Shown here one piece after another: positions 1 through 64,000 of a stretch of DNA of 64,000 nucleotides. The translations under genes were made by a program, and so were the position numbers. The notes under the pieces are model-generated. The model was not told the origin of the DNA and did not search any database. It saw only the letters and a program-made list of their open reading frames with translations. The stretch is from contig NZ_SMKW01000020.1 in assembly GCF_004348985.1 (NCBI RefSeq), positions 1 to 64,000 on the forward strand, given 5' to 3'. This DNA comes from Saccharopolyspora elongata (GTDB taxonomy: Bacteria > Actinomycetota > Actinomycetes > Mycobacteriales > Pseudonocardiaceae). How positions within the stretch are numbered: position 1 is the stretch's first letter; every line of letters begins with the position of its first letter.

Positions 1-708
1 CTCCACGATCGCGGTCTTGCCCACCCCCGGGTCCCCCATGAACACCGGGTTGTTCTTCGACCGCCGCCCCAGCACCTCGATCGCCTGCTCGATCTCGGCA
101 TCCCGGCCCACCACCGGATCCAGCTTCCCGGCCCGCGCCAGCTCCGTCAGATCCAGCCCGAACTCGTCCAGCCGCGGCGTCACGCTCAACACCGACCGAG
201 CCGCACCCCGATCACCCAACTCGATCGCCCGCGCCAACGCCCTCCCGGCCACCGAATCCGCATCCGCGGCCAATCCCAACACCAGGTGCCGCGCCCCCAC
301 CACGTCGACACCCTCGCCCAACGCCTGCTGATAAGCCCCCAGCAACGCCCGCCGGGCCGCCGACGACAGCACCGGTCGGCCCACCGCCCCGGAATCCTGC
401 GCCACCACCGCCGACCGCACCGCGGCCGCCAACTCCTCCACCCGCACCCCGGAGGACACCAGCAACTCCGCCGTCGCCGGCACCTGCGTCACCGCCCACA
501 GCAGATGCGCACCGTCCAGCTCCCGGCTGCCCCAGTCCACAGTGGCCCGAACCGCCTTCGACACCACCTCGTGCGCCTGCGCATCCAGCAACGTGCCCAA
601 CGCCAGACCGCGCTCCGACGCCGAAGCATCGCCCGACGTCCCCGAGAACACCTCGCTGAACAGCGAATCAAAGGCGGCAGAGGAATCACCGACACTGCCG
701 CGAACCAA
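1..708 (-). CDS. Clp/HSP100 AAA+ ATPase, N-terminal part (cut by window edge)
   Basis: Read on the minus strand, the frame running into base 1 encodes a Clp N-domain region (histidine near [17 protein letters not shown], then [16 protein letters not shown] and GARHLVLGL, typical of Clp repeat halves). It continues into the first AAA+ domain with [20 protein letters not shown] and Walker [13 protein letters not shown] at the edge. It would be a ClpC/ClpB-like unfoldase chaperone or protease partner. The TTG start at 708 is chosen because GGAGG lies 8 bases upstream; upstream in-frame GTG codons are alternatives, and an in-frame stop at 889-891 limits the extension. The N-domain is shorter and more divergent than housekeeping ClpC, so this may be an accessory paralog. 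The rest of the gene lies outside the window. Confidence 0.8.
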
Positions 709-1000
709 AGGGGCCACCTCCACACGCACACGCAGGCCCCGCCTGCAACCGAACTCCAGCAGCAGACCAGCACGCAGCACCCGCGGCAGGACCGGCGCCC
801 GACCGCCGACCTGCCAACGCGCCCACCAGCAGCGCCGCGCTGATCCCCACGACCGCGCCACCGAGCCCGCTCCGCGGAGCGCATTCGATCATCGCGGTCG
901 TGATGTTGGCACCAACATACTGAGAGGCCCGCAACAGCCGTGCAGCACCACTACGCTCGCCGCGGCGCAGCACCGACGGTGTTCGCCCGCGCGCCCCGCG

Positions 1001-1405
1001 TCAGCTCGCGCGCTTCTGCGCCTTCTCGATCGCGTCGGCCAACCGGGTCAGCTCCTTGCCGATGTGCGACAGGCGCTCCGACATCACGCTGGCGTGCCCG
1101 GACAGCGGGCCGACGTGCCCGGCCGCCCGCAGCCACTCGGTCACCCCGCCGCACCCGGCGGCCATGCCCTCGACCGTCAGCGAGAACCCGCGCATCACCT
1201 GCTCGATCTCCTCGACGCTGTGCGGCACAGCGGGGTCGCGCAGCCGATCGCCCAGCGCGGCGGCGGCCTCGCCCACCTGCCACGCCACCTCGGCCGAATA
1301 GCCCGACTCGCCGGAATCGGCACTCCGTCTCGTCCCCGACCGCCGAGGTGGCGTGTGCCTACCCGCCTGCGTCGGCGTGTTGTCGGAATGTCCAGCGGCA
1401 GTCAT
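1001..1405 (-). CDS. Small helical hypothetical protein
   Basis: A 134-residue protein with an Arg/Pro-rich, probably disordered first 45 residues. It is followed by a helical region (EVAWQVGEAAAALGDRL, SVEEIEQVMRGFSLTVEGM) and a C-terminal amphipathic helix (SERLSHIGKELTRLADAIEKAQ). No catalytic motif or membrane segment is visible. The pattern resembles small actinobacterial proteins with a helical bundle (WXG100/PE-like or secretion-associated), but I do not recognise a family. It lies upstream of the Clp gene on the same strand with about 290 bases between, so a shared operon is unlikely. Codon use and GC3 support real coding. Confidence 0.6.
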   Translation of the reverse strand: MTAAGHSDNTPTQAGRHTPPRRSGTRRSADSGESGYSAEVAWQVGEAAAALGDRLRDPAVPHSVEEIEQVMRGFSLTVEGMAAGCGGVTEWLRAAGHVGPLSGHASVMSERLSHIGKELTRLADAIEKAQKRAS

Positions 1406-1565
1406 AACGAACCAATCAACCCGAGACGGACACCTAGCTCCACCCTGACGCGCCAGAAGCCCCCCGACCGGTGGCGCAAGTCCACCCGTTTCCCGGTTCT
1501 CCGCAGCGCAGGAGTAGGTGCCGCGAGGTTATCGCGTCATGGCCTCGGTTGGTGGAGGTTGGTCC

Positions 1566-1603
1566 GGAGGATTAATTTTGATCGACACTGAAATCATGAG
1601 AAA
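1566..1603. promoter_or_regulatory. AT-rich conserved element, copy 1
   Basis: GGAGGATTAATTTTGATCGA followed by CACTGAAATCATGAGA forms an AT-rich island in very GC-rich DNA. The same pattern recurs at about 26768, 35926 and 56841. The core ATTTY-N9/10-GAAAT is an inverted repeat. In this copy the GGAGG sits 7 bases before an in-frame TTG of the downstream acetyltransferase, so it may double as its ribosome binding site. Function is unknown. Confidence 0.5.
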
Positions 1604-2090
1604 TATCAAACTGAATGTCGCGGCGGGGGCGGATTCCCGCGCCGGAAAAGCGATTTGCTCCCCGGCGGCGGGCTGCGACCATCGGGCGGTGGAGATCGAC
1701 TACCGATGGCGGGCCGAGGCCTCCGACGACGAACTCGTGTCCCTGACCCTCTCCCACGGCGGCACGGCCGAGCCCGGCTGGTGGGACCGGGTCCGCGCCC
1801 ACAGCCTGGGCTGGGTGACGGCGCGGCTGCCAGGCGGCGCGCTGATCGGCTTCGTCAACGTCGCCTGGGACGGCTCCGACCACGCCTTCCTGCTCGACAC
1901 CAAGGTCCGCCCAGACCACCAGCACCGCGGCATCGGAACGGAACTCGTGCGGCGCGCGGCGCAGGCCGCCCAGGGCGCGGGCTGCACCTGGTTGCACGTC
2001 GACTTCGAGCCGCACCTGCGCAGCTTCTACTTCGACGCCTGCGGCTTCCGCCCCACCGACGCGGGCCTGGTCCTCCTGGCGGACCGCTGA
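1578..2090 (+). CDS. GNAT-family N-acetyltransferase
   Basis: The protein carries a GNAT fold in its last 130 residues: a beta-strand pair (GWVTARLPGGALIGFVNVAWDG) and the acetyl-CoA binding motif A (KVRPDHQHRGIGTELVRRA, i.e. Q/R-x-x-G-x-G/A). A C-terminal segment, LRSFYFDACGFRPTDAGLVL, is typical of GNATs. It would transfer an acetyl group from acetyl-CoA to an amine; the substrate is unknown. The start is uncertain. TTG 1578 has GGAGG at 7 bases, ATG 1596 and GTG 1689 are in frame, and only the part after GTG 1689 is family-like. It ends 16 bases from the convergent XRE regulator. Confidence 0.85.
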   Translation: MIDTEIMRNIKLNVAAGADSRAGKAICSPAAGCDHRAVEIDYRWRAEASDDELVSLTLSHGGTAEPGWWDRVRAHSLGWVTARLPGGALIGFVNVAWDGSDHAFLLDTKVRPDHQHRGIGTELVRRAAQAAQGAGCTWLHVDFEPHLRSFYFDACGFRPTDAGLVLLADR

Positions 2091-2106
2091 CGCCCGGCGA
2101 TCCGGA

Positions 2107-2982
2107 TCAGCCGGGCAGCGACGCGGGCAGCTTCGCCGCCCCGCCGATGGAGGTTCCCAGCAGCCGCAGCGCCGCTTCGGAAGGAGAACCCGGTTCCGCG
2201 GTGAACAACTCCAGCCGCTGATCCTGCTGGTCCGGCACCTGCAAGGCCTGGTACTCCAGCTCCAGCGGCCCGACCAGCGGATGCCGCAACTGCTTGCATC
2301 CGTAGGTGCAGTCACGCACCCGTCGCCGGCCCCACAGCTCCGCGAACTCGGGGCTCTTCATCGAAAGCTCCCCGATCAGCCCCGCGATCAGCGGGTCGTC
2401 CGGGAAGCGGCCCGCGACCAGCCGCAGGTAGGCGACGTGCCCACGCGCCTCGTCCGTCCACTGCGGATAGAGCTCGCGGGTGTGCGGGTCGAGGAACAGC
2501 ATCCGCGACAGGCTGGGCTGGTCCGCCACCCGGTTCGGGCTGCCGAATTCCAGGTGCCCCGCCAGCAACGCGTGCCCGAGCCGGTTCCAGGCCAGCACGT
2601 CGTTGCGGCGGCCGATCACCAGCGCCGGCACCGCATCCATCGAATCCAGCAGGTGCCTCAGCCGCGGCCGCACCGACTCCGGCCGCGGCGTCCGCCGCTT
2701 CGCGCGCACGGGCCGCGCCAGGTCCCGCAGGTGCGCCTGCTCGGTGTCGTCCAGGCGCAGCGCCCGCGCGATCGCGTCGAGCACCTCCGCCGAGGCATTG
2801 CGGCTCTGCCCCTGCTCCAGGCGCGTGTAGTAGGCGACGCTCACGCCCGCCAGCTGCGCCAGTTCCTCGCGGCGCAACCCCGGGACCCGCCGCCGCACAC
2901 CGTACGACACCAGGCCCACGTCCTCGGGTTTCAGCCGCGCCCTCCTCGACCGCAGGAAGGCCCCGAGCTCACCATCGTCCAC
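2107..2982 (-). CDS. XRE-family regulator with MmyB-like ligand domain
   Basis: N-terminal XRE helix-turn-helix (GLRREELAQLAGVSVAYYTR, then LEQGQSRNASAEVLDAIARAL) is followed by an MmyB-like LBD (PALVIGRRNDVLAWN, FLDPHTRELYPQW, ELSMKSPEFAELWGRRRV). In this family the C-terminal domain is thought to bind a small hydrophobic ligand. The gene is divergent from the MFS transporter at 3132 with 149 bases between, so it probably controls that transporter and the hydrolase behind it. GTG 2982 (VDDGELGAFLRSRR) is chosen because conservation begins there; the frame stays open upstream to 3117, so a longer form cannot be excluded. Confidence 0.9.
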   Translation of the reverse strand: MDDGELGAFLRSRRARLKPEDVGLVSYGVRRRVPGLRREELAQLAGVSVAYYTRLEQGQSRNASAEVLDAIARALRLDDTEQAHLRDLARPVRAKRRTPRPESVRPRLRHLLDSMDAVPALVIGRRNDVLAWNRLGHALLAGHLEFGSPNRVADQPSLSRMLFLDPHTRELYPQWTDEARGHVAYLRLVAGRFPDDPLIAGLIGELSMKSPEFAELWGRRRVRDCTYGCKQLRHPLVGPLELEYQALQVPDQQDQRLELFTAEPGSPSEAALRLLGTSIGGAAKLPASLPG

Positions 2983-3131
2983 ATCGGCCAGTCTGCCCGA
3001 CGCACGGCGCCGCAACCTGACCCTGCCAGGGGTACGCACCGCGCTCCTACGAAACGGCGAGGCCTGGGCAGCCCCGCAGCCGCGGCCGAGGCTTGCCCGG
3101 TCAACACCAACCGGCACGAAAGGCCGTCGCC

Positions 3132-4316
3132 ATGCCCCTGGCCCTGCTCGCCCTGGCCATCAGCGCGTTCGGGATCGGTACCACCGAATTCATCACCAAC
3201 GGCCTGCTGCCCGACCTCGCCGCGGCGTTCGGCGTGTCCATCCCCACCGCGGGCCTGCTCACCTCCGGTTACGCCCTCGGCGTGGTCGTCGGCGGCCCGG
3301 TGCTCACCGCGGCCACCACCCGGTGGTCCCGCAAGCAGACCCTGTTGGGCCTGATGCTGGTGTTCCTGATCGGCAACGTCGCGTCCGCGCTCGCCCCGAC
3401 CTACGGCATGCTGATGACGGGACGGGTCGTGTCGGCACTGGCCCACGGCGCGTTCTTCGGGGTCGGCTCCGTCGTGGCCGCCGATCTGGTGGACGCCCGC
3501 AAGAAGGCCGGCGCGATCGCGCTGATGTTCACCGGGCTGACGCTGGCCAACGTCCTCGGCATGCCCATGGGCACCCTCCTCGGCCAGCACTTCGGCTGGC
3601 GCTCGGCGTTCTGGGGAGTGACCGCGCTGGGCGTCGTCGGCCTGATCGGCATCGCCGCCCTCGTACCCCATCAGCCCGTCAAGCCGGGCAGCGGCCTGCG
3701 CGGCGAACTCGCCGCCTTCCGCCGCCCGCAGGTGTGGCTGGCGCTGGCCGTCACCGCGATCGGCTTCAGCGGCCTGCTCACCTCGTTCACCTACGTCGCC
3801 CCGATGCTGACCGAGGTGGCGGGCTTCTCCCCCGCCAGCATCGCCTGGCTGCTGGCGATCTACGGGGCCGGACTGGTCGTGGGCACCTACCTCGGCGGCA
3901 AGGCCGCCGACCGCGCACTCCTGCCGACGATCTTCACGCTCCTGACCGCGCTCGCGGCCGTCCTGGCGCTGTTCCCCGCAGCGCTGCACCACCCGGCCGC
4001 AGCCGTGGCCGCGCTGTTCCTGCTGGGTGCGGTCGGCTTCGGCACGATCCCGCCGCTCCAGACGCGCGTCATGCAGCTGGCCGGCGGCGCGGCAACGCTC
4101 GTCTCGGCCGCCAACATCGCCGCATTCAACCTCGGCGCCGCCGCCGGGGCGTGGCTGGGCGGGCTCGCCATCGACGCAGGCCTCGGCTATGCCTCCCCCA
4201 ACCTGGTCGGCGCCGCGCTGACCGCGGCCGGTCTCGTCCTCGCCATCGTCACCGCGGGCCGGCGCCGCGCTGACAGGCATCCCGCATCCGCGAACCACGC
4301 CCCGGCCCACCACTGA
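3132..4316 (+). CDS. MFS drug/small-molecule efflux transporter (DHA1 type)
   Basis: A 394-residue integral membrane protein with 12 predicted hydrophobic segments. Its N-terminus reads AISAFGIGTTEFITNGLLPD, the signature of the AraJ/Cmx/YdhP-type DHA1 efflux subgroup. Motif C-like residues lie in the fifth helix (LTLANVLGMPMGTLLGQHFG). It should exchange protons for a drug-like or metabolite substrate at the cytoplasmic membrane. ATG 3132 is preferred because GAAAGG lies 9 bases upstream and the first helix follows at once. It is followed 17 bases later by a hydrolase gene in the same direction, and is divergent from the XRE regulator that probably controls both. Confidence 0.92.
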   Translation: MPLALLALAISAFGIGTTEFITNGLLPDLAAAFGVSIPTAGLLTSGYALGVVVGGPVLTAATTRWSRKQTLLGLMLVFLIGNVASALAPTYGMLMTGRVVSALAHGAFFGVGSVVAADLVDARKKAGAIALMFTGLTLANVLGMPMGTLLGQHFGWRSAFWGVTALGVVGLIGIAALVPHQPVKPGSGLRGELAAFRRPQVWLALAVTAIGFSGLLTSFTYVAPMLTEVAGFSPASIAWLLAIYGAGLVVGTYLGGKAADRALLPTIFTLLTALAAVLALFPAALHHPAAAVAALFLLGAVGFGTIPPLQTRVMQLAGGAATLVSAANIAAFNLGAAAGAWLGGLAIDAGLGYASPNLVGAALTAAGLVLAIVTAGRRRADRHPASANHAPAHH

Positions 4317-4333
4317 CCACGAAGGACATCGCC

Positions 4334-5146
4334 ATGCCGACCACCACCACGAGCTGCGCCGTCGATTACCACTTCACCGGCTCCGGTCCCGGGCTGCTGC
4401 TCATCCACGGCACCGGAGCCGACGCCGAGAGCAGCTGGACCGAGCTGATCGACAGCGTCGCCGCCCGCTTCACCACCGTCGCGATCAACCTCCCCGGATC
4501 CGGCCGAACCCCGGTCTCGCCCGAACCGCTCGACATCGTCACCCTCGCCGACCAGGCCGCCGCCACCGCGGTCGCAGCGGGCCTGACCGATTTCCACGTC
4601 GTGGGACATTCGCTGGGGGCTGTGATCGCCACCGCCGTCGCGGCCCGCCACGGCGCCCGGGTGCGTTCGCTGGTCGCCCACGCGGCCTGGACGCGAAGCG
4701 GCGCGCGAGAGGCGTTCCAGTTCGGCCTGTGGGAAAGCCTGCTGCGCGCCGACCCGGAGCTGCTGGCCCGGCACCTCCAGCTCACCGCCATGGGCCCGGC
4801 CACCCTCGCGAGCCGAACGGCCGAGGACTTCGAGCAGGCCGTCGCCGGCTTCACCGAGATGCTGGGCCGACAGCGGTTGCAGCCGCTGATCGAGCTCGAC
4901 GCACGCGTGGACATCCGCTCGCTGCTCCACTCGATCACGGCGCCTTCGCTGGTCCTGGCCAGCCGCGACGACCAGATCGTGCCCGTCTCCCACCAGCGCG
5001 AACTCGCCCGCGCGATACCCGGCGCCGGCTACCTGGAGCTGCCCGGCGGCCACGCCCTGCCCTTTGAGGACCCTGCCGCCTTCACCGCAGCCATCGCCGA
5101 CTGGCTGGACTACCAGGAGTCCGCGCTCGGATCATCGCACCGGTGA
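4334..5146 (+). CDS. Alpha/beta hydrolase
   Basis: A 270-residue alpha/beta-hydrolase fold protein. The oxyanion-hole segment LLLIHGTGADAESSW lies near residue 22. The nucleophile elbow VVGHSLGAV has Ser93, a candidate acid lies in LVLASRDDQIVP, and the catalytic His in ELPGGHALPFEDP. It is a soluble esterase/lyase-type enzyme; the substrate cannot be read. It sits 17 bases after the MFS transporter, so the two are probably co-transcribed and could form a detoxification or export pair under the XRE regulator at 2982. Confidence 0.9.
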   Translation: MPTTTTSCAVDYHFTGSGPGLLLIHGTGADAESSWTELIDSVAARFTTVAINLPGSGRTPVSPEPLDIVTLADQAAATAVAAGLTDFHVVGHSLGAVIATAVAARHGARVRSLVAHAAWTRSGAREAFQFGLWESLLRADPELLARHLQLTAMGPATLASRTAEDFEQAVAGFTEMLGRQRLQPLIELDARVDIRSLLHSITAPSLVLASRDDQIVPVSHQRELARAIPGAGYLELPGGHALPFEDPAAFTAAIADWLDYQESALGSSHR

Positions 5147-5217
5147 CCGCCCGGAATACGCGGACTGACCACAATGGACGGCCGGTGGTTTCCCGGTCAG
5201 GCGCGGGCGGTCACCGG
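5140..5217. terminator. Convergent-gene hairpin overlapping both stop regions
   Basis: CCGGTGACCGCCCG at 5140-5153 pairs perfectly with CGGGCGGTCACCGG at 5204-5217. The arms lie across the 3' ends of the convergent hydrolase (+) and monooxygenase (-), so each gene's stop region is part of the stem. A smaller GACC/GGTC stem sits inside. No T-tract follows, which is common for actinobacterial terminators. Confidence 0.6.
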
Positions 5218-6759
5218 AACGCCGAACCATCGCCCGACCGCCACCTGGAGCGCGTCCAGCTCGGTGGCATCCGGGCGGGGCGATGCCGATGTCCACGCCA
5301 CGTAGCAGTCCGGCCGGAGGAGCAGGGCGGTGGCACCGATGTCGGCTCCGGCGAGCCGCCCGCGGACCACGTCCACCTGGTCGGTGCGCCCGACGAGCGT
5401 TCCCGGGGAGCCGTCCTCGGTCAGGTCGATCAGCAGCGGGCGCGCGCTGCGGGTCAGCTCCGCCAGCCGCACCGGCCCGGTTTCGGTGTGCAGCTCGAAT
5501 TCCGGGGCGCACCGGCCGATGAGCGGATGCGCGCCGGCGGCTCCCATGTCGTAGCGGACGTCGGAGCCCGCGGTGAGGTCCGCGATGCGCTGGACGGTGC
5601 CGGGGTCATCGAGCAGCTCGGTGAACAGCTCGCGCAGCGCGGTGACGTCGCTGCCCGGGGCGATCAGCGCGGACTGCGCCTGGGCGTAGGTGATCATGCG
5701 CCGGGCCGCCTCGCCGCGTTCCGCCTCGTAGCTGTCCAGCAGCCCGGGCGGGGCGTCGCTGCGGAGCTCGGCGGCGAGCTTCCAGCCGAGGTTGATCGCG
5801 TCCTGCAGGCCGAGGTTGAGCCCGGGCCCGCCGCCCGCGGTGTAGACGTGCGCGGCGTCGCCGAGCAGGAACACCCGGCGGTCCCGGAACCGGTCGGCCA
5901 CGCGGGTGTTGCCGCCGCTGCGGCGTCGCAGCACGTGTGGCCCCGCGCCGGCGGGCGGGCCGAGCGGCACGTCGGCGCCCAGGACCCGGCGTGCGCTCTC
6001 CCTCAGCTCGTCGAGGGTCATCGGCGCCTCGGTCTCCGGCTCGTCCCACTCGATGGTGCTGATCAGGGGGTCCTGCCCCGGCAACGGCGCGTACCCGAAC
6101 CCGCCGTGCTCGGTGCGGTGCGGCAGGAACGGCAGGATCGCGCCGCTGCCGGGCACGTTCAGCGCGCCGGTCGCGGGGTCCACCCAGTCCGCGGGAACGG
6201 TGGCGTTGGCCGTCCGGTTCGTCGTCCGGTCGTAGCTGACGCCGGGGAAGCCGATGCCGGCGCGCTTGCGGATGACGCTGTGGGCGCCGTCCGCGCCGAC
6301 CAGGTACCGGGCGCGCAGCCGGTACGGCCCGTCCGGGCCGGTGACCTCCGCCGCGACCGCGTCGTCCTCCTGAGACAGGCCGGTGACCTCGTGTCCCCAG
6401 CGGATGTCGGTGTCGAGCTCGGTGGCCCGCTGCGCGAGGACTTCCACGATGCGGCGCTGCGGCACGGCCAGGTTGTAGACGGGGCTGTCCGCCAGCAGGC
6501 CCAGGTTCAGGCTCATCCCGGCGAACATGAAGTACGCGGAGTTCGGCTGAGGTGGCTGCGGGCCGCCGCTGAGCGGCTCGTGCAGCCCTCGGCGGTCGAC
6601 CATCTTCACGACCTGGCCGACGAGGCCGTTGGCCTTGGGCTCGTCGCTGGGCTCGGTCAGGCGCTCCAGCACGATCGGCCGCAGCCCGGCCAGGCGCAGC
6701 TCGCAGGCCAGCATGAGCCCGTTCGGGCCGCCACCGGCGATGACGACATCGGCGATCAT
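5197..6759 (-). CDS. FAD-dependent aromatic monooxygenase (PHBH fold, rifampicin/TetX-like)
   Basis: A 520-residue class A flavoprotein hydroxylase. The N-terminus has the Rossmann dinucleotide motif DVVIAGGGPNGLMLACELRL. The mid-protein DG motif is LVGADGAHSVIRKRAGI. The second FAD motif is FLLGDAAHVYTAGGGPGLN, followed by GLQDAINLGWKLA. The thioredoxin-like C-terminal domain typical of long members is present. It would insert one oxygen atom into an aromatic substrate using NAD(P)H; a polyketide or antibiotic substrate is possible. ATG 6759 is chosen because the FAD motif follows directly. The TetR gene upstream on the same strand, 49 bases away, probably controls it. Confidence 0.92.
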   Translation of the reverse strand: MIADVVIAGGGPNGLMLACELRLAGLRPIVLERLTEPSDEPKANGLVGQVVKMVDRRGLHEPLSGGPQPPQPNSAYFMFAGMSLNLGLLADSPVYNLAVPQRRIVEVLAQRATELDTDIRWGHEVTGLSQEDDAVAAEVTGPDGPYRLRARYLVGADGAHSVIRKRAGIGFPGVSYDRTTNRTANATVPADWVDPATGALNVPGSGAILPFLPHRTEHGGFGYAPLPGQDPLISTIEWDEPETEAPMTLDELRESARRVLGADVPLGPPAGAGPHVLRRRSGGNTRVADRFRDRRVFLLGDAAHVYTAGGGPGLNLGLQDAINLGWKLAAELRSDAPPGLLDSYEAERGEAARRMITYAQAQSALIAPGSDVTALRELFTELLDDPGTVQRIADLTAGSDVRYDMGAAGAHPLIGRCAPEFELHTETGPVRLAELTRSARPLLIDLTEDGSPGTLVGRTDQVDVVRGRLAGADIGATALLLRPDCYVAWTSASPRPDATELDALQVAVGRWFGVPVTARA

Positions 6760-6808
6760 CGGGGGTTGTGCTCCTTCGTCGAAGTGGGCGGAATGGGCCG
6801 GATCGTCC

Positions 6809-7444
6809 TCATGGGACCGGGAGTCCGGCGGCGATCCGGGCGAACGCCTCGCGCAGCAGCGGCAAGGCGGAGCCATGCGGGTCTTCGCGCAGCCAGTGCG
6901 TCACGGCCGTGGCGCTGCCGGCGCCGACCACTGCGGCGACCAGTTGCGGGTACAGGTCGTGCGCCACGTCGGTGCCGATGCGTTCGGCGATGGCCTTCGC
7001 CAGCTCGTCCTGCGCGATCGCGTTCGCCTTGAGGACTTCGCCCTGCACGGCGGGTTCGGCGAGCATGAGCCGCAGGCCGTCGATCCAGCCCTGGTCGCGG
7101 GGCTGCCGGTCGTCCGGCGCCGGCGCGAACTGCGCCTGCACTGCGTTGCCGATGGCCTGCCACAGCGGCTCGGCGGCCGGTCGTGCGCGCAGCTCCTCGG
7201 CGATCCGCAGGGCGCGTTCGAGGTGGCTGGCGGCGATGGCCTCGGCCTTGCCGGCGAAGTAGTTCCGGAAGGTGCGCGGCGAGACGTCGGCGGCCGCGGC
7301 GATGTCGTCCACCGTGACGTCCTGCCATCCGCGTTCGACGGTCAGGCGGATCGCCGCCCGGCTCAACGCGAGGCGTGTCTGGCGCTTCTTGCGTTCCCGC
7401 AGCCCGATGCGGGCGTCGTCTTCGGCGGTCATGCGGACAACCAT
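6809..7444 (-). CDS. TetR-family transcriptional regulator
   Basis: N-terminal TetR helix-turn-helix: LALSRAAIRLTVERGWQDVT, then VDDIAAAADVSPRTFRNYFA, followed by a helical ligand domain of ordinary length (211 residues). ATG 7444 is chosen; ATG 7432 is an in-frame alternative. The stop lies 49 bases before the monooxygenase start on the same strand, so both are likely one transcript and the regulator should control the flavoenzyme and itself. A perfect TTGCCA-GTT-TGGCAA palindrome lies 26 bases upstream of the start, a good autoregulatory operator. Confidence 0.93.
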   Translation of the reverse strand: MVVRMTAEDDARIGLRERKKRQTRLALSRAAIRLTVERGWQDVTVDDIAAAADVSPRTFRNYFAGKAEAIAASHLERALRIAEELRARPAAEPLWQAIGNAVQAQFAPAPDDRQPRDQGWIDGLRLMLAEPAVQGEVLKANAIAQDELAKAIAERIGTDVAHDLYPQLVAAVVGAGSATAVTHWLREDPHGSALPLLREAFARIAAGLPVP

Positions 7445-7469
7445 AGCGAAACTTACCACATTTGCAAGA

Positions 7470-7484
7470 TTGCCAGTTTGGCAA
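7470..7484. promoter_or_regulatory. Palindromic operator upstream of tetR
   Basis: TTGCCAGTTTGGCAA is a perfect 6-bp inverted repeat with a 3-base spacer. It lies in a short AT-rich stretch in the 43 bases between the TetR start and the phosphoribosyltransferase stop. Further TTGCAAG and AAACTTACC sequences around it may be promoter boxes. It is the natural candidate binding site for the TetR at 6809. Confidence 0.65.
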
Positions 7485-7487
7485 GTT

Positions 7488-8156
7488 TTACGGCTGGTCG
7501 AGCGCCCGCAAGATCTCGAAGATCTCCTCGTCCGTGGTGGCGTTGAAATCGCGGTACCACTGCCCCACCGCGGCGAAGCCGACCGGCTGCAGCACGCACA
7601 CCACCACGTCGGCTTCCGCGCGCAGCGCGGTGACCGCGTCCGGCGCCCCCACCGGCACGGCCAGCACCACGCTGCGCGGCGCCGACCCGCGCAGCATCCG
7701 CACCGCCGCGCGCGCCGTGGCCCCGGTGGCCAGCCCGTCGTCGACCAGCACGACGTCACGCCCGGCCAGCGGCAGCGGTTCGCCACGCTGGAACAGCCGC
7801 TCCCGGCGCCGCGCCTCGGCCCGCTCACGCTCGCAGGCCGCCTCCAGGGTCCGCTCGTCGAGGTTGAACGAGCGCACCAGCTGCTGGTCGTAGCTCGGCG
7901 GGCCGTCGGCGGTCACGGCGCCGACGGCCAGTTCCGGCTGGCTCGGCGCGCCGATCTTGCGGGCCACGCAGACCCGCAGCGGCGCCTGCAGCATCCGGGC
8001 CACCTCGGCGGCCACCGGCACCCCTCCCCTGGCCAGCCCGAGGACCACGGGATCGACCAGCTCCAGGCCGGTCATCCGCTGGGCCAGGACCCGCCCGGCG
8101 TGCCGGCGATCGGCGTAACCAGTGGTGGTTCGATCCGGGAAACCCATGCGAGGCAT
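7488..8156 (-). CDS. Phosphoribosyltransferase-domain protein
   Basis: A 222-residue type I phosphoribosyltransferase fold. It has a GLARGGVPVAAEVARML segment and the PRPP-binding motif DVVLVDDGLATGATARAA. Members of this group are annotated as predicted PRTases, and some are fused to or encoded near dienelactone-hydrolase-like proteins; the acceptor base is not known. ATG 8156 is preferred since GGGAGG lies about 6 bases upstream. The stop of this gene lies next to the operator of the tetR gene, but the regulator has its own promoter region there. Confidence 0.9.
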   Translation of the reverse strand: MPRMGFPDRTTTGYADRRHAGRVLAQRMTGLELVDPVVLGLARGGVPVAAEVARMLQAPLRVCVARKIGAPSQPELAVGAVTADGPPSYDQQLVRSFNLDERTLEAACERERAEARRRERLFQRGEPLPLAGRDVVLVDDGLATGATARAAVRMLRGSAPRSVVLAVPVGAPDAVTALRAEADVVVCVLQPVGFAAVGQWYRDFNATTDEEIFEILRALDQP

Positions 8157-8251
8157 CGCTCGCCTCCCGTCCGCCGCGCGTGCGCGCGACAGCACATCGG
8201 GGAAACCACTCGCCTCGATGATGCCCGCCCGCCGCCACCGGGCAAACCTCC

Positions 8252-10009
8252 TCACGTGCGAAAGCCGGCCACCCTCAGCACCCGGAGCCGGTTCAGCGCG
8301 GCCGCCAGCTCGAAGCGCCGCGGCACGGCGAAATCGCCCACGTAGCGCTCGTCGACGGCCAGGACACCGCGCTCGGCGACGTCCGCGGCGAAGGCGTCGA
8401 GCACCTCCGCCACGGTGCGGGCTCCGTCGAGCACACCCCGCCGCGCGCAGCTGACCAGCGCCAGCCCGATCCCGGTGACCTGCGCGGGGTCGACGACCTG
8501 CTCCACGCCGCGCAGTTCCACAGTGGATTCTCCCAGGGTCAGCGCGTCCACTCCGCGGGCGCGGACCTTCGGTCGTTCGGTGGGGATCGAGCGCGGATCC
8601 ACCACGCGGTGCCGGACCTGCGGGAACGCCTCGGCCTCCGAGCGGCGGCCGGTGGGCGCGGCGGCCAACTGCCGGGCGCGCTCGGTGACATCACGGGCGT
8701 GGTAGGCGTCGAGCATCAGCACCTGGTCGGCCACGTCCATGTAGTCCCCGGAGCCTCCCATCACCAGCACCGTCGACACCCCGTGCGCGGCGTGCAGCGG
8801 CCGGATCAGGTCGACGAACGGCGTCAGCGGCTCGGACTCCTTGGCGACCAGCGCCTGCATCCGGGCGTCGCGGATCATCAGGTTCGTCGCCGCGGTGTCC
8901 TCGTCGACCAGCAGCACCTTCGCCCCGGCCTCCACCGCCTCCACGATCGCGGCGGCCTGCGAGGTCGAGCCGGAGGCGTTGTCGGTGGAGAAGTCGGTGG
9001 TGTCGGCGCCGGTGGGCAGGTGGCCGACGAACGGGCTGACGTCCACCCGGTGCACCCGCCGCCCGTCCTCGGCGCGCACCTTGACGGTGTCCTCGCGGCA
9101 CACCACCAGCTCCCGGCCGTCGCCGGGAACGTGGTCGTAGACGCCGAACTCCAGCGCGCGCAGCAGCGTGGACTTGCCGTGGAACCCGCCCCCGACGATC
9201 AGGGTGATCCCCTCGGGCACCCCCATGCCGCGCACCCGGCCCCGGTTGGGCAGCTCGACCTCGACGCTCAGCGACTCCGGCGTGGTGAACGGCACCCCGT
9301 CGGTCAGCGGCCGCTCGTCGACGCCGCTGCGCCGGGGCAGCATCGCGCCGTCGGCGACGAACGCCACCAGCCCCAGGTCCGGCAGCATCCGCCGCAGCGC
9401 ATCGGTGTCCTCAATGGAGTCCACGAACTCCCGCAGCCGCCGCTGATCGGCCGTGGCCCAGCGCAGCGCGGCCTCCACCGCGTCGGGCAGCTCGTCGCAG
9501 AGCGCCTGCTCCGCCTGCCTGCCGTCGATGGTCCGGCCGCGTCCCGGCAGGTCGATGCCCAGGCGCAGCACCACCGCTCCCCCGGCGATCTGGCAGGCGC
9601 TGCGGTCCAGCACCTCCTGCCGGCCGGCGTCGACCCGCAACCGGCTGTCGCGGAGCCTGCGGTACACCGCCCGCACCAGGTACCCGGCCAGCGCCCGCGC
9701 GCGCACCGGCGTCGACCACAGCTGCTCGGGGAAGCCCGCGACCGCCGGGTCGACCCGGACCTCGCAGCGGCTGGCCGGGGCGAACGGGTCCGGCTGCACG
9801 CGCTGGACCTCCAAGGTGAATCCGCCGAAGGACCAGCGGCCGCCCAAGGACTTGTAGCGGCCGTAGCTCGCGCCGTGCATGGCGCGCAGTTCCTGCCGCA
9901 GCGCTTGCTCGTCGCCGCGATCACCGCGGGGCCGTTCGTCGCGCCGGCGATCACCCGGTCGCCGGTCCCTGTACCGCCCCGCTCCGGGACCGCCCGTTCG
10001 CTGTGCCAT
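8252..10009 (-). CDS. ABC-class P-loop ATPase (PF09818-like)
   Basis: A 585-residue predicted soluble ATPase of the ABC class. Residues 1-35 are an unusual Arg/Asp-rich tail (RYRDRRPGDRRRDERPRGDR). An N-terminal domain follows with YKSLGGRWSFGGFTLEV. Walker A is VGGGFHGKSTLLRALE, and Walker B is KVLLVDEDTAATNLMI. The segment after Walker A contains DNASGSTSQAAAIVEA, the likely signature loop. No membrane partner is present, so it is not a transporter component. The family is widely distributed but its function is not established. It is followed by the phosphoribosyltransferase gene 95 bases downstream on the same strand. Confidence 0.85.
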   Translation of the reverse strand: MAQRTGGPGAGRYRDRRPGDRRRDERPRGDRGDEQALRQELRAMHGASYGRYKSLGGRWSFGGFTLEVQRVQPDPFAPASRCEVRVDPAVAGFPEQLWSTPVRARALAGYLVRAVYRRLRDSRLRVDAGRQEVLDRSACQIAGGAVVLRLGIDLPGRGRTIDGRQAEQALCDELPDAVEAALRWATADQRRLREFVDSIEDTDALRRMLPDLGLVAFVADGAMLPRRSGVDERPLTDGVPFTTPESLSVEVELPNRGRVRGMGVPEGITLIVGGGFHGKSTLLRALEFGVYDHVPGDGRELVVCREDTVKVRAEDGRRVHRVDVSPFVGHLPTGADTTDFSTDNASGSTSQAAAIVEAVEAGAKVLLVDEDTAATNLMIRDARMQALVAKESEPLTPFVDLIRPLHAAHGVSTVLVMGGSGDYMDVADQVLMLDAYHARDVTERARQLAAAPTGRRSEAEAFPQVRHRVVDPRSIPTERPKVRARGVDALTLGESTVELRGVEQVVDPAQVTGIGLALVSCARRGVLDGARTVAEVLDAFAADVAERGVLAVDERYVGDFAVPRRFELAAALNRLRVLRVAGFRT

Positions 10010-10257
10010 GCCCGAGACCTACCGGACGCGAGGCCGATTCTCCAATCGGGAGACGTGGATCACGCCGATTACCACCACAGTGGACGGCCCGTGTCCACAT
10101 GGGGCAAAACCGGCGAAACGCCGTGGCGGGACTCAGCGGGTCCGCAATGTGCGGGTTATTCTCCGAACGCGCAAGATCCCCACCCCACCCCGGTCCGAGA
10201 CCTCGGACGCCCGGTCCCGCTCGACGACGATGCCTTTGCTGGTGAGGAGGCGAGTGC

Positions 10258-11139
10258 ATGCTCCGCAGATTCCGCGGCCCGATCTTCAGCCGCCAACGGC
10301 GACGCCCGGCCCGCGACGTTTCCCGCCGTCCACGTAGGACCGCAGCGCTGCTCGCGGCAATGATCGCGACGGCCGCGTTGGCCGGTGGCACGGCCAACGC
10401 CGAGCAGTCGCGCACCGCGCCGCGGCTGAGCCCCGACGATCCCAACGGCGCCTGGGCGGGCTACAGCCTGCCGGGCGGCAAGGACACCCAAGCGCGTTCC
10501 CTCCCCCTCCCGGCCGGTGCGGTGTCCGGAATGGACGTCAGCGGCCACCAGGGCGACGTCGACTGGCCCCGGGCCTGGGCCGACGGTGCCCGGTTCGCCT
10601 ACGTCAAGGCCACCGAGGGCACCGGTTTCCGCAACGCCCGCTTCGCCCAGCAGTACGACGGTTCCCACGACGTCGGCATGACCCGCGGTTCCTACCACTT
10701 CGGGCTGCCGGACCGCTCCACCGGCCGCGACCAGGCCAACTTCTTCGTCGACAACGGCGGTGACTGGCGCCACGACGGTCGCACCCTGCCGGGGGCGCTG
10801 GACATCGAGTACAACCCGTACGGCGAGGCCTGCTACGGCCTGGACCCGGCCGCGATGTCGCGGTGGATCGCCGACTTCAGCAACACCTACCACGACCGGA
10901 CCGGGCGCTTCCCGGTCATCTACACCACGACCGACTGGTGGAACCGCTGCACCGCGTCCAATCCGGACTTCGCCCCGAACAACCCGCTGTGGATCGCCCG
11001 CTACGGCACCGACCTCGGCGCGCTGCCGGCCGGCTGGGGCTACCAGACCATCTGGCAGCACAACGACAAGGGCATCTTCCCCGGCGGGCAGGACACCTTC
11101 AACGGCAACGGCAAGCAGCTCAAGCGATTCATCTCCTGA
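10258..11139 (+). CDS. Secreted GH25 muramidase (lysozyme)
   Basis: A signal peptide with an Arg-rich n-region is visible (RRTAALLAAMIATAALAGGT, probable cleavage after ANA near residue 49). The GH25 catalytic domain follows with GMDVSGHQGDVDW, FAYVKATEGTGF and the D-x-E active-site strand GALDIEYNP. It ends in LPAGWGYQTIWQHNDKGIFP, the usual C-terminal strand. It would cleave the N-acetylmuramic acid to N-acetylglucosamine bond in peptidoglycan outside the membrane. The 249 bases upstream hold no gene that I can see. It is convergent with the LCP gene, a cell-wall ligase type, separated by a strong hairpin. Confidence 0.95.
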   Translation: MLRRFRGPIFSRQRRRPARDVSRRPRRTAALLAAMIATAALAGGTANAEQSRTAPRLSPDDPNGAWAGYSLPGGKDTQARSLPLPAGAVSGMDVSGHQGDVDWPRAWADGARFAYVKATEGTGFRNARFAQQYDGSHDVGMTRGSYHFGLPDRSTGRDQANFFVDNGGDWRHDGRTLPGALDIEYNPYGEACYGLDPAAMSRWIADFSNTYHDRTGRFPVIYTTTDWWNRCTASNPDFAPNNPLWIARYGTDLGALPAGWGYQTIWQHNDKGIFPGGQDTFNGNGKQLKRFIS

Positions 11140-11156
11140 CCGTCCCTCCCAACGGC

Positions 11157-11195
11157 GATGCGGGCCGCTCCGGAACCTCCGGGGCGGCCCGCATC
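11157..11195. terminator. Bidirectional hairpin terminator
   Basis: GATGCGGGCCGC at 11157 pairs with GCGGCCCGCATC at 11184, with extra pairing of CCGGA/CCGG inside. It lies exactly between the convergent muramidase and LCP genes. Confidence 0.8.
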
Positions 11196-11209
11196 GTTGG
11201 TCGCGCGGT

Positions 11210-12355
11210 CTACTTGTTCAGCAGGTCCGGCGGGATCGGCTGGTCGTTGGCGATCGCGTCGAACATGCGACTGGCTGCCTTGGAGTCCCAGACGATGACC
11301 GAGCCGCCGTCGGAGTCCTTGCCGAAGCGGCCGAACGGCGCGCTGGTGGTCACGCCCTCGCCGCCGCTGATGTCGCCCATCGCCAGGCCCAGCGACGCCA
11401 GGTGCCACAGGTGGTCGCTGTCGTTGACCACGAACGTCTTGCTCGCGCTGGAGGCCAGCGGGAACAGCCGGAACGGGTTGATCAGCGTAGACGGGCTGGT
11501 CGCCTTGTTGACCAGGGCGCCCAGCAGCTTGCGCTGGTTCTCCGCACGCTCCAGGTCACCGCCCTTGAGCGAGTAGCGCGCCCGGACGAAGGCCAGGGCC
11601 TGCGGGCCGTCCAGCTCCTGGCAGCCGGCCGGCAGGTGCGCGTTCGCCATGTCGTCGTCCATCGGCTTGTCCAGGCAGATCTCCACCCCGCCGACCGCGT
11701 TGACCAGATCGGAGAACCCGCCGAAGCCGATCTCCGCGTAGTGGTCGATGTGCACCCCGGTGGCCTTCTCGACGGTCTCCGCCAGCAGCTGCGGGCCGCC
11801 GAAGGAGAACGCCGCGTTGAGCTTGGTCTTGCCGTGGCCCGGGATCTCCACGTACGAGTCGCGGGGCAGGCTGATCAGCGCGGGCTGACCACCGCCGCTG
11901 GGGATGTGCACCAGCATCACGCTGTCGGTGCGCTGGCCGCCGGCGTCGCCGGCCGACAGTTCTTCGCGCTGCGCGTCGTCGAGGCCTTCGCGGCTGTCGG
12001 AGCCGACCAGCAGCCAGTTGGAGCCGGACGAGTCCGGGGCCTGCCCGCTGAACGACAGCGCGTCGGTGCGCTGCAGCATGCTGTCGAAGTAGATCACCAG
12101 GCCGCCCAGCAGCAGCACCAGCACGACCAGGGTGATGCCGATGCGCCGGCCCCACCGCTTCTGCTTGCGCCTCGGCGGCGGCGGTGGCCGCTCGTCGTCC
12201 ATCGGCCGCCGAGGGCCTTGATGAGGCGGAGGGGGCGGCGGCGGACGCCGTCCGGGTGGCGGCCCGCTCGGGGCGCCCCGGTAGTAGTCGTACCTCTCGC
12301 CGCCGCCTTGCGGTCTCCGGCTCCTCGGCGGTTGCCCCGCCGACCAGTCGCTCAT
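11210..12355 (-). CDS. LytR-CpsA-Psr (LCP) family cell-wall glycopolymer ligase
   Basis: A cytoplasmic tail of about 75 residues is rich in Pro, Arg and Gly, followed by one transmembrane helix (IGITLVVLVLLLGGLVIYF). The extracellular LCP domain has NWLLVGSDSREG, QRTDSVMLVHIP, ALISLPRDSYVEIPGHGKTK, KLNAAFSFGG and ALAFVRARYSLKGGDLERAE. These hold the conserved Arg and Asp residues that bind the lipid pyrophosphate. The family transfers arabinogalactan, teichoic acid or related polymers onto peptidoglycan. ATG 12355 (MSDWSAGQPPRS) is chosen; the Pro-rich tail starts right after it. Convergent with a muramidase. Confidence 0.94.
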   Translation of the reverse strand: MSDWSAGQPPRSRRPQGGGERYDYYRGAPSGPPPGRRPPPPPPPHQGPRRPMDDERPPPPPRRKQKRWGRRIGITLVVLVLLLGGLVIYFDSMLQRTDALSFSGQAPDSSGSNWLLVGSDSREGLDDAQREELSAGDAGGQRTDSVMLVHIPSGGGQPALISLPRDSYVEIPGHGKTKLNAAFSFGGPQLLAETVEKATGVHIDHYAEIGFGGFSDLVNAVGGVEICLDKPMDDDMANAHLPAGCQELDGPQALAFVRARYSLKGGDLERAENQRKLLGALVNKATSPSTLINPFRLFPLASSASKTFVVNDSDHLWHLASLGLAMGDISGGEGVTTSAPFGRFGKDSDGGSVIVWDSKAASRMFDAIANDQPIPPDLLNK

Positions 12356-12515
12356 GCACACACCCGCGTCGGTTCGATCCGGCGCGCCCCGCACGCGCCG
12401 GGTTTGGCGTGAAGCATCGCAGAAGACCGCCGGGGAATCACCCACCGCTACCGAACGGTGATCGGAGACCACCTGTTTCGGCTGGTGGCGGGCATGAGGG
12501 CGACCTCACAACCCG

Positions 12516-12533
12516 CCACCACGGCCGTGGTGG
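12516..12533. terminator. Perfect palindrome abutting the aminotransferase stop
   Basis: CCACCACGGCCGTGGTGG is a perfect 18-bp palindrome immediately after the stop codon of the aminotransferase. It could be a weak hairpin terminator. The region between the LCP gene start and this point (12356-12533) holds nothing else that I recognise. Confidence 0.35.
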
Positions 12534-13790
12534 TCAGCCGTTGACGGCGTCGCGCACCGCTTCCGCCCACAGCCCGACGGCGTCGTCGACCTGCTCGGCC
12601 GTGACGATCAGCGGCGGGACCATGCGGACCACGTTGCCGTGCGGTCCGCAGGTCAGCAGCAGCAGCCCGCGCCGGGCGGCGGCCTGGTGCGCGCGGGTGG
12701 CCGTCTCGGTGTCCGGCGCGCCCTCGGGGGTGCTGAACTCGTTGCCCAGCATCAGGCCCAGCCCGCGCACGTCGCCGATCACCGGGTGTTCGGCGGCGAC
12801 CTTGCGCAGGCCCTCCTGCAGCCGGGCGCCCTGTTCGGCGGCGTTGTCGACGAGCCCCTCGTCCCGCACCACGTCGAGGGTGGCCAGCGCTGCAGCGGCC
12901 GACACCGCGTTGCCGCCGTAGGTGCCGCCCTGCGAGCCGGGCCAGGCCTGGCTCATCAGCGCATCCGGCGCGGCGATGGCCGACAACGGGAAGCCGCTGG
13001 CCAGGCCCTTGGCGGTGATCAGGATGTCGGGGCGGATGCCGGCGTGGTCGTGGCCCCAGAACCGGCCGGTGCGCCCGACGCCGGTCTGCACCTCGTCGAG
13101 GATCAGCAGGATGCCGTGCCGGTCGGCGCGTTCCCGCAGGCCGGCGAGGAACTCCGGCGGCGCGGGGATGTAGCCGCCCTCGCCGAGAACCGGTTCGATG
13201 ATGATCGCGGCGGTGTCGCGCGGCGAGCTGACGGTGACCAGCAGCTGGTCGAACTCGGCCAGCGCGAAGCGCACCGCGTCGGCCTCGCTGCAGCGGTGCC
13301 GGTAGGCCTCGGGGAACGGGGTGAACACGACGCCGGGCATCATCGGGCCGATCCCGGCCCGCACCTTCACCCCGGAACTGGTGAGCGCGCCGGCGCCCAT
13401 CGTGCGCCCGTGGAAGCCGCCCTGGAAGGCGACGATGTTCTGCCGTCCGGTGGCCTGCCGGGCCAGCCGGACCGCGGCCTCCACCGCTTCGCTGCCGGAG
13501 TTGACGTAGAACAGCCGGTCCAGGCCGGCCGGGAGCACCTCGCCGAGCCGTTCGGTCAGCCGCAGCAGGGGCCGGTGCATGACGGTCGTGTACTGGCCGT
13601 GGATGAGGGTACCCACCTGGCGCTGGGCGGCCTCGACCACGCGCGGGTGGCAGTGTCCCGTGCTGGTGACCCCGATCCCGGCGGTGAAGTCCAGGTAGCG
13701 GCGATCCTGCTCGTCGTAGAGGTAGACCCCTTCCCCGCGAGCGGCCAGGACCGGCGTGGCCTGCTTCAGCACCGGCGAGAGCTCAGCCAT
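12534..13790 (-). CDS. gabT: Class III PLP-dependent aminotransferase (GABA aminotransferase-like)
   Basis: A 418-residue class III aminotransferase. It has GIGVTSTGHCHPRVV, VNSGSEAVEAAVRLARQATG, QGGFHGRTMGAGALT, and LLILDEVQTGVGRTG (Asp232 contacts the PLP ring nitrogen). LITAKGLASGFPLSA carries Lys261, which forms the Schiff base. It should move the amino group of an omega-amino acid such as 4-aminobutyrate to a 2-oxoacid. It is divergent from a succinate-semialdehyde-dehydrogenase-like gene, the expected partner in GABA use. ATG 13790 is preferred (GGAG 7 bases before). A GntR-type palindrome sits 36 bases upstream. Other omega-amino acid substrates are possible. Confidence 0.88.
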   Translation of the reverse strand: MAELSPVLKQATPVLAARGEGVYLYDEQDRRYLDFTAGIGVTSTGHCHPRVVEAAQRQVGTLIHGQYTTVMHRPLLRLTERLGEVLPAGLDRLFYVNSGSEAVEAAVRLARQATGRQNIVAFQGGFHGRTMGAGALTSSGVKVRAGIGPMMPGVVFTPFPEAYRHRCSEADAVRFALAEFDQLLVTVSSPRDTAAIIIEPVLGEGGYIPAPPEFLAGLRERADRHGILLILDEVQTGVGRTGRFWGHDHAGIRPDILITAKGLASGFPLSAIAAPDALMSQAWPGSQGGTYGGNAVSAAAALATLDVVRDEGLVDNAAEQGARLQEGLRKVAAEHPVIGDVRGLGLMLGNEFSTPEGAPDTETATRAHQAAARRGLLLLTCGPHGNVVRMVPPLIVTAEQVDDAVGLWAEAVRDAVNG

Positions 13791-13825
13791 GATCGACTCC
13801 AAGGTTCGTGACATGCAAAATGTAG

Positions 13826-13839
13826 GATTGTTGACAATC
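13826..13839. promoter_or_regulatory. GntR operator 1 (GATTGT-TG-ACAATC)
   Basis: A perfect 6-bp inverted repeat in the 117-base gap between the divergent aminotransferase and aldehyde dehydrogenase genes. It overlaps a TTGACA that could be a -35 box. Direct repeats of ACATGCAA flank it. The same sequence lies upstream of both isomerase transcription units, so it is the likely site of the GntR/FCD regulator at 15473. Confidence 0.75.
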
Positions 13840-13907
13840 TCCGCTGACATGCAACCATCACCGAGCGTCGCTGTCCACCACCCGAGGCAGAAGGGTTCGC
13901 CGTTGCC

Positions 13908-15389
13908 ATGACGATCTCAACCGAACAGCACCCCCGAGAGGCCGCCGTCGTCGACGCCGCGCCCAAGCAACTGCTCATCGGCGGCAAATGGCGCGACGCC
14001 GAAGGAGACCGCAGCTTCGAGGTCGAAGATCCGTCCACCGGCCGTGCGCTGTGCTCGGTCGCCGACGCCTCCCCGCACGACGGGCTGGCGGCGCTGGCGG
14101 CCGCGGCCGACGCCCAGCCGCAGTGGGCCAAGCACCCGCCCCGCGAGCGCGGCGAGATCCTGCGGCGCGCCTTCGAGCTGATCATGCAGCGGCACGAGGA
14201 CCTCTCGCTGCTGATGACGCTGGAGATGGGCAAGCCGCTGACCGAGTCGCGGGCCGAGGTCACCTACGCGGCGGAGTTCTTCCGCTGGTTCTCCGAGGAG
14301 GCCGTGCGCATCGGCGGCGACTACGCGGTGGCGCCCAACGGCAGCGGCCGGTTCCTGGTGATGCGCCAGCCCGTCGGCCCGGCGCTGCTGATCACTCCGT
14401 GGAACTTCCCGATGGCGATGGGCACCCGCAAGATCGGCCCGGCCATCGCCGCGGGCTGCACCTCGGTGATCAAGCCGGCGCACCAGACGCCGCTGTCGAT
14501 GCTGGCGCTGGCCGAGATCCTCATCGAGGCCGGGCTGCCCGACGGCGTCCTCAACGTGGTCACCTCGCGCAGCGCGGGCAAGCTGATGGAGCCGATGATC
14601 CGCGACGGCCGCGCCCGCAAGCTGTCGTTCACCGGGTCCACCGCGGTGGGCCGCAAGCTCATCGAGCAGTCCGCCGACCAGGTGCTCAAGGTGTCGCTGG
14701 AGCTGGGCGGCAACGCGCCGTTCATCGTGTTCGACGACGCCGACCTGGACGCCGCGGTCGACGGCGCGATGCTGGCCAAGATGCGCAACATCGGCGAGGC
14801 CTGCACCGCGGCCAACCGGTTCTACGTGCACGCCGACGTCGCCGAGGAGTTCTCCCGGCGGCTCGCCGAAAGGATGAGCGGCCTGCGGGTCGGCCGCGGC
14901 GTCACCGACGAGATCCAGGTGGGCCCGCTGATCGACGACGCCCAGCTGGGCAAGGTCACCGAGCTGGTCGCCGACGCGGTGCGGCTCGGCGCGGACGTCG
15001 TCACCGGCGGCGCCGGCCGCGACGGCGAGGGCTACTTCTACCAGCCGACCGTGCTGACGAACGTGCCGCTGGAGGCCCGGATGGGCCGGGAGGAGATCTT
15101 CGGGCCGGTCGCGCCGATCACCACCTTCACCGACGAGCAGGCCGTCGTCGCCCAGGCCAACGACACCGAGTACGGCCTGGTCAGCTACCTCTACACCCGC
15201 GATCTGCAGCGCGGCCTGCGGGTGTCGGAGGCGCTGGAGAGCGGCATGGTGGGCCTCAACCAGGGCATCGTGTCCAACCCGGCGGCACCGTTCGGCGGCG
15301 TGAAGCACTCCGGACTGGGCCGCGAAGGCGGCAAGTTCGGCATCGACGAGTTCCTGGAAACCAAGTACGTCGCCGTCGGCGGCCTCTGA
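13908..15389 (+). CDS. gabD: NAD(P)-dependent succinate-semialdehyde dehydrogenase-like ALDH
   Basis: A 493-residue aldehyde dehydrogenase with an intact active site. The oxyanion Asn166 is in LLITPWNFPMAMG, the Glu265 base in VSLELGGNAPF, and the nucleophile Cys299 in GEACTAANRF. The NAD(P)-binding segment LSFTGSTAVGRKL is ordinary. The closest family by pattern is SSADH (GabD): oxidation of succinate semialdehyde to succinate, feeding the TCA cycle. It is divergent from the aminotransferase, with a GntR operator between. It ends in a hairpin shared with the convergent gntR gene. Confidence 0.9.
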   Translation: MTISTEQHPREAAVVDAAPKQLLIGGKWRDAEGDRSFEVEDPSTGRALCSVADASPHDGLAALAAAADAQPQWAKHPPRERGEILRRAFELIMQRHEDLSLLMTLEMGKPLTESRAEVTYAAEFFRWFSEEAVRIGGDYAVAPNGSGRFLVMRQPVGPALLITPWNFPMAMGTRKIGPAIAAGCTSVIKPAHQTPLSMLALAEILIEAGLPDGVLNVVTSRSAGKLMEPMIRDGRARKLSFTGSTAVGRKLIEQSADQVLKVSLELGGNAPFIVFDDADLDAAVDGAMLAKMRNIGEACTAANRFYVHADVAEEFSRRLAERMSGLRVGRGVTDEIQVGPLIDDAQLGKVTELVADAVRLGADVVTGGAGRDGEGYFYQPTVLTNVPLEARMGREEIFGPVAPITTFTDEQAVVAQANDTEYGLVSYLYTRDLQRGLRVSEALESGMVGLNQGIVSNPAAPFGGVKHSGLGREGGKFGIDEFLETKYVAVGGL

Positions 15390-15420
15390 CGAGAAGAGGG
15401 TTCGCGGCTCGTCCTGCATA

Positions 15421-15462
15421 GCGGGCGGGGCTCCCTCCACTGTGGAGGAAACCCCGCCCCGC
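15421..15462. terminator. Hairpin terminator between gabD-like gene and gntR
   Basis: GGGCGGGG at 15423 pairs with CCCCGCCC at 15452, and a nested CCTCCACTGTGGAGG palindrome forms the loop side. It lies between two convergent genes and can serve both. Confidence 0.7.
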
Positions 15463-15472
15463 TTCAGGTGCG

Positions 15473-16183
15473 TCAGCTCGCCATGGAGCCGTTGAGGCGC
15501 TCCAGCGCGTCGGTCATGTGCGCCGTCAGCCGCTCCAGCAGCAGCTGCTCGTCGCCCGTCTCGATCGCGTCGACGAGCCCCTTGTGCTCATCGACCAGTG
15601 CCTGCACGTCCGCGTGGTACTTGTCCTGCAGCGCCGTCAGGCACATCCGCTTCTCCACCAGCAGCGTCTGCGCCATCCGCTGCAGCCGCGGGCTGCCCGA
15701 CACCCGCACCAGCGTCTCGTGGAACTCCTGATCGGCGTCGGCCAGCTCGATCGAGTCGCCCTTGCCCGCCGCGGCGACCATCCGGCTCTGCGCCGCGGTC
15801 AGCTCCGCCACCGCCTCCACCCGGTGGTGGCGGACGATCTGCTCGCACGCGGCCCGCTCCACCGCCAGCCTGGCCAGGTAGATGTCGTGGACGTCCTCGG
15901 CGTCCAGCGTCATCACGAACAGCCCGCGGTGCGGTTCACTGCGCAGCAGCCCTTCGGCGACCAGCCGCTGCATGGCCTCCCGCAGCGGCCCCCGGCTGAC
16001 GCCCAGCCGGGCGGCGAGTTCGGCTTCGCCCAGCTGACTTCCCGGCGGCAGCGACCCGTACATGATCGCCGCCCGCAGCTGGTCGGCCACGATCGCCGCG
16101 GTCGACTTGCGCTGGACCGGCTCTAACTCACCCGGCTGCTGGTTCTGCTCGTCGGTCCCGAGCACCTGACACCATCTCCTCAT
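15473..16183 (-). CDS. GntR-family regulator, FCD subfamily
   Basis: A 236-residue regulator. The winged-helix N-terminus has AAIVADQLRAAIMYGSLPPG, AELAARLGVSRGPLREAMQR and LVAEGLLRSEPHRGLFV. The FCD ligand domain has Asp/His metal-site residues in ADADQEFHETLVRVSGSPRL and a C-terminal His in LLLERLTAHMTDAL. FCD regulators sense organic acids. The start codon overlaps the stop of the isomerase gene by ATGA, so it is co-transcribed with the gene at 16180. Three GATTGT-TG-ACAATC palindromes at 13826, 17010 and 18435 fit the FCD operator type and suggest it controls the whole cluster, including itself. Confidence 0.93.
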   Translation of the reverse strand: MRRWCQVLGTDEQNQQPGELEPVQRKSTAAIVADQLRAAIMYGSLPPGSQLGEAELAARLGVSRGPLREAMQRLVAEGLLRSEPHRGLFVMTLDAEDVHDIYLARLAVERAACEQIVRHHRVEAVAELTAAQSRMVAAAGKGDSIELADADQEFHETLVRVSGSPRLQRMAQTLLVEKRMCLTALQDKYHADVQALVDEHKGLVDAIETGDEQLLLERLTAHMTDALERLNGSMAS

Positions 16184-16941
16184 TCCAGGGAGGCATTGCG
16201 CTCCCCTCCTGTTCCCTTGCGGAACAGCGTTCCCAATCCGTCGTGCGCCGCCCGATCACCCGCCAGCCGCAGCGCCTCCCAGGCGCTGACCTGGTTGGCG
16301 GTGAGCACCGGTTTGCCGAGCCGGTCCTCCAGCTCACCCAGCCACGCCGCGGTGTGCAGCGCGGTGTCCGGCATCAGCAGCGCATCGGCCCGGTCGTCGT
16401 CGTTGGCCGCCGCGAACTCCAGCACCGCGTCGCGGCCGAGCGTGCCCACCTCGGCGGCGGTGATGATGCCCCGGCTGGACAACCTCACCACCTCCAGGCC
16501 CGCGGCCTGCAGGAACTCGACGAAACTGGTGGCCACGTCGTCGGGGTAGGTCGCGGCCACCGCCACCCGCCGCAGCCCCAGGGCCGCCGCGGCGTGCACG
16601 AACGCGAAGGACGTGCTGGACGTCGGCAGCCCAGTGACGGCCTGCAGCTTCTCCACCTGCTCCCGCGCGCCCTGCGGGCCGAAGACGAAGCTGCCGCTGG
16701 TGCACGCCCAGATCACCGACTGCACGCCGTGCTCCAGCAGCTGCCGCGCACCGTCGGCGAGCACGTCGTCCGAGCCGATGTCCAGCAATGCGTCCACCCG
16801 ATGCGCGTCCTCGCGCATCAAGGTGTGCACCAGGGGCAGCCGGATATCACCACCGAGCAGCCCTTCGAGCGCGGGGTAGTCGTCCTCGGCGCTGTAGCCG
16901 GGGTAGAGAATTCCTGCGGTGAACGGCACCGGTAGCTCCAT
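16180..16941 (-). CDS. Asp/Glu racemase superfamily protein (maleate isomerase/AMDase-like), second Cys missing
   Basis: A 253-residue member of the aspartate/glutamate racemase superfamily close to maleate cis-trans isomerase and arylmalonate decarboxylase. The first active-site Cys80 is present in VIWACTSGSFVFGPQG. The second, normally in a SCTNL-type loop, is replaced (LLMPDTALHT around residues 188-197). GKPVLTANQVSAWEALRLAG is the usual C-terminal signature. It may have altered chemistry or be a non-catalytic partner of the paralog at 17067. ATG 16941 is chosen because the family begins there (MELPVPFTAGILYPGY). It overlaps gntR by 4 bases, and a GntR operator lies about 70 bases upstream. 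Confidence 0.85.
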   Translation of the reverse strand: MELPVPFTAGILYPGYSAEDDYPALEGLLGGDIRLPLVHTLMREDAHRVDALLDIGSDDVLADGARQLLEHGVQSVIWACTSGSFVFGPQGAREQVEKLQAVTGLPTSSTSFAFVHAAAALGLRRVAVAATYPDDVATSFVEFLQAAGLEVVRLSSRGIITAAEVGTLGRDAVLEFAAANDDDRADALLMPDTALHTAAWLGELEDRLGKPVLTANQVSAWEALRLAGDRAAHDGLGTLFRKGTGGERNASLE

Positions 16942-17009
16942 CCTTAGTCGACATCGTTTCCGACACCACCGCTGCGGATCCGTCGACGCCAACACCGCAC
17001 AACCGGTCG

Positions 17010-17021
17010 ATTGTTGACAAT
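17010..17021. promoter_or_regulatory. GntR operator 2 (ATTGT-TG-ACAAT)
   Basis: ATTGTTGACAAT lies in the 125-base gap upstream of the isomerase-gntR unit. Arms are 5 bp here, within the same 14-bp pattern seen at 13826 and 18435. It probably gives autoregulation of gntR. Confidence 0.7.
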
Positions 17022-17066
17022 GTTACCGCAGGGTCCGTCGCGGCTAACCCGTTCTTGATGCGATCG

Positions 17067-17825
17067 TCACGCGGCCGGCGCGTCCACCACCTGCATCAGC
17101 CGCTGTTCCGGGGCCACCGCCTGCAGCCCCATCTCGCGCAGCGCCGCCCAGATCGTGACCTGGTTGGCCGTCAGCACCGGCTTGCCCAGCTCCTGCTCCA
17201 GCGGCCCGATGATGTCGTAGGTCGGCAGGTTGGTGCAGCTGATGAACATCGCCTCGGCCTCCGGCCGGTCGACCGAGCGCACGATGTCCACCACCTGCCG
17301 GTAGTTGACCTTCCAGATCTGGCCGAGCAGACCCAGGCCGACGCTGGTGACCACGTCGATCCCGTGCTCGTCGAGGAAACCGTGCAACCGCTCGGTCACG
17401 CTCTCCACGTACGGCGTGGCGATCGCGATCCGGCCGGCGCCCAGCATCTGCAGGGCCTCCACCAGCGCGCCGGAGGCGGTGACCGCGGCCGGCGCACCGG
17501 CCTGCCGCATCACCTCCACCAGCGCGCGCTCCCCCGTCGCCCCGTTCACGAAGCTGCCGGAGGTGCACGCGTAAGCGACCACCTCCGGCTCCGGGACCAG
17601 CAGGTCGCGGGTCGCGCCGTGCACCGCCGCCTCGTCGCTGACCAGGCTGGCCTGCTCGACGGTCACCGGCACCGGCACGAACGCCGTGCGCGTCAAGTAC
17701 AGCGAGACACCCTCTGGGGTCCACCGCCACAGTTCGCGGTCCAACGCCAGGTCGAACGGGGCGATCACTCCCACGCCGCGTTGCGGCTCCGGGCCCGATA
17801 CCGCCCCGAGGAAGTCAGGCGGCAT
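17067..17825 (-). CDS. Maleate isomerase/Asp-Glu racemase superfamily protein with both active-site Cys
   Basis: A 252-residue protein with both expected cysteines: Cys87 in VVAYACTSGSFVNGATG and Cys197 in AMFISCTNLPTYDIIG. This arrangement matches maleate cis-trans isomerase and Asp/hydantoin racemase, which use two Cys on opposite faces of the substrate. The C-terminal GKPVLTANQVTIWAALREMG is shared with the paralog at 16180. ATG 17825 follows a GGGGGAAC Shine-Dalgarno. It sits 11 bases after the DUF3830 gene and is probably co-transcribed with it. The substrate is unknown; a dicarboxylate or malonate derivative is likely. Confidence 0.88.
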   Translation of the reverse strand: MPPDFLGAVSGPEPQRGVGVIAPFDLALDRELWRWTPEGVSLYLTRTAFVPVPVTVEQASLVSDEAAVHGATRDLLVPEPEVVAYACTSGSFVNGATGERALVEVMRQAGAPAAVTASGALVEALQMLGAGRIAIATPYVESVTERLHGFLDEHGIDVVTSVGLGLLGQIWKVNYRQVVDIVRSVDRPEAEAMFISCTNLPTYDIIGPLEQELGKPVLTANQVTIWAALREMGLQAVAPEQRLMQVVDAPAA

Positions 17826-17836
17826 TTGTTCCCCCG

Positions 17837-18331
17837 TCAATCCTGGTAGCGGTCGTAGCGGAGGGTCTCGCCGACGCTGCCGGACCGCCAGACGTCGTTG
17901 CACGCCTCGGCCATCCGGTCCAGCCCCTCCACGATGGTGGCGTACACGTTGCCCGGCACCCAACCCACGTCGCCGTTGAGCAGCAGGTTGTTCCGCCCGT
18001 AGAAGATCGCCAGGTCGATCACGCCGGGCAGCTCGTGGATGTTCTTCTCCTCCTTGAACTGGCGGTCGAGCATGCCGCCGGGGAAGGAGAAGTACACGAC
18101 GTCGCCGGGGATCGGAGTGACCGTCGGGTTCTCCTGACCGGGTTCGTCGGCCGCGAACCGCGGCACCATCGTGTAGATCTCGTTGCGCGCGTACTTGGCG
18201 TGGTGCACCGGTCCGACCTGGGGCAGCGCTTGCCACACGGCTTCGCAGGTGCGGGGGGCGTCCTTGTCCAGCAGCTCCGCCACGCAGGACACACCGCGCT
18301 TTTCCAGCGTGATCGACAGGTACCTGGGCAT
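17837..18331 (-). CDS. DUF3830 family protein (cyclophilin-like fold)
   Basis: A 164-residue soluble protein matching the DUF3830 pattern: PRYLSITLEKRGVSCVAELL, then PRTCEAVWQALPQ, HHAKYARNEIYTMVP and PGDVVYFSFPG. The family has a cyclophilin-like barrel and is often encoded next to Asp/Glu racemase-superfamily enzymes and amidases. Its biochemical role is not established. Its gene leads the unit with the isomerase at 17067, with a GntR palindrome about 100 bases upstream of its start. Confidence 0.85.
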   Translation of the reverse strand: MPRYLSITLEKRGVSCVAELLDKDAPRTCEAVWQALPQVGPVHHAKYARNEIYTMVPRFAADEPGQENPTVTPIPGDVVYFSFPGGMLDRQFKEEKNIHELPGVIDLAIFYGRNNLLLNGDVGWVPGNVYATIVEGLDRMAEACNDVWRSGSVGETLRYDRYQD

Positions 18332-18434
18332 CGTGATCTTCCGTTCGCAGGAGTGGGGACTGTTGACTCATCTCCTCCGGTCCCGGCCCCGCCGCGCGTG
18401 GTCGGGAATCGCCTCGGTCGCCGAGGGTACCCGT

Positions 18435-18450
18435 GGATTGTTGACAATCC
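18435..18450. promoter_or_regulatory. GntR operator 3 (GGATTGT-TG-ACAATCC)
   Basis: The longest of the three copies, with 7-bp perfect arms, in the 259-base gap between the DUF3830 gene (minus) and the 2-hydroxyacid dehydrogenase (plus). It may serve both directions. The rest of this gap shows no gene. Confidence 0.75.
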
Positions 18451-18590
18451 TACGAACGCTTCATAGCGTGTCAATGCCCCGTACCGACGCGGTTTTCCCG
18501 TTCAGCGCGGGCGAAACGAACTCTTAACCCGGCGCGCCCGACGATCACCGCTGCCCGGCCCCCACACCCCACCGCACCTAAGGTCAGGTC

Positions 18591-19568
18591 ATGATCCACC
18601 GCACTCCCACGGTCGTCGTCCTCCACGGCGGGACCCCACCGGCGGAAATGGCCCGCATCCAAGCCCACGCCGAGCTGCGCTACGCCGACGCCGACCAACT
18701 GGCCGACGCGCTGCCCGGCGCCGACGTGCTGTTCGTCTGGGCCTTCCGCTCCGAGGCCGTCACCGACGCCTGGCCCCGCGCCGACGCCCTCCGCTGGGTG
18801 CACGCCGCCAGCGCCGGAGTCGACCGCCTGCTGTTCCCCGCGCTGCAGGACTCCGACGTGCTGCTGACCAACTCCCGCGGCGTCTTCGACCGCCCGATGG
18901 CCGAATACGTGCTCGCCACCGTGCTCGCCTTCGCCAAGGACCTGCACACCACGCTGCGGCTGCAGGACCGCAAGCAGTGGCAGCACCGCGTGACCGAACG
19001 CGTCGCGGGCAAATCCGCCCTCGTCGTGGGCACCGGACCGATCGGCCGCGCCATCGCCCGCCAGCTCACCGCCGCCGGGCTCACCGTGTCCGGCGCCGGA
19101 CGCGTCGGGCGCAGCGACGACCCCGACTTCGGAGACGTGCACGCCTCCAGCGACCTCTCCCACGTCATCGGCGCCTTCGACTACGTCGTGCTCGCCGCCC
19201 CGCTGACCGAGCAGACCAAGGGACTCGTCGACGCCGAGGTCCTCGCCCACTGCCGGCCCACCGCACGGCTGATCAACGTCGGCCGCGGCGAACTCGTCGT
19301 CGAAACCGACCTCATCGCCGCCCTGCGAGCCGGGCAACTGGGCGGCGCCGCCCTGGACGTCTTCGACACCGAACCACTGCCGGAGACCTCGCCGCTGTGG
19401 GAGATGCCCAACGTGCTCGTCTCCCCGCACATGTCCGGCGACACCATCGGCTGGGTCGACGAACTCGTCGACCTGTTCCTCGAGAACCTGCGCAGCTACA
19501 CCGACGGCACGCAGCTGCGCAACGTGGTCGACAAGCAACGGGGTTACATCAGCGGAACGGAGCACTGA
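18591..19568 (+). CDS. D-2-hydroxyacid dehydrogenase (NAD-dependent)
   Basis: A 325-residue D-isomer-specific 2-hydroxyacid dehydrogenase. It has the Rossmann motif ALVVGTGPIGRAIARQL, catalytic Arg in LINVGRGELVVE, the Glu in LDVFDTEPLPETSPLW, and the His in VLVSPHMSGDTIGW. It would interconvert a 2-oxoacid and the D-2-hydroxyacid. The nearest type is the GhrA/hydroxypyruvate-reductase-like group. The stop overlaps the amidase start (TGATG), so the two are translationally coupled. It is divergent from DUF3830 and shares an intergenic region with a GntR operator. Confidence 0.92.
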   Translation: MIHRTPTVVVLHGGTPPAEMARIQAHAELRYADADQLADALPGADVLFVWAFRSEAVTDAWPRADALRWVHAASAGVDRLLFPALQDSDVLLTNSRGVFDRPMAEYVLATVLAFAKDLHTTLRLQDRKQWQHRVTERVAGKSALVVGTGPIGRAIARQLTAAGLTVSGAGRVGRSDDPDFGDVHASSDLSHVIGAFDYVVLAAPLTEQTKGLVDAEVLAHCRPTARLINVGRGELVVETDLIAALRAGQLGGAALDVFDTEPLPETSPLWEMPNVLVSPHMSGDTIGWVDELVDLFLENLRSYTDGTQLRNVVDKQRGYISGTEH

Positions 19569-20986
19569 TGGCGAACACGCACCCGGCCGAACGCACGGTC
19601 GCCGACCTCACCGCCACCGAACTGCTCGCCGCCTACGCCGCGGGCGAGCTGTCCCCGGTGGAGGCGACCGAGGCCGCGCTGCGCCGCATCGCCGACGCCG
19701 ACCCGGCCGTCAACGCCTACTGCCTGGTCGACGCCGACCGCGCGATCGACCAGGCCAGAGCATCCGAAAAGCGGTGGCACCGCGGCGAACCCGCCGGGCG
19801 CCTCGACGGCGTGCCGACCTCGATCAAGGACATCTTCCTCACCGAGCACTGGCCGACGCTGCGCGGCTCCCGAACCGTCGACCCGCACCAGCAGTGGACC
19901 ACCGACGCACCCTCCGTCGCCCGCCTCCGCAAGCACAACGCCGTGTTCGTCGGCAAGACCACCACGCCGGAACTGGCGTGGAAGGGCGTCACCGACAGCC
20001 CGCTGCAAGGCATCACCCGCAACCCGTGGGACCCCACCCGCACCGCCGGCGGCTCCAGCGGCGGCGCCGCCGCGGCCGTCGCGCTGGGCATGGCGCCCCT
20101 GGCCATCGGCACCGACGGCGGCGGATCCGTGCGCATCCCCGCCGCGTTCTGCGGCATCGTCGCCCTCAAAGCCACCTACGGCCGGATCCCGCACTACCCC
20201 GCCAGCCCCTACGGCACCCTCGCCCACGCCGGACCGATGACCGGCACCGTCACCGAGACCGCGCTGATGCTCGACGTGCTGTCCGAACCGGACAGCCGCG
20301 ACTGGTCCGCGCTGGAACCACCGAGCACGTCCTTCCTGGACGGACTCGACTCCGGAGTGCGCGGCCTGCGCATCGCGATCAGCCTCGACCTCGGCTTCGG
20401 CACCCCCGTCGACCCCGAGGTGGCCCGCGCGATCACCGCCGCCGCCCGCACCTTCGAAGAACTCGGCGCCGTCGTCGAGCAGGTCGACCCCGGCATCACC
20501 GACCCCGTCGAGGACTTCCACGTGCTGTGGTTCGCCGGTGCCGCCAAGTCCGTCGAACACCTCACCCCCGAACAGCGCGAACTGCTCGACCCCGGGCTGC
20601 ACGAGATCTGTCGGCAAGGCCTCACCTACTCCGCGCAGGACTACCTCGAAGCCACCAACACCCGGATGCTGCTGGGCCAGCGCATGGGCGCCTTCCACCA
20701 GACCTACGACCTGCTGCTGACCCCGACCGTGCCGATCCCGGCGTTCGAAGCGGGCCTGGAAGTCCCGCCCGGCTCCCCCCACCCGCGCTGGACCAGCTGG
20801 ACCCCGTTCACCTACCCGTTCAACATGACCCAGCAACCGGCCATCAACGTCCCCTGCGGGAACACCACCGACGGGCTGCCGATCGGCCTGCAGATCATCG
20901 GCCCCCGCCACGCCGACGCCAAGGTCCTCCGCGCCGCCCGCGCCTACGAGCAGACCCAGCCCCGGCTCCGCCCGCACACCCCCTGA
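19568..20986 (+). CDS. Amidase signature family enzyme
   Basis: A 472-residue amidase-signature protein with the Ser-cisSer-Lys triad. Lys is in DGVPTSIKDIFLT, and the two Ser lie in the Gly/Ser-rich loop RTAGGSSGGAAAAVALGMAP and in GTDGGGSVRIPAAFCGIVAL. The C-terminus has the usual QPAINVPCGNTTDGLPIGLQ. It hydrolyses a carboxamide to an acid and ammonia. Coupling to the hydroxyacid dehydrogenase by TGATG overlap, and proximity to maleate-isomerase-like genes, suggest release of a dicarboxylate from an amide or ring-opened heterocycle. The exact substrate is not readable. Confidence 0.93.
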   Translation: MANTHPAERTVADLTATELLAAYAAGELSPVEATEAALRRIADADPAVNAYCLVDADRAIDQARASEKRWHRGEPAGRLDGVPTSIKDIFLTEHWPTLRGSRTVDPHQQWTTDAPSVARLRKHNAVFVGKTTTPELAWKGVTDSPLQGITRNPWDPTRTAGGSSGGAAAAVALGMAPLAIGTDGGGSVRIPAAFCGIVALKATYGRIPHYPASPYGTLAHAGPMTGTVTETALMLDVLSEPDSRDWSALEPPSTSFLDGLDSGVRGLRIAISLDLGFGTPVDPEVARAITAAARTFEELGAVVEQVDPGITDPVEDFHVLWFAGAAKSVEHLTPEQRELLDPGLHEICRQGLTYSAQDYLEATNTRMLLGQRMGAFHQTYDLLLTPTVPIPAFEAGLEVPPGSPHPRWTSWTPFTYPFNMTQQPAINVPCGNTTDGLPIGLQIIGPRHADAKVLRAARAYEQTQPRLRPHTP

Positions 20987-20994
20987 ATCCGTCA

Positions 20995-21999
20995 TCACGC
21001 CAGCGACAGCATGGTGGCGAAGCCCAGCGCCGTCACCAGCAGAGTGGAACAAGCCGCCAGCGCAAAGGCCTTCGGCCCGTTGCGCAGCAACGCCTTGACC
21101 CGCACTCCGAAACCCAGCGCGAACAACGCACCCGCCAGCAGCAGCGTGGTCAACTGCTTCCCACCATCGAGCACCACGACCGGCAGCACATCCACGCTGC
21201 GCACCGCCACCGCGACCAGGAACCCGAGCACGAACAACGGCATCACCGGCGGACGCTCACCACCGGCCGCACCACGCCGCCGGCGCTCCACCAGGCTGAC
21301 CGCGGTCACCATCGGCGCCAGCAACACCACCCTGCTCAGCTTGACGACCACCGCGACCGCCACCGCCGCACCGCCCGCCGGCGACGCGGCCGCCACCACC
21401 TGCGCCACCTCGTGCACGCTCCCACCGGCGATCCGGCCGATCTCATCGGCCGACAACCCCATCCCGGCGGCCATCGCAGGCAACGCCAGCATCGCGATCG
21501 TCCCGAACACCGTCACCATCGCCACGCTCGTGGCCACGTCCTCGTCCTCGCGCTCGACGACGCTCTCCATCGCCGCCACCGCCGACGCACCGCAGATCGA
21601 GAACCCCGTCGCCACCAGCACCGACAACCCGCGCGGCACCCGCATCAACCGGCCGATGAGCAACGTCCCCAGAAACGTCAGCCCCACGATCAGCAACACC
21701 GCCACGACGGTGCCCGCCCCCAGCCCCAGCACCTGCGAAACCGACAGCTGCAAACCCAGCAGCACCACCCCGACGCGCAACAGCTTCTTCGTCGCCCACG
21801 CGATGCCCGGCCGCGTCGCCTCCGGAAAGCCCGGCACGTTCCCGGCCACGATGCCCAGCACCACCGCAGCGGTCAACTCACTCACCGCCGGGACCAGCCC
21901 GGACACCACCAAGGACACCGCGACCGCCGCGCCGGTCACCACCAGCCCCGGCCACAACGCACCGACACCCGACTGCTGCGAGCTGAACGTCTTCGTCAC
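20995..21999 (-). CDS. YeiH/UPF0324 family putative sulfate/sulfite exporter
   Basis: A roughly 334-residue membrane protein with about ten hydrophobic segments: ALWPGLVVTGAAVAVSLVVS, LLRVGVVLLGLQLSVSQVLG and GLSVLVATGFSICGASAVAA, the last a YeiH-family signature. IAGGSVHEVAQVVAAASPAG is also diagnostic. It would export a small oxyanion or sulfonate. GTG 21999 is chosen; upstream in-frame codons to 22107 lack family similarity and would overlap the regulator's promoter. Divergent from a LysR gene 136 bases away, the same pairing seen for yeiH/yeiE in enterobacteria. Confidence 0.9.
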   Translation of the reverse strand: MTKTFSSQQSGVGALWPGLVVTGAAVAVSLVVSGLVPAVSELTAAVVLGIVAGNVPGFPEATRPGIAWATKKLLRVGVVLLGLQLSVSQVLGLGAGTVVAVLLIVGLTFLGTLLIGRLMRVPRGLSVLVATGFSICGASAVAAMESVVEREDEDVATSVAMVTVFGTIAMLALPAMAAGMGLSADEIGRIAGGSVHEVAQVVAAASPAGGAAVAVAVVVKLSRVVLLAPMVTAVSLVERRRRGAAGGERPPVMPLFVLGFLVAVAVRSVDVLPVVVLDGGKQLTTLLLAGALFALGFGVRVKALLRNGPKAFALAACSTLLVTALGFATMLSLA

Positions 22000-22135
22000 C
22001 AGTACAGGCTCGCCACCAGGACACCCGCGCAGTAGCCGTGATCTGCACAGGACGTCATAGCCGAAGTGCATGCCCCACCAGCACGGAAACCGGTGGCCGA
22101 CCGGCACCGCCTGGCCACCGACCTATCCTTGGGGC

Positions 22136-23050
22136 ATGGCTCCGCCCGACCCCGAATCGCTCCGGCTGCTGGTCCTCATCGGTGAACTAGGCAGCATCGG
22201 GGCCGCCGCGGCCGAACTGCGCATCAGCCAGCCCTCCGCCAGCAAGCGGCTCAGCAGGCTGGAACGCCAGCTCGCCCTCCCGCTGGTGGAACGCACCCGC
22301 CAGGGCTGCACGCTCACCCCCGCCGGAGCCATGGTCTGCGACTGGGCCAGGAAAGTCCTCGCCCACATCGACGGCCTGATGAACGGCGTGCGCGCCCTGC
22401 GCGCCCAGCACGAAGCCAAGCTCCGCGTCGCCGCCAGCATGACCATCGCCGAATACCTCGCGCCCCGATGGATCAGCCGGCTCCGCGCCGCCCTCCCCGA
22501 CGTGCCCCTCGAACTCGACGTGGCCAACTCCCTGGCCGTCGCCGAAGCCGTCCGCCACGGCCACGCCGACCTCGGCTTCATCGAAACCCCGGTGCCACCC
22601 GAAGGCGTCTCGGTCCGGTTCGTCACCCGCGACCGCATGGTCGTCGTCGCCCCGCCCGAACACCCCTGGGCCAGGCTGCGCCGCCCGCTGACCGCCACCG
22701 AACTCGCCGCCACCCCGCTGATCGTGCGCGAACACGGCTCCGGAACCCGCGAAACCCTCCATCGCGCACTCGTCGAAGTCGGCGCCGAGCCCGTCACCCC
22801 GCTGCTCGAACTCCGCTCCACCACCGCCGTGCGCAACTCCGTCGTCGCCGGCGCCGGCCCCGCGGTCCTCAGCGTCCTCGCCGTCGCCACCGACCTGGCC
22901 GAACAACGCCTCGTCGACGTGCCCGCCACGGGCCTCGACCTACACCGACCGCTGCACGCGGTCTGGCGCGCCGGACTCCAGCTCGCCGGACCGGCCGCCG
23001 CCCTGCTGGCCATCGCCATGCGCACCCCGGAAACCGGCTCCGCCGCCTGA
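22136..23050 (+). CDS. LysR-family regulator
   Basis: A 304-residue LysR regulator. The helix-turn-helix lies at LRLLVLIGELGSIGAAAAEL and RISQPSASKRLSRLERQLAL. The effector domain has LRVAASMTIAEYLAPRWISR and AEAVRHGHADLGFIETPVP. ATG 22136 is used because the helix-turn-helix starts within ten residues. It is divergent from the YeiH exporter, so it very likely controls that gene, with the binding site expected in 22000-22135. Confidence 0.93.
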   Translation: MAPPDPESLRLLVLIGELGSIGAAAAELRISQPSASKRLSRLERQLALPLVERTRQGCTLTPAGAMVCDWARKVLAHIDGLMNGVRALRAQHEAKLRVAASMTIAEYLAPRWISRLRAALPDVPLELDVANSLAVAEAVRHGHADLGFIETPVPPEGVSVRFVTRDRMVVVAPPEHPWARLRRPLTATELAATPLIVREHGSGTRETLHRALVEVGAEPVTPLLELRSTTAVRNSVVAGAGPAVLSVLAVATDLAEQRLVDVPATGLDLHRPLHAVWRAGLQLAGPAAALLAIAMRTPETGSAA

Positions 23051-23129
23051 CGGCCCGCTACAGAGCCCGTTCTGGCTGTGATGGCCTGGATGTTGCAGGT
23101 CAGGGTTCTAAGCGAGTCCTCCGCAGGCT

Positions 23130-24572
23130 CTACTCGTCGTCCCAGGCCGACATCACGTGCTTGATCCGGCTGTACTCCTCCAGCCCGTAGCGGCCGAAGT
23201 CCCGCGCCGACGCCGAATGCTTGAACCCGCTGTGCGGCATCTCCGCCGCGAACGGGTGGTGCGTGTTGATCCACACCGTCCCGGCCTGCATCCGCCGCGA
23301 CACCCGCATCGCCCGCGCGTGATCACGCGTCCAGATGCTCGACACCAACCCGTAGCGCACCCCGTTGGCCAGCTCCACGGCCTCCTGCTCGCTGTCGAAG
23401 CGCTGCACCGTCAGCACCGGCCCCAGCACCTCGTTCTGCACCAGCTCGTCGTCCTGCTCCACCCCGACGACCACCGTCGCCTCGTGGAAGAACCCGCGCT
23501 CCCCCTTGCGCCGCCCACCCGCGACGATCCGCGCGTGCTCCGGCAACCGCTCCAGATGCGCCTGCACCAATTCCAACTGCCCCAGGCTGTTCAACGGCCC
23601 GAATGCCGCATCCGGGTCCTGCGGCGGCCCCGGCCGCATCGCCTCGGCCCACTCCACCAACGCCGCCACCAGCTCGTCGAACACCTCCGGACCCGCCAGC
23701 ACCCGGCTCGCGGCCGTGCAGCTCTGCCCCGCATTCCCGAAGGCCGCCGCAGCGATCCGCCGCGCCGCCCGCGGCACGTCCGCATCGTCGAACACCACCG
23801 CCGGCGCCTTCCCGCCCAACTGCAGGTGCGCCCGCTTGAGATCGGCCGCCACCGAACCCGCGACCTCCATCCCGGACCGCACCGTGCCGGTGATCGAAAA
23901 CATCCCGGGCACCTCGTGCGCCACCATCGCCCGGCCGCTATCGCGATCCCCGCAGATCAGGTTCAACGCCCCGGCCGGCAGGAAACCGCCCGCGATCTCC
24001 ACCAGCAACGCCGTGCTCACCGGCGTCGTCTCGGCCGGCTTGAGCACCACGGTGTTCCCCGCCGCCAACGCCGGCGCGAACTTCGCCGCCGCCAGCAACA
24101 GCGGATGCGTCCACGACGTGACCTGCGCGCACACGCCGATCGGCTCCCGGCGCGAGAACGACGTGTGCCCCGGCTGGTACTCGCCGCCCGCACCGTCCTC
24201 CTGCACCCGCGCGGCACCCGCGTAGAAGCGGATCAGGTCCACCGCCAACGGCAGCTCGTCATCGCGCACCACCGACCAGGGCTTGCCGGTGTTGCGGCAC
24301 TCCGCGACCACCAGCTCGTCGGCCCGATCCTCGATCGCGTCGGCGACGTCCAGCAACGCCTGCTGCCGCTGCCGAGGCGTCGTCTGCGACCAGGATTCGA
24401 ACGCCGACGCGGCGACCGTCATCACCGCGTCCACATCCATCCACCTCGTCAGCGGAGCGGTGCCGTACTCCTCGCCGGTGCTCGGATCCACCAGCGGCAA
24501 CGTCTCTCCGGCCAGGGTGTCGGCGGGCTCGCCGCCGACGAAGTTGTGCAATTCCAGCGCCGCGGTCAACAA
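23130..24572 (-). CDS. Aldehyde dehydrogenase family protein with substituted catalytic residues
   Basis: A 480-residue protein, closest by pattern to gamma-aminobutyraldehyde dehydrogenases (HNFVGGEPADT, QSCTAASRVLAG, HPFAAEMPHSGFKHSASARD, FGRYGLEEYSRIKHVM). The nucleophile Cys285 is present. The conserved PWN oxyanion segment reads SWTHP, with Thr155 replacing Asn. The conserved Glu base of LELGGK reads LQLGGK, with Gln251. Both substitutions are clear in the DNA. It may have lost dehydrogenase turnover, or act as an esterase or a binding protein. It lies between the LysR gene (convergent) and an MFS gene on the same strand about 100 bases upstream. Confidence 0.88.
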   Translation of the reverse strand: MLTAALELHNFVGGEPADTLAGETLPLVDPSTGEEYGTAPLTRWMDVDAVMTVAASAFESWSQTTPRQRQQALLDVADAIEDRADELVVAECRNTGKPWSVVRDDELPLAVDLIRFYAGAARVQEDGAGGEYQPGHTSFSRREPIGVCAQVTSWTHPLLLAAAKFAPALAAGNTVVLKPAETTPVSTALLVEIAGGFLPAGALNLICGDRDSGRAMVAHEVPGMFSITGTVRSGMEVAGSVAADLKRAHLQLGGKAPAVVFDDADVPRAARRIAAAAFGNAGQSCTAASRVLAGPEVFDELVAALVEWAEAMRPGPPQDPDAAFGPLNSLGQLELVQAHLERLPEHARIVAGGRRKGERGFFHEATVVVGVEQDDELVQNEVLGPVLTVQRFDSEQEAVELANGVRYGLVSSIWTRDHARAMRVSRRMQAGTVWINTHHPFAAEMPHSGFKHSASARDFGRYGLEEYSRIKHVMSAWDDE

Positions 24573-24672
24573 GGGCCTCCATCGCTGAGCCCGACCGTCG
24601 GTGGCCGGTCGGTGCCACGTCCGCCCACCGACCCTAGCTCCCCCGCCGGGCGCGTGTAGGCGGCTCGCCGAG

Positions 24673-25947
24673 TCACGCCTTCACCGGCCGCCTCAACCAC
24701 TGCGCCACGGCGCCCACCGCCATCAGCACCAGCACCGGGGCGAACGCCCAGCGGTACGCCTGCGCCGCGGGCAGCTGCGACACCGCCTGCAGCACCGCGC
24801 CCACCAACAGCTGGACCAGCACGGCCGCGGAGAACCCGCCCATGTTGACCACGCCCGACGCGGTCCCGGACCGGTGCGCCGCGTTGGCCATCCGCGCCCC
24901 GTCGAAGGCCAGCATGGCCCCGCCACCGCCAACACCGACGAGCACCAGCGCCACCACCAGCACCGGCATCGGCAACGTCCCCGGCCAGCCGACCAGCACC
25001 GCCCACACCAGCACCACGACGGAGGACAGGCCCAGGGTGAACCGGTCGCGCCGCTGCGGGCGGCCGGAGATGTACTGGCCCGCGAACCACGAACCCGCGA
25101 TGAACCCGAACACGCTGAGCATCAGCAGCGAACCGACCTCGGCCTGGCCGTGCCCCTGCGACTTCGTCAGCCACGGTCCGCCCCACAGCGTGGTCACCGC
25201 CAGGAACTGCGACATCAGCACGAAGTGCACCCAGAAGGAGTGCTTGGTGCCGCGCTGCGCGACCACGTGGCGCAACGTGTGCCAGACCCGCTCCGGCGAC
25301 TCGGGCGCTTCGTGCTCCGGCCGTGCGTTCGCGGGTTGGTCCCGGATCGCCAGTCCCGCGACCACCGCGAGCACGACCGTCAGCCCGGCCGCGCCGAGGA
25401 ACGTCGGCACCCAGCCCACGCTGTGCAGTGCCAGGCCCAGCGGAAGCGTCGAGACCACCTGTCCCAGGCCGCCCGCCAGCCCGGTCAGGGCCGCGACCTT
25501 GCCGTACCGGTGCGGCGGGAACCAGTGCGCCGCCAGCCGCAGCACGTTGGTGAACATGAAGGCGTCGCCGAAGCCGATGAGCATCCGGCCGGCGATGCCG
25601 CCGATGATCGACCCGGTGAGCGCGAACACCGCCGACCCGACGGCCATCGCGACCATGCCGCCGGTGATCACCTTCCGCGGCCCGAGCCGGTCGGCCAGCA
25701 GCCCCGACGGCACCTGCAGGACCAGGTAGACACCGAGCTGCAGCGCGGAGAACAGCGCCAGGACCGCGGGCCCGGTCTCGAAGCGCTGCAAGGCTTCCGG
25801 TGCCGCCACGCCGAGGCTGGCGCGGTGGAAGAGCGCCGCGCAGTAGCAGAGCGCGCCGACTCCCCACACCAGCCACGCCACCCTCGACGAGCTGGGGCGA
25901 TCACCCTGCTCCCTGACGGGTGGCGCGGTCATGACAGTCTCGGACAC
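24673..25947 (-). CDS. MFS transporter (organic acid/nitrate-sugar-phosphate-like)
   Basis: A 424-residue MFS permease with 12 hydrophobic segments. The loop 2-3 motif is GLLADRLGPRKVITGGMVAM, and the middle has RMLIGFGDAFMFTNVLRLAA and HWFPPHRYGKVAALTGLAGG. It resembles organophosphate:Pi antiporter-like or anion:cation symporter permeases that import organic acids. GTG 25947 is preferred, with GGAGGAG 6 bases upstream; ATG 25932 is the alternative. It is divergent from the GntR gene at 26017, with a CTTGTAT/ATACAAG palindrome between. It probably forms a unit with the aldehyde dehydrogenase-like gene. Confidence 0.92.
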   Translation of the reverse strand: MSETVMTAPPVREQGDRPSSSRVAWLVWGVGALCYCAALFHRASLGVAAPEALQRFETGPAVLALFSALQLGVYLVLQVPSGLLADRLGPRKVITGGMVAMAVGSAVFALTGSIIGGIAGRMLIGFGDAFMFTNVLRLAAHWFPPHRYGKVAALTGLAGGLGQVVSTLPLGLALHSVGWVPTFLGAAGLTVVLAVVAGLAIRDQPANARPEHEAPESPERVWHTLRHVVAQRGTKHSFWVHFVLMSQFLAVTTLWGGPWLTKSQGHGQAEVGSLLMLSVFGFIAGSWFAGQYISGRPQRRDRFTLGLSSVVVLVWAVLVGWPGTLPMPVLVVALVLVGVGGGGAMLAFDGARMANAAHRSGTASGVVNMGGFSAAVLVQLLVGAVLQAVSQLPAAQAYRWAFAPVLVLMAVGAVAQWLRRPVKA

Positions 25948-25970
25948 CGGAAACTCCTCCCCTGGAAAAT

Positions 25971-25993
25971 CTTGTATTAACCATAGATACAAG
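25971..25993. promoter_or_regulatory. Palindromic GntR operator between MFS and gntR
   Basis: CTTGTAT and ATACAAG form perfect 7-bp arms around 9 bases. The site is AT-rich and lies in the 69-base gap between the divergent MFS and GntR genes, overlapping where both promoters must be. It is the probable site of the regulator at 26017. Confidence 0.72.
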
Positions 25994-26016
25994 TTCGGTG
26001 GAAGTACGATGACCTC

Positions 26017-26727
26017 GTGTCGAGCGCAACACCACGCGAAGCCGTGTCCTCCGCCACTGCCGCCGCAGCCGAGCTCCCCGCCGCGGACCGCGCCTACCAG
26101 CACGTCAAGGCCGGCCTGCTGGACGGCAGCTACCCCGACGGTGAGCTGCTGTCCGAGGGCGAAGTGGCGAACGCGCTGCAGATGTCGCGCACCCCGGTGC
26201 GCGAAGCGTTCCTGCGACTGCAGACCGAAGGATTCCTGCGGCTGTACCCGAAGCGCGGCGCGCTGGTCGTGCCGGTGACCCCCACCGAGGCACGAGCCAT
26301 CGTCGAGGCGCGGCTTGCGCTGGAGAGCTTCGCCATCGACAAGCTCGCCATGCAGGGCCGCGAGGCGATGACCGCGGTCGGCGAGCAGCTGGCCGCGCAC
26401 CCGGCCTGCGATGCCGCCGACCTCAGCGACGCCGAGATGCACGAGACCGACCGCGCGTTCCACGCGACCCTGGTCGCCTCGGCAGGCAACCCCGTGGTCG
26501 CCGACCTCTACAACGCCCTGCGCGACAAGCAGATGCGGATCACCGCCATGGCCCGCACCCACGCCGTGCGCCCCCGCATCACCCAGCAGCACGCGCACCT
26601 CGCGGACGCGCTCCGCGACGGCGACCCCGAGCTGGCCAAATCCCGGCTGCGCGAGCACCTCCTGGGCACCGTCCGCGCGTTCGGCGTGGCAGGCGGCCCC
26701 TACCTCGACCCGGATTCGGACGTCTGA
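26017..26727 (+). CDS. GntR-family regulator, FCD subfamily (second)
   Basis: A 236-residue FCD-type GntR protein. The winged helix has YQHVKAGLLDGSYPDGELLS, VANALQMSRTPVREAFLRLQ and GFLRLYPKRGALVVPVTPTE. The FCD domain has metal-site-type residues in ETDRAFHATLVASAGNPVVA and QQHAHLADALRDGDPELAKS. It is divergent from the MFS gene with a palindrome between. The last 339 coding bases plus 34 bases downstream are repeated exactly at 35542-35914, which marks the far side of the mobile island. This copy is complete and looks functional. Confidence 0.93.
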   Translation: MSSATPREAVSSATAAAAELPAADRAYQHVKAGLLDGSYPDGELLSEGEVANALQMSRTPVREAFLRLQTEGFLRLYPKRGALVVPVTPTEARAIVEARLALESFAIDKLAMQGREAMTAVGEQLAAHPACDAADLSDAEMHETDRAFHATLVASAGNPVVADLYNALRDKQMRITAMARTHAVRPRITQQHAHLADALRDGDPELAKSRLREHLLGTVRAFGVAGGPYLDPDSDV

Positions 26728-26761
26728 CGCCGTTTTTGAGCAGTGAGCCGGTGCGGTCGGC
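26389..26761 (+). repeat. 373-bp direct repeat, left copy (gntR 3' end)
   Basis: Bases 26389-26761 match 35542-35914 without a difference that I can find. The repeat starts inside gntR and ends 34 bases after its stop, just before an AT-rich element. The two copies bracket the whole patchwork island, consistent with single-crossover integration or a tandem duplication followed by insertion. Confidence 0.92.
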
Positions 26762-26765
26762 TACC

Positions 26766-26812
26766 GGAGGGTTAATTTCGATCAACACTGAAATGATTAT
26801 GTTTATAAAAAT
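26766..26812. promoter_or_regulatory. AT-rich conserved element, copy 2 (left island junction)
   Basis: GGAGGGTTAATTTCGATCAA followed by CACTGAAATGATTATG and a run of A/T up to about 26812. ATTTC-N10-GAAAT is an inverted repeat. It lies directly after the left 373-bp repeat and before the Tn3 end. Related elements are at 1566, 35926 and 56841. Confidence 0.55.
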
Positions 26813-26845
26813 TTTATGACGGGCAAACTCAATGCCATGCAACCG

Positions 26846-26890
26846 GGGGTCCCCGTAGTACTCAGGAAATTTCGGGCGGATATGCCTGAG
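26846..26890 (+). mobile_element. Probable Tn3-family terminal inverted repeat
   Basis: GGGGTCCCCGTAGTACTCAG opens a segment that precedes the Tn3-type transposase start by under 100 bases. Tn3-family ends begin with GGGG and are about 38 bp. ACTCAGG and CCTGAGT form an inner inverted repeat. AT-rich DNA lies immediately outside, a common target for this family. I did not find the matching right end in the window. Confidence 0.6.
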
Positions 26891-26936
26891 TAAGCTTCTG
26901 AGCTGGGGGTCTTCGGGGTGCTGGCTGGAGGCGTGG

Positions 26937-27702
26937 GTGGCGCAGGTGTTCGCGGACGAGGAGTTGGAGCGCCTGCGGGGCTTCCCGGAGATCGGCCGGG
27001 ACGAGCTGTTCCGGTTCTTCACCCTCACCCCTGCGGACGTCGCCTTCGTGGACCCCGGTCGGGGCCGAGGTCCGGCGGACCGACTGGGCCTTGCGGTGGC
27101 GCTGTGCACGCTGCCGTGGCTGGGATTCGTGCCGGACAAGGTGTCTACCGCACCGCCGGTAGCGGTGGCCCGGCTGGCCGACCAGTTGGGTATCGACCCC
27201 GTCGAGCTGCGGTCCTACGGCCGGCGGGCGAAGACCCGCACCGAGCACCTGCGGCTGGTCGCGCAGTACCTGGGTTGGCACCCGCTGTCGACGCAGGAGC
27301 TCAAGGAGCTCGACGAGTTCCTGCTTACGCAAGCGATGGAGCACGACTCGCCCACGCTGCTGTACGGCCGAGCGGAAGATGCGCGACGCGCTGACCGAGC
27401 GCGGGAAGTCCGGAGAGGACCGCCAGGCCCTGCTCGACGAACTCCTGGACATCATCTTCGACCTGGGGCTCGACGACGAGCGGATCGGCGGCTTGATCCG
27501 GGGCGAGCGGATCGGGTGGCCCCGCCTACGGTCGGCACGGGAGCAGGCCGCGCCTCGGCTGCCGCGCGACCACGGGCACCTGGCTGCCCTGGATGGCTCC
27601 TACGGGTACCTGCGGCAGTTCACTCCGCAGGCCGAGGTGTCAGCGTGGCTGCTGCACTCCCGGTTCCCGCAGCAGCAGCGTCATTTCTTGCGGCTTCGGT
27701 GA
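26937..27702 (+). pseudogene. Tn3-family transposase remnant (DUF4158 N-terminal region)
   Basis: Two frames together give the N-terminal part of a Tn3 transposase of about 1000 residues. The first frame has DEELERLRGFPEIGRDELFR, RLGLAVALCTLPWLGFVPDK and HLRLVAQYLGWHPLSTQEL. After a frame change near 27375 the second has MRDALTERGKSGEDRQALLD and LPRDHGHLAALDGSYGYLRQ. The sequence between these blocks is too short, so there is an internal deletion as well as a frameshift. The DDE catalytic domain is missing. It cannot be functional. Confidence 0.85.
27111..27207 (+). repeat. 97-bp direct repeat, left copy (Tn3 transposase fragment)
   Basis: Bases 27111-27207, from CTGCCGTGGCTGGGATTC to CCCCGTCGAGC, are repeated in the same orientation at 35443-35539, fused there to the truncated gntR copy. 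This shows that the right boundary was built from the same transposon. Confidence 0.9.
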
Positions 27703-27793
27703 TCGCCACGCTCCCGCCGACGGCAGGAGGGCCTGTGACTCCGCCAGCGTGGGTGAGGGGAGCAGGCCGCTGCCAAAGCTCTTGAAGCGATGG

Positions 27794-27894
27794 CTTTGTG
27801 ACGGTGAGGAAGGTGGGGCGAGCATCGCGAGGGTGCTGTGCCGGTGCCGGGCGTCGTAGCGGCGCATCTGGCAGTGGTCGAGTTGGCCTCGAAA
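27794..27894 (-). pseudogene. Transposase C-terminal relic (IS701-like), left arm
   Basis: On the minus strand, two frames give GQLDHCQMRRYDARHRHSTL then TFLTVTK after a frameshift. This resembles the C-terminal end of IS701-type DDE transposases (...RRYDAWYRHVTLAMLAHAFLAVT...). Only about 100 bases remain. The same relic is in the right arm, in mirror orientation. Confidence 0.55.
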
Positions 27895-28025
27895 ACCGAC
27901 GGATGAGTGTCTCGGCGCAGTCACGATGTTCCTCATTTGCCCAGCTGTGCATTCTCCGGTGTCCTAACGGGCACTCCCCGTGACCTCGCTCCCGACTTGT
28001 ACGAAAGTCAGTGACCAAGTGGGAT

Positions 28026-28042
28026 CACCTGGTGCCCAGGTG
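28026..28042. promoter_or_regulatory. 17-bp palindrome upstream of E1alpha (CACCTGG-TGC-CCAGGTG)
   Basis: A perfect 7-bp inverted repeat with a 3-base spacer, centred about 35 bases before the GTG start. The same site lies upstream of the GRAS gene at 35157-35173. It could be a repressor operator or a 5'-UTR hairpin. The regulator is not identified. Confidence 0.6.
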
Positions 28043-28068
28043 GTCGAAGTTCCCCCGAGGAGACGAAT

Positions 28069-29049
28069 GTGGCCAGCGCAGCACCCCATCTAATCGGCGG
28101 CAGCACCACTGCGACGGAGACCACGGCACCCCAGCCCCGGACAGGCGCGGAGCCCCTGTCGCGGCTACCGGCCGAGGACCTCGACACCCTGCTGATGATC
28201 CGTCACTTCGAACTGGCCCTGCTGGAACTGTTCTCACAGGGTCTGCTGCACGGCACCACGCACACCTGCCTCGGGCAGGAATACATTCCCGTCGCACTCT
28301 ACGCACTGCTGGACGAGGGCGACTACGTCTTCAGCAACCACCGCGGGCACGGCCACTACCTGGCCCGCTTCCGGGACCCGCACGGCCTGCTGGCGGAGAT
28401 CATGGGGCGCGAGGGCGCCGTGTGCCACGGGGTGGGCGGCAGCCAGCACATCTACCGCGACCGCTACCTGTCCACCGGCGTACAGGGCGAGAGCCTGCCG
28501 GTGGCCGCGGGTGTCGCCCTGCACCTGCGACGGGCCGAGCCCGGACGGATCGCGGTGGTGCACATCGGCGACGGCACGTGGGGCGAAGGCGCGGTGTACG
28601 AGGCGCTCAACATGGCCCAGTTGTGGCGGCTGCCCCTGCTGGTCGTGGTCGAGAACAACAAGATCGCCCAGTCCACTCCGACCGAGCGGCAGATGGCCGG
28701 CACCATCCAGGCGCGCGCGGCGGCCTTCGGCATCCGGCACTACCACGTCACCTCTCATGATGTCGCCCGGGTGCGCCGGGAGTTGTCCGGCGTGATCGAC
28801 GACGTCCGCACCCAACACCAGCCCTTGGTGGTGGAGTTCACCACGAACCGCGTGGGCCCACACAGCAAGGGAGACGACTCCCGCCCCGCCGAGGTGATAC
28901 GGCACGCGGCCGCGCACGACTGGTACCACCGGTACGAGGAGCAGCACCCGGAGCATTTCGCCGTGGCGGACCGGAGCCAGCGACTGGCGATCGCCGAGGT
29001 CGTGCGCGAGGTCCAGGCCCGCCCCGCGTCCCGCTGGGAGCACTCATGA
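28069..29049 (+). CDS. 2-oxoacid dehydrogenase E1 component, alpha subunit
   Basis: A 326-residue thiamine-diphosphate enzyme subunit of the pyruvate/acetoin/branched-chain type. It has SNHRGHGHYLARFRDP, the GVGGSQHIYRDR segment, and the ThDP motif at about residues 167-197 (HIGDGTWGEGAVYEALNMAQ ... VVVENN). It decarboxylates a 2-oxoacid and passes the acyl group to lipoyl-E2. The family fold begins near residue 34. Residues 1-32 are a Ser/Thr/Ala/Pro-rich leader shared with the GRAS protein at 33941. GTG 28069 is supported by GAGGAG upstream and by conservation of this codon in both arms. It overlaps E1beta by ATGA. Confidence 0.93.
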   Translation: MASAAPHLIGGSTTATETTAPQPRTGAEPLSRLPAEDLDTLLMIRHFELALLELFSQGLLHGTTHTCLGQEYIPVALYALLDEGDYVFSNHRGHGHYLARFRDPHGLLAEIMGREGAVCHGVGGSQHIYRDRYLSTGVQGESLPVAAGVALHLRRAEPGRIAVVHIGDGTWGEGAVYEALNMAQLWRLPLLVVVENNKIAQSTPTERQMAGTIQARAAAFGIRHYHVTSHDVARVRRELSGVIDDVRTQHQPLVVEFTTNRVGPHSKGDDSRPAEVIRHAAAHDWYHRYEEQHPEHFAVADRSQRLAIAEVVREVQARPASRWEHS

Positions 29050-30059
29050 CCAGGCCGGAGCGGGTGATCGGCAACCTCAACCGGGCCCTGCACACGCTCC
29101 TCGACAACGATCCCCGCGCCTACGTCATCGGCGAGGACATCGCCGACCCGTACGGCGGCGCCTTCAAGGCCGCCCGGGGCCTGTCGGACCGCCACCCGGA
29201 ACGGGTGATCTCCTCGCCGATCAGCGAGGGCGGCATCGTGGGCGTCGCCGCCGGGCTCGCCCTGACCGGCAACCACCCGGTCGTGGAAATGATGTTCTCC
29301 GACTTCGCCGCCCTCGCCTTCGACCAACTCCTGAACTTCGCCAGCAAGTCCGTGTCGATGTACGGCCGCACCGTTCCGATGAGCATGGTGGTCCGCTGCC
29401 CCACCGGCGGCAACCGGGGCTACGGGCCGACCCACAGTCAGAGCCTGCAGAAGCACTTCATCGGCATCCCCGCGCTCAGCCTGCACGAGATGTCGCCGTT
29501 CCACGACAACGCGGACGTCCTCACCGCCATGCTCTCCCGCGAGCAGCCGTGCGTGCTGTTCGAGGACAAGACGCTCTACACCCGCACGATGCACCAGGGC
29601 GGGGTCGTCGACGACCTCTTCCGGTACGAGCTGCTCGACGACCCGAGCCGGACCGCGCGCGTGTTCCCCGTGGACTGCGGCGACCCGGACTGGATCATCC
29701 TGGCCCCCGGGGGCCTGACCGAGCGAGCCGTCGCCGCCATGCGCACCCTGCTGCTGGAGGAGGAAGTCACCTGCGAACTCCTGGTGCCCTCCCGGCTCTA
29801 CCCGTTCACCGTCGAACCGCTGCTCGCGACGGTGTCCCGCGCCCGCCGCATCTGTGTCGCAGAGGACAGCGCGGCAGACGGCACCTGGGGCGAAATGCTC
29901 GCCCAGCAGCTGCATGAGCACCTGTGGCGACGGCTGGCCCGCCCCGTACTGCTGCTCAGTGCCCAACCGAGCGTCATCCCCACCGCCGCCCACCTGGAGC
30001 ACACCGTCCTGCTCCAGGCGACCGCACTCCGCCGCGCCCTCACGGAGGCTTCCCAGTGA
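29046..30059 (+). CDS. 2-oxoacid dehydrogenase E1 component, beta subunit
   Basis: A 337-residue transketolase-like pyrimidine-domain protein. It has RAYVIGEDIADPYGGAFKAA, ISSPISEGGIVGVAAGLALT (the Glu that activates ThDP) and VEMMFSDFAALAFDQLLNFA. The C-terminal transketolase domain has WIILAPGGLTERAVAAMRTL. It pairs with the alpha subunit to form the E1 heterotetramer. The ATG overlaps the E1alpha stop, and its own stop overlaps the E2 GTG start, so the three genes are one translationally coupled operon. The substrate (pyruvate, acetoin-like, or branched 2-oxoacid) cannot be settled from sequence. Confidence 0.93.
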   Translation: MTRPERVIGNLNRALHTLLDNDPRAYVIGEDIADPYGGAFKAARGLSDRHPERVISSPISEGGIVGVAAGLALTGNHPVVEMMFSDFAALAFDQLLNFASKSVSMYGRTVPMSMVVRCPTGGNRGYGPTHSQSLQKHFIGIPALSLHEMSPFHDNADVLTAMLSREQPCVLFEDKTLYTRTMHQGGVVDDLFRYELLDDPSRTARVFPVDCGDPDWIILAPGGLTERAVAAMRTLLLEEEVTCELLVPSRLYPFTVEPLLATVSRARRICVAEDSAADGTWGEMLAQQLHEHLWRRLARPVLLLSAQPSVIPTAAHLEHTVLLQATALRRALTEASQ

Positions 30060-31234
30060 TCAGCGTCAAGCTGCCCACCCTCAACACCAACGACGCCAGC
30101 TACGTCTTGGTCGAATGGCTCGCCGAGCACGGCTCACGCATCAAGAAAGGGCAGCCGCTGGTGGTGATCGAGACCTCCAAGGCCCAGGAAGAGATCGACA
30201 GCACCGCCGACGGCATCCTGCACACCCTCCTCGCAGGCGGCGCTGACTGCCGCCCCGGTCAGACCGTCGCCCACCTCTTCGCCTCGGCGGACGAACGCCA
30301 TGCCTACCTCTCCGCACCAACCGTCGACCCCACCGCACGGCCGGAGCCGGCAACCGATGCCGGCCTGACGCTCACCAAGGCGGCGCGCGCCCTCGCGGAC
30401 CAGCACGGCCTGACCGACAACGAACTGCGCGGACTGGGCCGCACCGTGATCCGCGCAGCCGACATCGAAGCGCTGCTGCCACGCCCCGCGCAAGCCGGTG
30501 CCCCCACCGACCGGCAACTGTCGGCGCAACAGCGGACGGTGGGCGCCGTGGTCACCGAGTCGATGCGCACCATCCCGGCCGCCGCCGCCTACGCCAAGGT
30601 CGACGTCGGCCAGGCTCAGGACCTCGCCCGGCAACTGCGCCAGCGCACCGGCAGCATCGTCTCCCTGCTCAGCCTCCTCATCAAGTCGGTGGCAGACCAA
30701 CTCCCGGCGCACCCAAGCCTGTTCACCCGGCTCCTCGACGACGGCACCATCCAGCCCGCCCCCTGCGCACACGTCGCGGTGGCCGTGGACGCCGGAAAGG
30801 GCCTGTACACCCCGGTCGTACACAACACCGCCGCGCTGAGCGTCGCCCAGATCGCCGACTTGATAACAGGATTCCGCGACAAAGCCGTCCGCGGCACTTT
30901 CCGAGCCGACGAGCTCACCGGCGCCAACATCTTGATCGCTCCGCACACCGCCGACGGTGTGGTCTTCGCCACCCCCATCGTCTTCCCCGGCCAGACCTGC
31001 GCGCTCTCCCTGGGCGGCATCGACGAACAGCTCGTCCTGGACCAGCGAGGCAGGCCGGAAGCCCGCCGGTTCACGTACCTCGGTCTGGTCTACGACCATC
31101 GCGTGGTCAACGGCCGCGACGCGATGGCCTTCCTTGGCGACCTCAAACAAGCACTGGAGACACCAGCCGCCCTCGCGGCCGGTACCGAAGGCGACGAGGA
31201 CGCGCCAAAGAAGGCGTGCGAGCCCCCGACCTGA
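30056..31234 (+). CDS. 2-oxoacid dehydrogenase E2 acyltransferase
   Basis: A 392-residue E2 with one N-terminal lipoyl domain (Lys42 in VVIETSKAQEEID), a linker, and a peripheral subunit-binding domain near residues 105-141 (LTLTKAARALADQHGLTDNE). The catalytic acyltransferase domain runs from about residue 155. The active-site motif reads DHRVVNG: His348 is present, but the usual Asp of HxxxDG is Asn352. It transfers the acyl group to CoA. GTG 30056 overlaps the E1beta stop. No E3 lipoamide dehydrogenase is encoded nearby, so E3 must be supplied from elsewhere. An acidic tail (EGDEDAPKK) closes the protein. Confidence 0.92.
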   Translation: MISVKLPTLNTNDASYVLVEWLAEHGSRIKKGQPLVVIETSKAQEEIDSTADGILHTLLAGGADCRPGQTVAHLFASADERHAYLSAPTVDPTARPEPATDAGLTLTKAARALADQHGLTDNELRGLGRTVIRAADIEALLPRPAQAGAPTDRQLSAQQRTVGAVVTESMRTIPAAAAYAKVDVGQAQDLARQLRQRTGSIVSLLSLLIKSVADQLPAHPSLFTRLLDDGTIQPAPCAHVAVAVDAGKGLYTPVVHNTAALSVAQIADLITGFRDKAVRGTFRADELTGANILIAPHTADGVVFATPIVFPGQTCALSLGGIDEQLVLDQRGRPEARRFTYLGLVYDHRVVNGRDAMAFLGDLKQALETPAALAAGTEGDEDAPKKACEPPT

Positions 31235-31349
31235 CAGGGGGCCTCCACGCGCGGCGCGGCAGCCGGAGCACGGCGTCCGAAGCCCACTCCTCGGCATACG
31301 ACTGCGGGTGCCGGGGAAGTGATCGCTGCCTATGCACCCACCTGGTCCC

Positions 31350-32829
31350 TGTGATGTGTGACGTCTCAATTGATCTTTGACCTTTTGTTGTCGACACATG
31401 CTTACCCTCATGCGCGGCGTCATGGGGCAGGGGCTTTGAAGTGCCGGATGGGCTGTTGGGTGTTGCGGGGGTGGACGGACAGCTCGGTGGAACCGTCGAG
31501 GACCCGGAAGTGGGTGTCCTCGACGAGGATGGTGACGGTCTTGCCGGCGTGAGTGCGTCCGATGCGGAGCCGCTGGCGGGCGACCATGACCACGCCGTCT
31601 TTGGGCACGCGACGCTGGACGTGCTGCGAACCGGATGGTGGGCGCGGTGGCAGCGGCTCGGTCGTGATCCGCGCTCCACGCAGGCGTGCGCGCTGGTCGT
31701 GGTCAACGGGCGCGGGCAGGGTCTTGACCAACTGGCCGTCGCGGATGACGTGCGCGAGGTGGCCGTCCAGGCGAAGGGTGACTTGTGCACCGGCGAGTTG
31801 TGGATCGAGGTAGAGGTACTTGCCTCCGAGCTGCGTGGAGCCGTCGCGGGTGACGATGCGGTCGACCTCGATCACGGTGGCTGGCGGAAGAAGGCTGGCG
31901 CGGGGCGGCGCTGGCGCAGCGGGCGCCGGTCCGGCTGGGCGTGCTCCACGCATCATCAGCTGCTGGAGGTGCGTGTCGGACAGGCGGGAAGAGACGGTCT
32001 TGAGGTGGTTGCCGTCGAGGAGGACGTGAACGCTGCGATGGTCGGCCCAGACGGTGATGAGCCGGCCGACGAAGTGCTTGCCCAACCACAGTTGCTGATG
32101 TCCGACCAGACTGACATTCCCCGACGTCGGAACGATCACGTCGATCTCCACCGCGTTGTGTAACGCGGTGTTCGACGCCGCGGGAGCTGCCGGTGGTGTG
32201 ATGGGACTCGGGCCCTGTAGTTCGACATCCGCGGTGTCGACTGGTGCTGGTCGTTCCTGATCGACCGCTGTGTTCGTCTGCCGAAGGCGAGGCCGGAAAA
32301 GACTGGCGGGGGTTGCCATGTCCAGCGATTGGTGCGGCCGGTCGTGATTGTAGGACTGGATCCAGGCGTCCAGAGCATCCTGGGCTGCGTGGATGTCGGC
32401 GAACTCGCCGGCCTCGTCCAGGAGCTCGCGGCGCAGGGTTTGGTGCCAGCGCTCGATTTTTCCCGTAGTGGTGGGCGACCGGCGTTTGGTCAGCCGGTGG
32501 GTGACTCCATACTCGCGGCACGTCCGCTCGAACAGCACCTCGGCGGGGACAGGACGGGTGAACCGGCCGGTGAACTGCTTGCCGTTGTCCGTGAGCACTT
32601 CGAACGGCACACCGTAGTGACGTATTGCCGCGGTGAACGCCTCGACCACCGCGCCGCCGGTTGGGCGTTCCAGCACGGTGGCGGCGACAACGAACCGGAG
32701 TGGTCGTCGATGGCGGTGAGGATTTTGCACTCCCGGCCGTCGGCGAGGAACACCCCGCCCACGAGGTCGAGCTGCCATAAGTGCATCGGCGCTTCCCGTT
32801 GCGATGTCTCGAGGCGTCACACGACACCC
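31350..32829 (-). mobile_element. Degenerate IS481-family insertion sequence
   Basis: The left end TGTGATGTGTGACGTCTCAA at 31350 is similar to the reverse complement of the sequence ending at about 32829 (GTGTCGTGTGACGCCTCGAG), giving imperfect terminal repeats. The transposase between them lacks its N-terminal DNA-binding part and carries a frameshift. Boundaries are estimates. Confidence 0.6.
31420..32786 (-). pseudogene. IS481-family transposase, frameshifted and N-truncated
   Basis: The frame from 32786 gives MHLWQLDLVGGVFLADGREC with KILTAIDDHS. It then shifts near 32697 into FVVAATVLERPTGGAVVEAF, VPFEVLTDNGKQFTGRF, RRSPTTTGKIERWHQTLRRE and YNHDRPHQSLDMATPASLF. The DDE residues (D in WQLD, D in LTDNG, E in KIERWH) are recognisable but are in two frames. 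The N-terminal helix-turn-helix is absent. A long C-terminal extension with repeated beta-rich segments (KTVTILVEDTHFRVLDG and similar) is typical of actinobacterial members. Not functional as it stands. Confidence 0.82.
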
Positions 32830-33940
32830 GGCGGCGGGGCGAGCGTGCGCCCGTAGTCGCGTGGAGCAGGTGGCGCCGGTCCCCTATGAGGAGCGGTCCA
32901 GCGGTCGGGCCGGCAGGTTTGTATCCAGTGCTCCATGAAGGAGTTCATCGACGGCATTCGGATGCCGCTGGTGACGACAGTGATCCCGTCGAAGGACTGA
33001 GTGTGCGGCTGGTCCGGTCAGTCAGCCTTCGGCGGCGCTCCGCAATGCCGAGAAGTTAGGGCTCGGGCTGCTCCCTCAAGCGAGTGGGCGAAAGTCTGTA
33101 GTGCCCCTGTTTGGGTCGTTCCAGGAAGCCGAGAGTGGCCCCCGCGGACGCGTCCCAGCCAGGCGCGGTTATCGGTGGTGTCCGGCATGTGCAGTGAGTG
33201 GCAGCCGTCGAAGGCCACCGTGCGTAGCCCGCGATAGCCCACGCCCGGCGTGCCGACCGAGGAGCGGAACCGCCAGGACCTCGAACAATGCGCGAAACGG
33301 CGTCGGCCCCGGCCGGGCCCGCAGATGCCGCAGCGCCGCCGCAGTAGGGCGCGTAGTCCGAGTGCCCCATGAGTGGACCAGCTTCTCCCACACCAGTGCC
33401 ATCCCCAGGTGCGGGAACAGACTCAAGGCGGGCACAAACTACACGCCGCAGAGGGATGGCAGCAGGCGCAGTCGTTGCTGGAGCCGACCGGTCTCCGTCA
33501 GGACCGGTCGGCGTCCCTCCTGAACGACGGTCTGGCTATCGGGCGGCCCGGGAACCTCCGGCGCCCTGGGGATCTCGACGCACGGTCATCGTCCCCAGGT
33601 CCTCGGCGGTTGCCGGCGTCAGCGTCCCCCTGGCCCATTACGTGACGTTCCGGGTGGGGAATTGGCTGACCGTCGACACATGTACAGCCGTGCGCGCTTC
33701 CAGCCGCTCCTGCATACCCGGATCTCACCCAGCCATAAAGAGTGCCGGCAACGGCACGGCCCGGCCGGAACCCGGAGCCGACATCCCGCTGTTCGTCGCC
33801 TCCTGCGTGTTCACCAAGCAAGGCCGCGCGTTCGGTTGTCCGAAGGCCGCGAGCGCCACTTGAGGTATGGATAAGCAACCGCGGAGAGCACAGACAGGTG
33901 CTCGGCAGGTGCGGTCAACCGCGCAGGCCCCCGGGATGCC
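32830..33940. other. Transposon scar region without an intact gene
   Basis: Over 1.1 kb between the IS481 relic and the GRAS gene. A frameshifted IS4-like fragment occupies 33060-33440. The rest contains short open frames on both strands with no recognisable family, no clear ribosome binding sites and weak GC3 bias. I see no supported gene here. Confidence 0.6.
33060..33440 (-). pseudogene. IS4-family transposase N-terminal fragment
   Basis: Minus-strand frames give FPHLGMALVWEKLVHSWG, then PTAAALRHLRARPGPTPFRA with LFEVLAVPLLGRHAGRGL, and in another frame GYRGLRTVAFDGCHSLHMPD with NRAWLGR. These are consecutive blocks of the N-terminal region of IS4-type transposases, split by frameshifts. 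The catalytic C-terminal part is missing. Confidence 0.7.
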
Positions 33941-35131
33941 TCATCCGGCAGGACGCGCGCCGATGACTGAGCAGACCGTGGCGTCGCGATAACCGAGCCG
34001 GACCTGCTCGGGCAGGACGCGAACCGTGAAGTCCGCGGGGAGCGAGGGTACCCGAAGCCCCGGGGCGTCACCGTAAGGCTCGAAGCCGCAGCGGCGCAGC
34101 CGGTTGATCCAGGTAGCGGCCGCCTCGTGCCGCTCGAAACGCTGGTCGTCGGTGCGCGAGCCGACGATGTTCATGACCTCGCGGGCGAAGAACGTCTTCA
34201 TGTGGTCCTTCTCCTGCCGGGTGGCAGGCGCGGCCTCGATGGCGCGAAGGATGGTGCCGAAGAACCGCCATGAGTTGAAGAACCGCTGCGGGAAGGACAC
34301 CTCATGGTGGTCGGTGTCGAACTCGTTCAGCACCACCCCGCACGGGACCAGCATGCGCAACCGCTGGAAGAACTCGTCCCGGGCGTCGTGACCGGGACTC
34401 GGGTCCTGCATGTGGTGGAGCGCCAAAGAGGCGTTGACCACCAACGGGACGTCAATACGGGACAGGCTCATCCAGTCGTCATCGTCAAGTTCCTCAGCCA
34501 CCTTCGCCACGGGGAGGAAGTCCAGATCGACACCGTGCTCGGCCGCGGCCTGCCGCAGGGTGCGCTCGGCTGTGGCCAGGCTTTCCCGGTCGGGGTCGAC
34601 ACCGATGACCGTGCAGTGACGCAATCCCGGGTTTCCGGCCGCGAGACTGTGCAGCAGCGCGCTCTCCTGGCGGCCGTGCCCAATGCCGACCGACATCAGG
34701 GCGAAGTCGTCCGCGGCGCCCACCTGCCCGGCGAGCAGCTCGTTGACGACCCGGCTCGTGTCCATGAACGGCAGGTGGGTGGTGAGCAGGTAGTACAGAT
34801 CGATCTGCGGCTGGTCGTAGGCCTGTGTGTACAGGTTGGTCTCCGAGGGGCTGCCGTGCTCCTCGACACGGTTGACCAGTGCGGCACGGTAGAGCTCGTA
34901 CGCCGCGTCCTGCGGCCGCACCTCGGGCCCGATCAGCTTCCGCAAGGTCTCCAGCGCGGGACGGGCCTGCGCGGGGCGGCCGGCGTGGATGTGGGCGACG
35001 GCGTCGCACAGCAGGGCAAACTTCTCCATGCCTGTCCGCGACAGGGGCTCCGCGCCTGTCCGGGGCGCGGGTGCCGTGGTCTCCGTCGCAGTGGTGCTGC
35101 CGCCGATGAGATGGTGTGCTGCGCTGGCCAC
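33941..35131 (-). CDS. Bacterial GRAS-family protein (Rossmann methyltransferase-like)
   Basis: A 396-residue protein with the GRAS pattern of plant DELLA/SCARECROW regulators. A leucine-rich helical region spans about 40-130. A VHIID-like Rossmann segment is at 143-180 (FALMSVGIGHGRQESALLHS, then TVIGVDP). VVNASLALHHM lies at 231-241, and FPQRFFNSWRFFGTILRAIE at 280-299. FFAREVMNIVGSR and RFERHEAAATWINRLRRCGF follow at 314-350, and a SAW-like end closes it. Bacterial GRAS domains are considered relatives of small-molecule methyltransferases. Residues 1-32 are the same leader as in E1alpha. GTG 35131 is chosen since that codon and the GGAGA before it are conserved in both arms. It is convergent with the dehydrogenase operon. 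Confidence 0.78.
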   Translation of the reverse strand: MASAAHHLIGGSTTATETTAPAPRTGAEPLSRTGMEKFALLCDAVAHIHAGRPAQARPALETLRKLIGPEVRPQDAAYELYRAALVNRVEEHGSPSETNLYTQAYDQPQIDLYYLLTTHLPFMDTSRVVNELLAGQVGAADDFALMSVGIGHGRQESALLHSLAAGNPGLRHCTVIGVDPDRESLATAERTLRQAAAEHGVDLDFLPVAKVAEELDDDDWMSLSRIDVPLVVNASLALHHMQDPSPGHDARDEFFQRLRMLVPCGVVLNEFDTDHHEVSFPQRFFNSWRFFGTILRAIEAAPATRQEKDHMKTFFAREVMNIVGSRTDDQRFERHEAAATWINRLRRCGFEPYGDAPGLRVPSLPADFTVRVLPEQVRLGYRDATVCSVIGARPAG

Positions 35132-35156
35132 AGTCGTCTCCTTAGGGAACTTCGAC

Positions 35157-35173
35157 CACCTGGGCACCAGGTG
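35157..35173. promoter_or_regulatory. 17-bp palindrome upstream of the GRAS gene
   Basis: CACCTGG-GCA-CCAGGTG, the exact mirror copy of the site at 28026-28042, centred about 34 bases upstream of the GRAS start codon. It suggests common control of both units. Confidence 0.6.
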
Positions 35174-35305
35174 ATCCCACTTGGTCACTGACTTTCGTAC
35201 AAGTCGGGAGCGAGGTCACGGGGAGTGCCCGTTAGGACACCGGAGAATGCACAGCTGGGCAAATGAGGAACATCGTGACTGCGCCGAGACACTCATCCGT
35301 CGGTT

Positions 35306-35406
35306 TTCGAGGCCAACTCGACCACTGCCAGATGCGCCGCTACGACGCCCGGCACCGGCACAGCACCCTCGCGATGCTCGCCCCACCTTCCTCACCGTCA
35401 CAAAGC
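35306..35406 (+). pseudogene. Transposase C-terminal relic (IS701-like), right arm
   Basis: Mirror copy of the relic at 27794-27894. Plus-strand frames give QLDHCQMRRYDARHRHSTLA then TFLTVTK. Non-functional fragment. Confidence 0.55.
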
Positions 35407-35442
35407 CATCGCTTCAAGAGCTTTGGCAGCGGCCTGCCCCCT

Positions 35443-35539
35443 CTGCCGTGGCTGGGATTCGTGCCGGACAAGGTGTCTACCGCACCGCCGGTAGCGGTGG
35501 CCCGGCTGGCCGACCAGTTGGGTATCGACCCCGTCGAGC
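35443..35539 (+). repeat. 97-bp direct repeat, right copy (Tn3 transposase fragment)
   Basis: Identical to 27111-27207. It is joined at 35540-35541 directly to the truncated gntR copy, with GAGCA microhomology at the junction. Confidence 0.9.
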
Positions 35540-35541
35540 AA

Positions 35542-35880
35542 CTGGCCGCGCACCCGGCCTGCGATGCCGCCGACCTCAGCGACGCCGAGATGCACGAGAC
35601 CGACCGCGCGTTCCACGCGACCCTGGTCGCCTCGGCAGGCAACCCCGTGGTCGCCGACCTCTACAACGCCCTGCGCGACAAGCAGATGCGGATCACCGCC
35701 ATGGCCCGCACCCACGCCGTGCGCCCCCGCATCACCCAGCAGCACGCGCACCTCGCGGACGCGCTCCGCGACGGCGACCCCGAGCTGGCCAAATCCCGGC
35801 TGCGCGAGCACCTCCTGGGCACCGTCCGCGCGTTCGGCGTGGCAGGCGGCCCCTACCTCGACCCGGATTCGGACGTCTGA
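35542..35880 (+). pseudogene. gntR 3' fragment (FCD domain only)
   Basis: The last 113 codons of the gntR at 26017 are repeated here without the DNA-binding part. An open frame from 35263 runs through the transposase relics into this fragment and would encode a 205-residue chimera ending in the FCD ligand domain. I see no convincing ribosome binding site for it, so I treat it as a pseudogene. Confidence 0.8.
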
Positions 35881-35914
35881 CGCCGTTTTTGAGCAGTGAG
35901 CCGGTGCGGTCGGC
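35542..35914 (+). repeat. 373-bp direct repeat, right copy
   Basis: Exact copy of 26389-26761. It marks the right edge of the island. The next 12 or so bases differ from the left side, but an AT-rich element of the same family follows on both sides. Confidence 0.92.
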
Positions 35915-35923
35915 GGCCGATCA

Positions 35924-35969
35924 GAGGATTAATTTCGATCAAACTGAAATGATTGCGGTTATAGAATTA
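35924..35969. promoter_or_regulatory. AT-rich conserved element, copy 3 (right island junction)
   Basis: GAGGATTAATTTCGATCAAA followed by CTGAAATGATTGCGGTTATAGA. It is like copy 2 with one base deleted in the spacer and several substitutions, so it is an independent element rather than part of the recent 373-bp duplication. Confidence 0.55.
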
Positions 35970-36007
35970 CTGCGCCGGGCCGAGCCGAAGCCCGGCCCGG
36001 CGCAGGT

Positions 36008-36460
36008 CTACGCCACGCAGAACTCGTTGCCTTCGGGGTCCTGCATGAGCCACCAGTGCCCGGCGGGCCCCTGGTCGAACTCGCGGACGCGGGTCGCTCC
36101 CAGCCCTTCCAGCCGGGCCACCAGCTCCTCGCGGCCGCCGGGCTCGCTGTGGACGTCGACGTGCAGGCGGTTCTTGCCGGCCTTGCCCTCGGGCACGTCC
36201 TGGAAGAGCAGTCGCCTGCCGCGGCCGACGCCGCTGGTCTCGTCGAACGGGTCCTCGGGGTGGCGGACTGCGGCGTAGCCGCGGAAGTTCTTGCGGCCGC
36301 GATGCTCGACGACCGCCTCCTCGCCGATGTGGCCGGCGGCCAGCAGCTGCTCGATGAGCGCGCTGGGGTCTTCCACCTCGTAGCCCAGGGCCTCGGCCCA
36401 GAAGTCCGCGAGGACGGGTGCGTTCGCGCTGTCGATGACCAGCTTCCAGTTCAGTGCCAT
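36008..36460 (-). CDS. VOC (glyoxalase/dioxygenase fold) protein
   Basis: A 150-residue VOC-superfamily protein with WKLVIDSANAPVLADFWAEA at the start, NRLHVDVHSEPGGREELVAR in the middle and WWLMQDPEGNEFCVA at the end. The usual metal-site positions (His in LHVDV, Glu in GNEFC) are present. These small actinobacterial members often bind or modify toxins or metabolites; the ligand is unknown. A GTAACC/GGTTAC palindrome touches the start codon. It follows the WYL regulator gene on the same strand by about 55 bases and may be co-regulated with it. Confidence 0.9.
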   Translation of the reverse strand: MALNWKLVIDSANAPVLADFWAEALGYEVEDPSALIEQLLAAGHIGEEAVVEHRGRKNFRGYAAVRHPEDPFDETSGVGRGRRLLFQDVPEGKAGKNRLHVDVHSEPGGREELVARLEGLGATRVREFDQGPAGHWWLMQDPEGNEFCVA

Positions 36461-36481
36461 GTAACCAGTTATATCGGTTAC
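36461..36481. promoter_or_regulatory. Palindrome at the VOC gene start (GTAACC-N9-GGTTAC)
   Basis: GTAACC and GGTTAC form 6-bp arms around nine AT-rich bases, directly adjacent to the ATG of the VOC gene. A TATAAC box lies within it. The transcript may be nearly leaderless, with the operator covering the promoter. Confidence 0.55.
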
Positions 36482-36515
36482 AAGGCTTCCACAGCAACCG
36501 GTGCGCCGCGCTCCC

Positions 36516-37505
36516 CTAGCGGCTCCGGCCGCTCGCCGCGGCGGCGTAGCGGCGGGCGAGGTGCGCGAAGGCGTCCTTGAGCTCGGTCGGCCCGACGACC
36601 TCGATGTCCGCGTCGAACCTGCCGATGGTGGCGGCCAGGCCGGGCCACGACCAGGAGCCGAGGACGAGACGGCAGCGGTTCGGGCCGAGCTCCTCGACCA
36701 CGCCGTCCCGGACGTAGGGGGACACCGCGCCGGCGGGCACGTCGAGGATCACCTCGCTGCGGCAGGGCCAGTCACCGGAGCCGTCGAAGCCCCGGAACCT
36801 GCCGGCGACGAAGGCGGCCACGTCACCTCCCGGCAGTTCGCGCGGGACGAAGCGGGGTCCTGTGGGGATGCGCGGGGTCATCCGGTCCGCGCGGAAGGTG
36901 CGCCAGTCCGCGCGGTCGAGATCCCAGGCGACGAGGTACCAGCGCCCGCCCCAGGTGACGAGGTGGTGCGGCTGCACCCGGCGCGGCGCGCCGCCTTTGT
37001 CCATCCGCGACGGGGACACGGGCGCGTAGTCGAAGCGCAACACCTCGCGGGCGTGGACGGCGGCGCTGAGCGCCATGAGCACGCCGCTGTCGACCTGCGG
37101 TGGCGGCGCGGTCGCGTGCCGCTCGACGGCGGTGATCTGGAAGGTGTCGATCCGTCGGCGCAGCCGTGCGGGCATGACCTGCCGGACGGTGTTCAGCGCG
37201 CGCGCCGCTGCTTCCTCGATGCCGACGCCGGCGGTGGCGGCGATCTGGAGCGCGACGGTGAGGGCGATGGCCTGCTCGTCGTCGAACAGCAGCGGCGGGA
37301 GTTCCGCGCCCGCGTCCAGCCGGTACCCGCCGTCCGGGCCTTTGGTCGCCACCACGGGATAGCCGAGTTCGCGCAAGCGGTCGACATCGCGGCGCACGGT
37401 CCGCTCGCTGACCTCCAGCCGCTCGGCCAGCAGCGCCCCCGGCCAGTCGCGGCGCGCCTGGAGGAGGGAGAGCAGCGACAGCAGTCGCGCTGATGTCTTC
37501 GGCAT
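36516..37505 (-). CDS. WYL-domain transcriptional regulator
   Basis: A 329-residue regulator. The N-terminal helix-turn-helix has ARLLSLLSLLQARRDWPGAL and RLEVSERTVRRDVDRLRELG. The WYL domain has VQPHHLVTWGGRWYLVAWDL with the RWYL core, and the C-terminal WCX extension runs to the end. It is divergent from the DinB gene with 61 bases between, so that gene is its probable target. WYL domains are thought to sense nucleic-acid or nucleotide ligands. The start ATG is at 37505. Confidence 0.94.
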   Translation of the reverse strand: MPKTSARLLSLLSLLQARRDWPGALLAERLEVSERTVRRDVDRLRELGYPVVATKGPDGGYRLDAGAELPPLLFDDEQAIALTVALQIAATAGVGIEEAAARALNTVRQVMPARLRRRIDTFQITAVERHATAPPPQVDSGVLMALSAAVHAREVLRFDYAPVSPSRMDKGGAPRRVQPHHLVTWGGRWYLVAWDLDRADWRTFRADRMTPRIPTGPRFVPRELPGGDVAAFVAGRFRGFDGSGDWPCRSEVILDVPAGAVSPYVRDGVVEELGPNRCRLVLGSWSWPGLAATIGRFDADIEVVGPTELKDAFAHLARRYAAAASGRSR

Positions 37506-37566
37506 GAACCAATACTGCCCCGAGAAGCGGACATAACCTGACCGCTACTCCTGCGACCGTGGTCTC

Positions 37567-38157
37567 ATGCAGAACAACGAGAACGACCGCACGGGCGCGA
37601 CCGCCACCCTCGACGGCGAGCGGGCCGACCTGGTCACCGCGCTCGCGACCGCGCGATCCGCCCTGACCAACACGACGCGCGGGCTCAGCAACGAGCAGGC
37701 CGGCGAGCGCCCGACGGCCAGCGCGCTGTGCCTGGGCGGGCTGATCAAGCACGTGGCTGCCATGGAGGAACAGTGGATGCGTTTCGTGCTCGACGGGCCG
37801 TCGGCGATGCGCTTCGACCTGCCCGACGGTGTCACCTGGGCGGACATGGCGGCCGGTACCGCACGCGAGATCCCGCAGTGGGCGGTCGACCACCAGAACG
37901 ACTTCCAGATGCTGCCCGGTGAAACGCTGGCCGGGGTCGTCGAGCGCTACGAGCAGGTCGCCGCCCGCAGCGAGGAGATCATCGCCGCCGTCCCCGACCT
38001 GTCGGCGACGCACCCGCTGCCGGAAGCGCCCTGGAACGAGCCGGGAGCTGTGCGCAGCGTGCGCCGGGTGCTGGTGCACGTCATCGCCGAGACCACCCAG
38101 CACGCCGGGCACGCGGACATCCTGCGCGAGACGCTCGACGGCCAGACCTCGAGCTGA
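37567..38157 (+). CDS. DinB-family protein (DUF664)
   Basis: A 196-residue four-helix DinB-fold protein: RADLVTALATARSALTNTTR, SALCLGGLIKHVAAMEEQWM with the first metal His, and VRRVLVHVIAETTQHAGHAD carrying the His-x3-His pair. In actinobacteria many members are mycothiol-dependent metalloenzymes; which reaction this one performs is unknown. It is divergent from the WYL regulator. The frequent pairing of YafY-like WYL regulators with DinB genes supports a regulator-target pair. Confidence 0.9.
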   Translation: MQNNENDRTGATATLDGERADLVTALATARSALTNTTRGLSNEQAGERPTASALCLGGLIKHVAAMEEQWMRFVLDGPSAMRFDLPDGVTWADMAAGTAREIPQWAVDHQNDFQMLPGETLAGVVERYEQVAARSEEIIAAVPDLSATHPLPEAPWNEPGAVRSVRRVLVHVIAETTQHAGHADILRETLDGQTSS

Positions 38158-38300
38158 CCCGGCATCTCGACCAGATCGGGCTTGCACGGAATCGAAAGGA
38201 ACTGCGTCGCTGTGAAGATGTGCGAGCGTGGGCGGGTTCTCCCCCACCGCCTGGGCACCATGATCGACCGAGTCCGGATCACCGGCGAGGTGCCGGCCCG

Positions 38301-39398
38301 ATGACCGTTCTCGACGCCCGGGCGCTCAACCGCGCGACGCTCGCCCGGCAACTGCTGCTCGATCGCGCCGACATGCCTGCTCTCGACGCCGTCGCCCATC
38401 TCGGCGGCTTGCAAGCGCAGGAACCGCAGGAACCGTTCGTCGGACTCTGGTCCCGGCTGCGCGCGTTCGCCCCGGCGGCGCTCTCGGACCTGCTGACGGA
38501 GCGTGGCGCGGTGCGGATCCACCTCATGCGCCGCACCGTCCACCTCGTCACCGCCGACGACGCGCTGTCCTGGCGGGCCCGCTACGACGCCATGCTGCGC
38601 CAGCGGGTGCTCGGGACCTACCGCCGCGAGCTCGACGGAGTCGATCTCGACGAGCTCGCGGCGGCGGGCCGGGCGGTGATGGCCGACGGTGAGCCGCGCT
38701 CGATGCCCGAACTCGCGCGGGCTCTTGCCGACCGCTGGCCGGCGGCGGGGCTGCGGGCGCTGGGCGAAATGCTGCTCGCCGCCCTCATCCCGGTGGTGCA
38801 GCTGCCGCCGCGCGGGCTCTGGCGGGCGAAGGCAGGCGTGCGCAATGCACTGTTCTCCCACTGGCTGGGGCGCGAGATCGACCCACTGCCCCCGGACGGC
38901 TCCGACCCGGTGGGACAGGCGCTGGTGCGGCGCTACCTGGCCGCGTTCGGCCCGGCCTCGTCGGCCGACCTGCGCGCCTGGTGCGGCCTTGCCGGACTGC
39001 CCGCGGCGGTGGCCGCGATGCGCGATGAGCTGGTGGTCCTCCGCGACGAGCGAGGCCGGAAACTGCTGGATCTGCCCGACGCGCCACGCCCCGACCCCGA
39101 CACCCCCGTCCCGGTGCGGTTCCTGCCGGCGTTCGACAACGCGGTCCTCGGCTACGACGACCGCAGCCGGATCATCGACGACGCCCATCGCGGCCTGTCG
39201 GTCACGGGCGCTCGCTTCGTCCTGGTGGACGGCCGGGTCGCCGCGACCTGGACCGTCGAGGCCGACACCATGATCGTCACCCCGCTGCGCCGCTTCTCCC
39301 CGGCCGACCGCATCGCCGTCGCCGAGCAGGGCCGGGAGCTCGCTTCGTTCCTCTCCGACGACGACAGCGACCGCGTGCAGATCACCTCGCCCGGGTGA
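38301..39398 (+). CDS. AlkZ-like winged-helix DNA glycosylase family protein (HTH_42)
   Basis: A 365-residue protein of the YcaQ/AlkZ family. LGGLQAQEPQEPFVGLWSRL carries the QxQ catalytic signature. VRIHLMRRTVHLVTADDALS and VPVRFLPAFDNAVLGYDDRS are family blocks. ATWTVEADTMIVTPLRRFSP forms the C-terminal beta barrel. Family members unhook interstrand crosslinks or excise alkylated bases, and many actinobacterial versions protect against self-made genotoxins. ATG 38301 is used because similarity begins there. It is convergent with a TetR gene only 12 bases away. Confidence 0.9.
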   Translation: MTVLDARALNRATLARQLLLDRADMPALDAVAHLGGLQAQEPQEPFVGLWSRLRAFAPAALSDLLTERGAVRIHLMRRTVHLVTADDALSWRARYDAMLRQRVLGTYRRELDGVDLDELAAAGRAVMADGEPRSMPELARALADRWPAAGLRALGEMLLAALIPVVQLPPRGLWRAKAGVRNALFSHWLGREIDPLPPDGSDPVGQALVRRYLAAFGPASSADLRAWCGLAGLPAAVAAMRDELVVLRDERGRKLLDLPDAPRPDPDTPVPVRFLPAFDNAVLGYDDRSRIIDDAHRGLSVTGARFVLVDGRVAATWTVEADTMIVTPLRRFSPADRIAVAEQGRELASFLSDDDSDRVQITSPG

Positions 39399-39410
39399 AC
39401 CGGCACCGTT

Positions 39411-40007
39411 TTACAGCAGGCGTCGCTGCACGACATCGGCGATCACCGCGGTGACGACCTTGTCGACCGCTCCGGCATCCGGCGATGCCCCACCGGCGAA
39501 CAGCAGGTGCCCGGCCCCGATCAGCGAGAGCGCGAGCGAGTCGACGTCCGCGTCGGCGGCGATGCGGCCCAGCTCGCGCTCGTCGGCGAGGTAGGAGGCG
39601 ATCATGGCGCCGGCTTCCGCCAGGAGCGGGACGCCGTGGGCTGGCCCGGTCCGGCGCAGCCGGGAGCGGAGCTCGTCGCGGAAGACGACGAGGCCGACGA
39701 TCGCCACCGCGACCGAGTCGAACAGGTCCGTCAGCGCACCGGTGAGGTTGCCCGCGACGGTGCCGGTCCCGGCTGCGGCGCGGAGGCCGGTGGTCTGGGA
39801 CTCGATCCGGGCGGTGCGATCTCGCACGAGCTCGGCGAGGAAGGCGTCGAAGTCGGCGAAGTGCCGGTGCAGGACGCCCTTGGCGCATCCCGCCTCGTCG
39901 GTGACCGCCCTGCTGGTCAGCGCGCTCGGCCCGTCCCGCAGCAGGACGCGCTCGGCGGCGTCGAACAGCTGCTGTCGCGCGTCACGAATGTGCACCCCGG
40001 TCGGCAC
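39411..40007 (-). CDS. TetR-family regulator
   Basis: A 198-residue TetR. The N-terminal helix-turn-helix has DARQQLFDAAERVLLRDGPS, then LTSRAVTDEAGCAKGVLHRH and FADFDAFLAELVRDR, followed by a helical ligand domain. GTG 40007 is preferred because GGAGGG lies 8 bases before it; in-frame ATG 40055 and GTG 40073 would lie inside the operator. It is divergent from a methyltransferase with 66 bases between, containing two copies of a TAGTGGGCA/TGCCCACTA palindrome. It almost certainly controls that gene and itself. Confidence 0.92.
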   Translation of the reverse strand: MPTGVHIRDARQQLFDAAERVLLRDGPSALTSRAVTDEAGCAKGVLHRHFADFDAFLAELVRDRTARIESQTTGLRAAAGTGTVAGNLTGALTDLFDSVAVAIVGLVVFRDELRSRLRRTGPAHGVPLLAEAGAMIASYLADERELGRIAADADVDSLALSLIGAGHLLFAGGASPDAGAVDKVVTAVIADVVQRRLL

Positions 40008-40043
40008 CGCGCAATCCCTCCGCACCTCGATGGCCCGTTGCCC

Positions 40044-40083
40044 TAGTGGGCACATGCCCACTAGGGTGGGCACATGCCCACTA
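40044..40083. promoter_or_regulatory. Duplicated TetR operator (TAGTGGGCA-CA-TGCCCACTA)
   Basis: The first copy at 40044-40063 has perfect 9-bp arms around CA. The second copy at 40067-40081 has 7-bp arms, 22 bases further, about two helix turns. The second copy contains the ATG of the methyltransferase gene. Two dimers could bind side by side on one face of the DNA. Confidence 0.8.
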
Positions 40084-40934
40084 TACCGTCCGGGGAGCCG
40101 TCCCCGGCCCGTCCCGATCCGCATCGAGCCCGGAAGATGGCGGAGTCGTTCGGCGTGGACCCCGAGCGCTACGACCAGGCCCGGCCCCGCTACCCCGACG
40201 CCCTGGTGGAGCGGATCGTCGCCGCCACCCCCGGCCATGACGTCCTCGACGTCGGCTGCGGCACCGGCATCGAGGCCCGCCAGTTCCAGGCGGCCGGCTG
40301 CGCCGTGCTCGGCGTCGACCCCGACGCGCGGATGGCCGAGTTCGCCCGGCGAACCGGCGTCGAGGTCGAGGTGGCGACGTTCGAGGCGTGGGACCCCGCC
40401 GGCCGGACCTTCGACGCGGTCGTCGCCGGTCAGGCCTGGCACTGGGTGGACCCGGTCGCGGGCGCCGCCAAGGCCGCGCGGGTGCTTCGGCCCGGCGGCA
40501 GGCTGGCGGTGTTCGCGCACGTCTTCGAGCCCCCTGCCCCGGTGGCGGAGGCCTTCGCCGCGGCCTTCCGGCGGGTGGCGCCGGACTCGCCCTTGGACGT
40601 CCGCGCCCCACCCGCTCTGGACGTCCACCAGGCGATGTTCGCCCGGGCCGCCGACGGGATCCGGCAGGCAGGCGCGTTCGACGAGCCGGCGCAGTGGCGA
40701 TTCGACTGGGAGCAGCACTACACCCGCGAGGAATGGCTGAACCTGCTGCGCACCACCGGCGGCCTCACCGGGCTCCCGCCGGACGAGCTGGCAGAGGTGC
40801 TGGACGCCGTCGGGATCGCCATTCACGAGATCGGGGGCGGCTTCACGCTCCCCTACACGACGATGGCGGCCACCGCGGCGCGATCCGGCGCCGCCGTCGA
40901 GTCGGGCAACGCGGGCGTCAGTCCCGGCGTCTAG
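40074..40934 (+). CDS. Class I SAM-dependent methyltransferase
   Basis: A 286-residue methyltransferase of the UbiE/Trm9-like type. Motif I is HDVLDVGCGTGIEARQFQAA, motif II GCAVLGVDPDARMAEFARR, and FDAVVAGQAWHWVDPVAGAA followed by RVLRPGGRLAVFAH is the usual motif IV/VI region. The substrate is unknown. The ATG at 40074 is inside the operator palindrome with no room for a ribosome binding site, implying a leaderless transcript or a later start. In-frame ATG 40137 (MAESFGVDPERYD) is a sensible alternative. Divergent from its probable TetR repressor; an AraC gene follows 10 bases downstream. Confidence 0.88.
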   Translation: MPTIPSGEPSPARPDPHRARKMAESFGVDPERYDQARPRYPDALVERIVAATPGHDVLDVGCGTGIEARQFQAAGCAVLGVDPDARMAEFARRTGVEVEVATFEAWDPAGRTFDAVVAGQAWHWVDPVAGAAKAARVLRPGGRLAVFAHVFEPPAPVAEAFAAAFRRVAPDSPLDVRAPPALDVHQAMFARAADGIRQAGAFDEPAQWRFDWEQHYTREEWLNLLRTTGGLTGLPPDELAEVLDAVGIAIHEIGGGFTLPYTTMAATAARSGAAVESGNAGVSPGV

Positions 40935-40944
40935 TCTGCGGGGC

Positions 40945-41772
40945 GTGGCTGAGACGCAGTACGTCAAGGCGACGCCGCCGCCCCACCTGCGACCGCTGAT
41001 CACCGACATGGCGGGATACCGCATCCGCTCGGCGCCCGGCGTGCACCGCGGCCTGCCGTCGCGGAGCCTGACCGTGGTCCTCACCCTGGACGAAACGGTC
41101 GACATCGCCCCCGATTCGGGGCCAGCGCAGTCCTACACCGCCCTCGTCGGCGGGCTGCACCGCAGACCGACCCGGATCACGCACGGCGAGCTGCAGCACG
41201 GCATCCAGCTGGGCCTGACGCCGCTGGGCGCCCGCGCGCTGCTGGGCATGCCCGCCGGGGAACTCGTCGACACCGGCATCGACCTCGCCGCCCTGCTGGG
41301 CGCGGCTGCCACCGACGAGCTCGTCGAGCGGCTGCGCTCCGCGACCACCTGGAGCGATCGCTTCGCCCTCCTCAACGACGCGCTCGCCCGGCTCGCCGCC
41401 CCAGCCACCCTCCCCTCCCCCGAGCTCGACTGGATCTGGCGGCGGATGACCGAGACGCACGGGCACGCTCCCGTCGCCTCCCTGGCCGACGACGTCGGCT
41501 GGAGCCGCCAGCACCTCGGCTCGCGGTTCCGCCGCGAGTTCGGCCTGCCGCCCAAGCTGATCAGCCGGGTGATGCGGCTCGAACAAGCGCGCGGCAGGTT
41601 GATCAGCGGCGCCCGCGGCAGCCTCGCCGACGTCGCCGCCGACTGCGGCTACTCCGACCAGGCCCACTTCAACCGCGACTGGCTGGAGTTCACCGGCGTG
41701 CCGCCGTCGCGGTGGATGGCCGAGGAGCTTCCATTCGTCCAAGGCGCGACGCACCTCGCCGACGCATCCTGA
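40945..41772 (+). CDS. AraC-family regulator
   Basis: A 275-residue AraC/XylS regulator with an N-terminal DUF6597-like sensor part (HLRPLITDMAGYRIRSAPGV, then RSLTVVLTLDE) and C-terminal double helix-turn-helix (VASLADDVGWSRQHLGSRFR, then LADVAADCGYSDQAHFNRDW). The start is GTG 40945, 10 bases after the methyltransferase stop. It is followed by a VOC gene 4 bases later. Such AraC-VOC pairs are common in actinobacteria, where the regulator likely controls the adjacent VOC protein. Confidence 0.92.
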   Translation: MAETQYVKATPPPHLRPLITDMAGYRIRSAPGVHRGLPSRSLTVVLTLDETVDIAPDSGPAQSYTALVGGLHRRPTRITHGELQHGIQLGLTPLGARALLGMPAGELVDTGIDLAALLGAAATDELVERLRSATTWSDRFALLNDALARLAAPATLPSPELDWIWRRMTETHGHAPVASLADDVGWSRQHLGSRFRREFGLPPKLISRVMRLEQARGRLISGARGSLADVAADCGYSDQAHFNRDWLEFTGVPPSRWMAEELPFVQGATHLADAS

Positions 41773-41776
41773 GGCC

Positions 41777-42172
41777 ATGACGACGAATGCGACGCGAACC
41801 GGCATCTGGCCGCTGATCCCCTACACCGACAAGAAGGCCGCCATCCGCTTCCTGGTCGAGGCGTTCGGCTTCGAGGAAACCCTGATCGTGCCCGGCGACG
41901 ACGGCGAGATCGTGCACGTGGAACTCGGCTGGCCGCACGGCGGCGGGATCATGTTCGGCACCTGCGACCAGGCGAGCCCGTTCGCCAAGCCGCGGGGCTC
42001 GGGCACCGCCTACGTGGTCACCGACGATCCCGACGCGCTGTTCGAACGCGCCGTCGCGGCCGGGGCGGAGGTCGTCCTCGAACCGTCCGATCAGGACTAC
42101 GGCTCGCGTGACTTCGTGGTCCGCGACCCGGAAGGCAACACCTGGAGCTTCGGGACCTACGCGGGCAGCTGA
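41777..42172 (+). CDS. VOC-family protein (glyoxalase-like)
   Basis: A 131-residue VOC protein: WPLIPYTDKKAAIRFLVEAF at the start and VVRDPEGNTWSFGTYAG at the end, with VHVELGWPHGGGIMFG in the middle. It resembles PhnB-like or bleomycin-resistance-type VOC proteins that bind small molecules. It begins 4 bases after the AraC gene, so the two are co-transcribed. It ends just before a strong bidirectional hairpin. Confidence 0.9.
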   Translation: MTTNATRTGIWPLIPYTDKKAAIRFLVEAFGFEETLIVPGDDGEIVHVELGWPHGGGIMFGTCDQASPFAKPRGSGTAYVVTDDPDALFERAVAAGAEVVLEPSDQDYGSRDFVVRDPEGNTWSFGTYAGS

Positions 42173-42185
42173 CGGCCAGGACGAC

Positions 42186-42227
42186 GAGAAGGGCCCGGCG
42201 GAAACCACGTTCCGCCGGGCCCTTCTC
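42186..42227. terminator. Strong bidirectional hairpin terminator
   Basis: GAGAAGGGCCCGGCGGAA pairs perfectly with TTCCGCCGGGCCCTTCTC across a 6-base loop. It lies between the convergent VOC and SPFH genes. In both directions the stem edge gives a short pyrimidine tail. Confidence 0.88.
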
Positions 42228-42238
42228 CTGGTTTCAGC

Positions 42239-43387
42239 TCAGCCCTGCTCCGGCTGCTCCGGCAGCGCACGGGTGCTCAGGTCCGTCGCGCTGGGCACCT
42301 CCTTGCGGGCCACCGCCTCGGCCGCCCGGACGGCCTCCGCGACCTCCGGCGTGGTCGAGGTGTCGAACCAGGACTTGACCGAGTCCTCCTCCTCTTCCGG
42401 CGCGCCGGTAGGCGGCTCCTCCTTCGGCGGCTCGTAGCGGAACACGCCGTCCTCGCCGGGCGCGCCGAGCATCCGCGCGAAGCCCTCCAGGGACTTGCCG
42501 AACTCGCTGGGCACCAGCCACACCTTGTTCGCGTCGCCCTGCGCCATCTGCGGCAGCGTCTGCAGGTACTGGTAGGCCAGCAGCTCCGGCGTCGGCTTGC
42601 CGCGCTTGACGGCCGCGAAGACCTTCTCGATCGCCTTCGCCTGACCCTGCGCCTGCAGGTACCGGCTGGCCCGCTCACCCTGCGCCCGCAGGATGCTGGA
42701 CTGGCGGTCGGCCTCGGCGGCCAGGATCGCCGCCTGCTTCTGGCCCTCGGCCGCGAGGATCGAGGCCTGCTTCTGGCCCTCGGCGGTCTTGATCGCCGAC
42801 TCCCGCGCACCCTCGGCGTTGAGGATCATCGCGCGCTTCTCCCGGTCGGCGCGCATCTGCTTCTCCATCGAGTCCTGGATGGACGGCGGCGGGTCGATCG
42901 CCTTGAGCTCGACCCGCGCGACCCGGATGCCCCAGCGCCCGGTCTCCTGGTCCAGCACCCCGCGCAGCTGCGTGTTGATCGCGTCCCGCGAGGTCAGCGT
43001 CTCCTCCAGGCTCATCGCGCCGACCACGTTGCGCAGCGTCGTGGTCGTCAGCTGCTCCACCGCGATGATGTAGTTGGAGATCTCGTACACCGCGGAGCGC
43101 GAGTCGGTGACCTGGAAGTACACCACGGTGTCGATGGACACCGTCAGGTTGTCCTGGGTGATCACCGGCTGCGGCGGGAACGAGACGACCTGCTCGCGCA
43201 GGTCGATCCGGGCGCGCACCCGGTCGAAGAACGGCACCAGGAAGTTCAGGCCCGGCTCGGCCACCGACCGGAACTTCCCGAGCCGTTCGATCACCGCCGA
43301 CTGGGCCTGCGGCACGACCATCACCGACTTGACGGCGATGATCAGCACCAGCAGCACCACGACCACTAGCACGATCAGTCCGGTCAT
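42239..43387 (-). CDS. SPFH/Band 7 membrane protein (stomatin/QmcA-like)
   Basis: A 382-residue protein with one N-terminal membrane helix (GLIVLVVVVLLVLIIAVKS). The SPFH domain has QAQSAVIERLGKFRSVAEPG and NFLVPFFDRVRARIDLREQV. A long Ala/Glu-rich coiled coil carries repeated AAEGQKQA units (about residues 205-245), and a charged acidic tail follows. These proteins form large membrane scaffolds involved in protease control and membrane domains. The NfeD gene 16 bases upstream on the same strand is the classical SPFH partner. Confidence 0.95.
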   Translation of the reverse strand: MTGLIVLVVVVLLVLIIAVKSVMVVPQAQSAVIERLGKFRSVAEPGLNFLVPFFDRVRARIDLREQVVSFPPQPVITQDNLTVSIDTVVYFQVTDSRSAVYEISNYIIAVEQLTTTTLRNVVGAMSLEETLTSRDAINTQLRGVLDQETGRWGIRVARVELKAIDPPPSIQDSMEKQMRADREKRAMILNAEGARESAIKTAEGQKQASILAAEGQKQAAILAAEADRQSSILRAQGERASRYLQAQGQAKAIEKVFAAVKRGKPTPELLAYQYLQTLPQMAQGDANKVWLVPSEFGKSLEGFARMLGAPGEDGVFRYEPPKEEPPTGAPEEEEDSVKSWFDTSTTPEVAEAVRAAEAVARKEVPSATDLSTRALPEQPEQG

Positions 43388-43403
43388 GCGTACATCAATC
43401 TCC

Positions 43404-43844
43404 TCACGGCTCGGCCCACACGACGGCGGTCGCGCCCGCGATCTCCATCACGGTGACCGTCTGGCCCGCCTCGATAACCTGGGTTTCGTCGAACGCCCGC
43501 GCCGACCACAGCGCCCCCTCGATGCGCACCTGACCACCATGCGCGTCCACAGTGGATTCCACCAGCGCGTGCTTGCCGACCAGGGCGTCCACATTGGTCT
43601 TGAGCTCGTGCGGCAGTCGCAGCCGGCGCTTCAACGCGGGCCGCGCCAGGAAGATCAACCCCAGTCCCAGCACCGCGAACACCACCGCGTCCACCGGCAG
43701 CGGCGCGCCCAGTGCCGAAGCGCCGGCGGCACCCAACGCCGCGGCGCCGAGCATCACCAGGACGAATTCCCCGGAAAGCACCTCGGCACCGATCAGCAGT
43801 ACCCCGGCGATGAGCCAAAGCAGTGCGGGCGTCATGTCACCCAT
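43404..43844 (-). CDS. NfeD family membrane protein
   Basis: A 146-residue short NfeD: membrane helices ALLWLIAGVLLIGAEVLSGE and DAVVFAVLGLGLIFLARPAL, then the OB-fold domain (VGKHALVESTVDAHGGQVRI). It partners with the SPFH protein encoded next in the same operon. ATG 43844 is used; ATG 43835 is an alternative. Confidence 0.92.
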   Translation of the reverse strand: MGDMTPALLWLIAGVLLIGAEVLSGEFVLVMLGAAALGAAGASALGAPLPVDAVVFAVLGLGLIFLARPALKRRLRLPHELKTNVDALVGKHALVESTVDAHGGQVRIEGALWSARAFDETQVIEAGQTVTVMEIAGATAVVWAEP

Positions 43845-43922
43845 GGTGACAGACACCGCGAGAGCGGGAATGAACGAATCGCCCGACGTGATCAACGCGT
43901 GATGTCGTCGGCCACGCTCGGC

Positions 43923-44729
43923 TCAGCTCGGCTCGGTGACGAAGTCGATGAGCCGCTCGACCGCGCCAAGCAGCGGCGTCTCGACGTCCCGGAAACCCGA
44001 CACCGACGACAGGACGCGCCGCCACCCGTCGGCCGGTTCGCCCCAGCCCAGCTCGGCGCAGACGCCCTGCTTCCAGTCCGTCCCGCGCGGCACCCGAGGC
44101 CAGCCGGGGATGCCCAGCACCTGCGGCTTGACCGCCTCCCAGATATCGACGAACGGGTGGCCGGTGATCAGCACGTCCGGGTCGTCGATGCCTTCGACGA
44201 GGCGGGACTCCTTGCTGCCGGGCACCAGGTGGTCCACCAGCACGCCGACCCGCCGCCCCGGCTCGGGCGCGAACTCCGCCAGCAGCCCGGGCAGGTCGTC
44301 GACGCCGTGCAGCGGCTCCACGACCACGCCCTCCACCCGCAGGTCGTGCCCCCAGATCCGCTCGACGAGCTCGGCGTCGTGCAGCCCTTCCACCCAGATC
44401 CGGCTGCCGCGCGCGGTGCGCGCCCTCAGTCCTTCGACGCGCACCGACCCGGACGCCGACCGCTTCGGCTTCGCGGGCGCGCCGCCGCGCACCGGCACCA
44501 GCGTCGCCGGCTTCCCCTCGAACAGGAACGCGGCCGGCCGCATCGGGAACAACCGCTGCTTGCCGTGCCGGTCCTCCAGCACGACGGTGTCCTTCTCCAC
44601 CCGCAGCACCGCGCCGCAGAACCCGCTGGCCGGGTCCTCGACGACCAGGCCGGGTTCGGCGGGGATCTCGGGCACCTTCCGCCGCCGCGGGCCCGCGAGG
44701 ATGTCCTTGCCGTAGTTGACCGAACGCAC
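43923..44729 (-). CDS. DUF3097 family protein
   Basis: A 268-residue conserved actinobacterial protein: SVNYGKDILAGPRRRKVPEI at the start, VEDPASGFCGAVLRVEKDTV, LVDHLVPGSKESRLVEGIDD and DVLITGHPFVDIWEAVKPQV. The last two contain TOPRIM-like acidic residues (DHL, DPDVLITGHPFVD). The function is not established; a nucleic-acid role is a guess. The start is GTG 44729. It precedes nfeD by 78 bases on the same strand. Confidence 0.9.
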   Translation of the reverse strand: MRSVNYGKDILAGPRRRKVPEIPAEPGLVVEDPASGFCGAVLRVEKDTVVLEDRHGKQRLFPMRPAAFLFEGKPATLVPVRGGAPAKPKRSASGSVRVEGLRARTARGSRIWVEGLHDAELVERIWGHDLRVEGVVVEPLHGVDDLPGLLAEFAPEPGRRVGVLVDHLVPGSKESRLVEGIDDPDVLITGHPFVDIWEAVKPQVLGIPGWPRVPRGTDWKQGVCAELGWGEPADGWRRVLSSVSGFRDVETPLLGAVERLIDFVTEPS

Positions 44730-44848
44730 GGGACGTCACGTTAATCCGATCGGGGACAACGTGGTCGGCGGCGCGCCGCCGAAGCGCAGATCACAGCCGC
44801 AGCCCCCGGGACGACACGACCCGGGTCCGGTCCGTACCCTCTCTCGAC

Positions 44849-45643
44849 GTGCCTTGCCCAAGCGCCACGATGGTTGTCTGGACGTCCGCCTGGCTGCACG
44901 GTGCAGCCGCCTCGGACGACATGCTCGATGCCCTGCAGACCTGGGCCGAGTCGCAGGAAGTGCTCGCCGCCGACGAGGAACTGGCCGCGCGGCTGGACCT
45001 CCCCGGCCCCCAGGAGACCCCGGCCGGTCCGGCGCTGCTGCTCGCCGCACTGCGCAAAGCCGACGCCGGTGACGGCCAGCTGGTGCTGCCGGTGCCCGGT
45101 GATGCCCGCGGTCTCGGTGGTATGAGCCCGTTCGCGAAGCTGGCCATGCGCGGCGGCGAGGCCGTCGTGCTGCCGCGGGCCGGGATAGGCCTGGTCCCCC
45201 AGCGCATCGCCGAAGGAATCCTGCGCTGGACGGTGTTCGGCATCGGGGACCTGCCGCCGGCCGAGCACCTGCCGATCGGCGAGGCCGAGCACGGCATGGC
45301 CTCGGCGATGCGGGAAGCGGCCACCGCGCTGATCGACCTCGGCGTCGCCAAGCACCGGCCCGGGGTCCGCGAGGAGATCGCCCAGACCATCTCGGCCCGC
45401 CCGGTGCCGCCGTGGCCCGAGGGCGTGCCGCAGCGCACCCTGCGCATCCTGCAGCGAGCCACCGAGGTGGAGGCGATCCTGTGGGTCGCCACCGACGACG
45501 CTCCCGGCGGCGCCCTTTCCGCCTCGGCGATCCGCGGCCGCACGGAGGCCCTGCGCCCGCTGTTCGACGCGGTCCGGGCGGCCCGCCGCGCGTCGGTCGC
45601 CGAAATGGTCCGCGTCATCGGCGACCACGCGGAAAAACCCTGA
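44849..45643 (+). CDS. Conserved actinobacterial hypothetical protein
   Basis: A 264-residue soluble protein. The first third reads VVWTSAWLHGAAASDDMLDA and ALLLAALRKADAGDGQLVLP. A middle Gly/Pro-rich block is AVVLPRAGIGLVPQRIAEGI, and the C-terminal half is helical (RTEALRPLFDAVRAARRASV). No catalytic or membrane motif is visible. I recognise the style of widely conserved actinobacterial proteins of this size but not a named family. GTG 44849 is used. It is divergent from DUF3097 with 119 bases between and ends at a strong hairpin. Confidence 0.82.
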   Translation: MPCPSATMVVWTSAWLHGAAASDDMLDALQTWAESQEVLAADEELAARLDLPGPQETPAGPALLLAALRKADAGDGQLVLPVPGDARGLGGMSPFAKLAMRGGEAVVLPRAGIGLVPQRIAEGILRWTVFGIGDLPPAEHLPIGEAEHGMASAMREAATALIDLGVAKHRPGVREEIAQTISARPVPPWPEGVPQRTLRILQRATEVEAILWVATDDAPGGALSASAIRGRTEALRPLFDAVRAARRASVAEMVRVIGDHAEKP

Positions 45644-45648
45644 ACAAG

Positions 45649-45686
45649 ACGATGGGGTCACCTTCGCCTGAAGGTGACCCCATCGT
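45649..45686. terminator. Strong hairpin terminator between convergent genes
   Basis: ACGATGGGGTCACCTTC pairs perfectly with GAAGGTGACCCCATCGT around GCCT. It lies directly after the hypothetical gene and before the end of the ferrochelatase gene, so it can work in both directions. Confidence 0.88.
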
Positions 45687-45703
45687 TTCGCCAGGTCCGG
45701 ACT

Positions 45704-46723
45704 TCAGCAGCCCGGGGCGCAGGGTTCGCCGTTGGTACTGGAGCCCGCCGCCGGGAGCTCGGAGAGCTTGCGGGGCTCGGCTCCGTCGGTGTGCTCCGCG
45801 ATCAGCTCGACGATCAGCTTCGCGAAGCGCGGGTCCGGCCCCGCCGTCGCCGCGCGGGCGAAGCCCATGCCCAGCTCGGCGGCCTTCTCCGCGGCCTCGT
45901 TGTCCAGGTCCCAGATCACCTCGAGGTGGTCGGAGACGAAGCCGATCGGGCTGACCACCACCGCCTGGACGCCCGTGGCGTGCAGGTCGTCGAGGTGGTC
46001 GCAGATGTCCGGCTCCAGCCACGGCACCTGCGGCGGGCCCGACCGCGACTGCCACACCAGGTCGTAGGCGTCCACCCCGGCCGCCTCGGCGACCAGCCGT
46101 GATGCCTCCGCGACCTGGCGGGAGTACCACTGCGGGCGGCCGTCCGGCCCGTCCTGGGCGTCGGCCTTCAGCGGGATCGAGTGCGCGGTGAACACCAGCC
46201 GCGCCTGCTCGCGCTGCGACGGGTCCAGCTCGGCGAACCCGCGGCGCACCGCGTCGGCGTTGGCCTCGATGAACAGCGGGTGGTCGAAGAACTGCCGGAT
46301 CTTCACCAGTTCCGGCGCCCGGTCGCCGACCGCGGCGCGGGCCCGCGCGATGTCCTCGTGGTACTGCTTGCAGCCCGAGTAACCGCCCCACGCGGACGTG
46401 GCGAACACCAGCGCGCGGCGCACCCCGTCGTCGGCCATCTTCGCGACGGTGTCCTCGGCCATCGGGTGCCAGTTGCGGTTTCCGAAGTACACCGGCAGCC
46501 GCCGGCCCTGCTCGGCGAGCTCGGCCTCCAGCGCGGACATGATGTCCTTGTTGAGCCGGTTGATCGGCGACACCCCGCCGAAGTGGTGGTAGTGCTCGGC
46601 GACCTCGTCGAGGCGTTCCGGCGGCACTCCCCTGCCTCTGGTCACGTTCTCCAGGAACGGCCGGACCTCATCCGGGCCTTCGGGCCCACCGAACGACAGG
46701 AACAGCAACGCATCAAAGCTCAC
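45704..46723 (-). CDS. hemH: Ferrochelatase (coproporphyrin type)
   Basis: A 339-residue ferrochelatase: [34 protein letters not shown], the metal-inserting His in [32 protein letters not shown] and [20 protein letters not shown]. In actinobacteria this enzyme inserts iron into coproporphyrin III. The C-terminus ends in NGEPCAPGC, where cysteines of the known [2Fe-2S] site would lie. It is followed on the same strand by no other heme gene here; inhA lies upstream, the order found in mycobacteria (fabG-inhA-hemH). Confidence 0.96.
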
Positions 46724-46790
46724 CCGACCATGATGCCGCCGAGCGATGAGCGCCCGCAGCCGGGGGCACCGGCTGCGGGCCGCGACAGCC

Positions 46791-47558
46791 TCAGATGCCG
46801 AGGGCGTGCACGCCGCCGTCGACCATGATCATCGAGCCGGTGGTCGCGGGCAGCCAGTCCGACAGCACCGCGCAGACCGACTTGGCCACCGGCGTCGGGT
46901 CGTTGACGTCCCAGCCCAGCGGCGCGCGGTCGCCCCAGCCGGCCTCCAGGTCGGCGAAGCCCGGGATCGACTTGGCCGCCATCGTCCGCACCGGACCGGC
47001 CGAGACCAGGTTGACGCGGACGCCCTTCGGCCCCAGCTCGCGCGCCAGGTAGCGGGAGGTCGACTCCAGCGCGGCCTTGGCCACGCCCATCCAGTCGTAG
47101 GCCGGCCAGGCGACGCGGGCGTCGAAGTCCATGCCGACGATCGAGGCGCCCTCGGACAGCAGCGGCAGCGTCGCGGTGCTCAGCGACTTGAACGAGTACG
47201 CCGAGACCTCCAGCGCCGTCGAGACGTCCGCCCACGGCGCGGCCAGGAAGTCCCCGCCCAGGCAGGACGCCGGGGCGAAGCCGATGGAGTGCAGCACGCC
47301 GTCGAGCCCGTCGACGTGCTCGCGCACCCGGTCGGCGAGGCTGTCGAGGTGCTCGGCGTTGGTCACGTCCAGCTCCAGCACCGGCGCGGGCTTGGGCAGC
47401 CGGCCCGCGATGCGCTGCACCAGGCTCATCCGGCCGAACCCGGTGAGCACCACCTCGGCGCCCTGCTCCTGCGCGACCTTGGCCGCGTGGAACGCGATCG
47501 ACGCGTCGGTGATCACACCGGTGACCAGAATCCGCTTGCCTTCGAGCAATCCGCTCAC
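46791..47558 (-). CDS. inhA: Enoyl-ACP reductase, InhA type
   Basis: A 255-residue short-chain-dehydrogenase-fold enoyl reductase: [35 protein letters not shown], and the catalytic Tyr/Lys in [40 protein letters not shown] is the substrate-binding loop region. It performs the NADH-dependent last reduction of fatty-acid elongation. GTG 47558 has GGAGG 6 bases before it. It sits between fabG and hemH on one strand, the gene order known from mycobacteria and relatives. Confidence 0.96.
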
Positions 47559-47688
47559 GTATTTCCTCCGCAATGCTTTCGTGAGGCGCCTGGGCACCTG
47601 CGACTACCGCCGGGCGCCGCCGCCGGGCGCGAGAAGACCGGATCGTCCACTGCGTCCGTCCACAGTGTTCGACCGCAGGGAGCCGGGC

Positions 47689-48651
<963 letters not shown>

Positions 48652-48674
48652 TCAGCAACCCGGGAGGCGCTTGC

Positions 48675-51527
48675 ATGGCAACCTCAGCCGACGTCCTCGC
48701 CGCCGAACTGCGCGGCGAGCTCTCCGGCCCGGCCCGCTTCGACCCCGGCACCCGCGCGATGTACTCGACCGACGCCTCCAACTACCGCCAGGTGCCGGTC
48801 GGCGTCGTGTTCCCGCGCACCGAGGACGACGTGGCCGCGGCGGTCGCCGTCGCGCGGCGGCACGGCGTGCCGGTCACCGGACGCGGCGCGGGCACCAGCA
48901 TCGCCGGGAACGCCGTAGGCCCCGGCCTGGTGCTCGACTTCTCCCGGCACCTCAACCGGATCCTGGACGTCGACCCCGAGCGCCGGCTGGCCCGCGTGCA
49001 GCCGGGCGTCGTGCTGGATTCGCTGCGCGCGGCCGTCGCCGGTCACGGCCTCACCTTCGGGCCGGACCCGTCCACGCACAGCCGCTGCACGCTCGGCGGC
49101 ATGATCGGCAACAACGCCTGCGGCACGCACTCAGTGGCCTGGGGGAAGACCGTCGACAACGTGCATTCGCTGGACGTGCTGCTCGCCGACGGCACCCGCC
49201 TGCAGGTCGGCGAGACCACGCCGGCCGAGCTCGACCGCTTGTGCTCGCGCGGCGACCGGACCGGACGGCTCTACCAGGAGCTCCGGGCGCTGCGCGACGA
49301 CACCGGCGACCTGGTCCGGCGCTCGTTCCCGGACCTCACCCGGCGGGTGTCCGGCTACAACCTGGACCAGCTGCTCCCGGAGAACGGCTTCCACCTGGCC
49401 AGGGCGCTGGTCGGCACCGAGGGCGGTTGCGCCGTGGTGCTGGGCGCGACGGTCCAGCTGGTGCCCTCGCCGCCGGTCCGGGCGATGACGGTGCTCGGCT
49501 TCCCCGACACCTACGCCGCCGCCGACGAAGTGCCCCGGCTGCGCGGGCTGGACGCCCTGGCCATCGAGGGGCTCAGCGCGGAACTCGTCGACGTCGTGCG
49601 CCGGCGCAACCCGGCCTCCCCCGCGCTACCGCTGCTGCCCGGCGGGCGCAGCTGGCTGCTGGTCGAATCCGGTGGCGCCGATCAGGGCGAGGCCGAGGCG
49701 GCGGCGCGACGCGTCGCGGCGGCGATGGGCGAGCGCGCGGAGAGCGTGATCCACACCGCTCCGGCGCGGATGGCGGCGCTGTGGAAGATCCGCGAGGAGG
49801 GCTCCGGGTACTCCACGCGGATGGCCGGCTCCGAGCGGTGGTCCGGCTGGGAGGACGCCGCGGTGCCGCCCGAGCGACTGGGCTCCTACCTGCGGGAATT
49901 CGACGCGCTGCTGGCCTCCTACGGCCGCCGCGGGGTGACCTACGGCCACTACGGCGACGGCTGCATCCACGTCCGCATCGACTTCGACCTGCTGTCCTCG
50001 CCCGGCGCGACCGAGTACCGGAACTTCCTGGAGGCCGCCGCTGACCTGGTCGTCGCCCACGGCGGCTCGGTCTCCGGGGAACACGGCGACGGCCGGGCCC
50101 GGTCGGCGCTGCTGGCCCGGATGTACCCGCCCGAGGTGATCAAGGCGTTCGAGCGGTTCAAGGCCGCCTTCGACCCGGACGACCTGCTCAACCCCGGCCA
50201 GATCGTGCGCCCGCGCCCGGCCGACGCCGACCTGCGGCTGCTGGTGGCCCCGCCCCGGCTGCCCGGCCGGACCGAGCTGGCGCTGCACGCCGACTCCGGC
50301 GACCTCGCCGCCGCGACCCGCCGCTGCGTCGGGATGGGCAAGTGCCTGAACACCACAGGTGGGGTGATGTGTCCGAGCTACCGGGTGACGAAGGAGGAGA
50401 AGCACTCCACCCGTGGTAGGGCGCACCTGCTGTTCGAGATGCTGGCCGGCCGCGTCGTCCGCCGCGGCTGGCGCTCTCCAGAGGTCCGGGACGCACTGGA
50501 CCTGTGCCTGTCGTGCAAGGGCTGCAAGTCGGACTGCCCGGTCGATGTCGACATGGCGACCTACAAGGCCGAGTTCCTGCACCACCACTACCGGCGACGC
50601 ATCCGCCCTGCCGCGCACTACTCGATGGGTTTCCTGCCGTTGTGGCTGGCCGCCGGGCACCGCGCGCCCCGGCTGGCCAACCGGGTGCTGACCGGCCCGC
50701 TGGCGCCCGCGATCAAGCGGCTCGGCGGGATCGACGCGCGGCGCGAGGTGCCGCAGCTGGCCGCGCAGACACTACAGGCGTGGTGGTCCGGTCGGCGCAC
50801 GATCTCCGATCCCACCACTCGCGTAGTGCTGTTCCCGGACACCTTCACCAACCACTTCGACCCGCACATCGGCCGCGACGCCGTCGCGGCGCTCGAAACG
50901 CTCGGCCACGCCGTGGAAATGCCGCGCGAACCGGTCTGCTGTGGACTCACCTGGCATTCGACCGGGCAGCTGCGCATCGCCCGCGCGGTGACCCGCCGCA
51001 CCGCCCGCCTGCTGCGCCCGCAGCTGGACCGCGGCCTGCCGGTGGTCGGCCTCGAACCCAGCTGCACGGCGTTCCTGCGCAACGATGCGCTCGAACTCGC
51101 GCCGCACGACCCGGACGTCGCCGCGCTGGCCGCCGCGACCAAGACCTTCGCCGCGCAGGTCGAACCGACCCGCGCGCGGTGGCAGCGGGAGCCCGGCCCG
51201 GAGGCGCTGGTGCAGGTCCACTGCCACCAGCACGCCGAACTCGGCTTCGCCGCAGACCAGGCCACATTGGACGCCACCGGAACCCGCGCGCGGGTGCTGG
51301 ACTCCGGCTGCTGCGGCCTGGCGGGCAACTTCGGCTTCGAACGCGGCCACTACGACGTGTCGATCGCCTGCGCCGAACAGGTCCTGCTCCCGGCCGTGCG
51401 AGCGGCCGACCCTGGCACCGAGATCGTGGCCGACGGCTTCAGCTGCCGGACCCAGCTCCGCCAGACCACCGACGCCGAACCCGTCCACCTCGCCAGCCTC
51501 GTCGCCCGCGCCCTTGGCGTTCCGTGA
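48675..51527 (+). CDS. FAD-linked oxidase fused to Fe-S/CCG reductase (D-lactate dehydrogenase-like)
   Basis: A 950-residue fusion. The FAD-binding type 4 (PCMH) domain has VPVTGRGAGTSIAGNAVGPG, HSRCTLGGMIGNNACGTHSV and LVGTEGGCAVVLGATVQLV. The FAD-oxidase C-terminal domain contains YGHYGDGCIHVRIDFDLL and SVSGEHGDGRARSALL. Two [4Fe-4S] motifs follow (CVGMGKCLNTTGGVMCP and CLSCKGCKSDCP), then two CCG modules (EPVCCGLTWHSTG and DSGCCGLAGNFG). It probably oxidises D-lactate or another 2-hydroxyacid and passes electrons to the quinone pool. ATG 48675 has GGGAGG upstream. The 281 bases before it, up to fabG, hold no gene that I see. Confidence 0.93.
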   Translation: MATSADVLAAELRGELSGPARFDPGTRAMYSTDASNYRQVPVGVVFPRTEDDVAAAVAVARRHGVPVTGRGAGTSIAGNAVGPGLVLDFSRHLNRILDVDPERRLARVQPGVVLDSLRAAVAGHGLTFGPDPSTHSRCTLGGMIGNNACGTHSVAWGKTVDNVHSLDVLLADGTRLQVGETTPAELDRLCSRGDRTGRLYQELRALRDDTGDLVRRSFPDLTRRVSGYNLDQLLPENGFHLARALVGTEGGCAVVLGATVQLVPSPPVRAMTVLGFPDTYAAADEVPRLRGLDALAIEGLSAELVDVVRRRNPASPALPLLPGGRSWLLVESGGADQGEAEAAARRVAAAMGERAESVIHTAPARMAALWKIREEGSGYSTRMAGSERWSGWEDAAVPPERLGSYLREFDALLASYGRRGVTYGHYGDGCIHVRIDFDLLSSPGATEYRNFLEAAADLVVAHGGSVSGEHGDGRARSALLARMYPPEVIKAFERFKAAFDPDDLLNPGQIVRPRPADADLRLLVAPPRLPGRTELALHADSGDLAAATRRCVGMGKCLNTTGGVMCPSYRVTKEEKHSTRGRAHLLFEMLAGRVVRRGWRSPEVRDALDLCLSCKGCKSDCPVDVDMATYKAEFLHHHYRRRIRPAAHYSMGFLPLWLAAGHRAPRLANRVLTGPLAPAIKRLGGIDARREVPQLAAQTLQAWWSGRRTISDPTTRVVLFPDTFTNHFDPHIGRDAVAALETLGHAVEMPREPVCCGLTWHSTGQLRIARAVTRRTARLLRPQLDRGLPVVGLEPSCTAFLRNDALELAPHDPDVAALAAATKTFAAQVEPTRARWQREPGPEALVQVHCHQHAELGFAADQATLDATGTRARVLDSGCCGLAGNFGFERGHYDVSIACAEQVLLPAVRAADPGTEIVADGFSCRTQLRQTTDAEPVHLASLVARALGVP

Positions 51528-51622
51528 CCGAGGGTGGCGGATGCGACACCCTCCCCGGGGAATGCGCGGACGGCCACGCCGCGTTGCCCCGGTACGCCCG
51601 CAACCGCCCAGGAGGAAAGCAC

Positions 51623-51976
51623 ATGGCAACGGTCGAGCTGACCACCGAGAACTTCGACGAGGTCGTCTCCGGCAACGAGTTCGTGATCATCGACTTCTGG
51701 GCCGACTGGTGCGGCCCGTGCAAGATGTTCGCGCCGGTCTTCGAGCGCAGCGCCGAGAAGCACGACGACATCGTCTTCGCCAAGGTGGACACCGAAGCCC
51801 AGCCGCAACTCGCCGGGGCCTTCGAAGTCCGCTCCATCCCGACGCTGGCGATCGTCCGCGACAACGTCCTGGTCTTCCAGCAGCCCGGCGCCCTGCCGGA
51901 GAACGTCTTCGAAGACCTCATCCGCCAGGCCCGCGAACTCGACATGGAAGAGGTCCGCAACAGCGCGAAGGAATAG
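51623..51976 (+). CDS. Thioredoxin
   Basis: A 117-residue thioredoxin with the active site WADWCGPCKMFAP (Cys30, Cys33), a cis-Pro in VRSIPTLAIVRDN and a slightly long C-terminus. It reduces protein disulfides in the cytoplasm. A perfect AGGAGG lies 8 bases upstream of the ATG. It follows the Fe-S oxidase gene after 95 bases and may be expressed with it. Confidence 0.96.
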   Translation: MATVELTTENFDEVVSGNEFVIIDFWADWCGPCKMFAPVFERSAEKHDDIVFAKVDTEAQPQLAGAFEVRSIPTLAIVRDNVLVFQQPGALPENVFEDLIRQARELDMEEVRNSAKE

Positions 51977-52046
51977 CGTTCGTCGGACTCCTTCGGACTC
52001 CTCTTGCAGGTGGGCCAAGCGGCTGCCGCTTCAAAGACGCAGGTCG

Positions 52047-52787
52047 CTAGAAGCCTGGTTCGAAGGACTCCCCGACCGCGGTGTGCAGCACGCCCGGCAG
52101 CGCGCTGACCTCCTCGACCAGCGCGGCTGCCGGCACCTTCCCGCGCAGCCGCAGCGCGACCACCGCCGTCCGCTGCTGCTGGTCGTCGGTGTCCTCGCGC
52201 TCCACCTCCAGGTCCATCACCGTCCACCCGCGGCTGGTGCACAGCGTCAGCACGCTCCGCAGCACGCCGTACCCGTCGAGGTAGCCGACGCGCAGCACCT
52301 GCGGCTCCCGCAACGACTTGCGCATCAACCGCAACAGCCGCGGGTAGCCGATCGCCACGAGGAAGTGCACCGCCGTCGTCGCCGCGGCCAGCAGCACCAG
52401 TCCGCTGCCGCAGGCCATGCCGACTGCGGCGACCAGCCACACCGTGGCCGCGGTCGTCAGGCCGCGCACCGCGTCCCTGCGCACGAAGATCAACCCGCCG
52501 CCGATGAAGCCGATGCCCGAGACCACCTGCGCCGCCACCCGCGACGGGTCGAACGAGACCCTCTCGAACTCCAGCAGGTCGCCGAAGCCGTACTTGGACA
52601 CCAGCACGAACAGCGCCGCTCCGACGCCGACCAGGGCGTGCGTGCGCAGCCCGGCGCTCTTGGCCCGGATCTCCCGCTCCAGCCCGACCAGGCTGGACAG
52701 CAGCAGCGCAGTGCCCAGCTCGACGAGCAGCGGAATCTCGCCGAACCCGGCTACTACCGCATCAGACACCCTTGGAACGTAACGCAC
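52047..52787 (-). CDS. MgtC/SapB family membrane protein
   Basis: A 246-residue membrane protein: LLVELGTALLLSSLVGLERE is the MgtC signature helix with the conserved ER pair. GLRTHALVGVGAALFVLVSK, VVSGIGFIGGGLIFVRRDAV and GLTTAATVWLVAAVGMACGS are the other helices. A C-terminal ACT-like cytoplasmic domain follows. Family members help survival under low magnesium or inside hosts. An in-frame GTG after seven codons (VSDAVVAG) is an alternative start. Confidence 0.93.
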   Translation of the reverse strand: MRYVPRVSDAVVAGFGEIPLLVELGTALLLSSLVGLEREIRAKSAGLRTHALVGVGAALFVLVSKYGFGDLLEFERVSFDPSRVAAQVVSGIGFIGGGLIFVRRDAVRGLTTAATVWLVAAVGMACGSGLVLLAAATTAVHFLVAIGYPRLLRLMRKSLREPQVLRVGYLDGYGVLRSVLTLCTSRGWTVMDLEVEREDTDDQQQRTAVVALRLRGKVPAAALVEEVSALPGVLHTAVGESFEPGF

Positions 52788-52806
52788 CGCCGCCGCACGG
52801 TCACGG

Positions 52807-53397
52807 TCAGCTCGACCGTCGCGGCCGCCGGGCCAGGTAGGCCACCGCCGGCGGCAGGTTGCGCCAAACCGTCCGGCTGATCACCGTCTCCTCGAACTCG
52901 GCCCGCAGGTCCGCGAGCTGCCGGCGAGCCGGCGGGGCCCACCGCGTCCAGGTGTAGGCGAACTGCGTGTACGCCCCGCCCGGCGCCAGCGACTCGGCGA
53001 CCAGCCGGATTAGCGGCACCCCGGCCACCGGCGCGTGCGCCACCCACGGCAGCCCGCTGACCACGACGTCGGCCCGCAAACCCCGCTCCCGAAGCAACTC
53101 CGGCAGCTCCCGGGCGTTCGCGCACACCGACTCCACCGCCGGGAACCGCTCCCCCAGCTCCGCCGCCCACCTCGGGTTGAGCTCCAGCGCCAGGTGCCGC
53201 CCCCGGCCGCCCAGGCGGCGCTGGATCGCCTCGGTGAACGCGCCGGTCCCCGGCCCCAGCTCGACGACCACCGGGTCGCCCGAGTGCGGGACCGGCGCGA
53301 CCATCTGCTCGGCCAACGACCGGGAGCTGGGGCCGACCGCAGCGGTCGTGGTCGGCGATTTGACGAACTCCCACAGAAAACCCGCTGCCTGGCCCAC
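52807..53397 (-). CDS. Class I SAM methyltransferase (PmtA/rRNA dimethylase-like)
   Basis: A 196-residue methyltransferase: FLWEFVKSPTTTAAVGPSSR at the start, motif I VVVELGPGTGAFTEAIQRRL, and ADVVVSGLPWVAHAPVAG in the motif IV place. The pattern is that of the phosphatidylethanolamine N-methyltransferase (PmtA)-like and KsgA-like group, which is compact. The substrate is not certain; phospholipid headgroup methylation is one option. It begins 226 bases downstream of the VWA gene on the same strand. Confidence 0.88.
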   Translation of the reverse strand: MGQAAGFLWEFVKSPTTTAAVGPSSRSLAEQMVAPVPHSGDPVVVELGPGTGAFTEAIQRRLGGRGRHLALELNPRWAAELGERFPAVESVCANARELPELLRERGLRADVVVSGLPWVAHAPVAGVPLIRLVAESLAPGGAYTQFAYTWTRWAPPARRQLADLRAEFEETVISRTVWRNLPPAVAYLARRPRRSS

Positions 53398-53622
53398 CGG
53401 CGCTCCCGTCGCTAAGAGGTTCTTCAGAATGCGGCGTCAGCCGCATGTGGTGAGGGACTCAGCTCGCACCGCCGCGGGTTCTCAGACGTCGTCTGGCGAG
53501 GACAGCCCCGAAGCCGCGTATTGGACATACGTAAGTCGGGGCTCCCACAGTCCAGGCGACGTCTGTAACTCCCGCAGGGGGGCCGCCACCCGCACCGCCA
53601 CGCAGACCCATTCTGCAACCCC
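53398..53622. other. Noncoding gap with long imperfect hairpin (53485-53563)
   Basis: GACGTCGTCTGG and GCCCCGA in the left half pair with TCGGGGC and CCAGGCGACGTC in the right half, giving an interrupted stem of about 79 bases with a loop containing TATTGGACATACGTAAG. A smaller GCGGC/GCCGC hairpin lies at about 53433. No coding sequence is supported. It may be a terminator for the moxR-VWA operon, a repeat-family palindrome, or a structured RNA. Confidence 0.5.
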
Positions 53623-54606
53623 CTAAGGCAACCTCCGGCCGGCGAACATCGATATCCCGGCCGCGATGATCGCGGTGAGCGTACCCAGCACCAACCACGG
53701 CTTGCTGGCATCTGTGTGCTTGGTCTCGTAGCCGATCTGCTCGCCGAGCGTCGCGTACACCTCGCGCAGCTGCTCCGCGCTGGCGGCCTTGTGGAACTCG
53801 CCGCCGGAGAGCCGGGCGATCTCCTGCATCGCGTCGTCGTCGACCTCGACCCACTCCTGCTCGCCCTGGATCTCGATGCTGCCGTGCTTGGTGCCGAAGG
53901 AGATCGTGGAGATCGGGATGCCGGCCTGCTTGGCCTCCTTGGCCTTCGTGTAGGCGCCGCGCGGTGCGTCCAGGTCGCGCGGGATCGTCTGCCCGCCGTC
54001 GGCCATCAGCACGATCCGCGCCGGCGGCGCCCCGGCCGGGCCACCGACCATCTTCCCGAACGAGTCGATCGCCTGCATCGAGGCGTTGATCCCGTCGCCG
54101 GTGGCCGTCGCCTCCGCCAGCTTCAGGCTGTCGATGGCCTGCTTGACGCCGGCCCGGTCCGTCGTCGGCATCACCAGCACCGTCGCGGTGCCCGCGAAGG
54201 ACACCAGCCCGAGGTTGATGCCCGGCGTCAGCTTGTCGGCGAACTCCTTCGCGGCGACCTTCGCGGCCTCCAGCCTGCTGGGCTCGACGTCGGTGGCCTT
54301 CATCGACAGGGACACGTCGATGGTGAGCATCACGGTGGCCCGGTTGCGCGGGATCCGCTGCTCGGCGGTCGGGCCGGTCAGCGCCACCGTCAGCATGATC
54401 AGCGCCACGCCCAGCAGCGCCGGCGGCACGTGCTTCCACCAGCCCTGCCGCTTCGAGGCGACCTGGTCGAGCACCTCCAGGTTGCTGAACCGCAGCGTGT
54501 CCCGGCGGCGGCGCCGCAGTGCCCACACGTATCCGACGACCAGCGCCGCGACCACCAGCAACAGCAGGAACCACCACGGCGTGGCGAATCCCGACAAACT
54601 CAACAT
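53623..54606 (-). CDS. VWA-domain membrane protein (BatA-like)
   Basis: A 327-residue protein: an N-terminal membrane helix (TPWWFLLLLVVAALVVGYVW), a second helix (PPALLGVALIMLTVALTGPT), and a VWA domain with the MIDAS motif MLTIDVSLSMKATD, the TGDG loop in EATATGDGINAS and RIVLMADGGQT. A C-terminal helix (PWLVLGTLTAIIAAGISMFA) ends it. It is coupled to DUF58 by ATGA-type overlap and to moxR, the classic MoxR-DUF58-VWA chaperone-like system acting on a membrane or periplasmic target. ATG 54606 is used. Confidence 0.94.
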   Translation of the reverse strand: MLSLSGFATPWWFLLLLVVAALVVGYVWALRRRRRDTLRFSNLEVLDQVASKRQGWWKHVPPALLGVALIMLTVALTGPTAEQRIPRNRATVMLTIDVSLSMKATDVEPSRLEAAKVAAKEFADKLTPGINLGLVSFAGTATVLVMPTTDRAGVKQAIDSLKLAEATATGDGINASMQAIDSFGKMVGGPAGAPPARIVLMADGGQTIPRDLDAPRGAYTKAKEAKQAGIPISTISFGTKHGSIEIQGEQEWVEVDDDAMQEIARLSGGEFHKAASAEQLREVYATLGEQIGYETKHTDASKPWLVLGTLTAIIAAGISMFAGRRLP

Positions 54607-55577
54607 CAAGCAGCTCCTCCGGACCAACCCCGCTTGCGCGCAACGACGAACCGCACCACGTCGGCGATCCAGTCCGAATCCGTGCGCAGCGCCAGGTGCG
54701 CGCACCCGGCGCGCCGCAGCACGGCGGCGACCTCATCGCGGTGCGCCGCCGCCGCGGCGGCGAATTCCTTGCGCAGCACCGGGGTGGTGTGCACTTCCCG
54801 CCGCTTCCCCGTTTCCGGGTCCGACAGCAGCACGGTGCCGACATCGGGCAGTTCCAGATCGCGCGGGTCCAGCACCTCGATCGCCAGCAGCGAATGGCGG
54901 GCCCCCAGGCCGCGCAGCGCGCGCTGCCAATCCGTCGGGCCCAGGAAGTCCGAGATGACCACCGCGAGCCCGCGTCGCCGAGGCGGCCGGCGCAGCGACT
55001 CCAGCAGCTTCGCGAGATCACCGCGGGTGCCTTCGGCCGCGCGCGGCGTCTCGGCCACCTTCTTCAGCAACGCCCGCGCGTACGCCGCGCCACCGCGCGC
55101 GGGCAGCCGGACCTGCCCGGTGCCGTTGTCCACCACCGCACCGATCCGGTTGCCGCCGCCGCTGGTCAGGAACATCACCGCGGCCAGCGCCGCGACGGCC
55201 AGTTCCCGCTTGTCGCTGGCCGCCGAGCCGAAGTCCAGGCTCGGCGAGAGGTCCATCGCCACCCAGGTCTCCAGCTCGCGGTCCGCCACCGTCTGCCGGA
55301 TGTGTGGTTCGGCGGTGCGGGCGGTGACCGCCCAGTCCATCCGCCGCACGTCGTCGCCGGGCTGGTAGACCCGGGCCTCGCCGGGCTCGGACCCCGGGCC
55401 CGGCACCAGGCCCAGGTGATTGCCCTGCAACAGGCCGTCGAGGCGGCCGCGCACGCTCAGCTCCAGCGTCCGCAGCGCGACCTCCAGCTGGCCCGTGTCC
55501 AGGGCCGGCGGCGCCCATGGCGGGCGGCCGTCGCGGGCGGAATGGGATGTCGACGACACCGCTGCGTCGCTCCTCAC
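54606..55577 (-). CDS. DUF58 domain protein
   Basis: A 323-residue soluble protein with the DUF58 core: EARVYQPGDDVRRMDWAVTA, TWVAMDLSPSLDFGSA (a degenerate VWA-type strand) and LAVVISDFLGPTDWQRALRG. It partners with MoxR ATPases and VWA proteins. GTG 55577 overlaps the moxR stop (GTGA), and its stop overlaps the VWA start, so the three genes are translationally coupled. Confidence 0.93.
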   Translation of the reverse strand: MRSDAAVSSTSHSARDGRPPWAPPALDTGQLEVALRTLELSVRGRLDGLLQGNHLGLVPGPGSEPGEARVYQPGDDVRRMDWAVTARTAEPHIRQTVADRELETWVAMDLSPSLDFGSAASDKRELAVAALAAVMFLTSGGGNRIGAVVDNGTGQVRLPARGGAAYARALLKKVAETPRAAEGTRGDLAKLLESLRRPPRRRGLAVVISDFLGPTDWQRALRGLGARHSLLAIEVLDPRDLELPDVGTVLLSDPETGKRREVHTTPVLRKEFAAAAAAHRDEVAAVLRRAGCAHLALRTDSDWIADVVRFVVARKRGWSGGAA

Positions 55578-56707
55578 TGGTGCGGGTTCGGCCCGAGGTG
55601 CGGCTGCTGCTGCGGGTAGCCGACCGGGCCGGCCGGGCCCACCGGAGCGGGCGGGCCTGCCTGCGGCCGCGCCGACACCTGCGGCAGCGGCACGGTCTGC
55701 AGGACCCGGCTGACGATGTGCTCGACCGGGATCCCGTCGGCCAGCGCGTCGTAGGACAGCACCAGGCGGTGCCGCAGCACGTCCGGCACCACGTCCACCA
55801 CGTCCTGCGGCAGCACGTAGTCCCGGCCGCGGACCAGGGCCAGCGCGCGCGAGGCGGCGATGATGCCGAGGCTGGCGCGCGGCGAGGCGCCGTAGGACAC
55901 CCAGCCGGCGATGTCGGAGAGGCCGTGCTCGTTGGGCAGCCGGGTGGTCACGACCAGCCGCACGACGTAGTCGACCAGCGCGTGGTGCACGAACACTCCG
56001 GCGGCCACGTTCTGCAGGCGGATCAGCTCGTCGGGGTTGAGCACCGGGTTGGGTTCCGGCGCCGCCACGCCCATCCGGTAGATGATCTCCCGCTCCTCCT
56101 CCGCCGAGGGGTACTCGACGGGCAGCTTGAACAGGAAGCGGTCCCGCTGCGCCTCCGGCAGCGGGTAGACGCCCTCGTTCTCGATCGGGTTCTGGGTGGC
56201 CAGCACGAGGAACGGGGCGGGCATCGGGAAGCTCTGGCCGCCGATGGAGACGTGCCGCTCGGCCATGACCTCCAGCAGCGCCGACTGGACCTTCGCCGGC
56301 GCGCGGTTGATCTCGTCGGCGAGCACGAAGTTCGCCAGCACCGGGCCGAGCTCGACGTCGAAGCGCTCGCTGCCCTGCCGGTAGATCCGGGTGCCGAGGA
56401 TGTCGGCGGGCACCAGGTCCGGGGTGAACTGCAGGCGGGAGAACGAGCCGCCCACGACCCGCGCGAAGGTCTCCACGGCGAGCGTCTTGGCGACGCCGGG
56501 CACGCCTTCGAGCAGGATGTGGCCCTTGGCCAGCAGCCCGGTCAGCACCCGCTCCACGAGCCGGTCCTGGCCGACGATCACCCGCTTGACCTCGAAGACG
56601 GTGCGCTCCAGCAGCTGCGCGTCCCGCGCCGGGGTGCTCACCTGGTCCGCCGGGCGCGCCGCCGCGGCTCCGGCGCCCCCGCTCTCACCGTTGCCGGCCT
56701 CGGTCAC
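55574..56707 (-). CDS. MoxR-family AAA+ ATPase
   Basis: A 377-residue AAA+ protein: VKRVIVGQDRLVERVLTGLL, Walker A ILLEGVPGVAKTLAVE, Walker B NFVLADEINRAPAKVQSALL and sensor FLVLATQNPIENEGVYPLPE. The C-terminal lid is present, followed by a Pro-rich tail ending in PNPHQ. It heads the moxR-DUF58-VWA operon. The ATPase is thought to act as a maturation chaperone for a VWA-bound client. An AT-rich element lies about 135 bases upstream of its start and could be part of its promoter. Confidence 0.95.
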   Translation of the reverse strand: MTEAGNGESGGAGAAAARPADQVSTPARDAQLLERTVFEVKRVIVGQDRLVERVLTGLLAKGHILLEGVPGVAKTLAVETFARVVGGSFSRLQFTPDLVPADILGTRIYRQGSERFDVELGPVLANFVLADEINRAPAKVQSALLEVMAERHVSIGGQSFPMPAPFLVLATQNPIENEGVYPLPEAQRDRFLFKLPVEYPSAEEEREIIYRMGVAAPEPNPVLNPDELIRLQNVAAGVFVHHALVDYVVRLVVTTRLPNEHGLSDIAGWVSYGASPRASLGIIAASRALALVRGRDYVLPQDVVDVVPDVLRHRLVLSYDALADGIPVEHIVSRVLQTVPLPQVSARPQAGPPAPVGPAGPVGYPQQQPHLGPNPHQ

Positions 56708-56835
56708 TTCTCCCAGCCTCCTGTCGTCGATGCGGCCGTTCGTGGCCGATCAAGATCCTGACACGCGCCGATCGCAGGCTCGCGCGGGGGCGATGCCCCA
56801 TGAACACCCAACCGCACGCGCGGTGTGACCGCTGT

Positions 56836-56876
56836 TAAGCGGTTGATTTCACTCTTCACTGAAGTTATAGACACTA
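56836..56876. promoter_or_regulatory. AT-rich conserved element, copy 4 (upstream of moxR)
   Basis: GCGGTTGATTTCACTCTTCA followed by CTGAAGTTATAGACACTAC. It has the ATTTC-N10-GAAGT arrangement of the other three copies and a TATAAC box when read on the minus strand, the direction of moxR. It may be the moxR promoter region. Confidence 0.45.
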
Positions 56877-56913
56877 CAAGCATTCAAGCAGCGGCCTTCC
56901 CGGGACGAGCAGC

Positions 56914-57495
56914 TCACTCGTTTCTTCGGGTTTCGCGGGCCCGGCGGAGGTCCTCGGGGGTGTCCACATCGGACGCTTCCGCCCCGGATGCGGGGATCAG
57001 CAGGGGCGCCAACGGAGCGAAGGCGGAGCGGATCGAGCCGTTGCGCGCCTCCCCCGGCATCGCCTCCCGGAGCGCGGCGGTCCGCCACACCCCCACCAGC
57101 CACTGCGGTTCGCCCGCGTCGTCGGCCAACACCGCGCCGGGAGCTCCAGGATCGGCGAGCAGCGCCTCCAGCAGGCGCGAGATCGTCGCCGGCTCCAGGT
57201 GCGGATGATCTCCGGCTAGCACGGCGACCAGCCGTGCCGACGCCGGCAACCTCCGCAACCCGGCGTGCACGCCGGCCAGCGGGCCGCCGCCCGGTGGCTC
57301 CTCCAGGGTCCACTCGACCGCCCTGGCCGTCTCCCGCTGCGGCCCGACCACGATGACCGGATCCGCCGCCGCCACGGCGTCGAGGGTGCGGTCCAGCAAC
57401 GACCGGCCGCCGACCGGCAGCAAGACCTTGTCCACGCCGCCGAGCCGACGCGCCCGACCGCCCGCCAGCACGAGTGCCGCGAATTCCACCGCCAC
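56914..57495 (-). CDS. MobA-like NTP transferase (molybdenum cofactor guanylyltransferase)
   Basis: A 193-residue nucleotidyltransferase: AALVLAGGRARRLGGVDKVL is the GT-A-type nucleotide loop (LAGGxxxRxGxxK), followed by LDAVAAADPVIVVGPQRETA, GGGPLAGVHAGLRRLP and LVAVLAGDHPHLEPATISRL. MobA adds GMP to molybdopterin for bis-MGD enzymes. The nitrate reductase gene about 4 kb downstream needs this cofactor, which supports the call. The D of the PF/DxP motif reads GDHPHL here. GTG 57495 is chosen since similarity starts there. Confidence 0.8.
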   Translation of the reverse strand: MAVEFAALVLAGGRARRLGGVDKVLLPVGGRSLLDRTLDAVAAADPVIVVGPQRETARAVEWTLEEPPGGGPLAGVHAGLRRLPASARLVAVLAGDHPHLEPATISRLLEALLADPGAPGAVLADDAGEPQWLVGVWRTAALREAMPGEARNGSIRSAFAPLAPLLIPASGAEASDVDTPEDLRRARETRRNE

Positions 57496-57654
57496 GCCGC
57501 GCAATGCTCCCAGCCGTCCGGAACCCGCGGCCAACCGGACCGCGAGTACGTTCCCTTGCCGGCCTTTCACGAGCAGCCGGTCGCAGGACCATTACTTGGT
57601 CTTGCTGCGCACGACCTTCCATGGACCGGTAAGCCCGAGCTGGGACTCCGGGCC

Positions 57655-58992
57655 TCAGAGCATGCGGACCGCGTACGGGGCGATGCCGCCGTAGCGGACG
57701 GCGGTGACCCGGACCCGCGAGCCCGAGTACGGCGCCTCCACCATCCTTCCGCCGCCGAGGTAGAGCGCCACGTGGTGGATCCGGCCGCCGTCCTGCCAGA
57801 ACAGCATGTCGCCGCGCCGCATCTGCGACACCGGCACCCGGCGACCGGACTGGTACTGGTAGCCGCTGTAGTGGTCGAGGCTGACGCCGGCCCCGGCGAA
57901 GGCGTAGATCATCAGGCCCGAGCAGTCGAACCCGACCTTGGCGTAGTCGCCGTAGGAGTCCGCGACTCCGCCGTCCCGGATGCCCCGCGACGGGCCGCGC
58001 GAAGTCCCGCCGCCCCACGCGTACTGCACGCCCAGCTGGGACAGCGCCCGCCCGACGACCACCTCGACCGACCGCCCGCCGGGCCGCGGCCCCGCACCTG
58101 CCGATGGTGCGGTGACCGTGCTGTTCGACGTGGCCTGCGCGGCCGCTTGCGCGGCGGCCTCCTCCTCGCGCTGCTTCGCAGCTTGCCAGCTCTCGTAACG
58201 GCCGCGCTGCGCTTCCAGGCCCGCCACGTGGGAGCGCGCCTCGGCGAGCTGCGCTTCCACGCCTGCCTTGTCGGCCTCCAGCCGGCGCGCTTGCTCCGCC
58301 TGCGTCTCCTGCGCCGTGATGGCCGCCTGCTCCGCTGCCTCCGCGGCGCTGCGCGCCTGATCGGCGGCGAGGCGCTTCGCCTCTGCGTCCTGCAGCGCCG
58401 CCCGGGTCAGCGAGTCCTTGTTGATCTTCTCGATCCGCGCCCGCTCCAGGTCGTCCATGACGTCGAGCTGGGATTCGCTGATCGCGTCCAGGAAGACCGC
58501 CCGGTCGAGCACGTCCTGCGGGGTCTTCGAGCCGATGAAGGCCGTGGCCGAGCCGATCGTGCTGCCCTGCCGGTAGCTGCTGGCCGCGAACTGGTCGAGC
58601 CGCTTGCGCTGCTCCTCGATCTGCCTGGCCGCGGCGTCGGCCTCGGCCCCGGCCGCCTCGGCGGCGCGGCGGGCATCGTCGTAGGCGCGTTCGGCGCGGC
58701 CGAGGTCGACCCGCGCCTTGTTCGCGTCCTCCATCTTGAGCTCGACCTGGGACCGCAGGCCGATCAGCTGCGACTCCGCATCGGCGAGCCGGTTCGCCAG
58801 CTCCCCCACCTGGCTCGCCGTGCTCTGCGCCGTCTCGCGGCCCGCACTTATCTCGGCGTCGCTGGGGTTGGGCGGCGGGGGTGGCACCGCGAGGGCACTA
58901 CCGGACGCCGCCAGGCCGACTGTCGTCAGCAGCGTGATCGTGGCAATGCTCCGCGCGCGGAGCACTCCTCGGGTTCGCGACACGACCGTCAC
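57655..58992 (-). CDS. Secreted NlpC/P60 peptidoglycan hydrolase (RipA-like)
   Basis: A 445-residue protein with a signal peptide (SIATITLLTTVGLAASGSAL, cleavage after ALA). A long Ala/Glu/Arg coiled coil spans about residues 45-275. A Pro/Ser linker follows, and a C-terminal NlpC/P60 domain has Cys in FDCSGLMIYAFAGAGVSLDH and His in GGRIHHVALYLGGGRMVEAP. It cleaves D-Glu to diaminopimelate bonds in peptide stems; the coiled coil is the usual autoinhibitory or docking arm. It shares only a 154-base gap with the sirtuin gene upstream. No c-di-AMP riboswitch was recognised there. Confidence 0.94.
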   Translation of the reverse strand: MTVVSRTRGVLRARSIATITLLTTVGLAASGSALAVPPPPPNPSDAEISAGRETAQSTASQVGELANRLADAESQLIGLRSQVELKMEDANKARVDLGRAERAYDDARRAAEAAGAEADAAARQIEEQRKRLDQFAASSYRQGSTIGSATAFIGSKTPQDVLDRAVFLDAISESQLDVMDDLERARIEKINKDSLTRAALQDAEAKRLAADQARSAAEAAEQAAITAQETQAEQARRLEADKAGVEAQLAEARSHVAGLEAQRGRYESWQAAKQREEEAAAQAAAQATSNSTVTAPSAGAGPRPGGRSVEVVVGRALSQLGVQYAWGGGTSRGPSRGIRDGGVADSYGDYAKVGFDCSGLMIYAFAGAGVSLDHYSGYQYQSGRRVPVSQMRRGDMLFWQDGGRIHHVALYLGGGRMVEAPYSGSRVRVTAVRYGGIAPYAVRML

Positions 58993-59146
58993 CTCCAGCT
59001 GATGCGCCCGATCGGCGGTCGATCAATGGGCCTAATGGAGTCACACGACAGCCAGGAACTTTGCCACTCGTGCCCCGATTGCACCACTTGGCACGATCAC
59101 GACATGTGCAACATCAGCCACACGTGTCACATCGTTGGAGGGACGT

Positions 59147-59986
59147 TCACCCCCAGGTGCTGGGGTCGCCCCAGGTGCGCAGCGGGTTCGGCGAGTCGAT
59201 CAGCGGCGCCGCGACCAGCTCCGGAAGCACCTCGACCAGCGGCTCGCGCAGCACCGCCGACGCCACGTCGTCGTACGGGGTCGGCTCGGCGTTGCAGATG
59301 ACCAGCGCCGCGCCCGCCTTGACGGCCAGCTCCACGAAGCCCGCCGCCGGGTACACCGTCAGCGAGGTGCCGGCCGCGACGAACAGGTCGCAGTTCAGCG
59401 TCGCGCGCTGGGCGTCGCGCAGGACGTCGGGGTCCAGGGACTGTCCGAAGGAGACGGTCGCCGACTTGAGGATGCCACCGCAGGAACGGCAGGGCGGGTC
59501 CGGCTCGCCGGCCGCCACCCGTTCCAGCGCGGCGCTCATCGGGCCCGTCGCCCCGCAGTCCAGGCACACCGTCCGGTAGATCGTGCCGTGCAGCTCCAGG
59601 ACCCGGTCGCGGTCCAGGCCGGCGCGCTGGTGCAGCTCGTCGATGTTCTGCGTCAGCAGCGCGCCCAGCCGCCCGGAGCGGTCGAGTTCGACGAACGCGC
59701 GGTGGGCGGCGTTGGGCTCGGCGCGCCAGGCCGAGTGCTCGGCGCGGTTGCGCCACGCCTCCTCGCGGACCTGCGGATCGGCGATGTAGCTGTCGATGTC
59801 GGTCAGGCGCTGGGCGGCCGGGTTCTTGGTCCACACGCCGTTGGGGCCGCGGAAGTCCGGGATCCCGGAGGCCGTCGACACCCCGGCGCCGGTGAGGGCG
59901 GTGATCCGGCGCGCGCGGCCGAACAGTTCGCGGGCGCGCTGCCAGTCCGCGCCGTCACCCGTGCCGTCGGCCGTGCCTCGCTGCAT
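59147..59986 (-). CDS. SIR2-family NAD-dependent deacylase
   Basis: A 279-residue sirtuin: ITALTGAGVSTASGIPDFRG binds NAD, LTQNIDELHQRAG is the second NAD motif, and His133 in LELHGTIYRTVCLDCG is the catalytic base. The zinc Cys are 141, 144, 166 and 169 (PPCRSCGG). TVSFGQSLD and FVAAGTSLTVYPAAG complete the Rossmann domain. It removes acyl groups from Lys using NAD. ATG 59986 is used, with GTG one codon before it. It is divergent from narK with about 175 bases between. Confidence 0.95.
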   Translation of the reverse strand: MQRGTADGTGDGADWQRARELFGRARRITALTGAGVSTASGIPDFRGPNGVWTKNPAAQRLTDIDSYIADPQVREEAWRNRAEHSAWRAEPNAAHRAFVELDRSGRLGALLTQNIDELHQRAGLDRDRVLELHGTIYRTVCLDCGATGPMSAALERVAAGEPDPPCRSCGGILKSATVSFGQSLDPDVLRDAQRATLNCDLFVAAGTSLTVYPAAGFVELAVKAGAALVICNAEPTPYDDVASAVLREPLVEVLPELVAAPLIDSPNPLRTWGDPSTWG

Positions 59987-60091
59987 CACGGCTCCACGGT
60001 GCCATGGCCCGACCGGCCGAGGCGTGCTCGGGGGCCGTTCCGCTGCTCACACCGCCCGGACCTGCGCTTGTGAAGGCCGGTTTGCACCGTG

Positions 60092-60118
60092 GTAACGATC
60101 GGTGCGCCCGCTCGAAAC
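60092..60118. promoter_or_regulatory. Candidate GlnR box upstream of narK
   Basis: GTAAC and GAAAC lie 22 bases apart (start to start), with two 6-base spacers around TGCGC, matching the helical spacing of GlnR a- and b-sites. The position about 45-70 bases upstream of the narK start and the nitrate-assimilation context support it. Only two of three half-sites match well. Confidence 0.4.
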
Positions 60119-60161
60119 ACCCGGTTCCTACCTTCGGAGCAATCCAACGAGAGGAGCCGAG

Positions 60162-61553
60162 TTGACCGCGAGAGCCAAGGCCAGCGGCCGCTGGATCGAG
60201 GGCTGGGATCCCGAGGACGAGCGGTTCTGGGAATCCACCGGCAAGCGCGTGGCGCGGCGGAACCTGATCTTCTCGATCCTCTCGGAGCACATCGGCTTCT
60301 CCGTCTGGAGCATCTGGTCGGTGCTGGTGCTGTTCATGTCGCCGGACATCGGCTTGCCGTTCACCGCGGCCGAGAAGTTCCTGCTGGTGATCACCCCGAA
60401 CCTGGTGGGCGCCGTGCTGCGGCTGCCCTACGCCGCCGCGGTCACCCGCGTCGGCGGCCGCAACTGGACGGTCTTCAGCTCCGCCGTGCTGCTGGTGCCG
60501 ACCGCGCTGGCGTTCCACTTCGTGCAGCAGCCGGGCACGCCGCTGTGGGTGTTCATGCTGATCGGCGCCGCGGCCGGGGTCGGGGGCGGCAACTTCGCCT
60601 CGTCGATGACGAACATCACGACCTTCTACCCGCAGCGCCACCAGGGCTGGGCGCTGGGGCTCAACGCGGGCGGCGGAAACCTCGGCGTGGCGGCGATCCA
60701 GGTCATCGGCCTGCTAGTGATCGCCACCGCGGGCAACTCCCACCCGTCCTACGTCGCGGCGATCTACCTGCCGCTGATCGTGGCGGCCGCCCTGTGCGCG
60801 GCGCTGTTCATGGACAACGTGGACGCGGTGCGGGCCCGTCCCGGCGCGTTGCGCGAGGCCGCCGCGAACAAGCACACGTGGTGGGTCTCGTTCCTCTACA
60901 TCGGAACGTTCGGCTCGTTCATTGGTTACAGCTTCGCCTTCGGCCTGGTGCTGCAGACCGAGTTCGGCTTCACCCCGCTGCAGGCCGCGAGCTGGACCTT
61001 CCTCGGCCCGCTGATGGGCTCGGTGGCCCGGCCGTTCGGCGGCTGGCTGTCCGACCGGCTGGGCGGCGCCCGGGTCACCCTCGGGGCCTTCGCCGGCATG
61101 ACGGCGGGCACCGGGGCGCTGCTGTTCGCGTCGTCGCAGGGCTCCTTCGCGCTCTACCTCGCGGCGTTCATCGCGCTGTTCGTGCTGACCGGCATCGGCA
61201 ACGGCTCGACCTACAAGATGATCCCCGCGATCTTCGCCAAGGAGGCCGAGGACGACGTGACCGACGGCGGCGAGGCCATCGCGGCTTTCGCCCGGGCCCG
61301 GCGGATGTCCGGCGCGGTGATCGGCATCGCCGGCGCGATCGGTGCGCTCGGCGGCGTGGGAATCAACCTCGCCTTCCGAGCCTCCTACGGCGGCGCGGCC
61401 GCCAACGGCGATGCCGCCCTGACGACGTTCCTCGGCTACTACGTGGTGTGCGGGCTCGTCACCTGGGTGGTGTACCTGCGCGGGACTCTCAAGAACACCC
61501 CCGCGCCGCGGCCGGCTCAGGAGCCGTCGAAAGCCGAGGTCGGTCGTGCCTGA
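60162..61553 (+). CDS. narK: Nitrate/nitrite MFS transporter (NarK family)
   Basis: A 463-residue membrane protein with 12 helices. The NarK signature is seen twice: GAAAGVGGGNFASSMTNITT and GLNAGGGNLGVAAIQVIGLL in the first half, and FIALFVLTGIGNGSTYKMIP in the second. These Gly-rich motifs and the Arg residues in helices 2 and 8 bind nitrate. It should import nitrate or exchange it for nitrite. TTG 60162 is chosen because GAGAGGAG lies just upstream. Its end overlaps the nitrate reductase start by 8 bases. Confidence 0.94.
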   Translation: MTARAKASGRWIEGWDPEDERFWESTGKRVARRNLIFSILSEHIGFSVWSIWSVLVLFMSPDIGLPFTAAEKFLLVITPNLVGAVLRLPYAAAVTRVGGRNWTVFSSAVLLVPTALAFHFVQQPGTPLWVFMLIGAAAGVGGGNFASSMTNITTFYPQRHQGWALGLNAGGGNLGVAAIQVIGLLVIATAGNSHPSYVAAIYLPLIVAAALCAALFMDNVDAVRARPGALREAAANKHTWWVSFLYIGTFGSFIGYSFAFGLVLQTEFGFTPLQAASWTFLGPLMGSVARPFGGWLSDRLGGARVTLGAFAGMTAGTGALLFASSQGSFALYLAAFIALFVLTGIGNGSTYKMIPAIFAKEAEDDVTDGGEAIAAFARARRMSGAVIGIAGAIGALGGVGINLAFRASYGGAAANGDAALTTFLGYYVVCGLVTWVVYLRGTLKNTPAPRPAQEPSKAEVGRA

Positions 61554-63621
61554 CATCCGGACCGTTGCCACCCACTGCCCCTACTGCGCCCTGCAGTGCG
61601 GCACCCGGCTGACTCGCGAGCGGCGCGGCGTGTCGGTGCGGCCGACGGACTTCCCGGTGAACCGAGGTGGTCTGTGCCAGAAGGGCTGGACCGCGCCTGC
61701 ACTGCTGGACGTCCCGGACCGGCTGCGGAACCCGCTGGTGCGCCGCGGCGGCGAGCTCGTGCCGGTCGACTGGGACACCGCGCTGGGCACCGTCGCCGCC
61801 GGCATCGACCGGGTGCGGCGCGAGCACGGGCCGGACGCGGTCGGGGTGTTCGGCGGCGGCGGGCTGACCAACGAGAAGGCCTACCTGCTCGGCAAGTTCG
61901 CCCGGCTGGCGCTGGGCACCAGCCAGATCGATTACAACGGCCGGTTTTGCATGTCCTCGGCCGCGGCCGCCGGCAACGCCGCCTTCGGCGTCGACCGGGG
62001 ACTGCCGTTCCCGGTCACCGATCTCGCCGGCGCGGACGTGGTGCTGCTGGCCGGGGCGAACCCGGCCGAGACCATGCCGCCGCTGATGCAGCACCTGAAC
62101 GCCGCGCAGCTCGTGGTCATCGATCCCCGGCGCACGGCGACCGCCGAGCGCGCCGCGCTGCACCTGCGGCCCGCCCCGGGCACCGACCTGGCGCTGGTGC
62201 TGGGACTGCTGCACATCGCCCTGGTCGACGGCTGGTCCGACACCGCCTACATCCGGTCGCGGACAACGGGTTTCGACGCGGCGTGGCAGCGGGCGACAAC
62301 CTGGTGGCCGGAGCGCGTCGAGCGGGTCACCGGGGTTCCGGTGACGGCGCAGCGGCAGGCGGTGCGGATGCTCGCCGAGGCCGAGAGCGCTTACGTGCTC
62401 ACGGGTCGCGGGGCCGAGCAGCACAGCAAGGGCGTCGACACCGTGTCCGGGTTCATCAACCTCGCCCTCGCGCTCGGCCTGCCGGGCCGGCCCGGTCGCG
62501 GCTACGGCTGCCTCACCGGTCAGGGCAACGGTCAGGGCGGGCGCGAGCACGGCCAGAAGGCCGACCAGCTGCCCGGGTACCGGATGATCACCGATCCCGC
62601 CGCGCGGGCGCACGTGGCCGAGGTCTGGGGCGTGCCGCCCGAGGCGCTGCCCGGTCCGGGCCGCAGCGCCTACGAGCTGCTCGACGCCTCGGGCCGCGCC
62701 GACGGACCCCGGGCGCTGCTGGTCTTCGGCTCCAATCCGGCGGTTTCGGCGCCCAACGCCGGTCACGTCGTCAAGCGGCTGTCCGCTTTGGACTTGCTGG
62801 TGGTGGCCGACTTCGTGCCCTCGGAGACCGCTGAGCTGGCCGACGTGGTGCTGCCGGTGACGCAGTGGGCCGAGGAGGAGGGCACCATGACCAACCTCGA
62901 AGGCCGCGTGCTGCGCCGCCGCCGGTTGCAGGTGCCGCCCGGCCACGCGCGCAGCGATCTCGAAGTGCTGCACGGCCTGGCGGTTCGCCTCGGCGAGCCC
63001 GGCCACCGCTACCCCACTTCGCCCCGGGAGGTCTTCGACGAGCTGCGCCGCGCGTCGGCCGGCGGCAAGGCCGACTACAGCGGCATCACCTACGACCGCC
63101 TCGATTCCGGCGAGGCCCTGCACTGGCCCTGCCCCGACCCGGAACATCCCGGTACGCCGCGCCTCTTCCTCGACGGCTTCGCGCATCCCGACGGGCTGGC
63201 CCGGTTCGCGGCCGTGGAGCACCGCGATCCGGCCGAGACGCCGCAGGAGGCGTTCCCGCTGACCGCGACCACCGGCCGGGTGCTGGCGCAGTACCAGTCC
63301 GGCGCCCAGACGCGGCGGGTGGCCGAGCTCAACGAGGCGGCCGCCGAGGCTTTCGTGGAGATCCACCCGGACACCGCCGACCGCGCAGGCCTCGCCGAAG
63401 GCGCCCTCGCCCGGGTCACGTCGCCGCGCGGCAGCGCGCTGGCGCGCGTGCGGATCGTCGCCACGATGCGCACCGACACCGTGTTCCTGCCGTTCCACTT
63501 CCCCGGCCCGGGGCGGGCGAACCTGCTCACCGGTGACGCGCTGGACCCGCGCAGCCGGATGCCGGAGTTCAAGGTCAGCGTCGTGCGGATCGAGCCCGCC
63601 GAGGAGGTGGCCACCCGATGA
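61546..63621 (+). CDS. nasA: Assimilatory nitrate reductase catalytic subunit (molybdopterin oxidoreductase)
   Basis: A 691-residue bis-MGD enzyme. The N-terminal [4Fe-4S] site has Cys11, Cys14, Cys18 (THCPYCALQCGTRL) and Cys44 (NRGGLCQKGW). The Mo-ligand Cys135 is in YNGRFCMSSAAAAGNAAFG. Middle domain motifs are VLLAGANPAETMPP and GCLTGQGNGQGGREHGQKAD, and the C-terminal MGD-binding domain ends with PEFKVSVVRIEP. Length fits NarB/NasA-type assimilatory nitrate reductase without the extra C-terminal [2Fe-2S] domain. GTG 61546 overlaps narK. It should reduce nitrate to nitrite in the cytoplasm, with electrons likely from the next gene product. Confidence 0.93.
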   Translation: MPDIRTVATHCPYCALQCGTRLTRERRGVSVRPTDFPVNRGGLCQKGWTAPALLDVPDRLRNPLVRRGGELVPVDWDTALGTVAAGIDRVRREHGPDAVGVFGGGGLTNEKAYLLGKFARLALGTSQIDYNGRFCMSSAAAAGNAAFGVDRGLPFPVTDLAGADVVLLAGANPAETMPPLMQHLNAAQLVVIDPRRTATAERAALHLRPAPGTDLALVLGLLHIALVDGWSDTAYIRSRTTGFDAAWQRATTWWPERVERVTGVPVTAQRQAVRMLAEAESAYVLTGRGAEQHSKGVDTVSGFINLALALGLPGRPGRGYGCLTGQGNGQGGREHGQKADQLPGYRMITDPAARAHVAEVWGVPPEALPGPGRSAYELLDASGRADGPRALLVFGSNPAVSAPNAGHVVKRLSALDLLVVADFVPSETAELADVVLPVTQWAEEEGTMTNLEGRVLRRRRLQVPPGHARSDLEVLHGLAVRLGEPGHRYPTSPREVFDELRRASAGGKADYSGITYDRLDSGEALHWPCPDPEHPGTPRLFLDGFAHPDGLARFAAVEHRDPAETPQEAFPLTATTGRVLAQYQSGAQTRRVAELNEAAAEAFVEIHPDTADRAGLAEGALARVTSPRGSALARVRIVATMRTDTVFLPFHFPGPGRANLLTGDALDPRSRMPEFKVSVVRIEPAEEVATR

Positions 63622-64000
63622 ACCGCATCGTCATCGTCGGCAACGGGCCCGCCGCGCACCGGCTGGTGGAGCGGCTGCGCGCGCACGGCCACGCGGGCCC
63701 GATCACGGTGCTGGGCCGCGAGGAACACCCCGCCTACAACAGGGTTCTGCTCGGCGCGGTCCTGGACCGGACGCTGACCCCCGCCACCCTGGCACTGCCC
63801 GTGGTGGACGCCGAGGTGCACCTGCGGGTCACCGCCACCGAGATCGACCGCGCCCGGCGTGTGGTGCGCACCGACAACGGCGACGAGCACCCGTACGACG
63901 TGCTCGTGCTGGCCACCGGATCCCGGCCCCGGCTGCCCGAGATCCCCGGGCTGGGCGGCGAACGCCTGCAGGCGTTGCGCACGCTCGCCGACTGCGCGCG
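63618..64000 (+). CDS. FAD-dependent NAD(P)H oxidoreductase, 5' part (cut by window edge)
   Basis: The first 127 codons encode a pyridine-nucleotide-disulfide-type FAD domain: RIVIVGNGPAAHRLVERLRA, then EEHPAYNRVLLGAVLDRTLT and DVLVLATGSRPRLPEIPGLG. This matches the N-terminus of nitrite reductase large subunit (NirB/NasD) or the NasB electron-transfer subunit. The ATG overlaps the nitrate reductase stop by ATGA, so it is in the same operon. Which of the two it is depends on sequence outside the window. Confidence 0.85.
   Translation, partial: MNRIVIVGNGPAAHRLVERLRAHGHAGPITVLGREEHPAYNRVLLGAVLDRTLTPATLALPVVDAEVHLRVTATEIDRARRVVRTDNGDEHPYDVLVLATGSRPRLPEIPGLGGERLQALRTLADCA

Follow-up and report, generated by a model that had tools for sequence, protein, structure and literature searches.

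Here we describe a compact, mobile cassette of four actinomycete genes, in which a GRAS-domain protein is encoded together with the E1 alpha (E1a), E1 beta (E1b) and E2 genes of a 2-oxoacid dehydrogenase-type operon. The cassette was recovered from a 64,000-nucleotide stretch of the Saccharopolyspora elongata genome (10.3 Mb in 277 contigs), hereafter the window. Bacterial GRAS proteins as such are already known; what is new is the mobile E1/E2-GRAS cassette. We tentatively propose, at a probability of roughly 45%, that the GRAS protein is a small-molecule methyltransferase working on a 2-oxo or acyl unit, and that the four genes jointly make one modified acyl unit.

A bacterial GRAS-domain protein

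The GRAS gene occupies 33941-35131 on the reverse strand and encodes 396 residues when read from a GTG codon. Using hmmscan against Pfam, PF03514 was matched with an E value of 9.3e-34 and 117.4 bits, far above the curated cut-off of 27, the match spanning residues 59-372 of the longest open reading frame and positions 4-327 of the 374 in the profile. The sole further Pfam match at E<=0.1, to Methyltransf_12, reached 18.9 bits and thus stayed below its cut-off of 30, and as no other methyltransferase family scores higher, the GRAS assignment of the first-pass annotation is upheld. The four GRAS blocks which that annotation had listed are likewise all present and in the right order, although the spacing of the first is N-x4-LHHM (NASLALHHM) rather than the N-x3 originally given. 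All nine aligned bacterial members also match PF03514. In a phmmer search of PDB sequences the best match was rice SCL7 (5hyz, E 7.5e-17), followed by SCL3, RGA, SCARECROW and SHORT-ROOT.

An AlphaFold2 model, generated with nine bacterial sequences as input, had a pLDDT of 87.6 and a pTM of 0.85. Congruent with the sequence matches, the top 12 Foldseek matches of this model were plant GRAS chains with TM values up to 0.82 (about 0.8 for SCL3, RGA and SCL7), and class I methyltransferases followed from rank 13 onward at a much lower level (TM ~0.4, rmsd 10-16 Å). The nearest non-GRAS folds were histamine N-methyltransferase and then SgvM, with ketoleucine or SAM bound, and 4m6x, a Streptomyces hygroscopicus methyltransferase which we take to be MppJ, appeared at rank 19. 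A viral fold library returned mainly methyltransferases and capping enzymes (best E 3e-6). By sequence, a profile search of the PDB up to E 10 yielded GRAS proteins first and otherwise only MraW (E 0.0027) and the nitrogenase iron protein, with no link to histamine N-methyltransferase, SgvM or 4m6x. Profile, PDB sequence search and fold together rule out a chance motif match, and the protein is a true GRAS-domain protein with a predicted GRAS fold, composed of a Rossmann core and a helical cap.

Partner genes and the type of acyl unit

That the GRAS gene lies opposite a 2-oxoacid dehydrogenase operon, as first annotated, was confirmed with Pfam, the three operon genes being convergent with GRAS. 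E1a (28069-29049, forward strand) encodes the alpha subunit of a thiamine diphosphate enzyme (PF00676, E 1.2e-46), E1b (29046-30059, forward strand) was assigned through PF02779/PF02780 and a tree and carries the signature RGYGPTHSQS, and E2 (30053-31234, forward strand) combines a lipoyl (PF00364) with an acyltransferase (PF00198) domain. Such a make-up is common to pyruvate and other 2-oxo acid dehydrogenase complexes, but the best NCBIfam scores of the cassette proteins fall far below the curated cut-offs (195.9 against 393.85 for E1a, 132.3 against 321 for E1b, and 128.3 against 449 for E2). These cut-offs and the E1b tree rule out a housekeeping pyruvate or 2-oxoglutarate complex.

In the tree, computed without Qnc/Scl sequences, the cassette E1b falls inside an 11-row clade (support 100/99), separate from three other E1b genes and together with genes of Paenibacillus polymyxa, Streptomyces NBC_01136, Streptantibioticus, Nonomuraea and the renieramycin cluster, the latter presumably with a role in glycolyl-unit formation; the E1a tree was poorly resolved. 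Judged by this placement, the cassette E1b groups with the glycolyl-unit type of NRPS/PKS clusters, and with this grouping the product initially annotated as acyl-CoA may instead be a glycolyl-thioester. For SclQ1-4 of scleric acid biosynthesis, the original report assigns such genes to glycolyl-unit synthesis from a ketose phosphate (PMC6335953). QncN/QncL/QncM and SclQ1-4 resemble the cassette in that E1a, E1b and E2 are separate genes of similar size (PMC6335953), whereas the cassette has a GRAS gene added and no ACP found.

Among plasmid records, the nearest E1b relatives (55-60% identical) belong to Nonomuraea, Streptantibioticus and two Streptomyces, NBC_01136 and NBC_01384. The NBC_01136 genes form part of an NRPS/PKS cluster and are arranged as ACP-E1a-E1b-E2. 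Using this ACP as a tblastn query, nothing was detected at E<1 in the six cassette loci, the sole match being one of 21 residues at E 6.5 in Lentzea aerocolonigenes, in a search of limited sensitivity that recovered both P. polymyxa ACP genes and nothing significant in two of the E1b-relative loci (L049 and L051). The query itself reads GWTSL, not the carrier motif G-x-D-S. No NRPS/PKS gene was noticed near the cassette by inspection rather than profile search, and the window has one open reading frame of at least 900 residues.

A SAM methyltransferase gene is located nearby in two of four E1b relatives, P. polymyxa and Streptantibioticus, a count that sets the renieramycin cluster aside and for which neighbours were judged by annotation (L050, L052), by Pfam on selected genes (L049, L052) or from protein starts only (L051). 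In the PKS cluster of the P. polymyxa plasmid (L052, 7588-13014), E2, methyltransferase, ACP, E1a and E1b genes stand in a row, possibly a functional analogue of the E1/E2-GRAS cassette.

Such an arrangement is of relevance for an alternative in which the GRAS protein would be an O-methyltransferase that follows E2 and modifies the hydroxyl of the glycolyl-thioester, giving a methoxyacetyl product, with the aminotransferase partners of other GRAS proteins (see below) representing a separate story. Both the glycolyl-type grouping of E1b and the P. polymyxa gene row are consistent with it, and a precedent exists in methoxymalonyl-ACP synthesis, where an O-methyltransferase acts on an ACP-bound 2-hydroxyacyl unit. 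However, no ACP was found in the cassette and the 22/22 aminotransferase fusions would be left unexplained, and we regard this route as conceivable yet somewhat unlikely.

Distribution and conservation of the cassette

To delineate the distribution, a pattern-based, non-exhaustive scan of GTDB genomes was used, which returned eight relatives among 69 candidate stretches. Further searches covered 22 genomes of the genus (two with GRAS), 390 of the family (five with GRAS), 397 of the order, searched by protein (the own genome, one distant relative, and a weak match, G1068, at E 8.9e-4 over query residues 129-195, left out of the count), and 396 sampled Actinomycetota genomes, where the own genome alone was found. 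The subtype present in the window was detected in six genomes at 92-98% protein identity: the window, S. shandongensis, Streptomyces sp. NBRC 110028, L. aerocolonigenes, L. albida and 'Nocardia' sp. NRRL S-836, the last counted as a Lentzea because it falls in the same genus grouping as the other two.

E1a, E1b and E2 adjoin GRAS in 6/6 of these genomes. The three Lentzea have E1a-E1b-E2-GRAS in a row on one strand; in the Streptomyces and both Saccharopolyspora, GRAS is inverted and convergent, with a different upstream region. DNA identity of the cassette genes is ~91-98% among the six, and 96-97% between Saccharopolyspora and Streptomyces, whereas most flanking sequence is unmatched, one additional upstream gene being shared by L. 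aerocolonigenes and L. albida. With high identity inside mostly unmatched flanks, the cassette has thus been passed among distantly related actinomycetes in recent times.

Median dN/dS was 0.21 for GRAS (15 pairs), 0.21 for E1b (10), 0.33 for the E1a core (15) and 0.52 for E2 (10), the pairs excluding E1b of 'Nocardia' sp. NRRL S-836 and E2 of L. albida. By this measure all four genes come out as under purifying selection. Some close pairs display high values, such as 1.3 for window/S. shandongensis GRAS and 0.75 for window/Streptomyces E1b, each resting on very few changes.

In Streptomyces sp. NBRC 110028 a GntR/FCD regulator gene and an ABM-domain gene precede GRAS on the same strand (L018, 6563-8000). 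As GRAS stands behind these genes, its control in this strain probably differs from that at the other loci.

A mobile island and a copied leader

In the window, GRAS is located within an insertion of approximately 26822-35531, and the matching site of S. shandongensis is empty. The left neighbour of the insertion is a GntR/FCD regulator gene (26017-26727, forward strand) with a close relative in 22/22 genomes of the genus, and the right neighbour is a glyoxalase-like gene (36008-36460, reverse strand). At the empty site the GntR gene is directly followed by the glyoxalase and WYL genes, which in the window lie to the right of the island. Transposase remnants were recovered as well. A Tn3-family transposase fragment (DUF4158 part; PF13700, E 8.6e-37) is situated at 26937-27785 on the forward strand, and a ~1.5 kb insertion sequence (31350-32826, reverse strand), with terminal repeats TGTGACGYCTCRA and a rve/Mu-type transposase reading frame at 31420-32820, separates E2 from GRAS. 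The latter is missing from the sequence of Streptomyces sp. NBRC 110028, and S. shandongensis also has the transposase. The empty site and these remnants bear out the earlier placement of the gene inside a mobile island. A blastn search of plasmid DNA returned 24 records, none of which covers the cassette; among the 20 matches listed, 19 are annotated as Tn3 transposase and one has no feature there.

The host target DNA is present on both sides of the island, as a left copy at 26379-26821 (forward strand; GntR 3' end and following sequence) and a right copy at 35532-35966 (forward strand), with 422 of 431 aligned bases identical. At ~440 bp, it far exceeds a transposon target duplication. The right flank consists of short copies of the left flank (35434-35539 and 35532-35831); the first, on the forward strand, is a second copy of 27102-27207 from the Tn3 fragment and shares 8 bases with the neighbouring sequence at either end (35434-35441 and 35532-35539). 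The 8-base overlaps of this patchwork suggest copying with (microhomology-mediated) template switches rather than simple transposition.

The sequence ahead of the GRAS gene has been exchanged. The native start is the ATG at 35029, common to the Lentzea and Streptomyces orthologues and giving 362 residues (33941-35029). In these orthologues the ATG is preceded by a ribosome-binding site, GGAGGCTGCTGCCCG or a close variant; in the window this stretch has been replaced by the one found upstream of E1a, copied in inverted orientation. As seen in an alignment of the two repeat arms and in the upstream regions of six loci, the 34 codons ahead of the native start (35030-35131, reverse strand) include 32 copied from E1a, in frame. 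One arm of the inverted repeat (27758-28164, forward strand) takes in the first 32 codons of E1a together with the leader and upstream region of that gene, and the other places the same leader ahead of GRAS (35036-35441, reverse strand). Of its ~407 bp, the outer 297 nt contain a single mismatch, and identity falls to 94% in the inner 112 nt, pointing to probable later homogenisation of the outer part by gene conversion. The annotated boundaries of 33941-35131 are hence correct for the GTG start behind the leader of E1a, and the promoter and leader said to be shared with the operon take the form of this repeat, in which no sigma-70-like promoter was recognised by a consensus scan of 27700-28200. 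At Rfam gathering scores, no known RNA element was found in 26700-36100. The S. shandongensis cassette contig (6500 bp) ends within matching leader sequence at both sides, as expected when an assembly meets a repeat of this kind; it has only 33 nt ahead of the GRAS start, and these agree with the copied leader.

Part of the leader (27937-28022), which includes the near-palindrome GACTTGTACGAAAGTC, turns up again at 84-92% identity in three Saccharopolyspora genomes, immediately ahead of a gluconolactonase-like (SGL) gene; one copy is at G000:C229:49124-49211. One of the three is without GRAS, and in two of the three a panB-like gene, recognised by eye, lies near the leader-bearing SGL gene. 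'Nocardia' sp. NRRL S-836 has a panB-like gene (by eye) and an SGL gene near GRAS.

Considering the conserved linkage, the purifying selection and the copied leader, GRAS and E1/E2 are likely to serve one pathway. The opposite view, that the genes are together merely through joint movement, gains something from their mobility and from the high DNA identity between Saccharopolyspora and Streptomyces. However, GRAS stays beside E1/E2 after inversion, the E1a leader has been re-supplied in the window and median dN/dS is around 0.2, making such hitch-hiking very improbable.

Other bacterial GRAS proteins

The three distant loci from the scan all have a PLP aminotransferase. It adjoins GRAS in a Chitinophagaceae and a Frankineae metagenome-assembled genome (L020 and L022), and is fused to GRAS in Botryobacter ruber (Hymenobacteraceae), where the HisC equivalog cut-off is passed. 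Within the Hymenobacteraceae, GRAS was found in 22 of 200 genomes searched, Botryobacter included, each time as a single chain of 716-774 residues with a HisC-like aminotransferase and its PLP lysine motif (22/22). These fusions outscore the window protein on PF03514, with 278-322 bits. Two Skermanella from desert sand have GRAS on large plasmids beside a PAS-domain sensor kinase gene, with neither E1/E2 nor aminotransferase neighbours.

No E1/E2 homologue was detected in the distant GRAS loci, of which the 22 fusion loci were covered by ~1.5 kb on each side only, and no homologue of the Botryobacter aminotransferase lies beside the cassette loci. The co-occurrence with E1/E2 that the first-pass annotation had thought worth surveying therefore stands for the present subtype and fails for the distant bacterial loci examined; as a rule for bacterial GRAS genes at large it is rejected (L020-L023, L026-L048). 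Compared with distant bacterial members, the cassette protein shows 24-32% identity. The Hymenobacteraceae fusions likewise tie GRAS to an enzyme of 2-oxo compounds, there as a HisC-like aminotransferase in the same chain, whereas E1/E2 of the cassette are separate genes. With the aminotransferase fused (22/22) or adjoining (two more), 2-oxo compounds would be a natural common denominator.

Conserved linkage speaks for the same pathway and not necessarily for the same substrate, and GRAS could methylate another target, such as an amine acceptor, the E2 protein or the final product, having only the end product in common with E1/E2. The conserved unit is nonetheless made of four genes without an acceptor enzyme, and most flanks differ among the genomes; we thus consider another target quite unlikely.

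Conserved residues and proposed function

The window protein was aligned with 26 other bacterial GRAS domains. Unchanged in 26/26 are G115, G117 and G119 of the glycine loop, N199, H205, H206, E236 and E284, as one would expect of an active site. H241 is found in 24 of the 26, and both Skermanella proteins are missing H241 as well as H301. At residue 113, the position of the motif-I acid, the six cassette proteins have Ser (SVGIGHG) and 26/26 others have Asp, and this serine is the main doubt on the methyltransferase reading. A SgvM-like metal site was considered and appears not to be matched, as H205/H206 have no second conserved histidine at the spacing of the SgvM ligands H244 and H296. The SgvM/MppJ 2-keto acid C-methyltransferases, although among the nearest non-GRAS folds, seem to differ from the cassette GRAS in this two-histidine pattern, and no sequence similarity to them was found.

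The serine could hint at a non-catalytic protein, a character also assumed for plant GRAS proteins, which would bind or regulate the cassette product and steer E1/E2 or transcription; plant members are regulators, and a leader derived from E1a would match expression. Nevertheless, the G-x-G-x-G loop is retained, as are LHH, E236 and the GVD that follows strand 2, no DNA-binding Pfam domain was found in the protein at E<=0.1, and histamine N-methyltransferase, the best non-GRAS fold, also has a serine in motif I and is active. A binder or regulator is consequently judged unlikely.

Returning to the methyltransferase reading, this activity is likely in view of the fold and the glycine loop. Both kinds of partner enzyme, E1/E2 and aminotransferase, work on small 2-oxo or hydroxyacyl compounds, and we therefore propose that it is this unit which is methylated. 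In the cassette, the lipoyl arm of E2 would receive from E1 a two-carbon unit, or a unit left by decarboxylation of a 2-oxo acid. GRAS would use S-adenosylmethionine to methylate the 2-oxo precursor or the hydroxyacyl unit. Methylation could be on carbon or oxygen and could precede or follow E2, and the product would be a methylated acyl thioester, for example a methyl-branched or methoxyacetyl one. In the aminotransferase-GRAS fusions, the methylated 2-oxo compound would instead go on to transamination. For the functional pair envisaged at first, acyl-CoA production plus modification of a small molecule, the genes are indeed together in all six genomes, the acyl-CoA may have to be replaced by the glycolyl-thioester, and the joint function is one that we infer.

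Several observations weigh against the proposal. With TM ~0.4 and rmsd 10-16 Å, the ranking of histamine methyltransferase, SgvM and 4m6x in the predicted model is weak. If a ketose phosphate is the substrate of E1, there would be no free 2-oxo acid. Skermanella GRAS occurs with neither partner, and the search for a carrier protein in the cassette was negative. The motif-I serine of the cassette, against Asp in all 26 others, and the high dN/dS of some close pairs may further detract from it.

Relation to known systems and significance

Profile score, motif order and predicted fold of the cassette protein are alike to those of the PF03514 family (plant DELLA, SCARECROW, SHORT-ROOT and SCL), from which it differs in being bacterial, in being encoded with E1/E2 and in having Ser rather than Asp in motif I. 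Zhang, Iyer and Aravind reportedly proposed in 2012 that bacterial GRAS proteins methylate small molecules, and we know of no experimental functional test of these proteins. As cited in a later article, bacterial GRAS proteins were reported in 2012 as relatives of Rossmann methyltransferases (via PMC4279901). In the open-licence literature we found no report of the E1/E2-GRAS cassette or of aminotransferase-GRAS fusions. According to another study, plant GRAS genes are held to derive from soil bacteria by horizontal transfer (PMC9942845).

A wider scenario, speculative and on balance improbable, is that bacterial GRAS proteins are 2-oxo/hydroxyacyl methyltransferases in which the enzyme of the next step is swapped by lineage, that the cassette provides a methylated acyl unit in portable form, and that plant DELLA/SCARECROW proteins owe their ligand pocket to this enzyme site. 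Independent of this scenario, a mobile cassette with acyl-unit enzymes in soil actinomycetes is a concrete lead on the role of bacterial GRAS proteins, and the aminotransferase-GRAS fusions represent a second, independent handle on their function. Being compact, with four genes and biochemically defined partner families, and occurring in named actinomycete strains, the cassette makes bacterial GRAS function directly testable.
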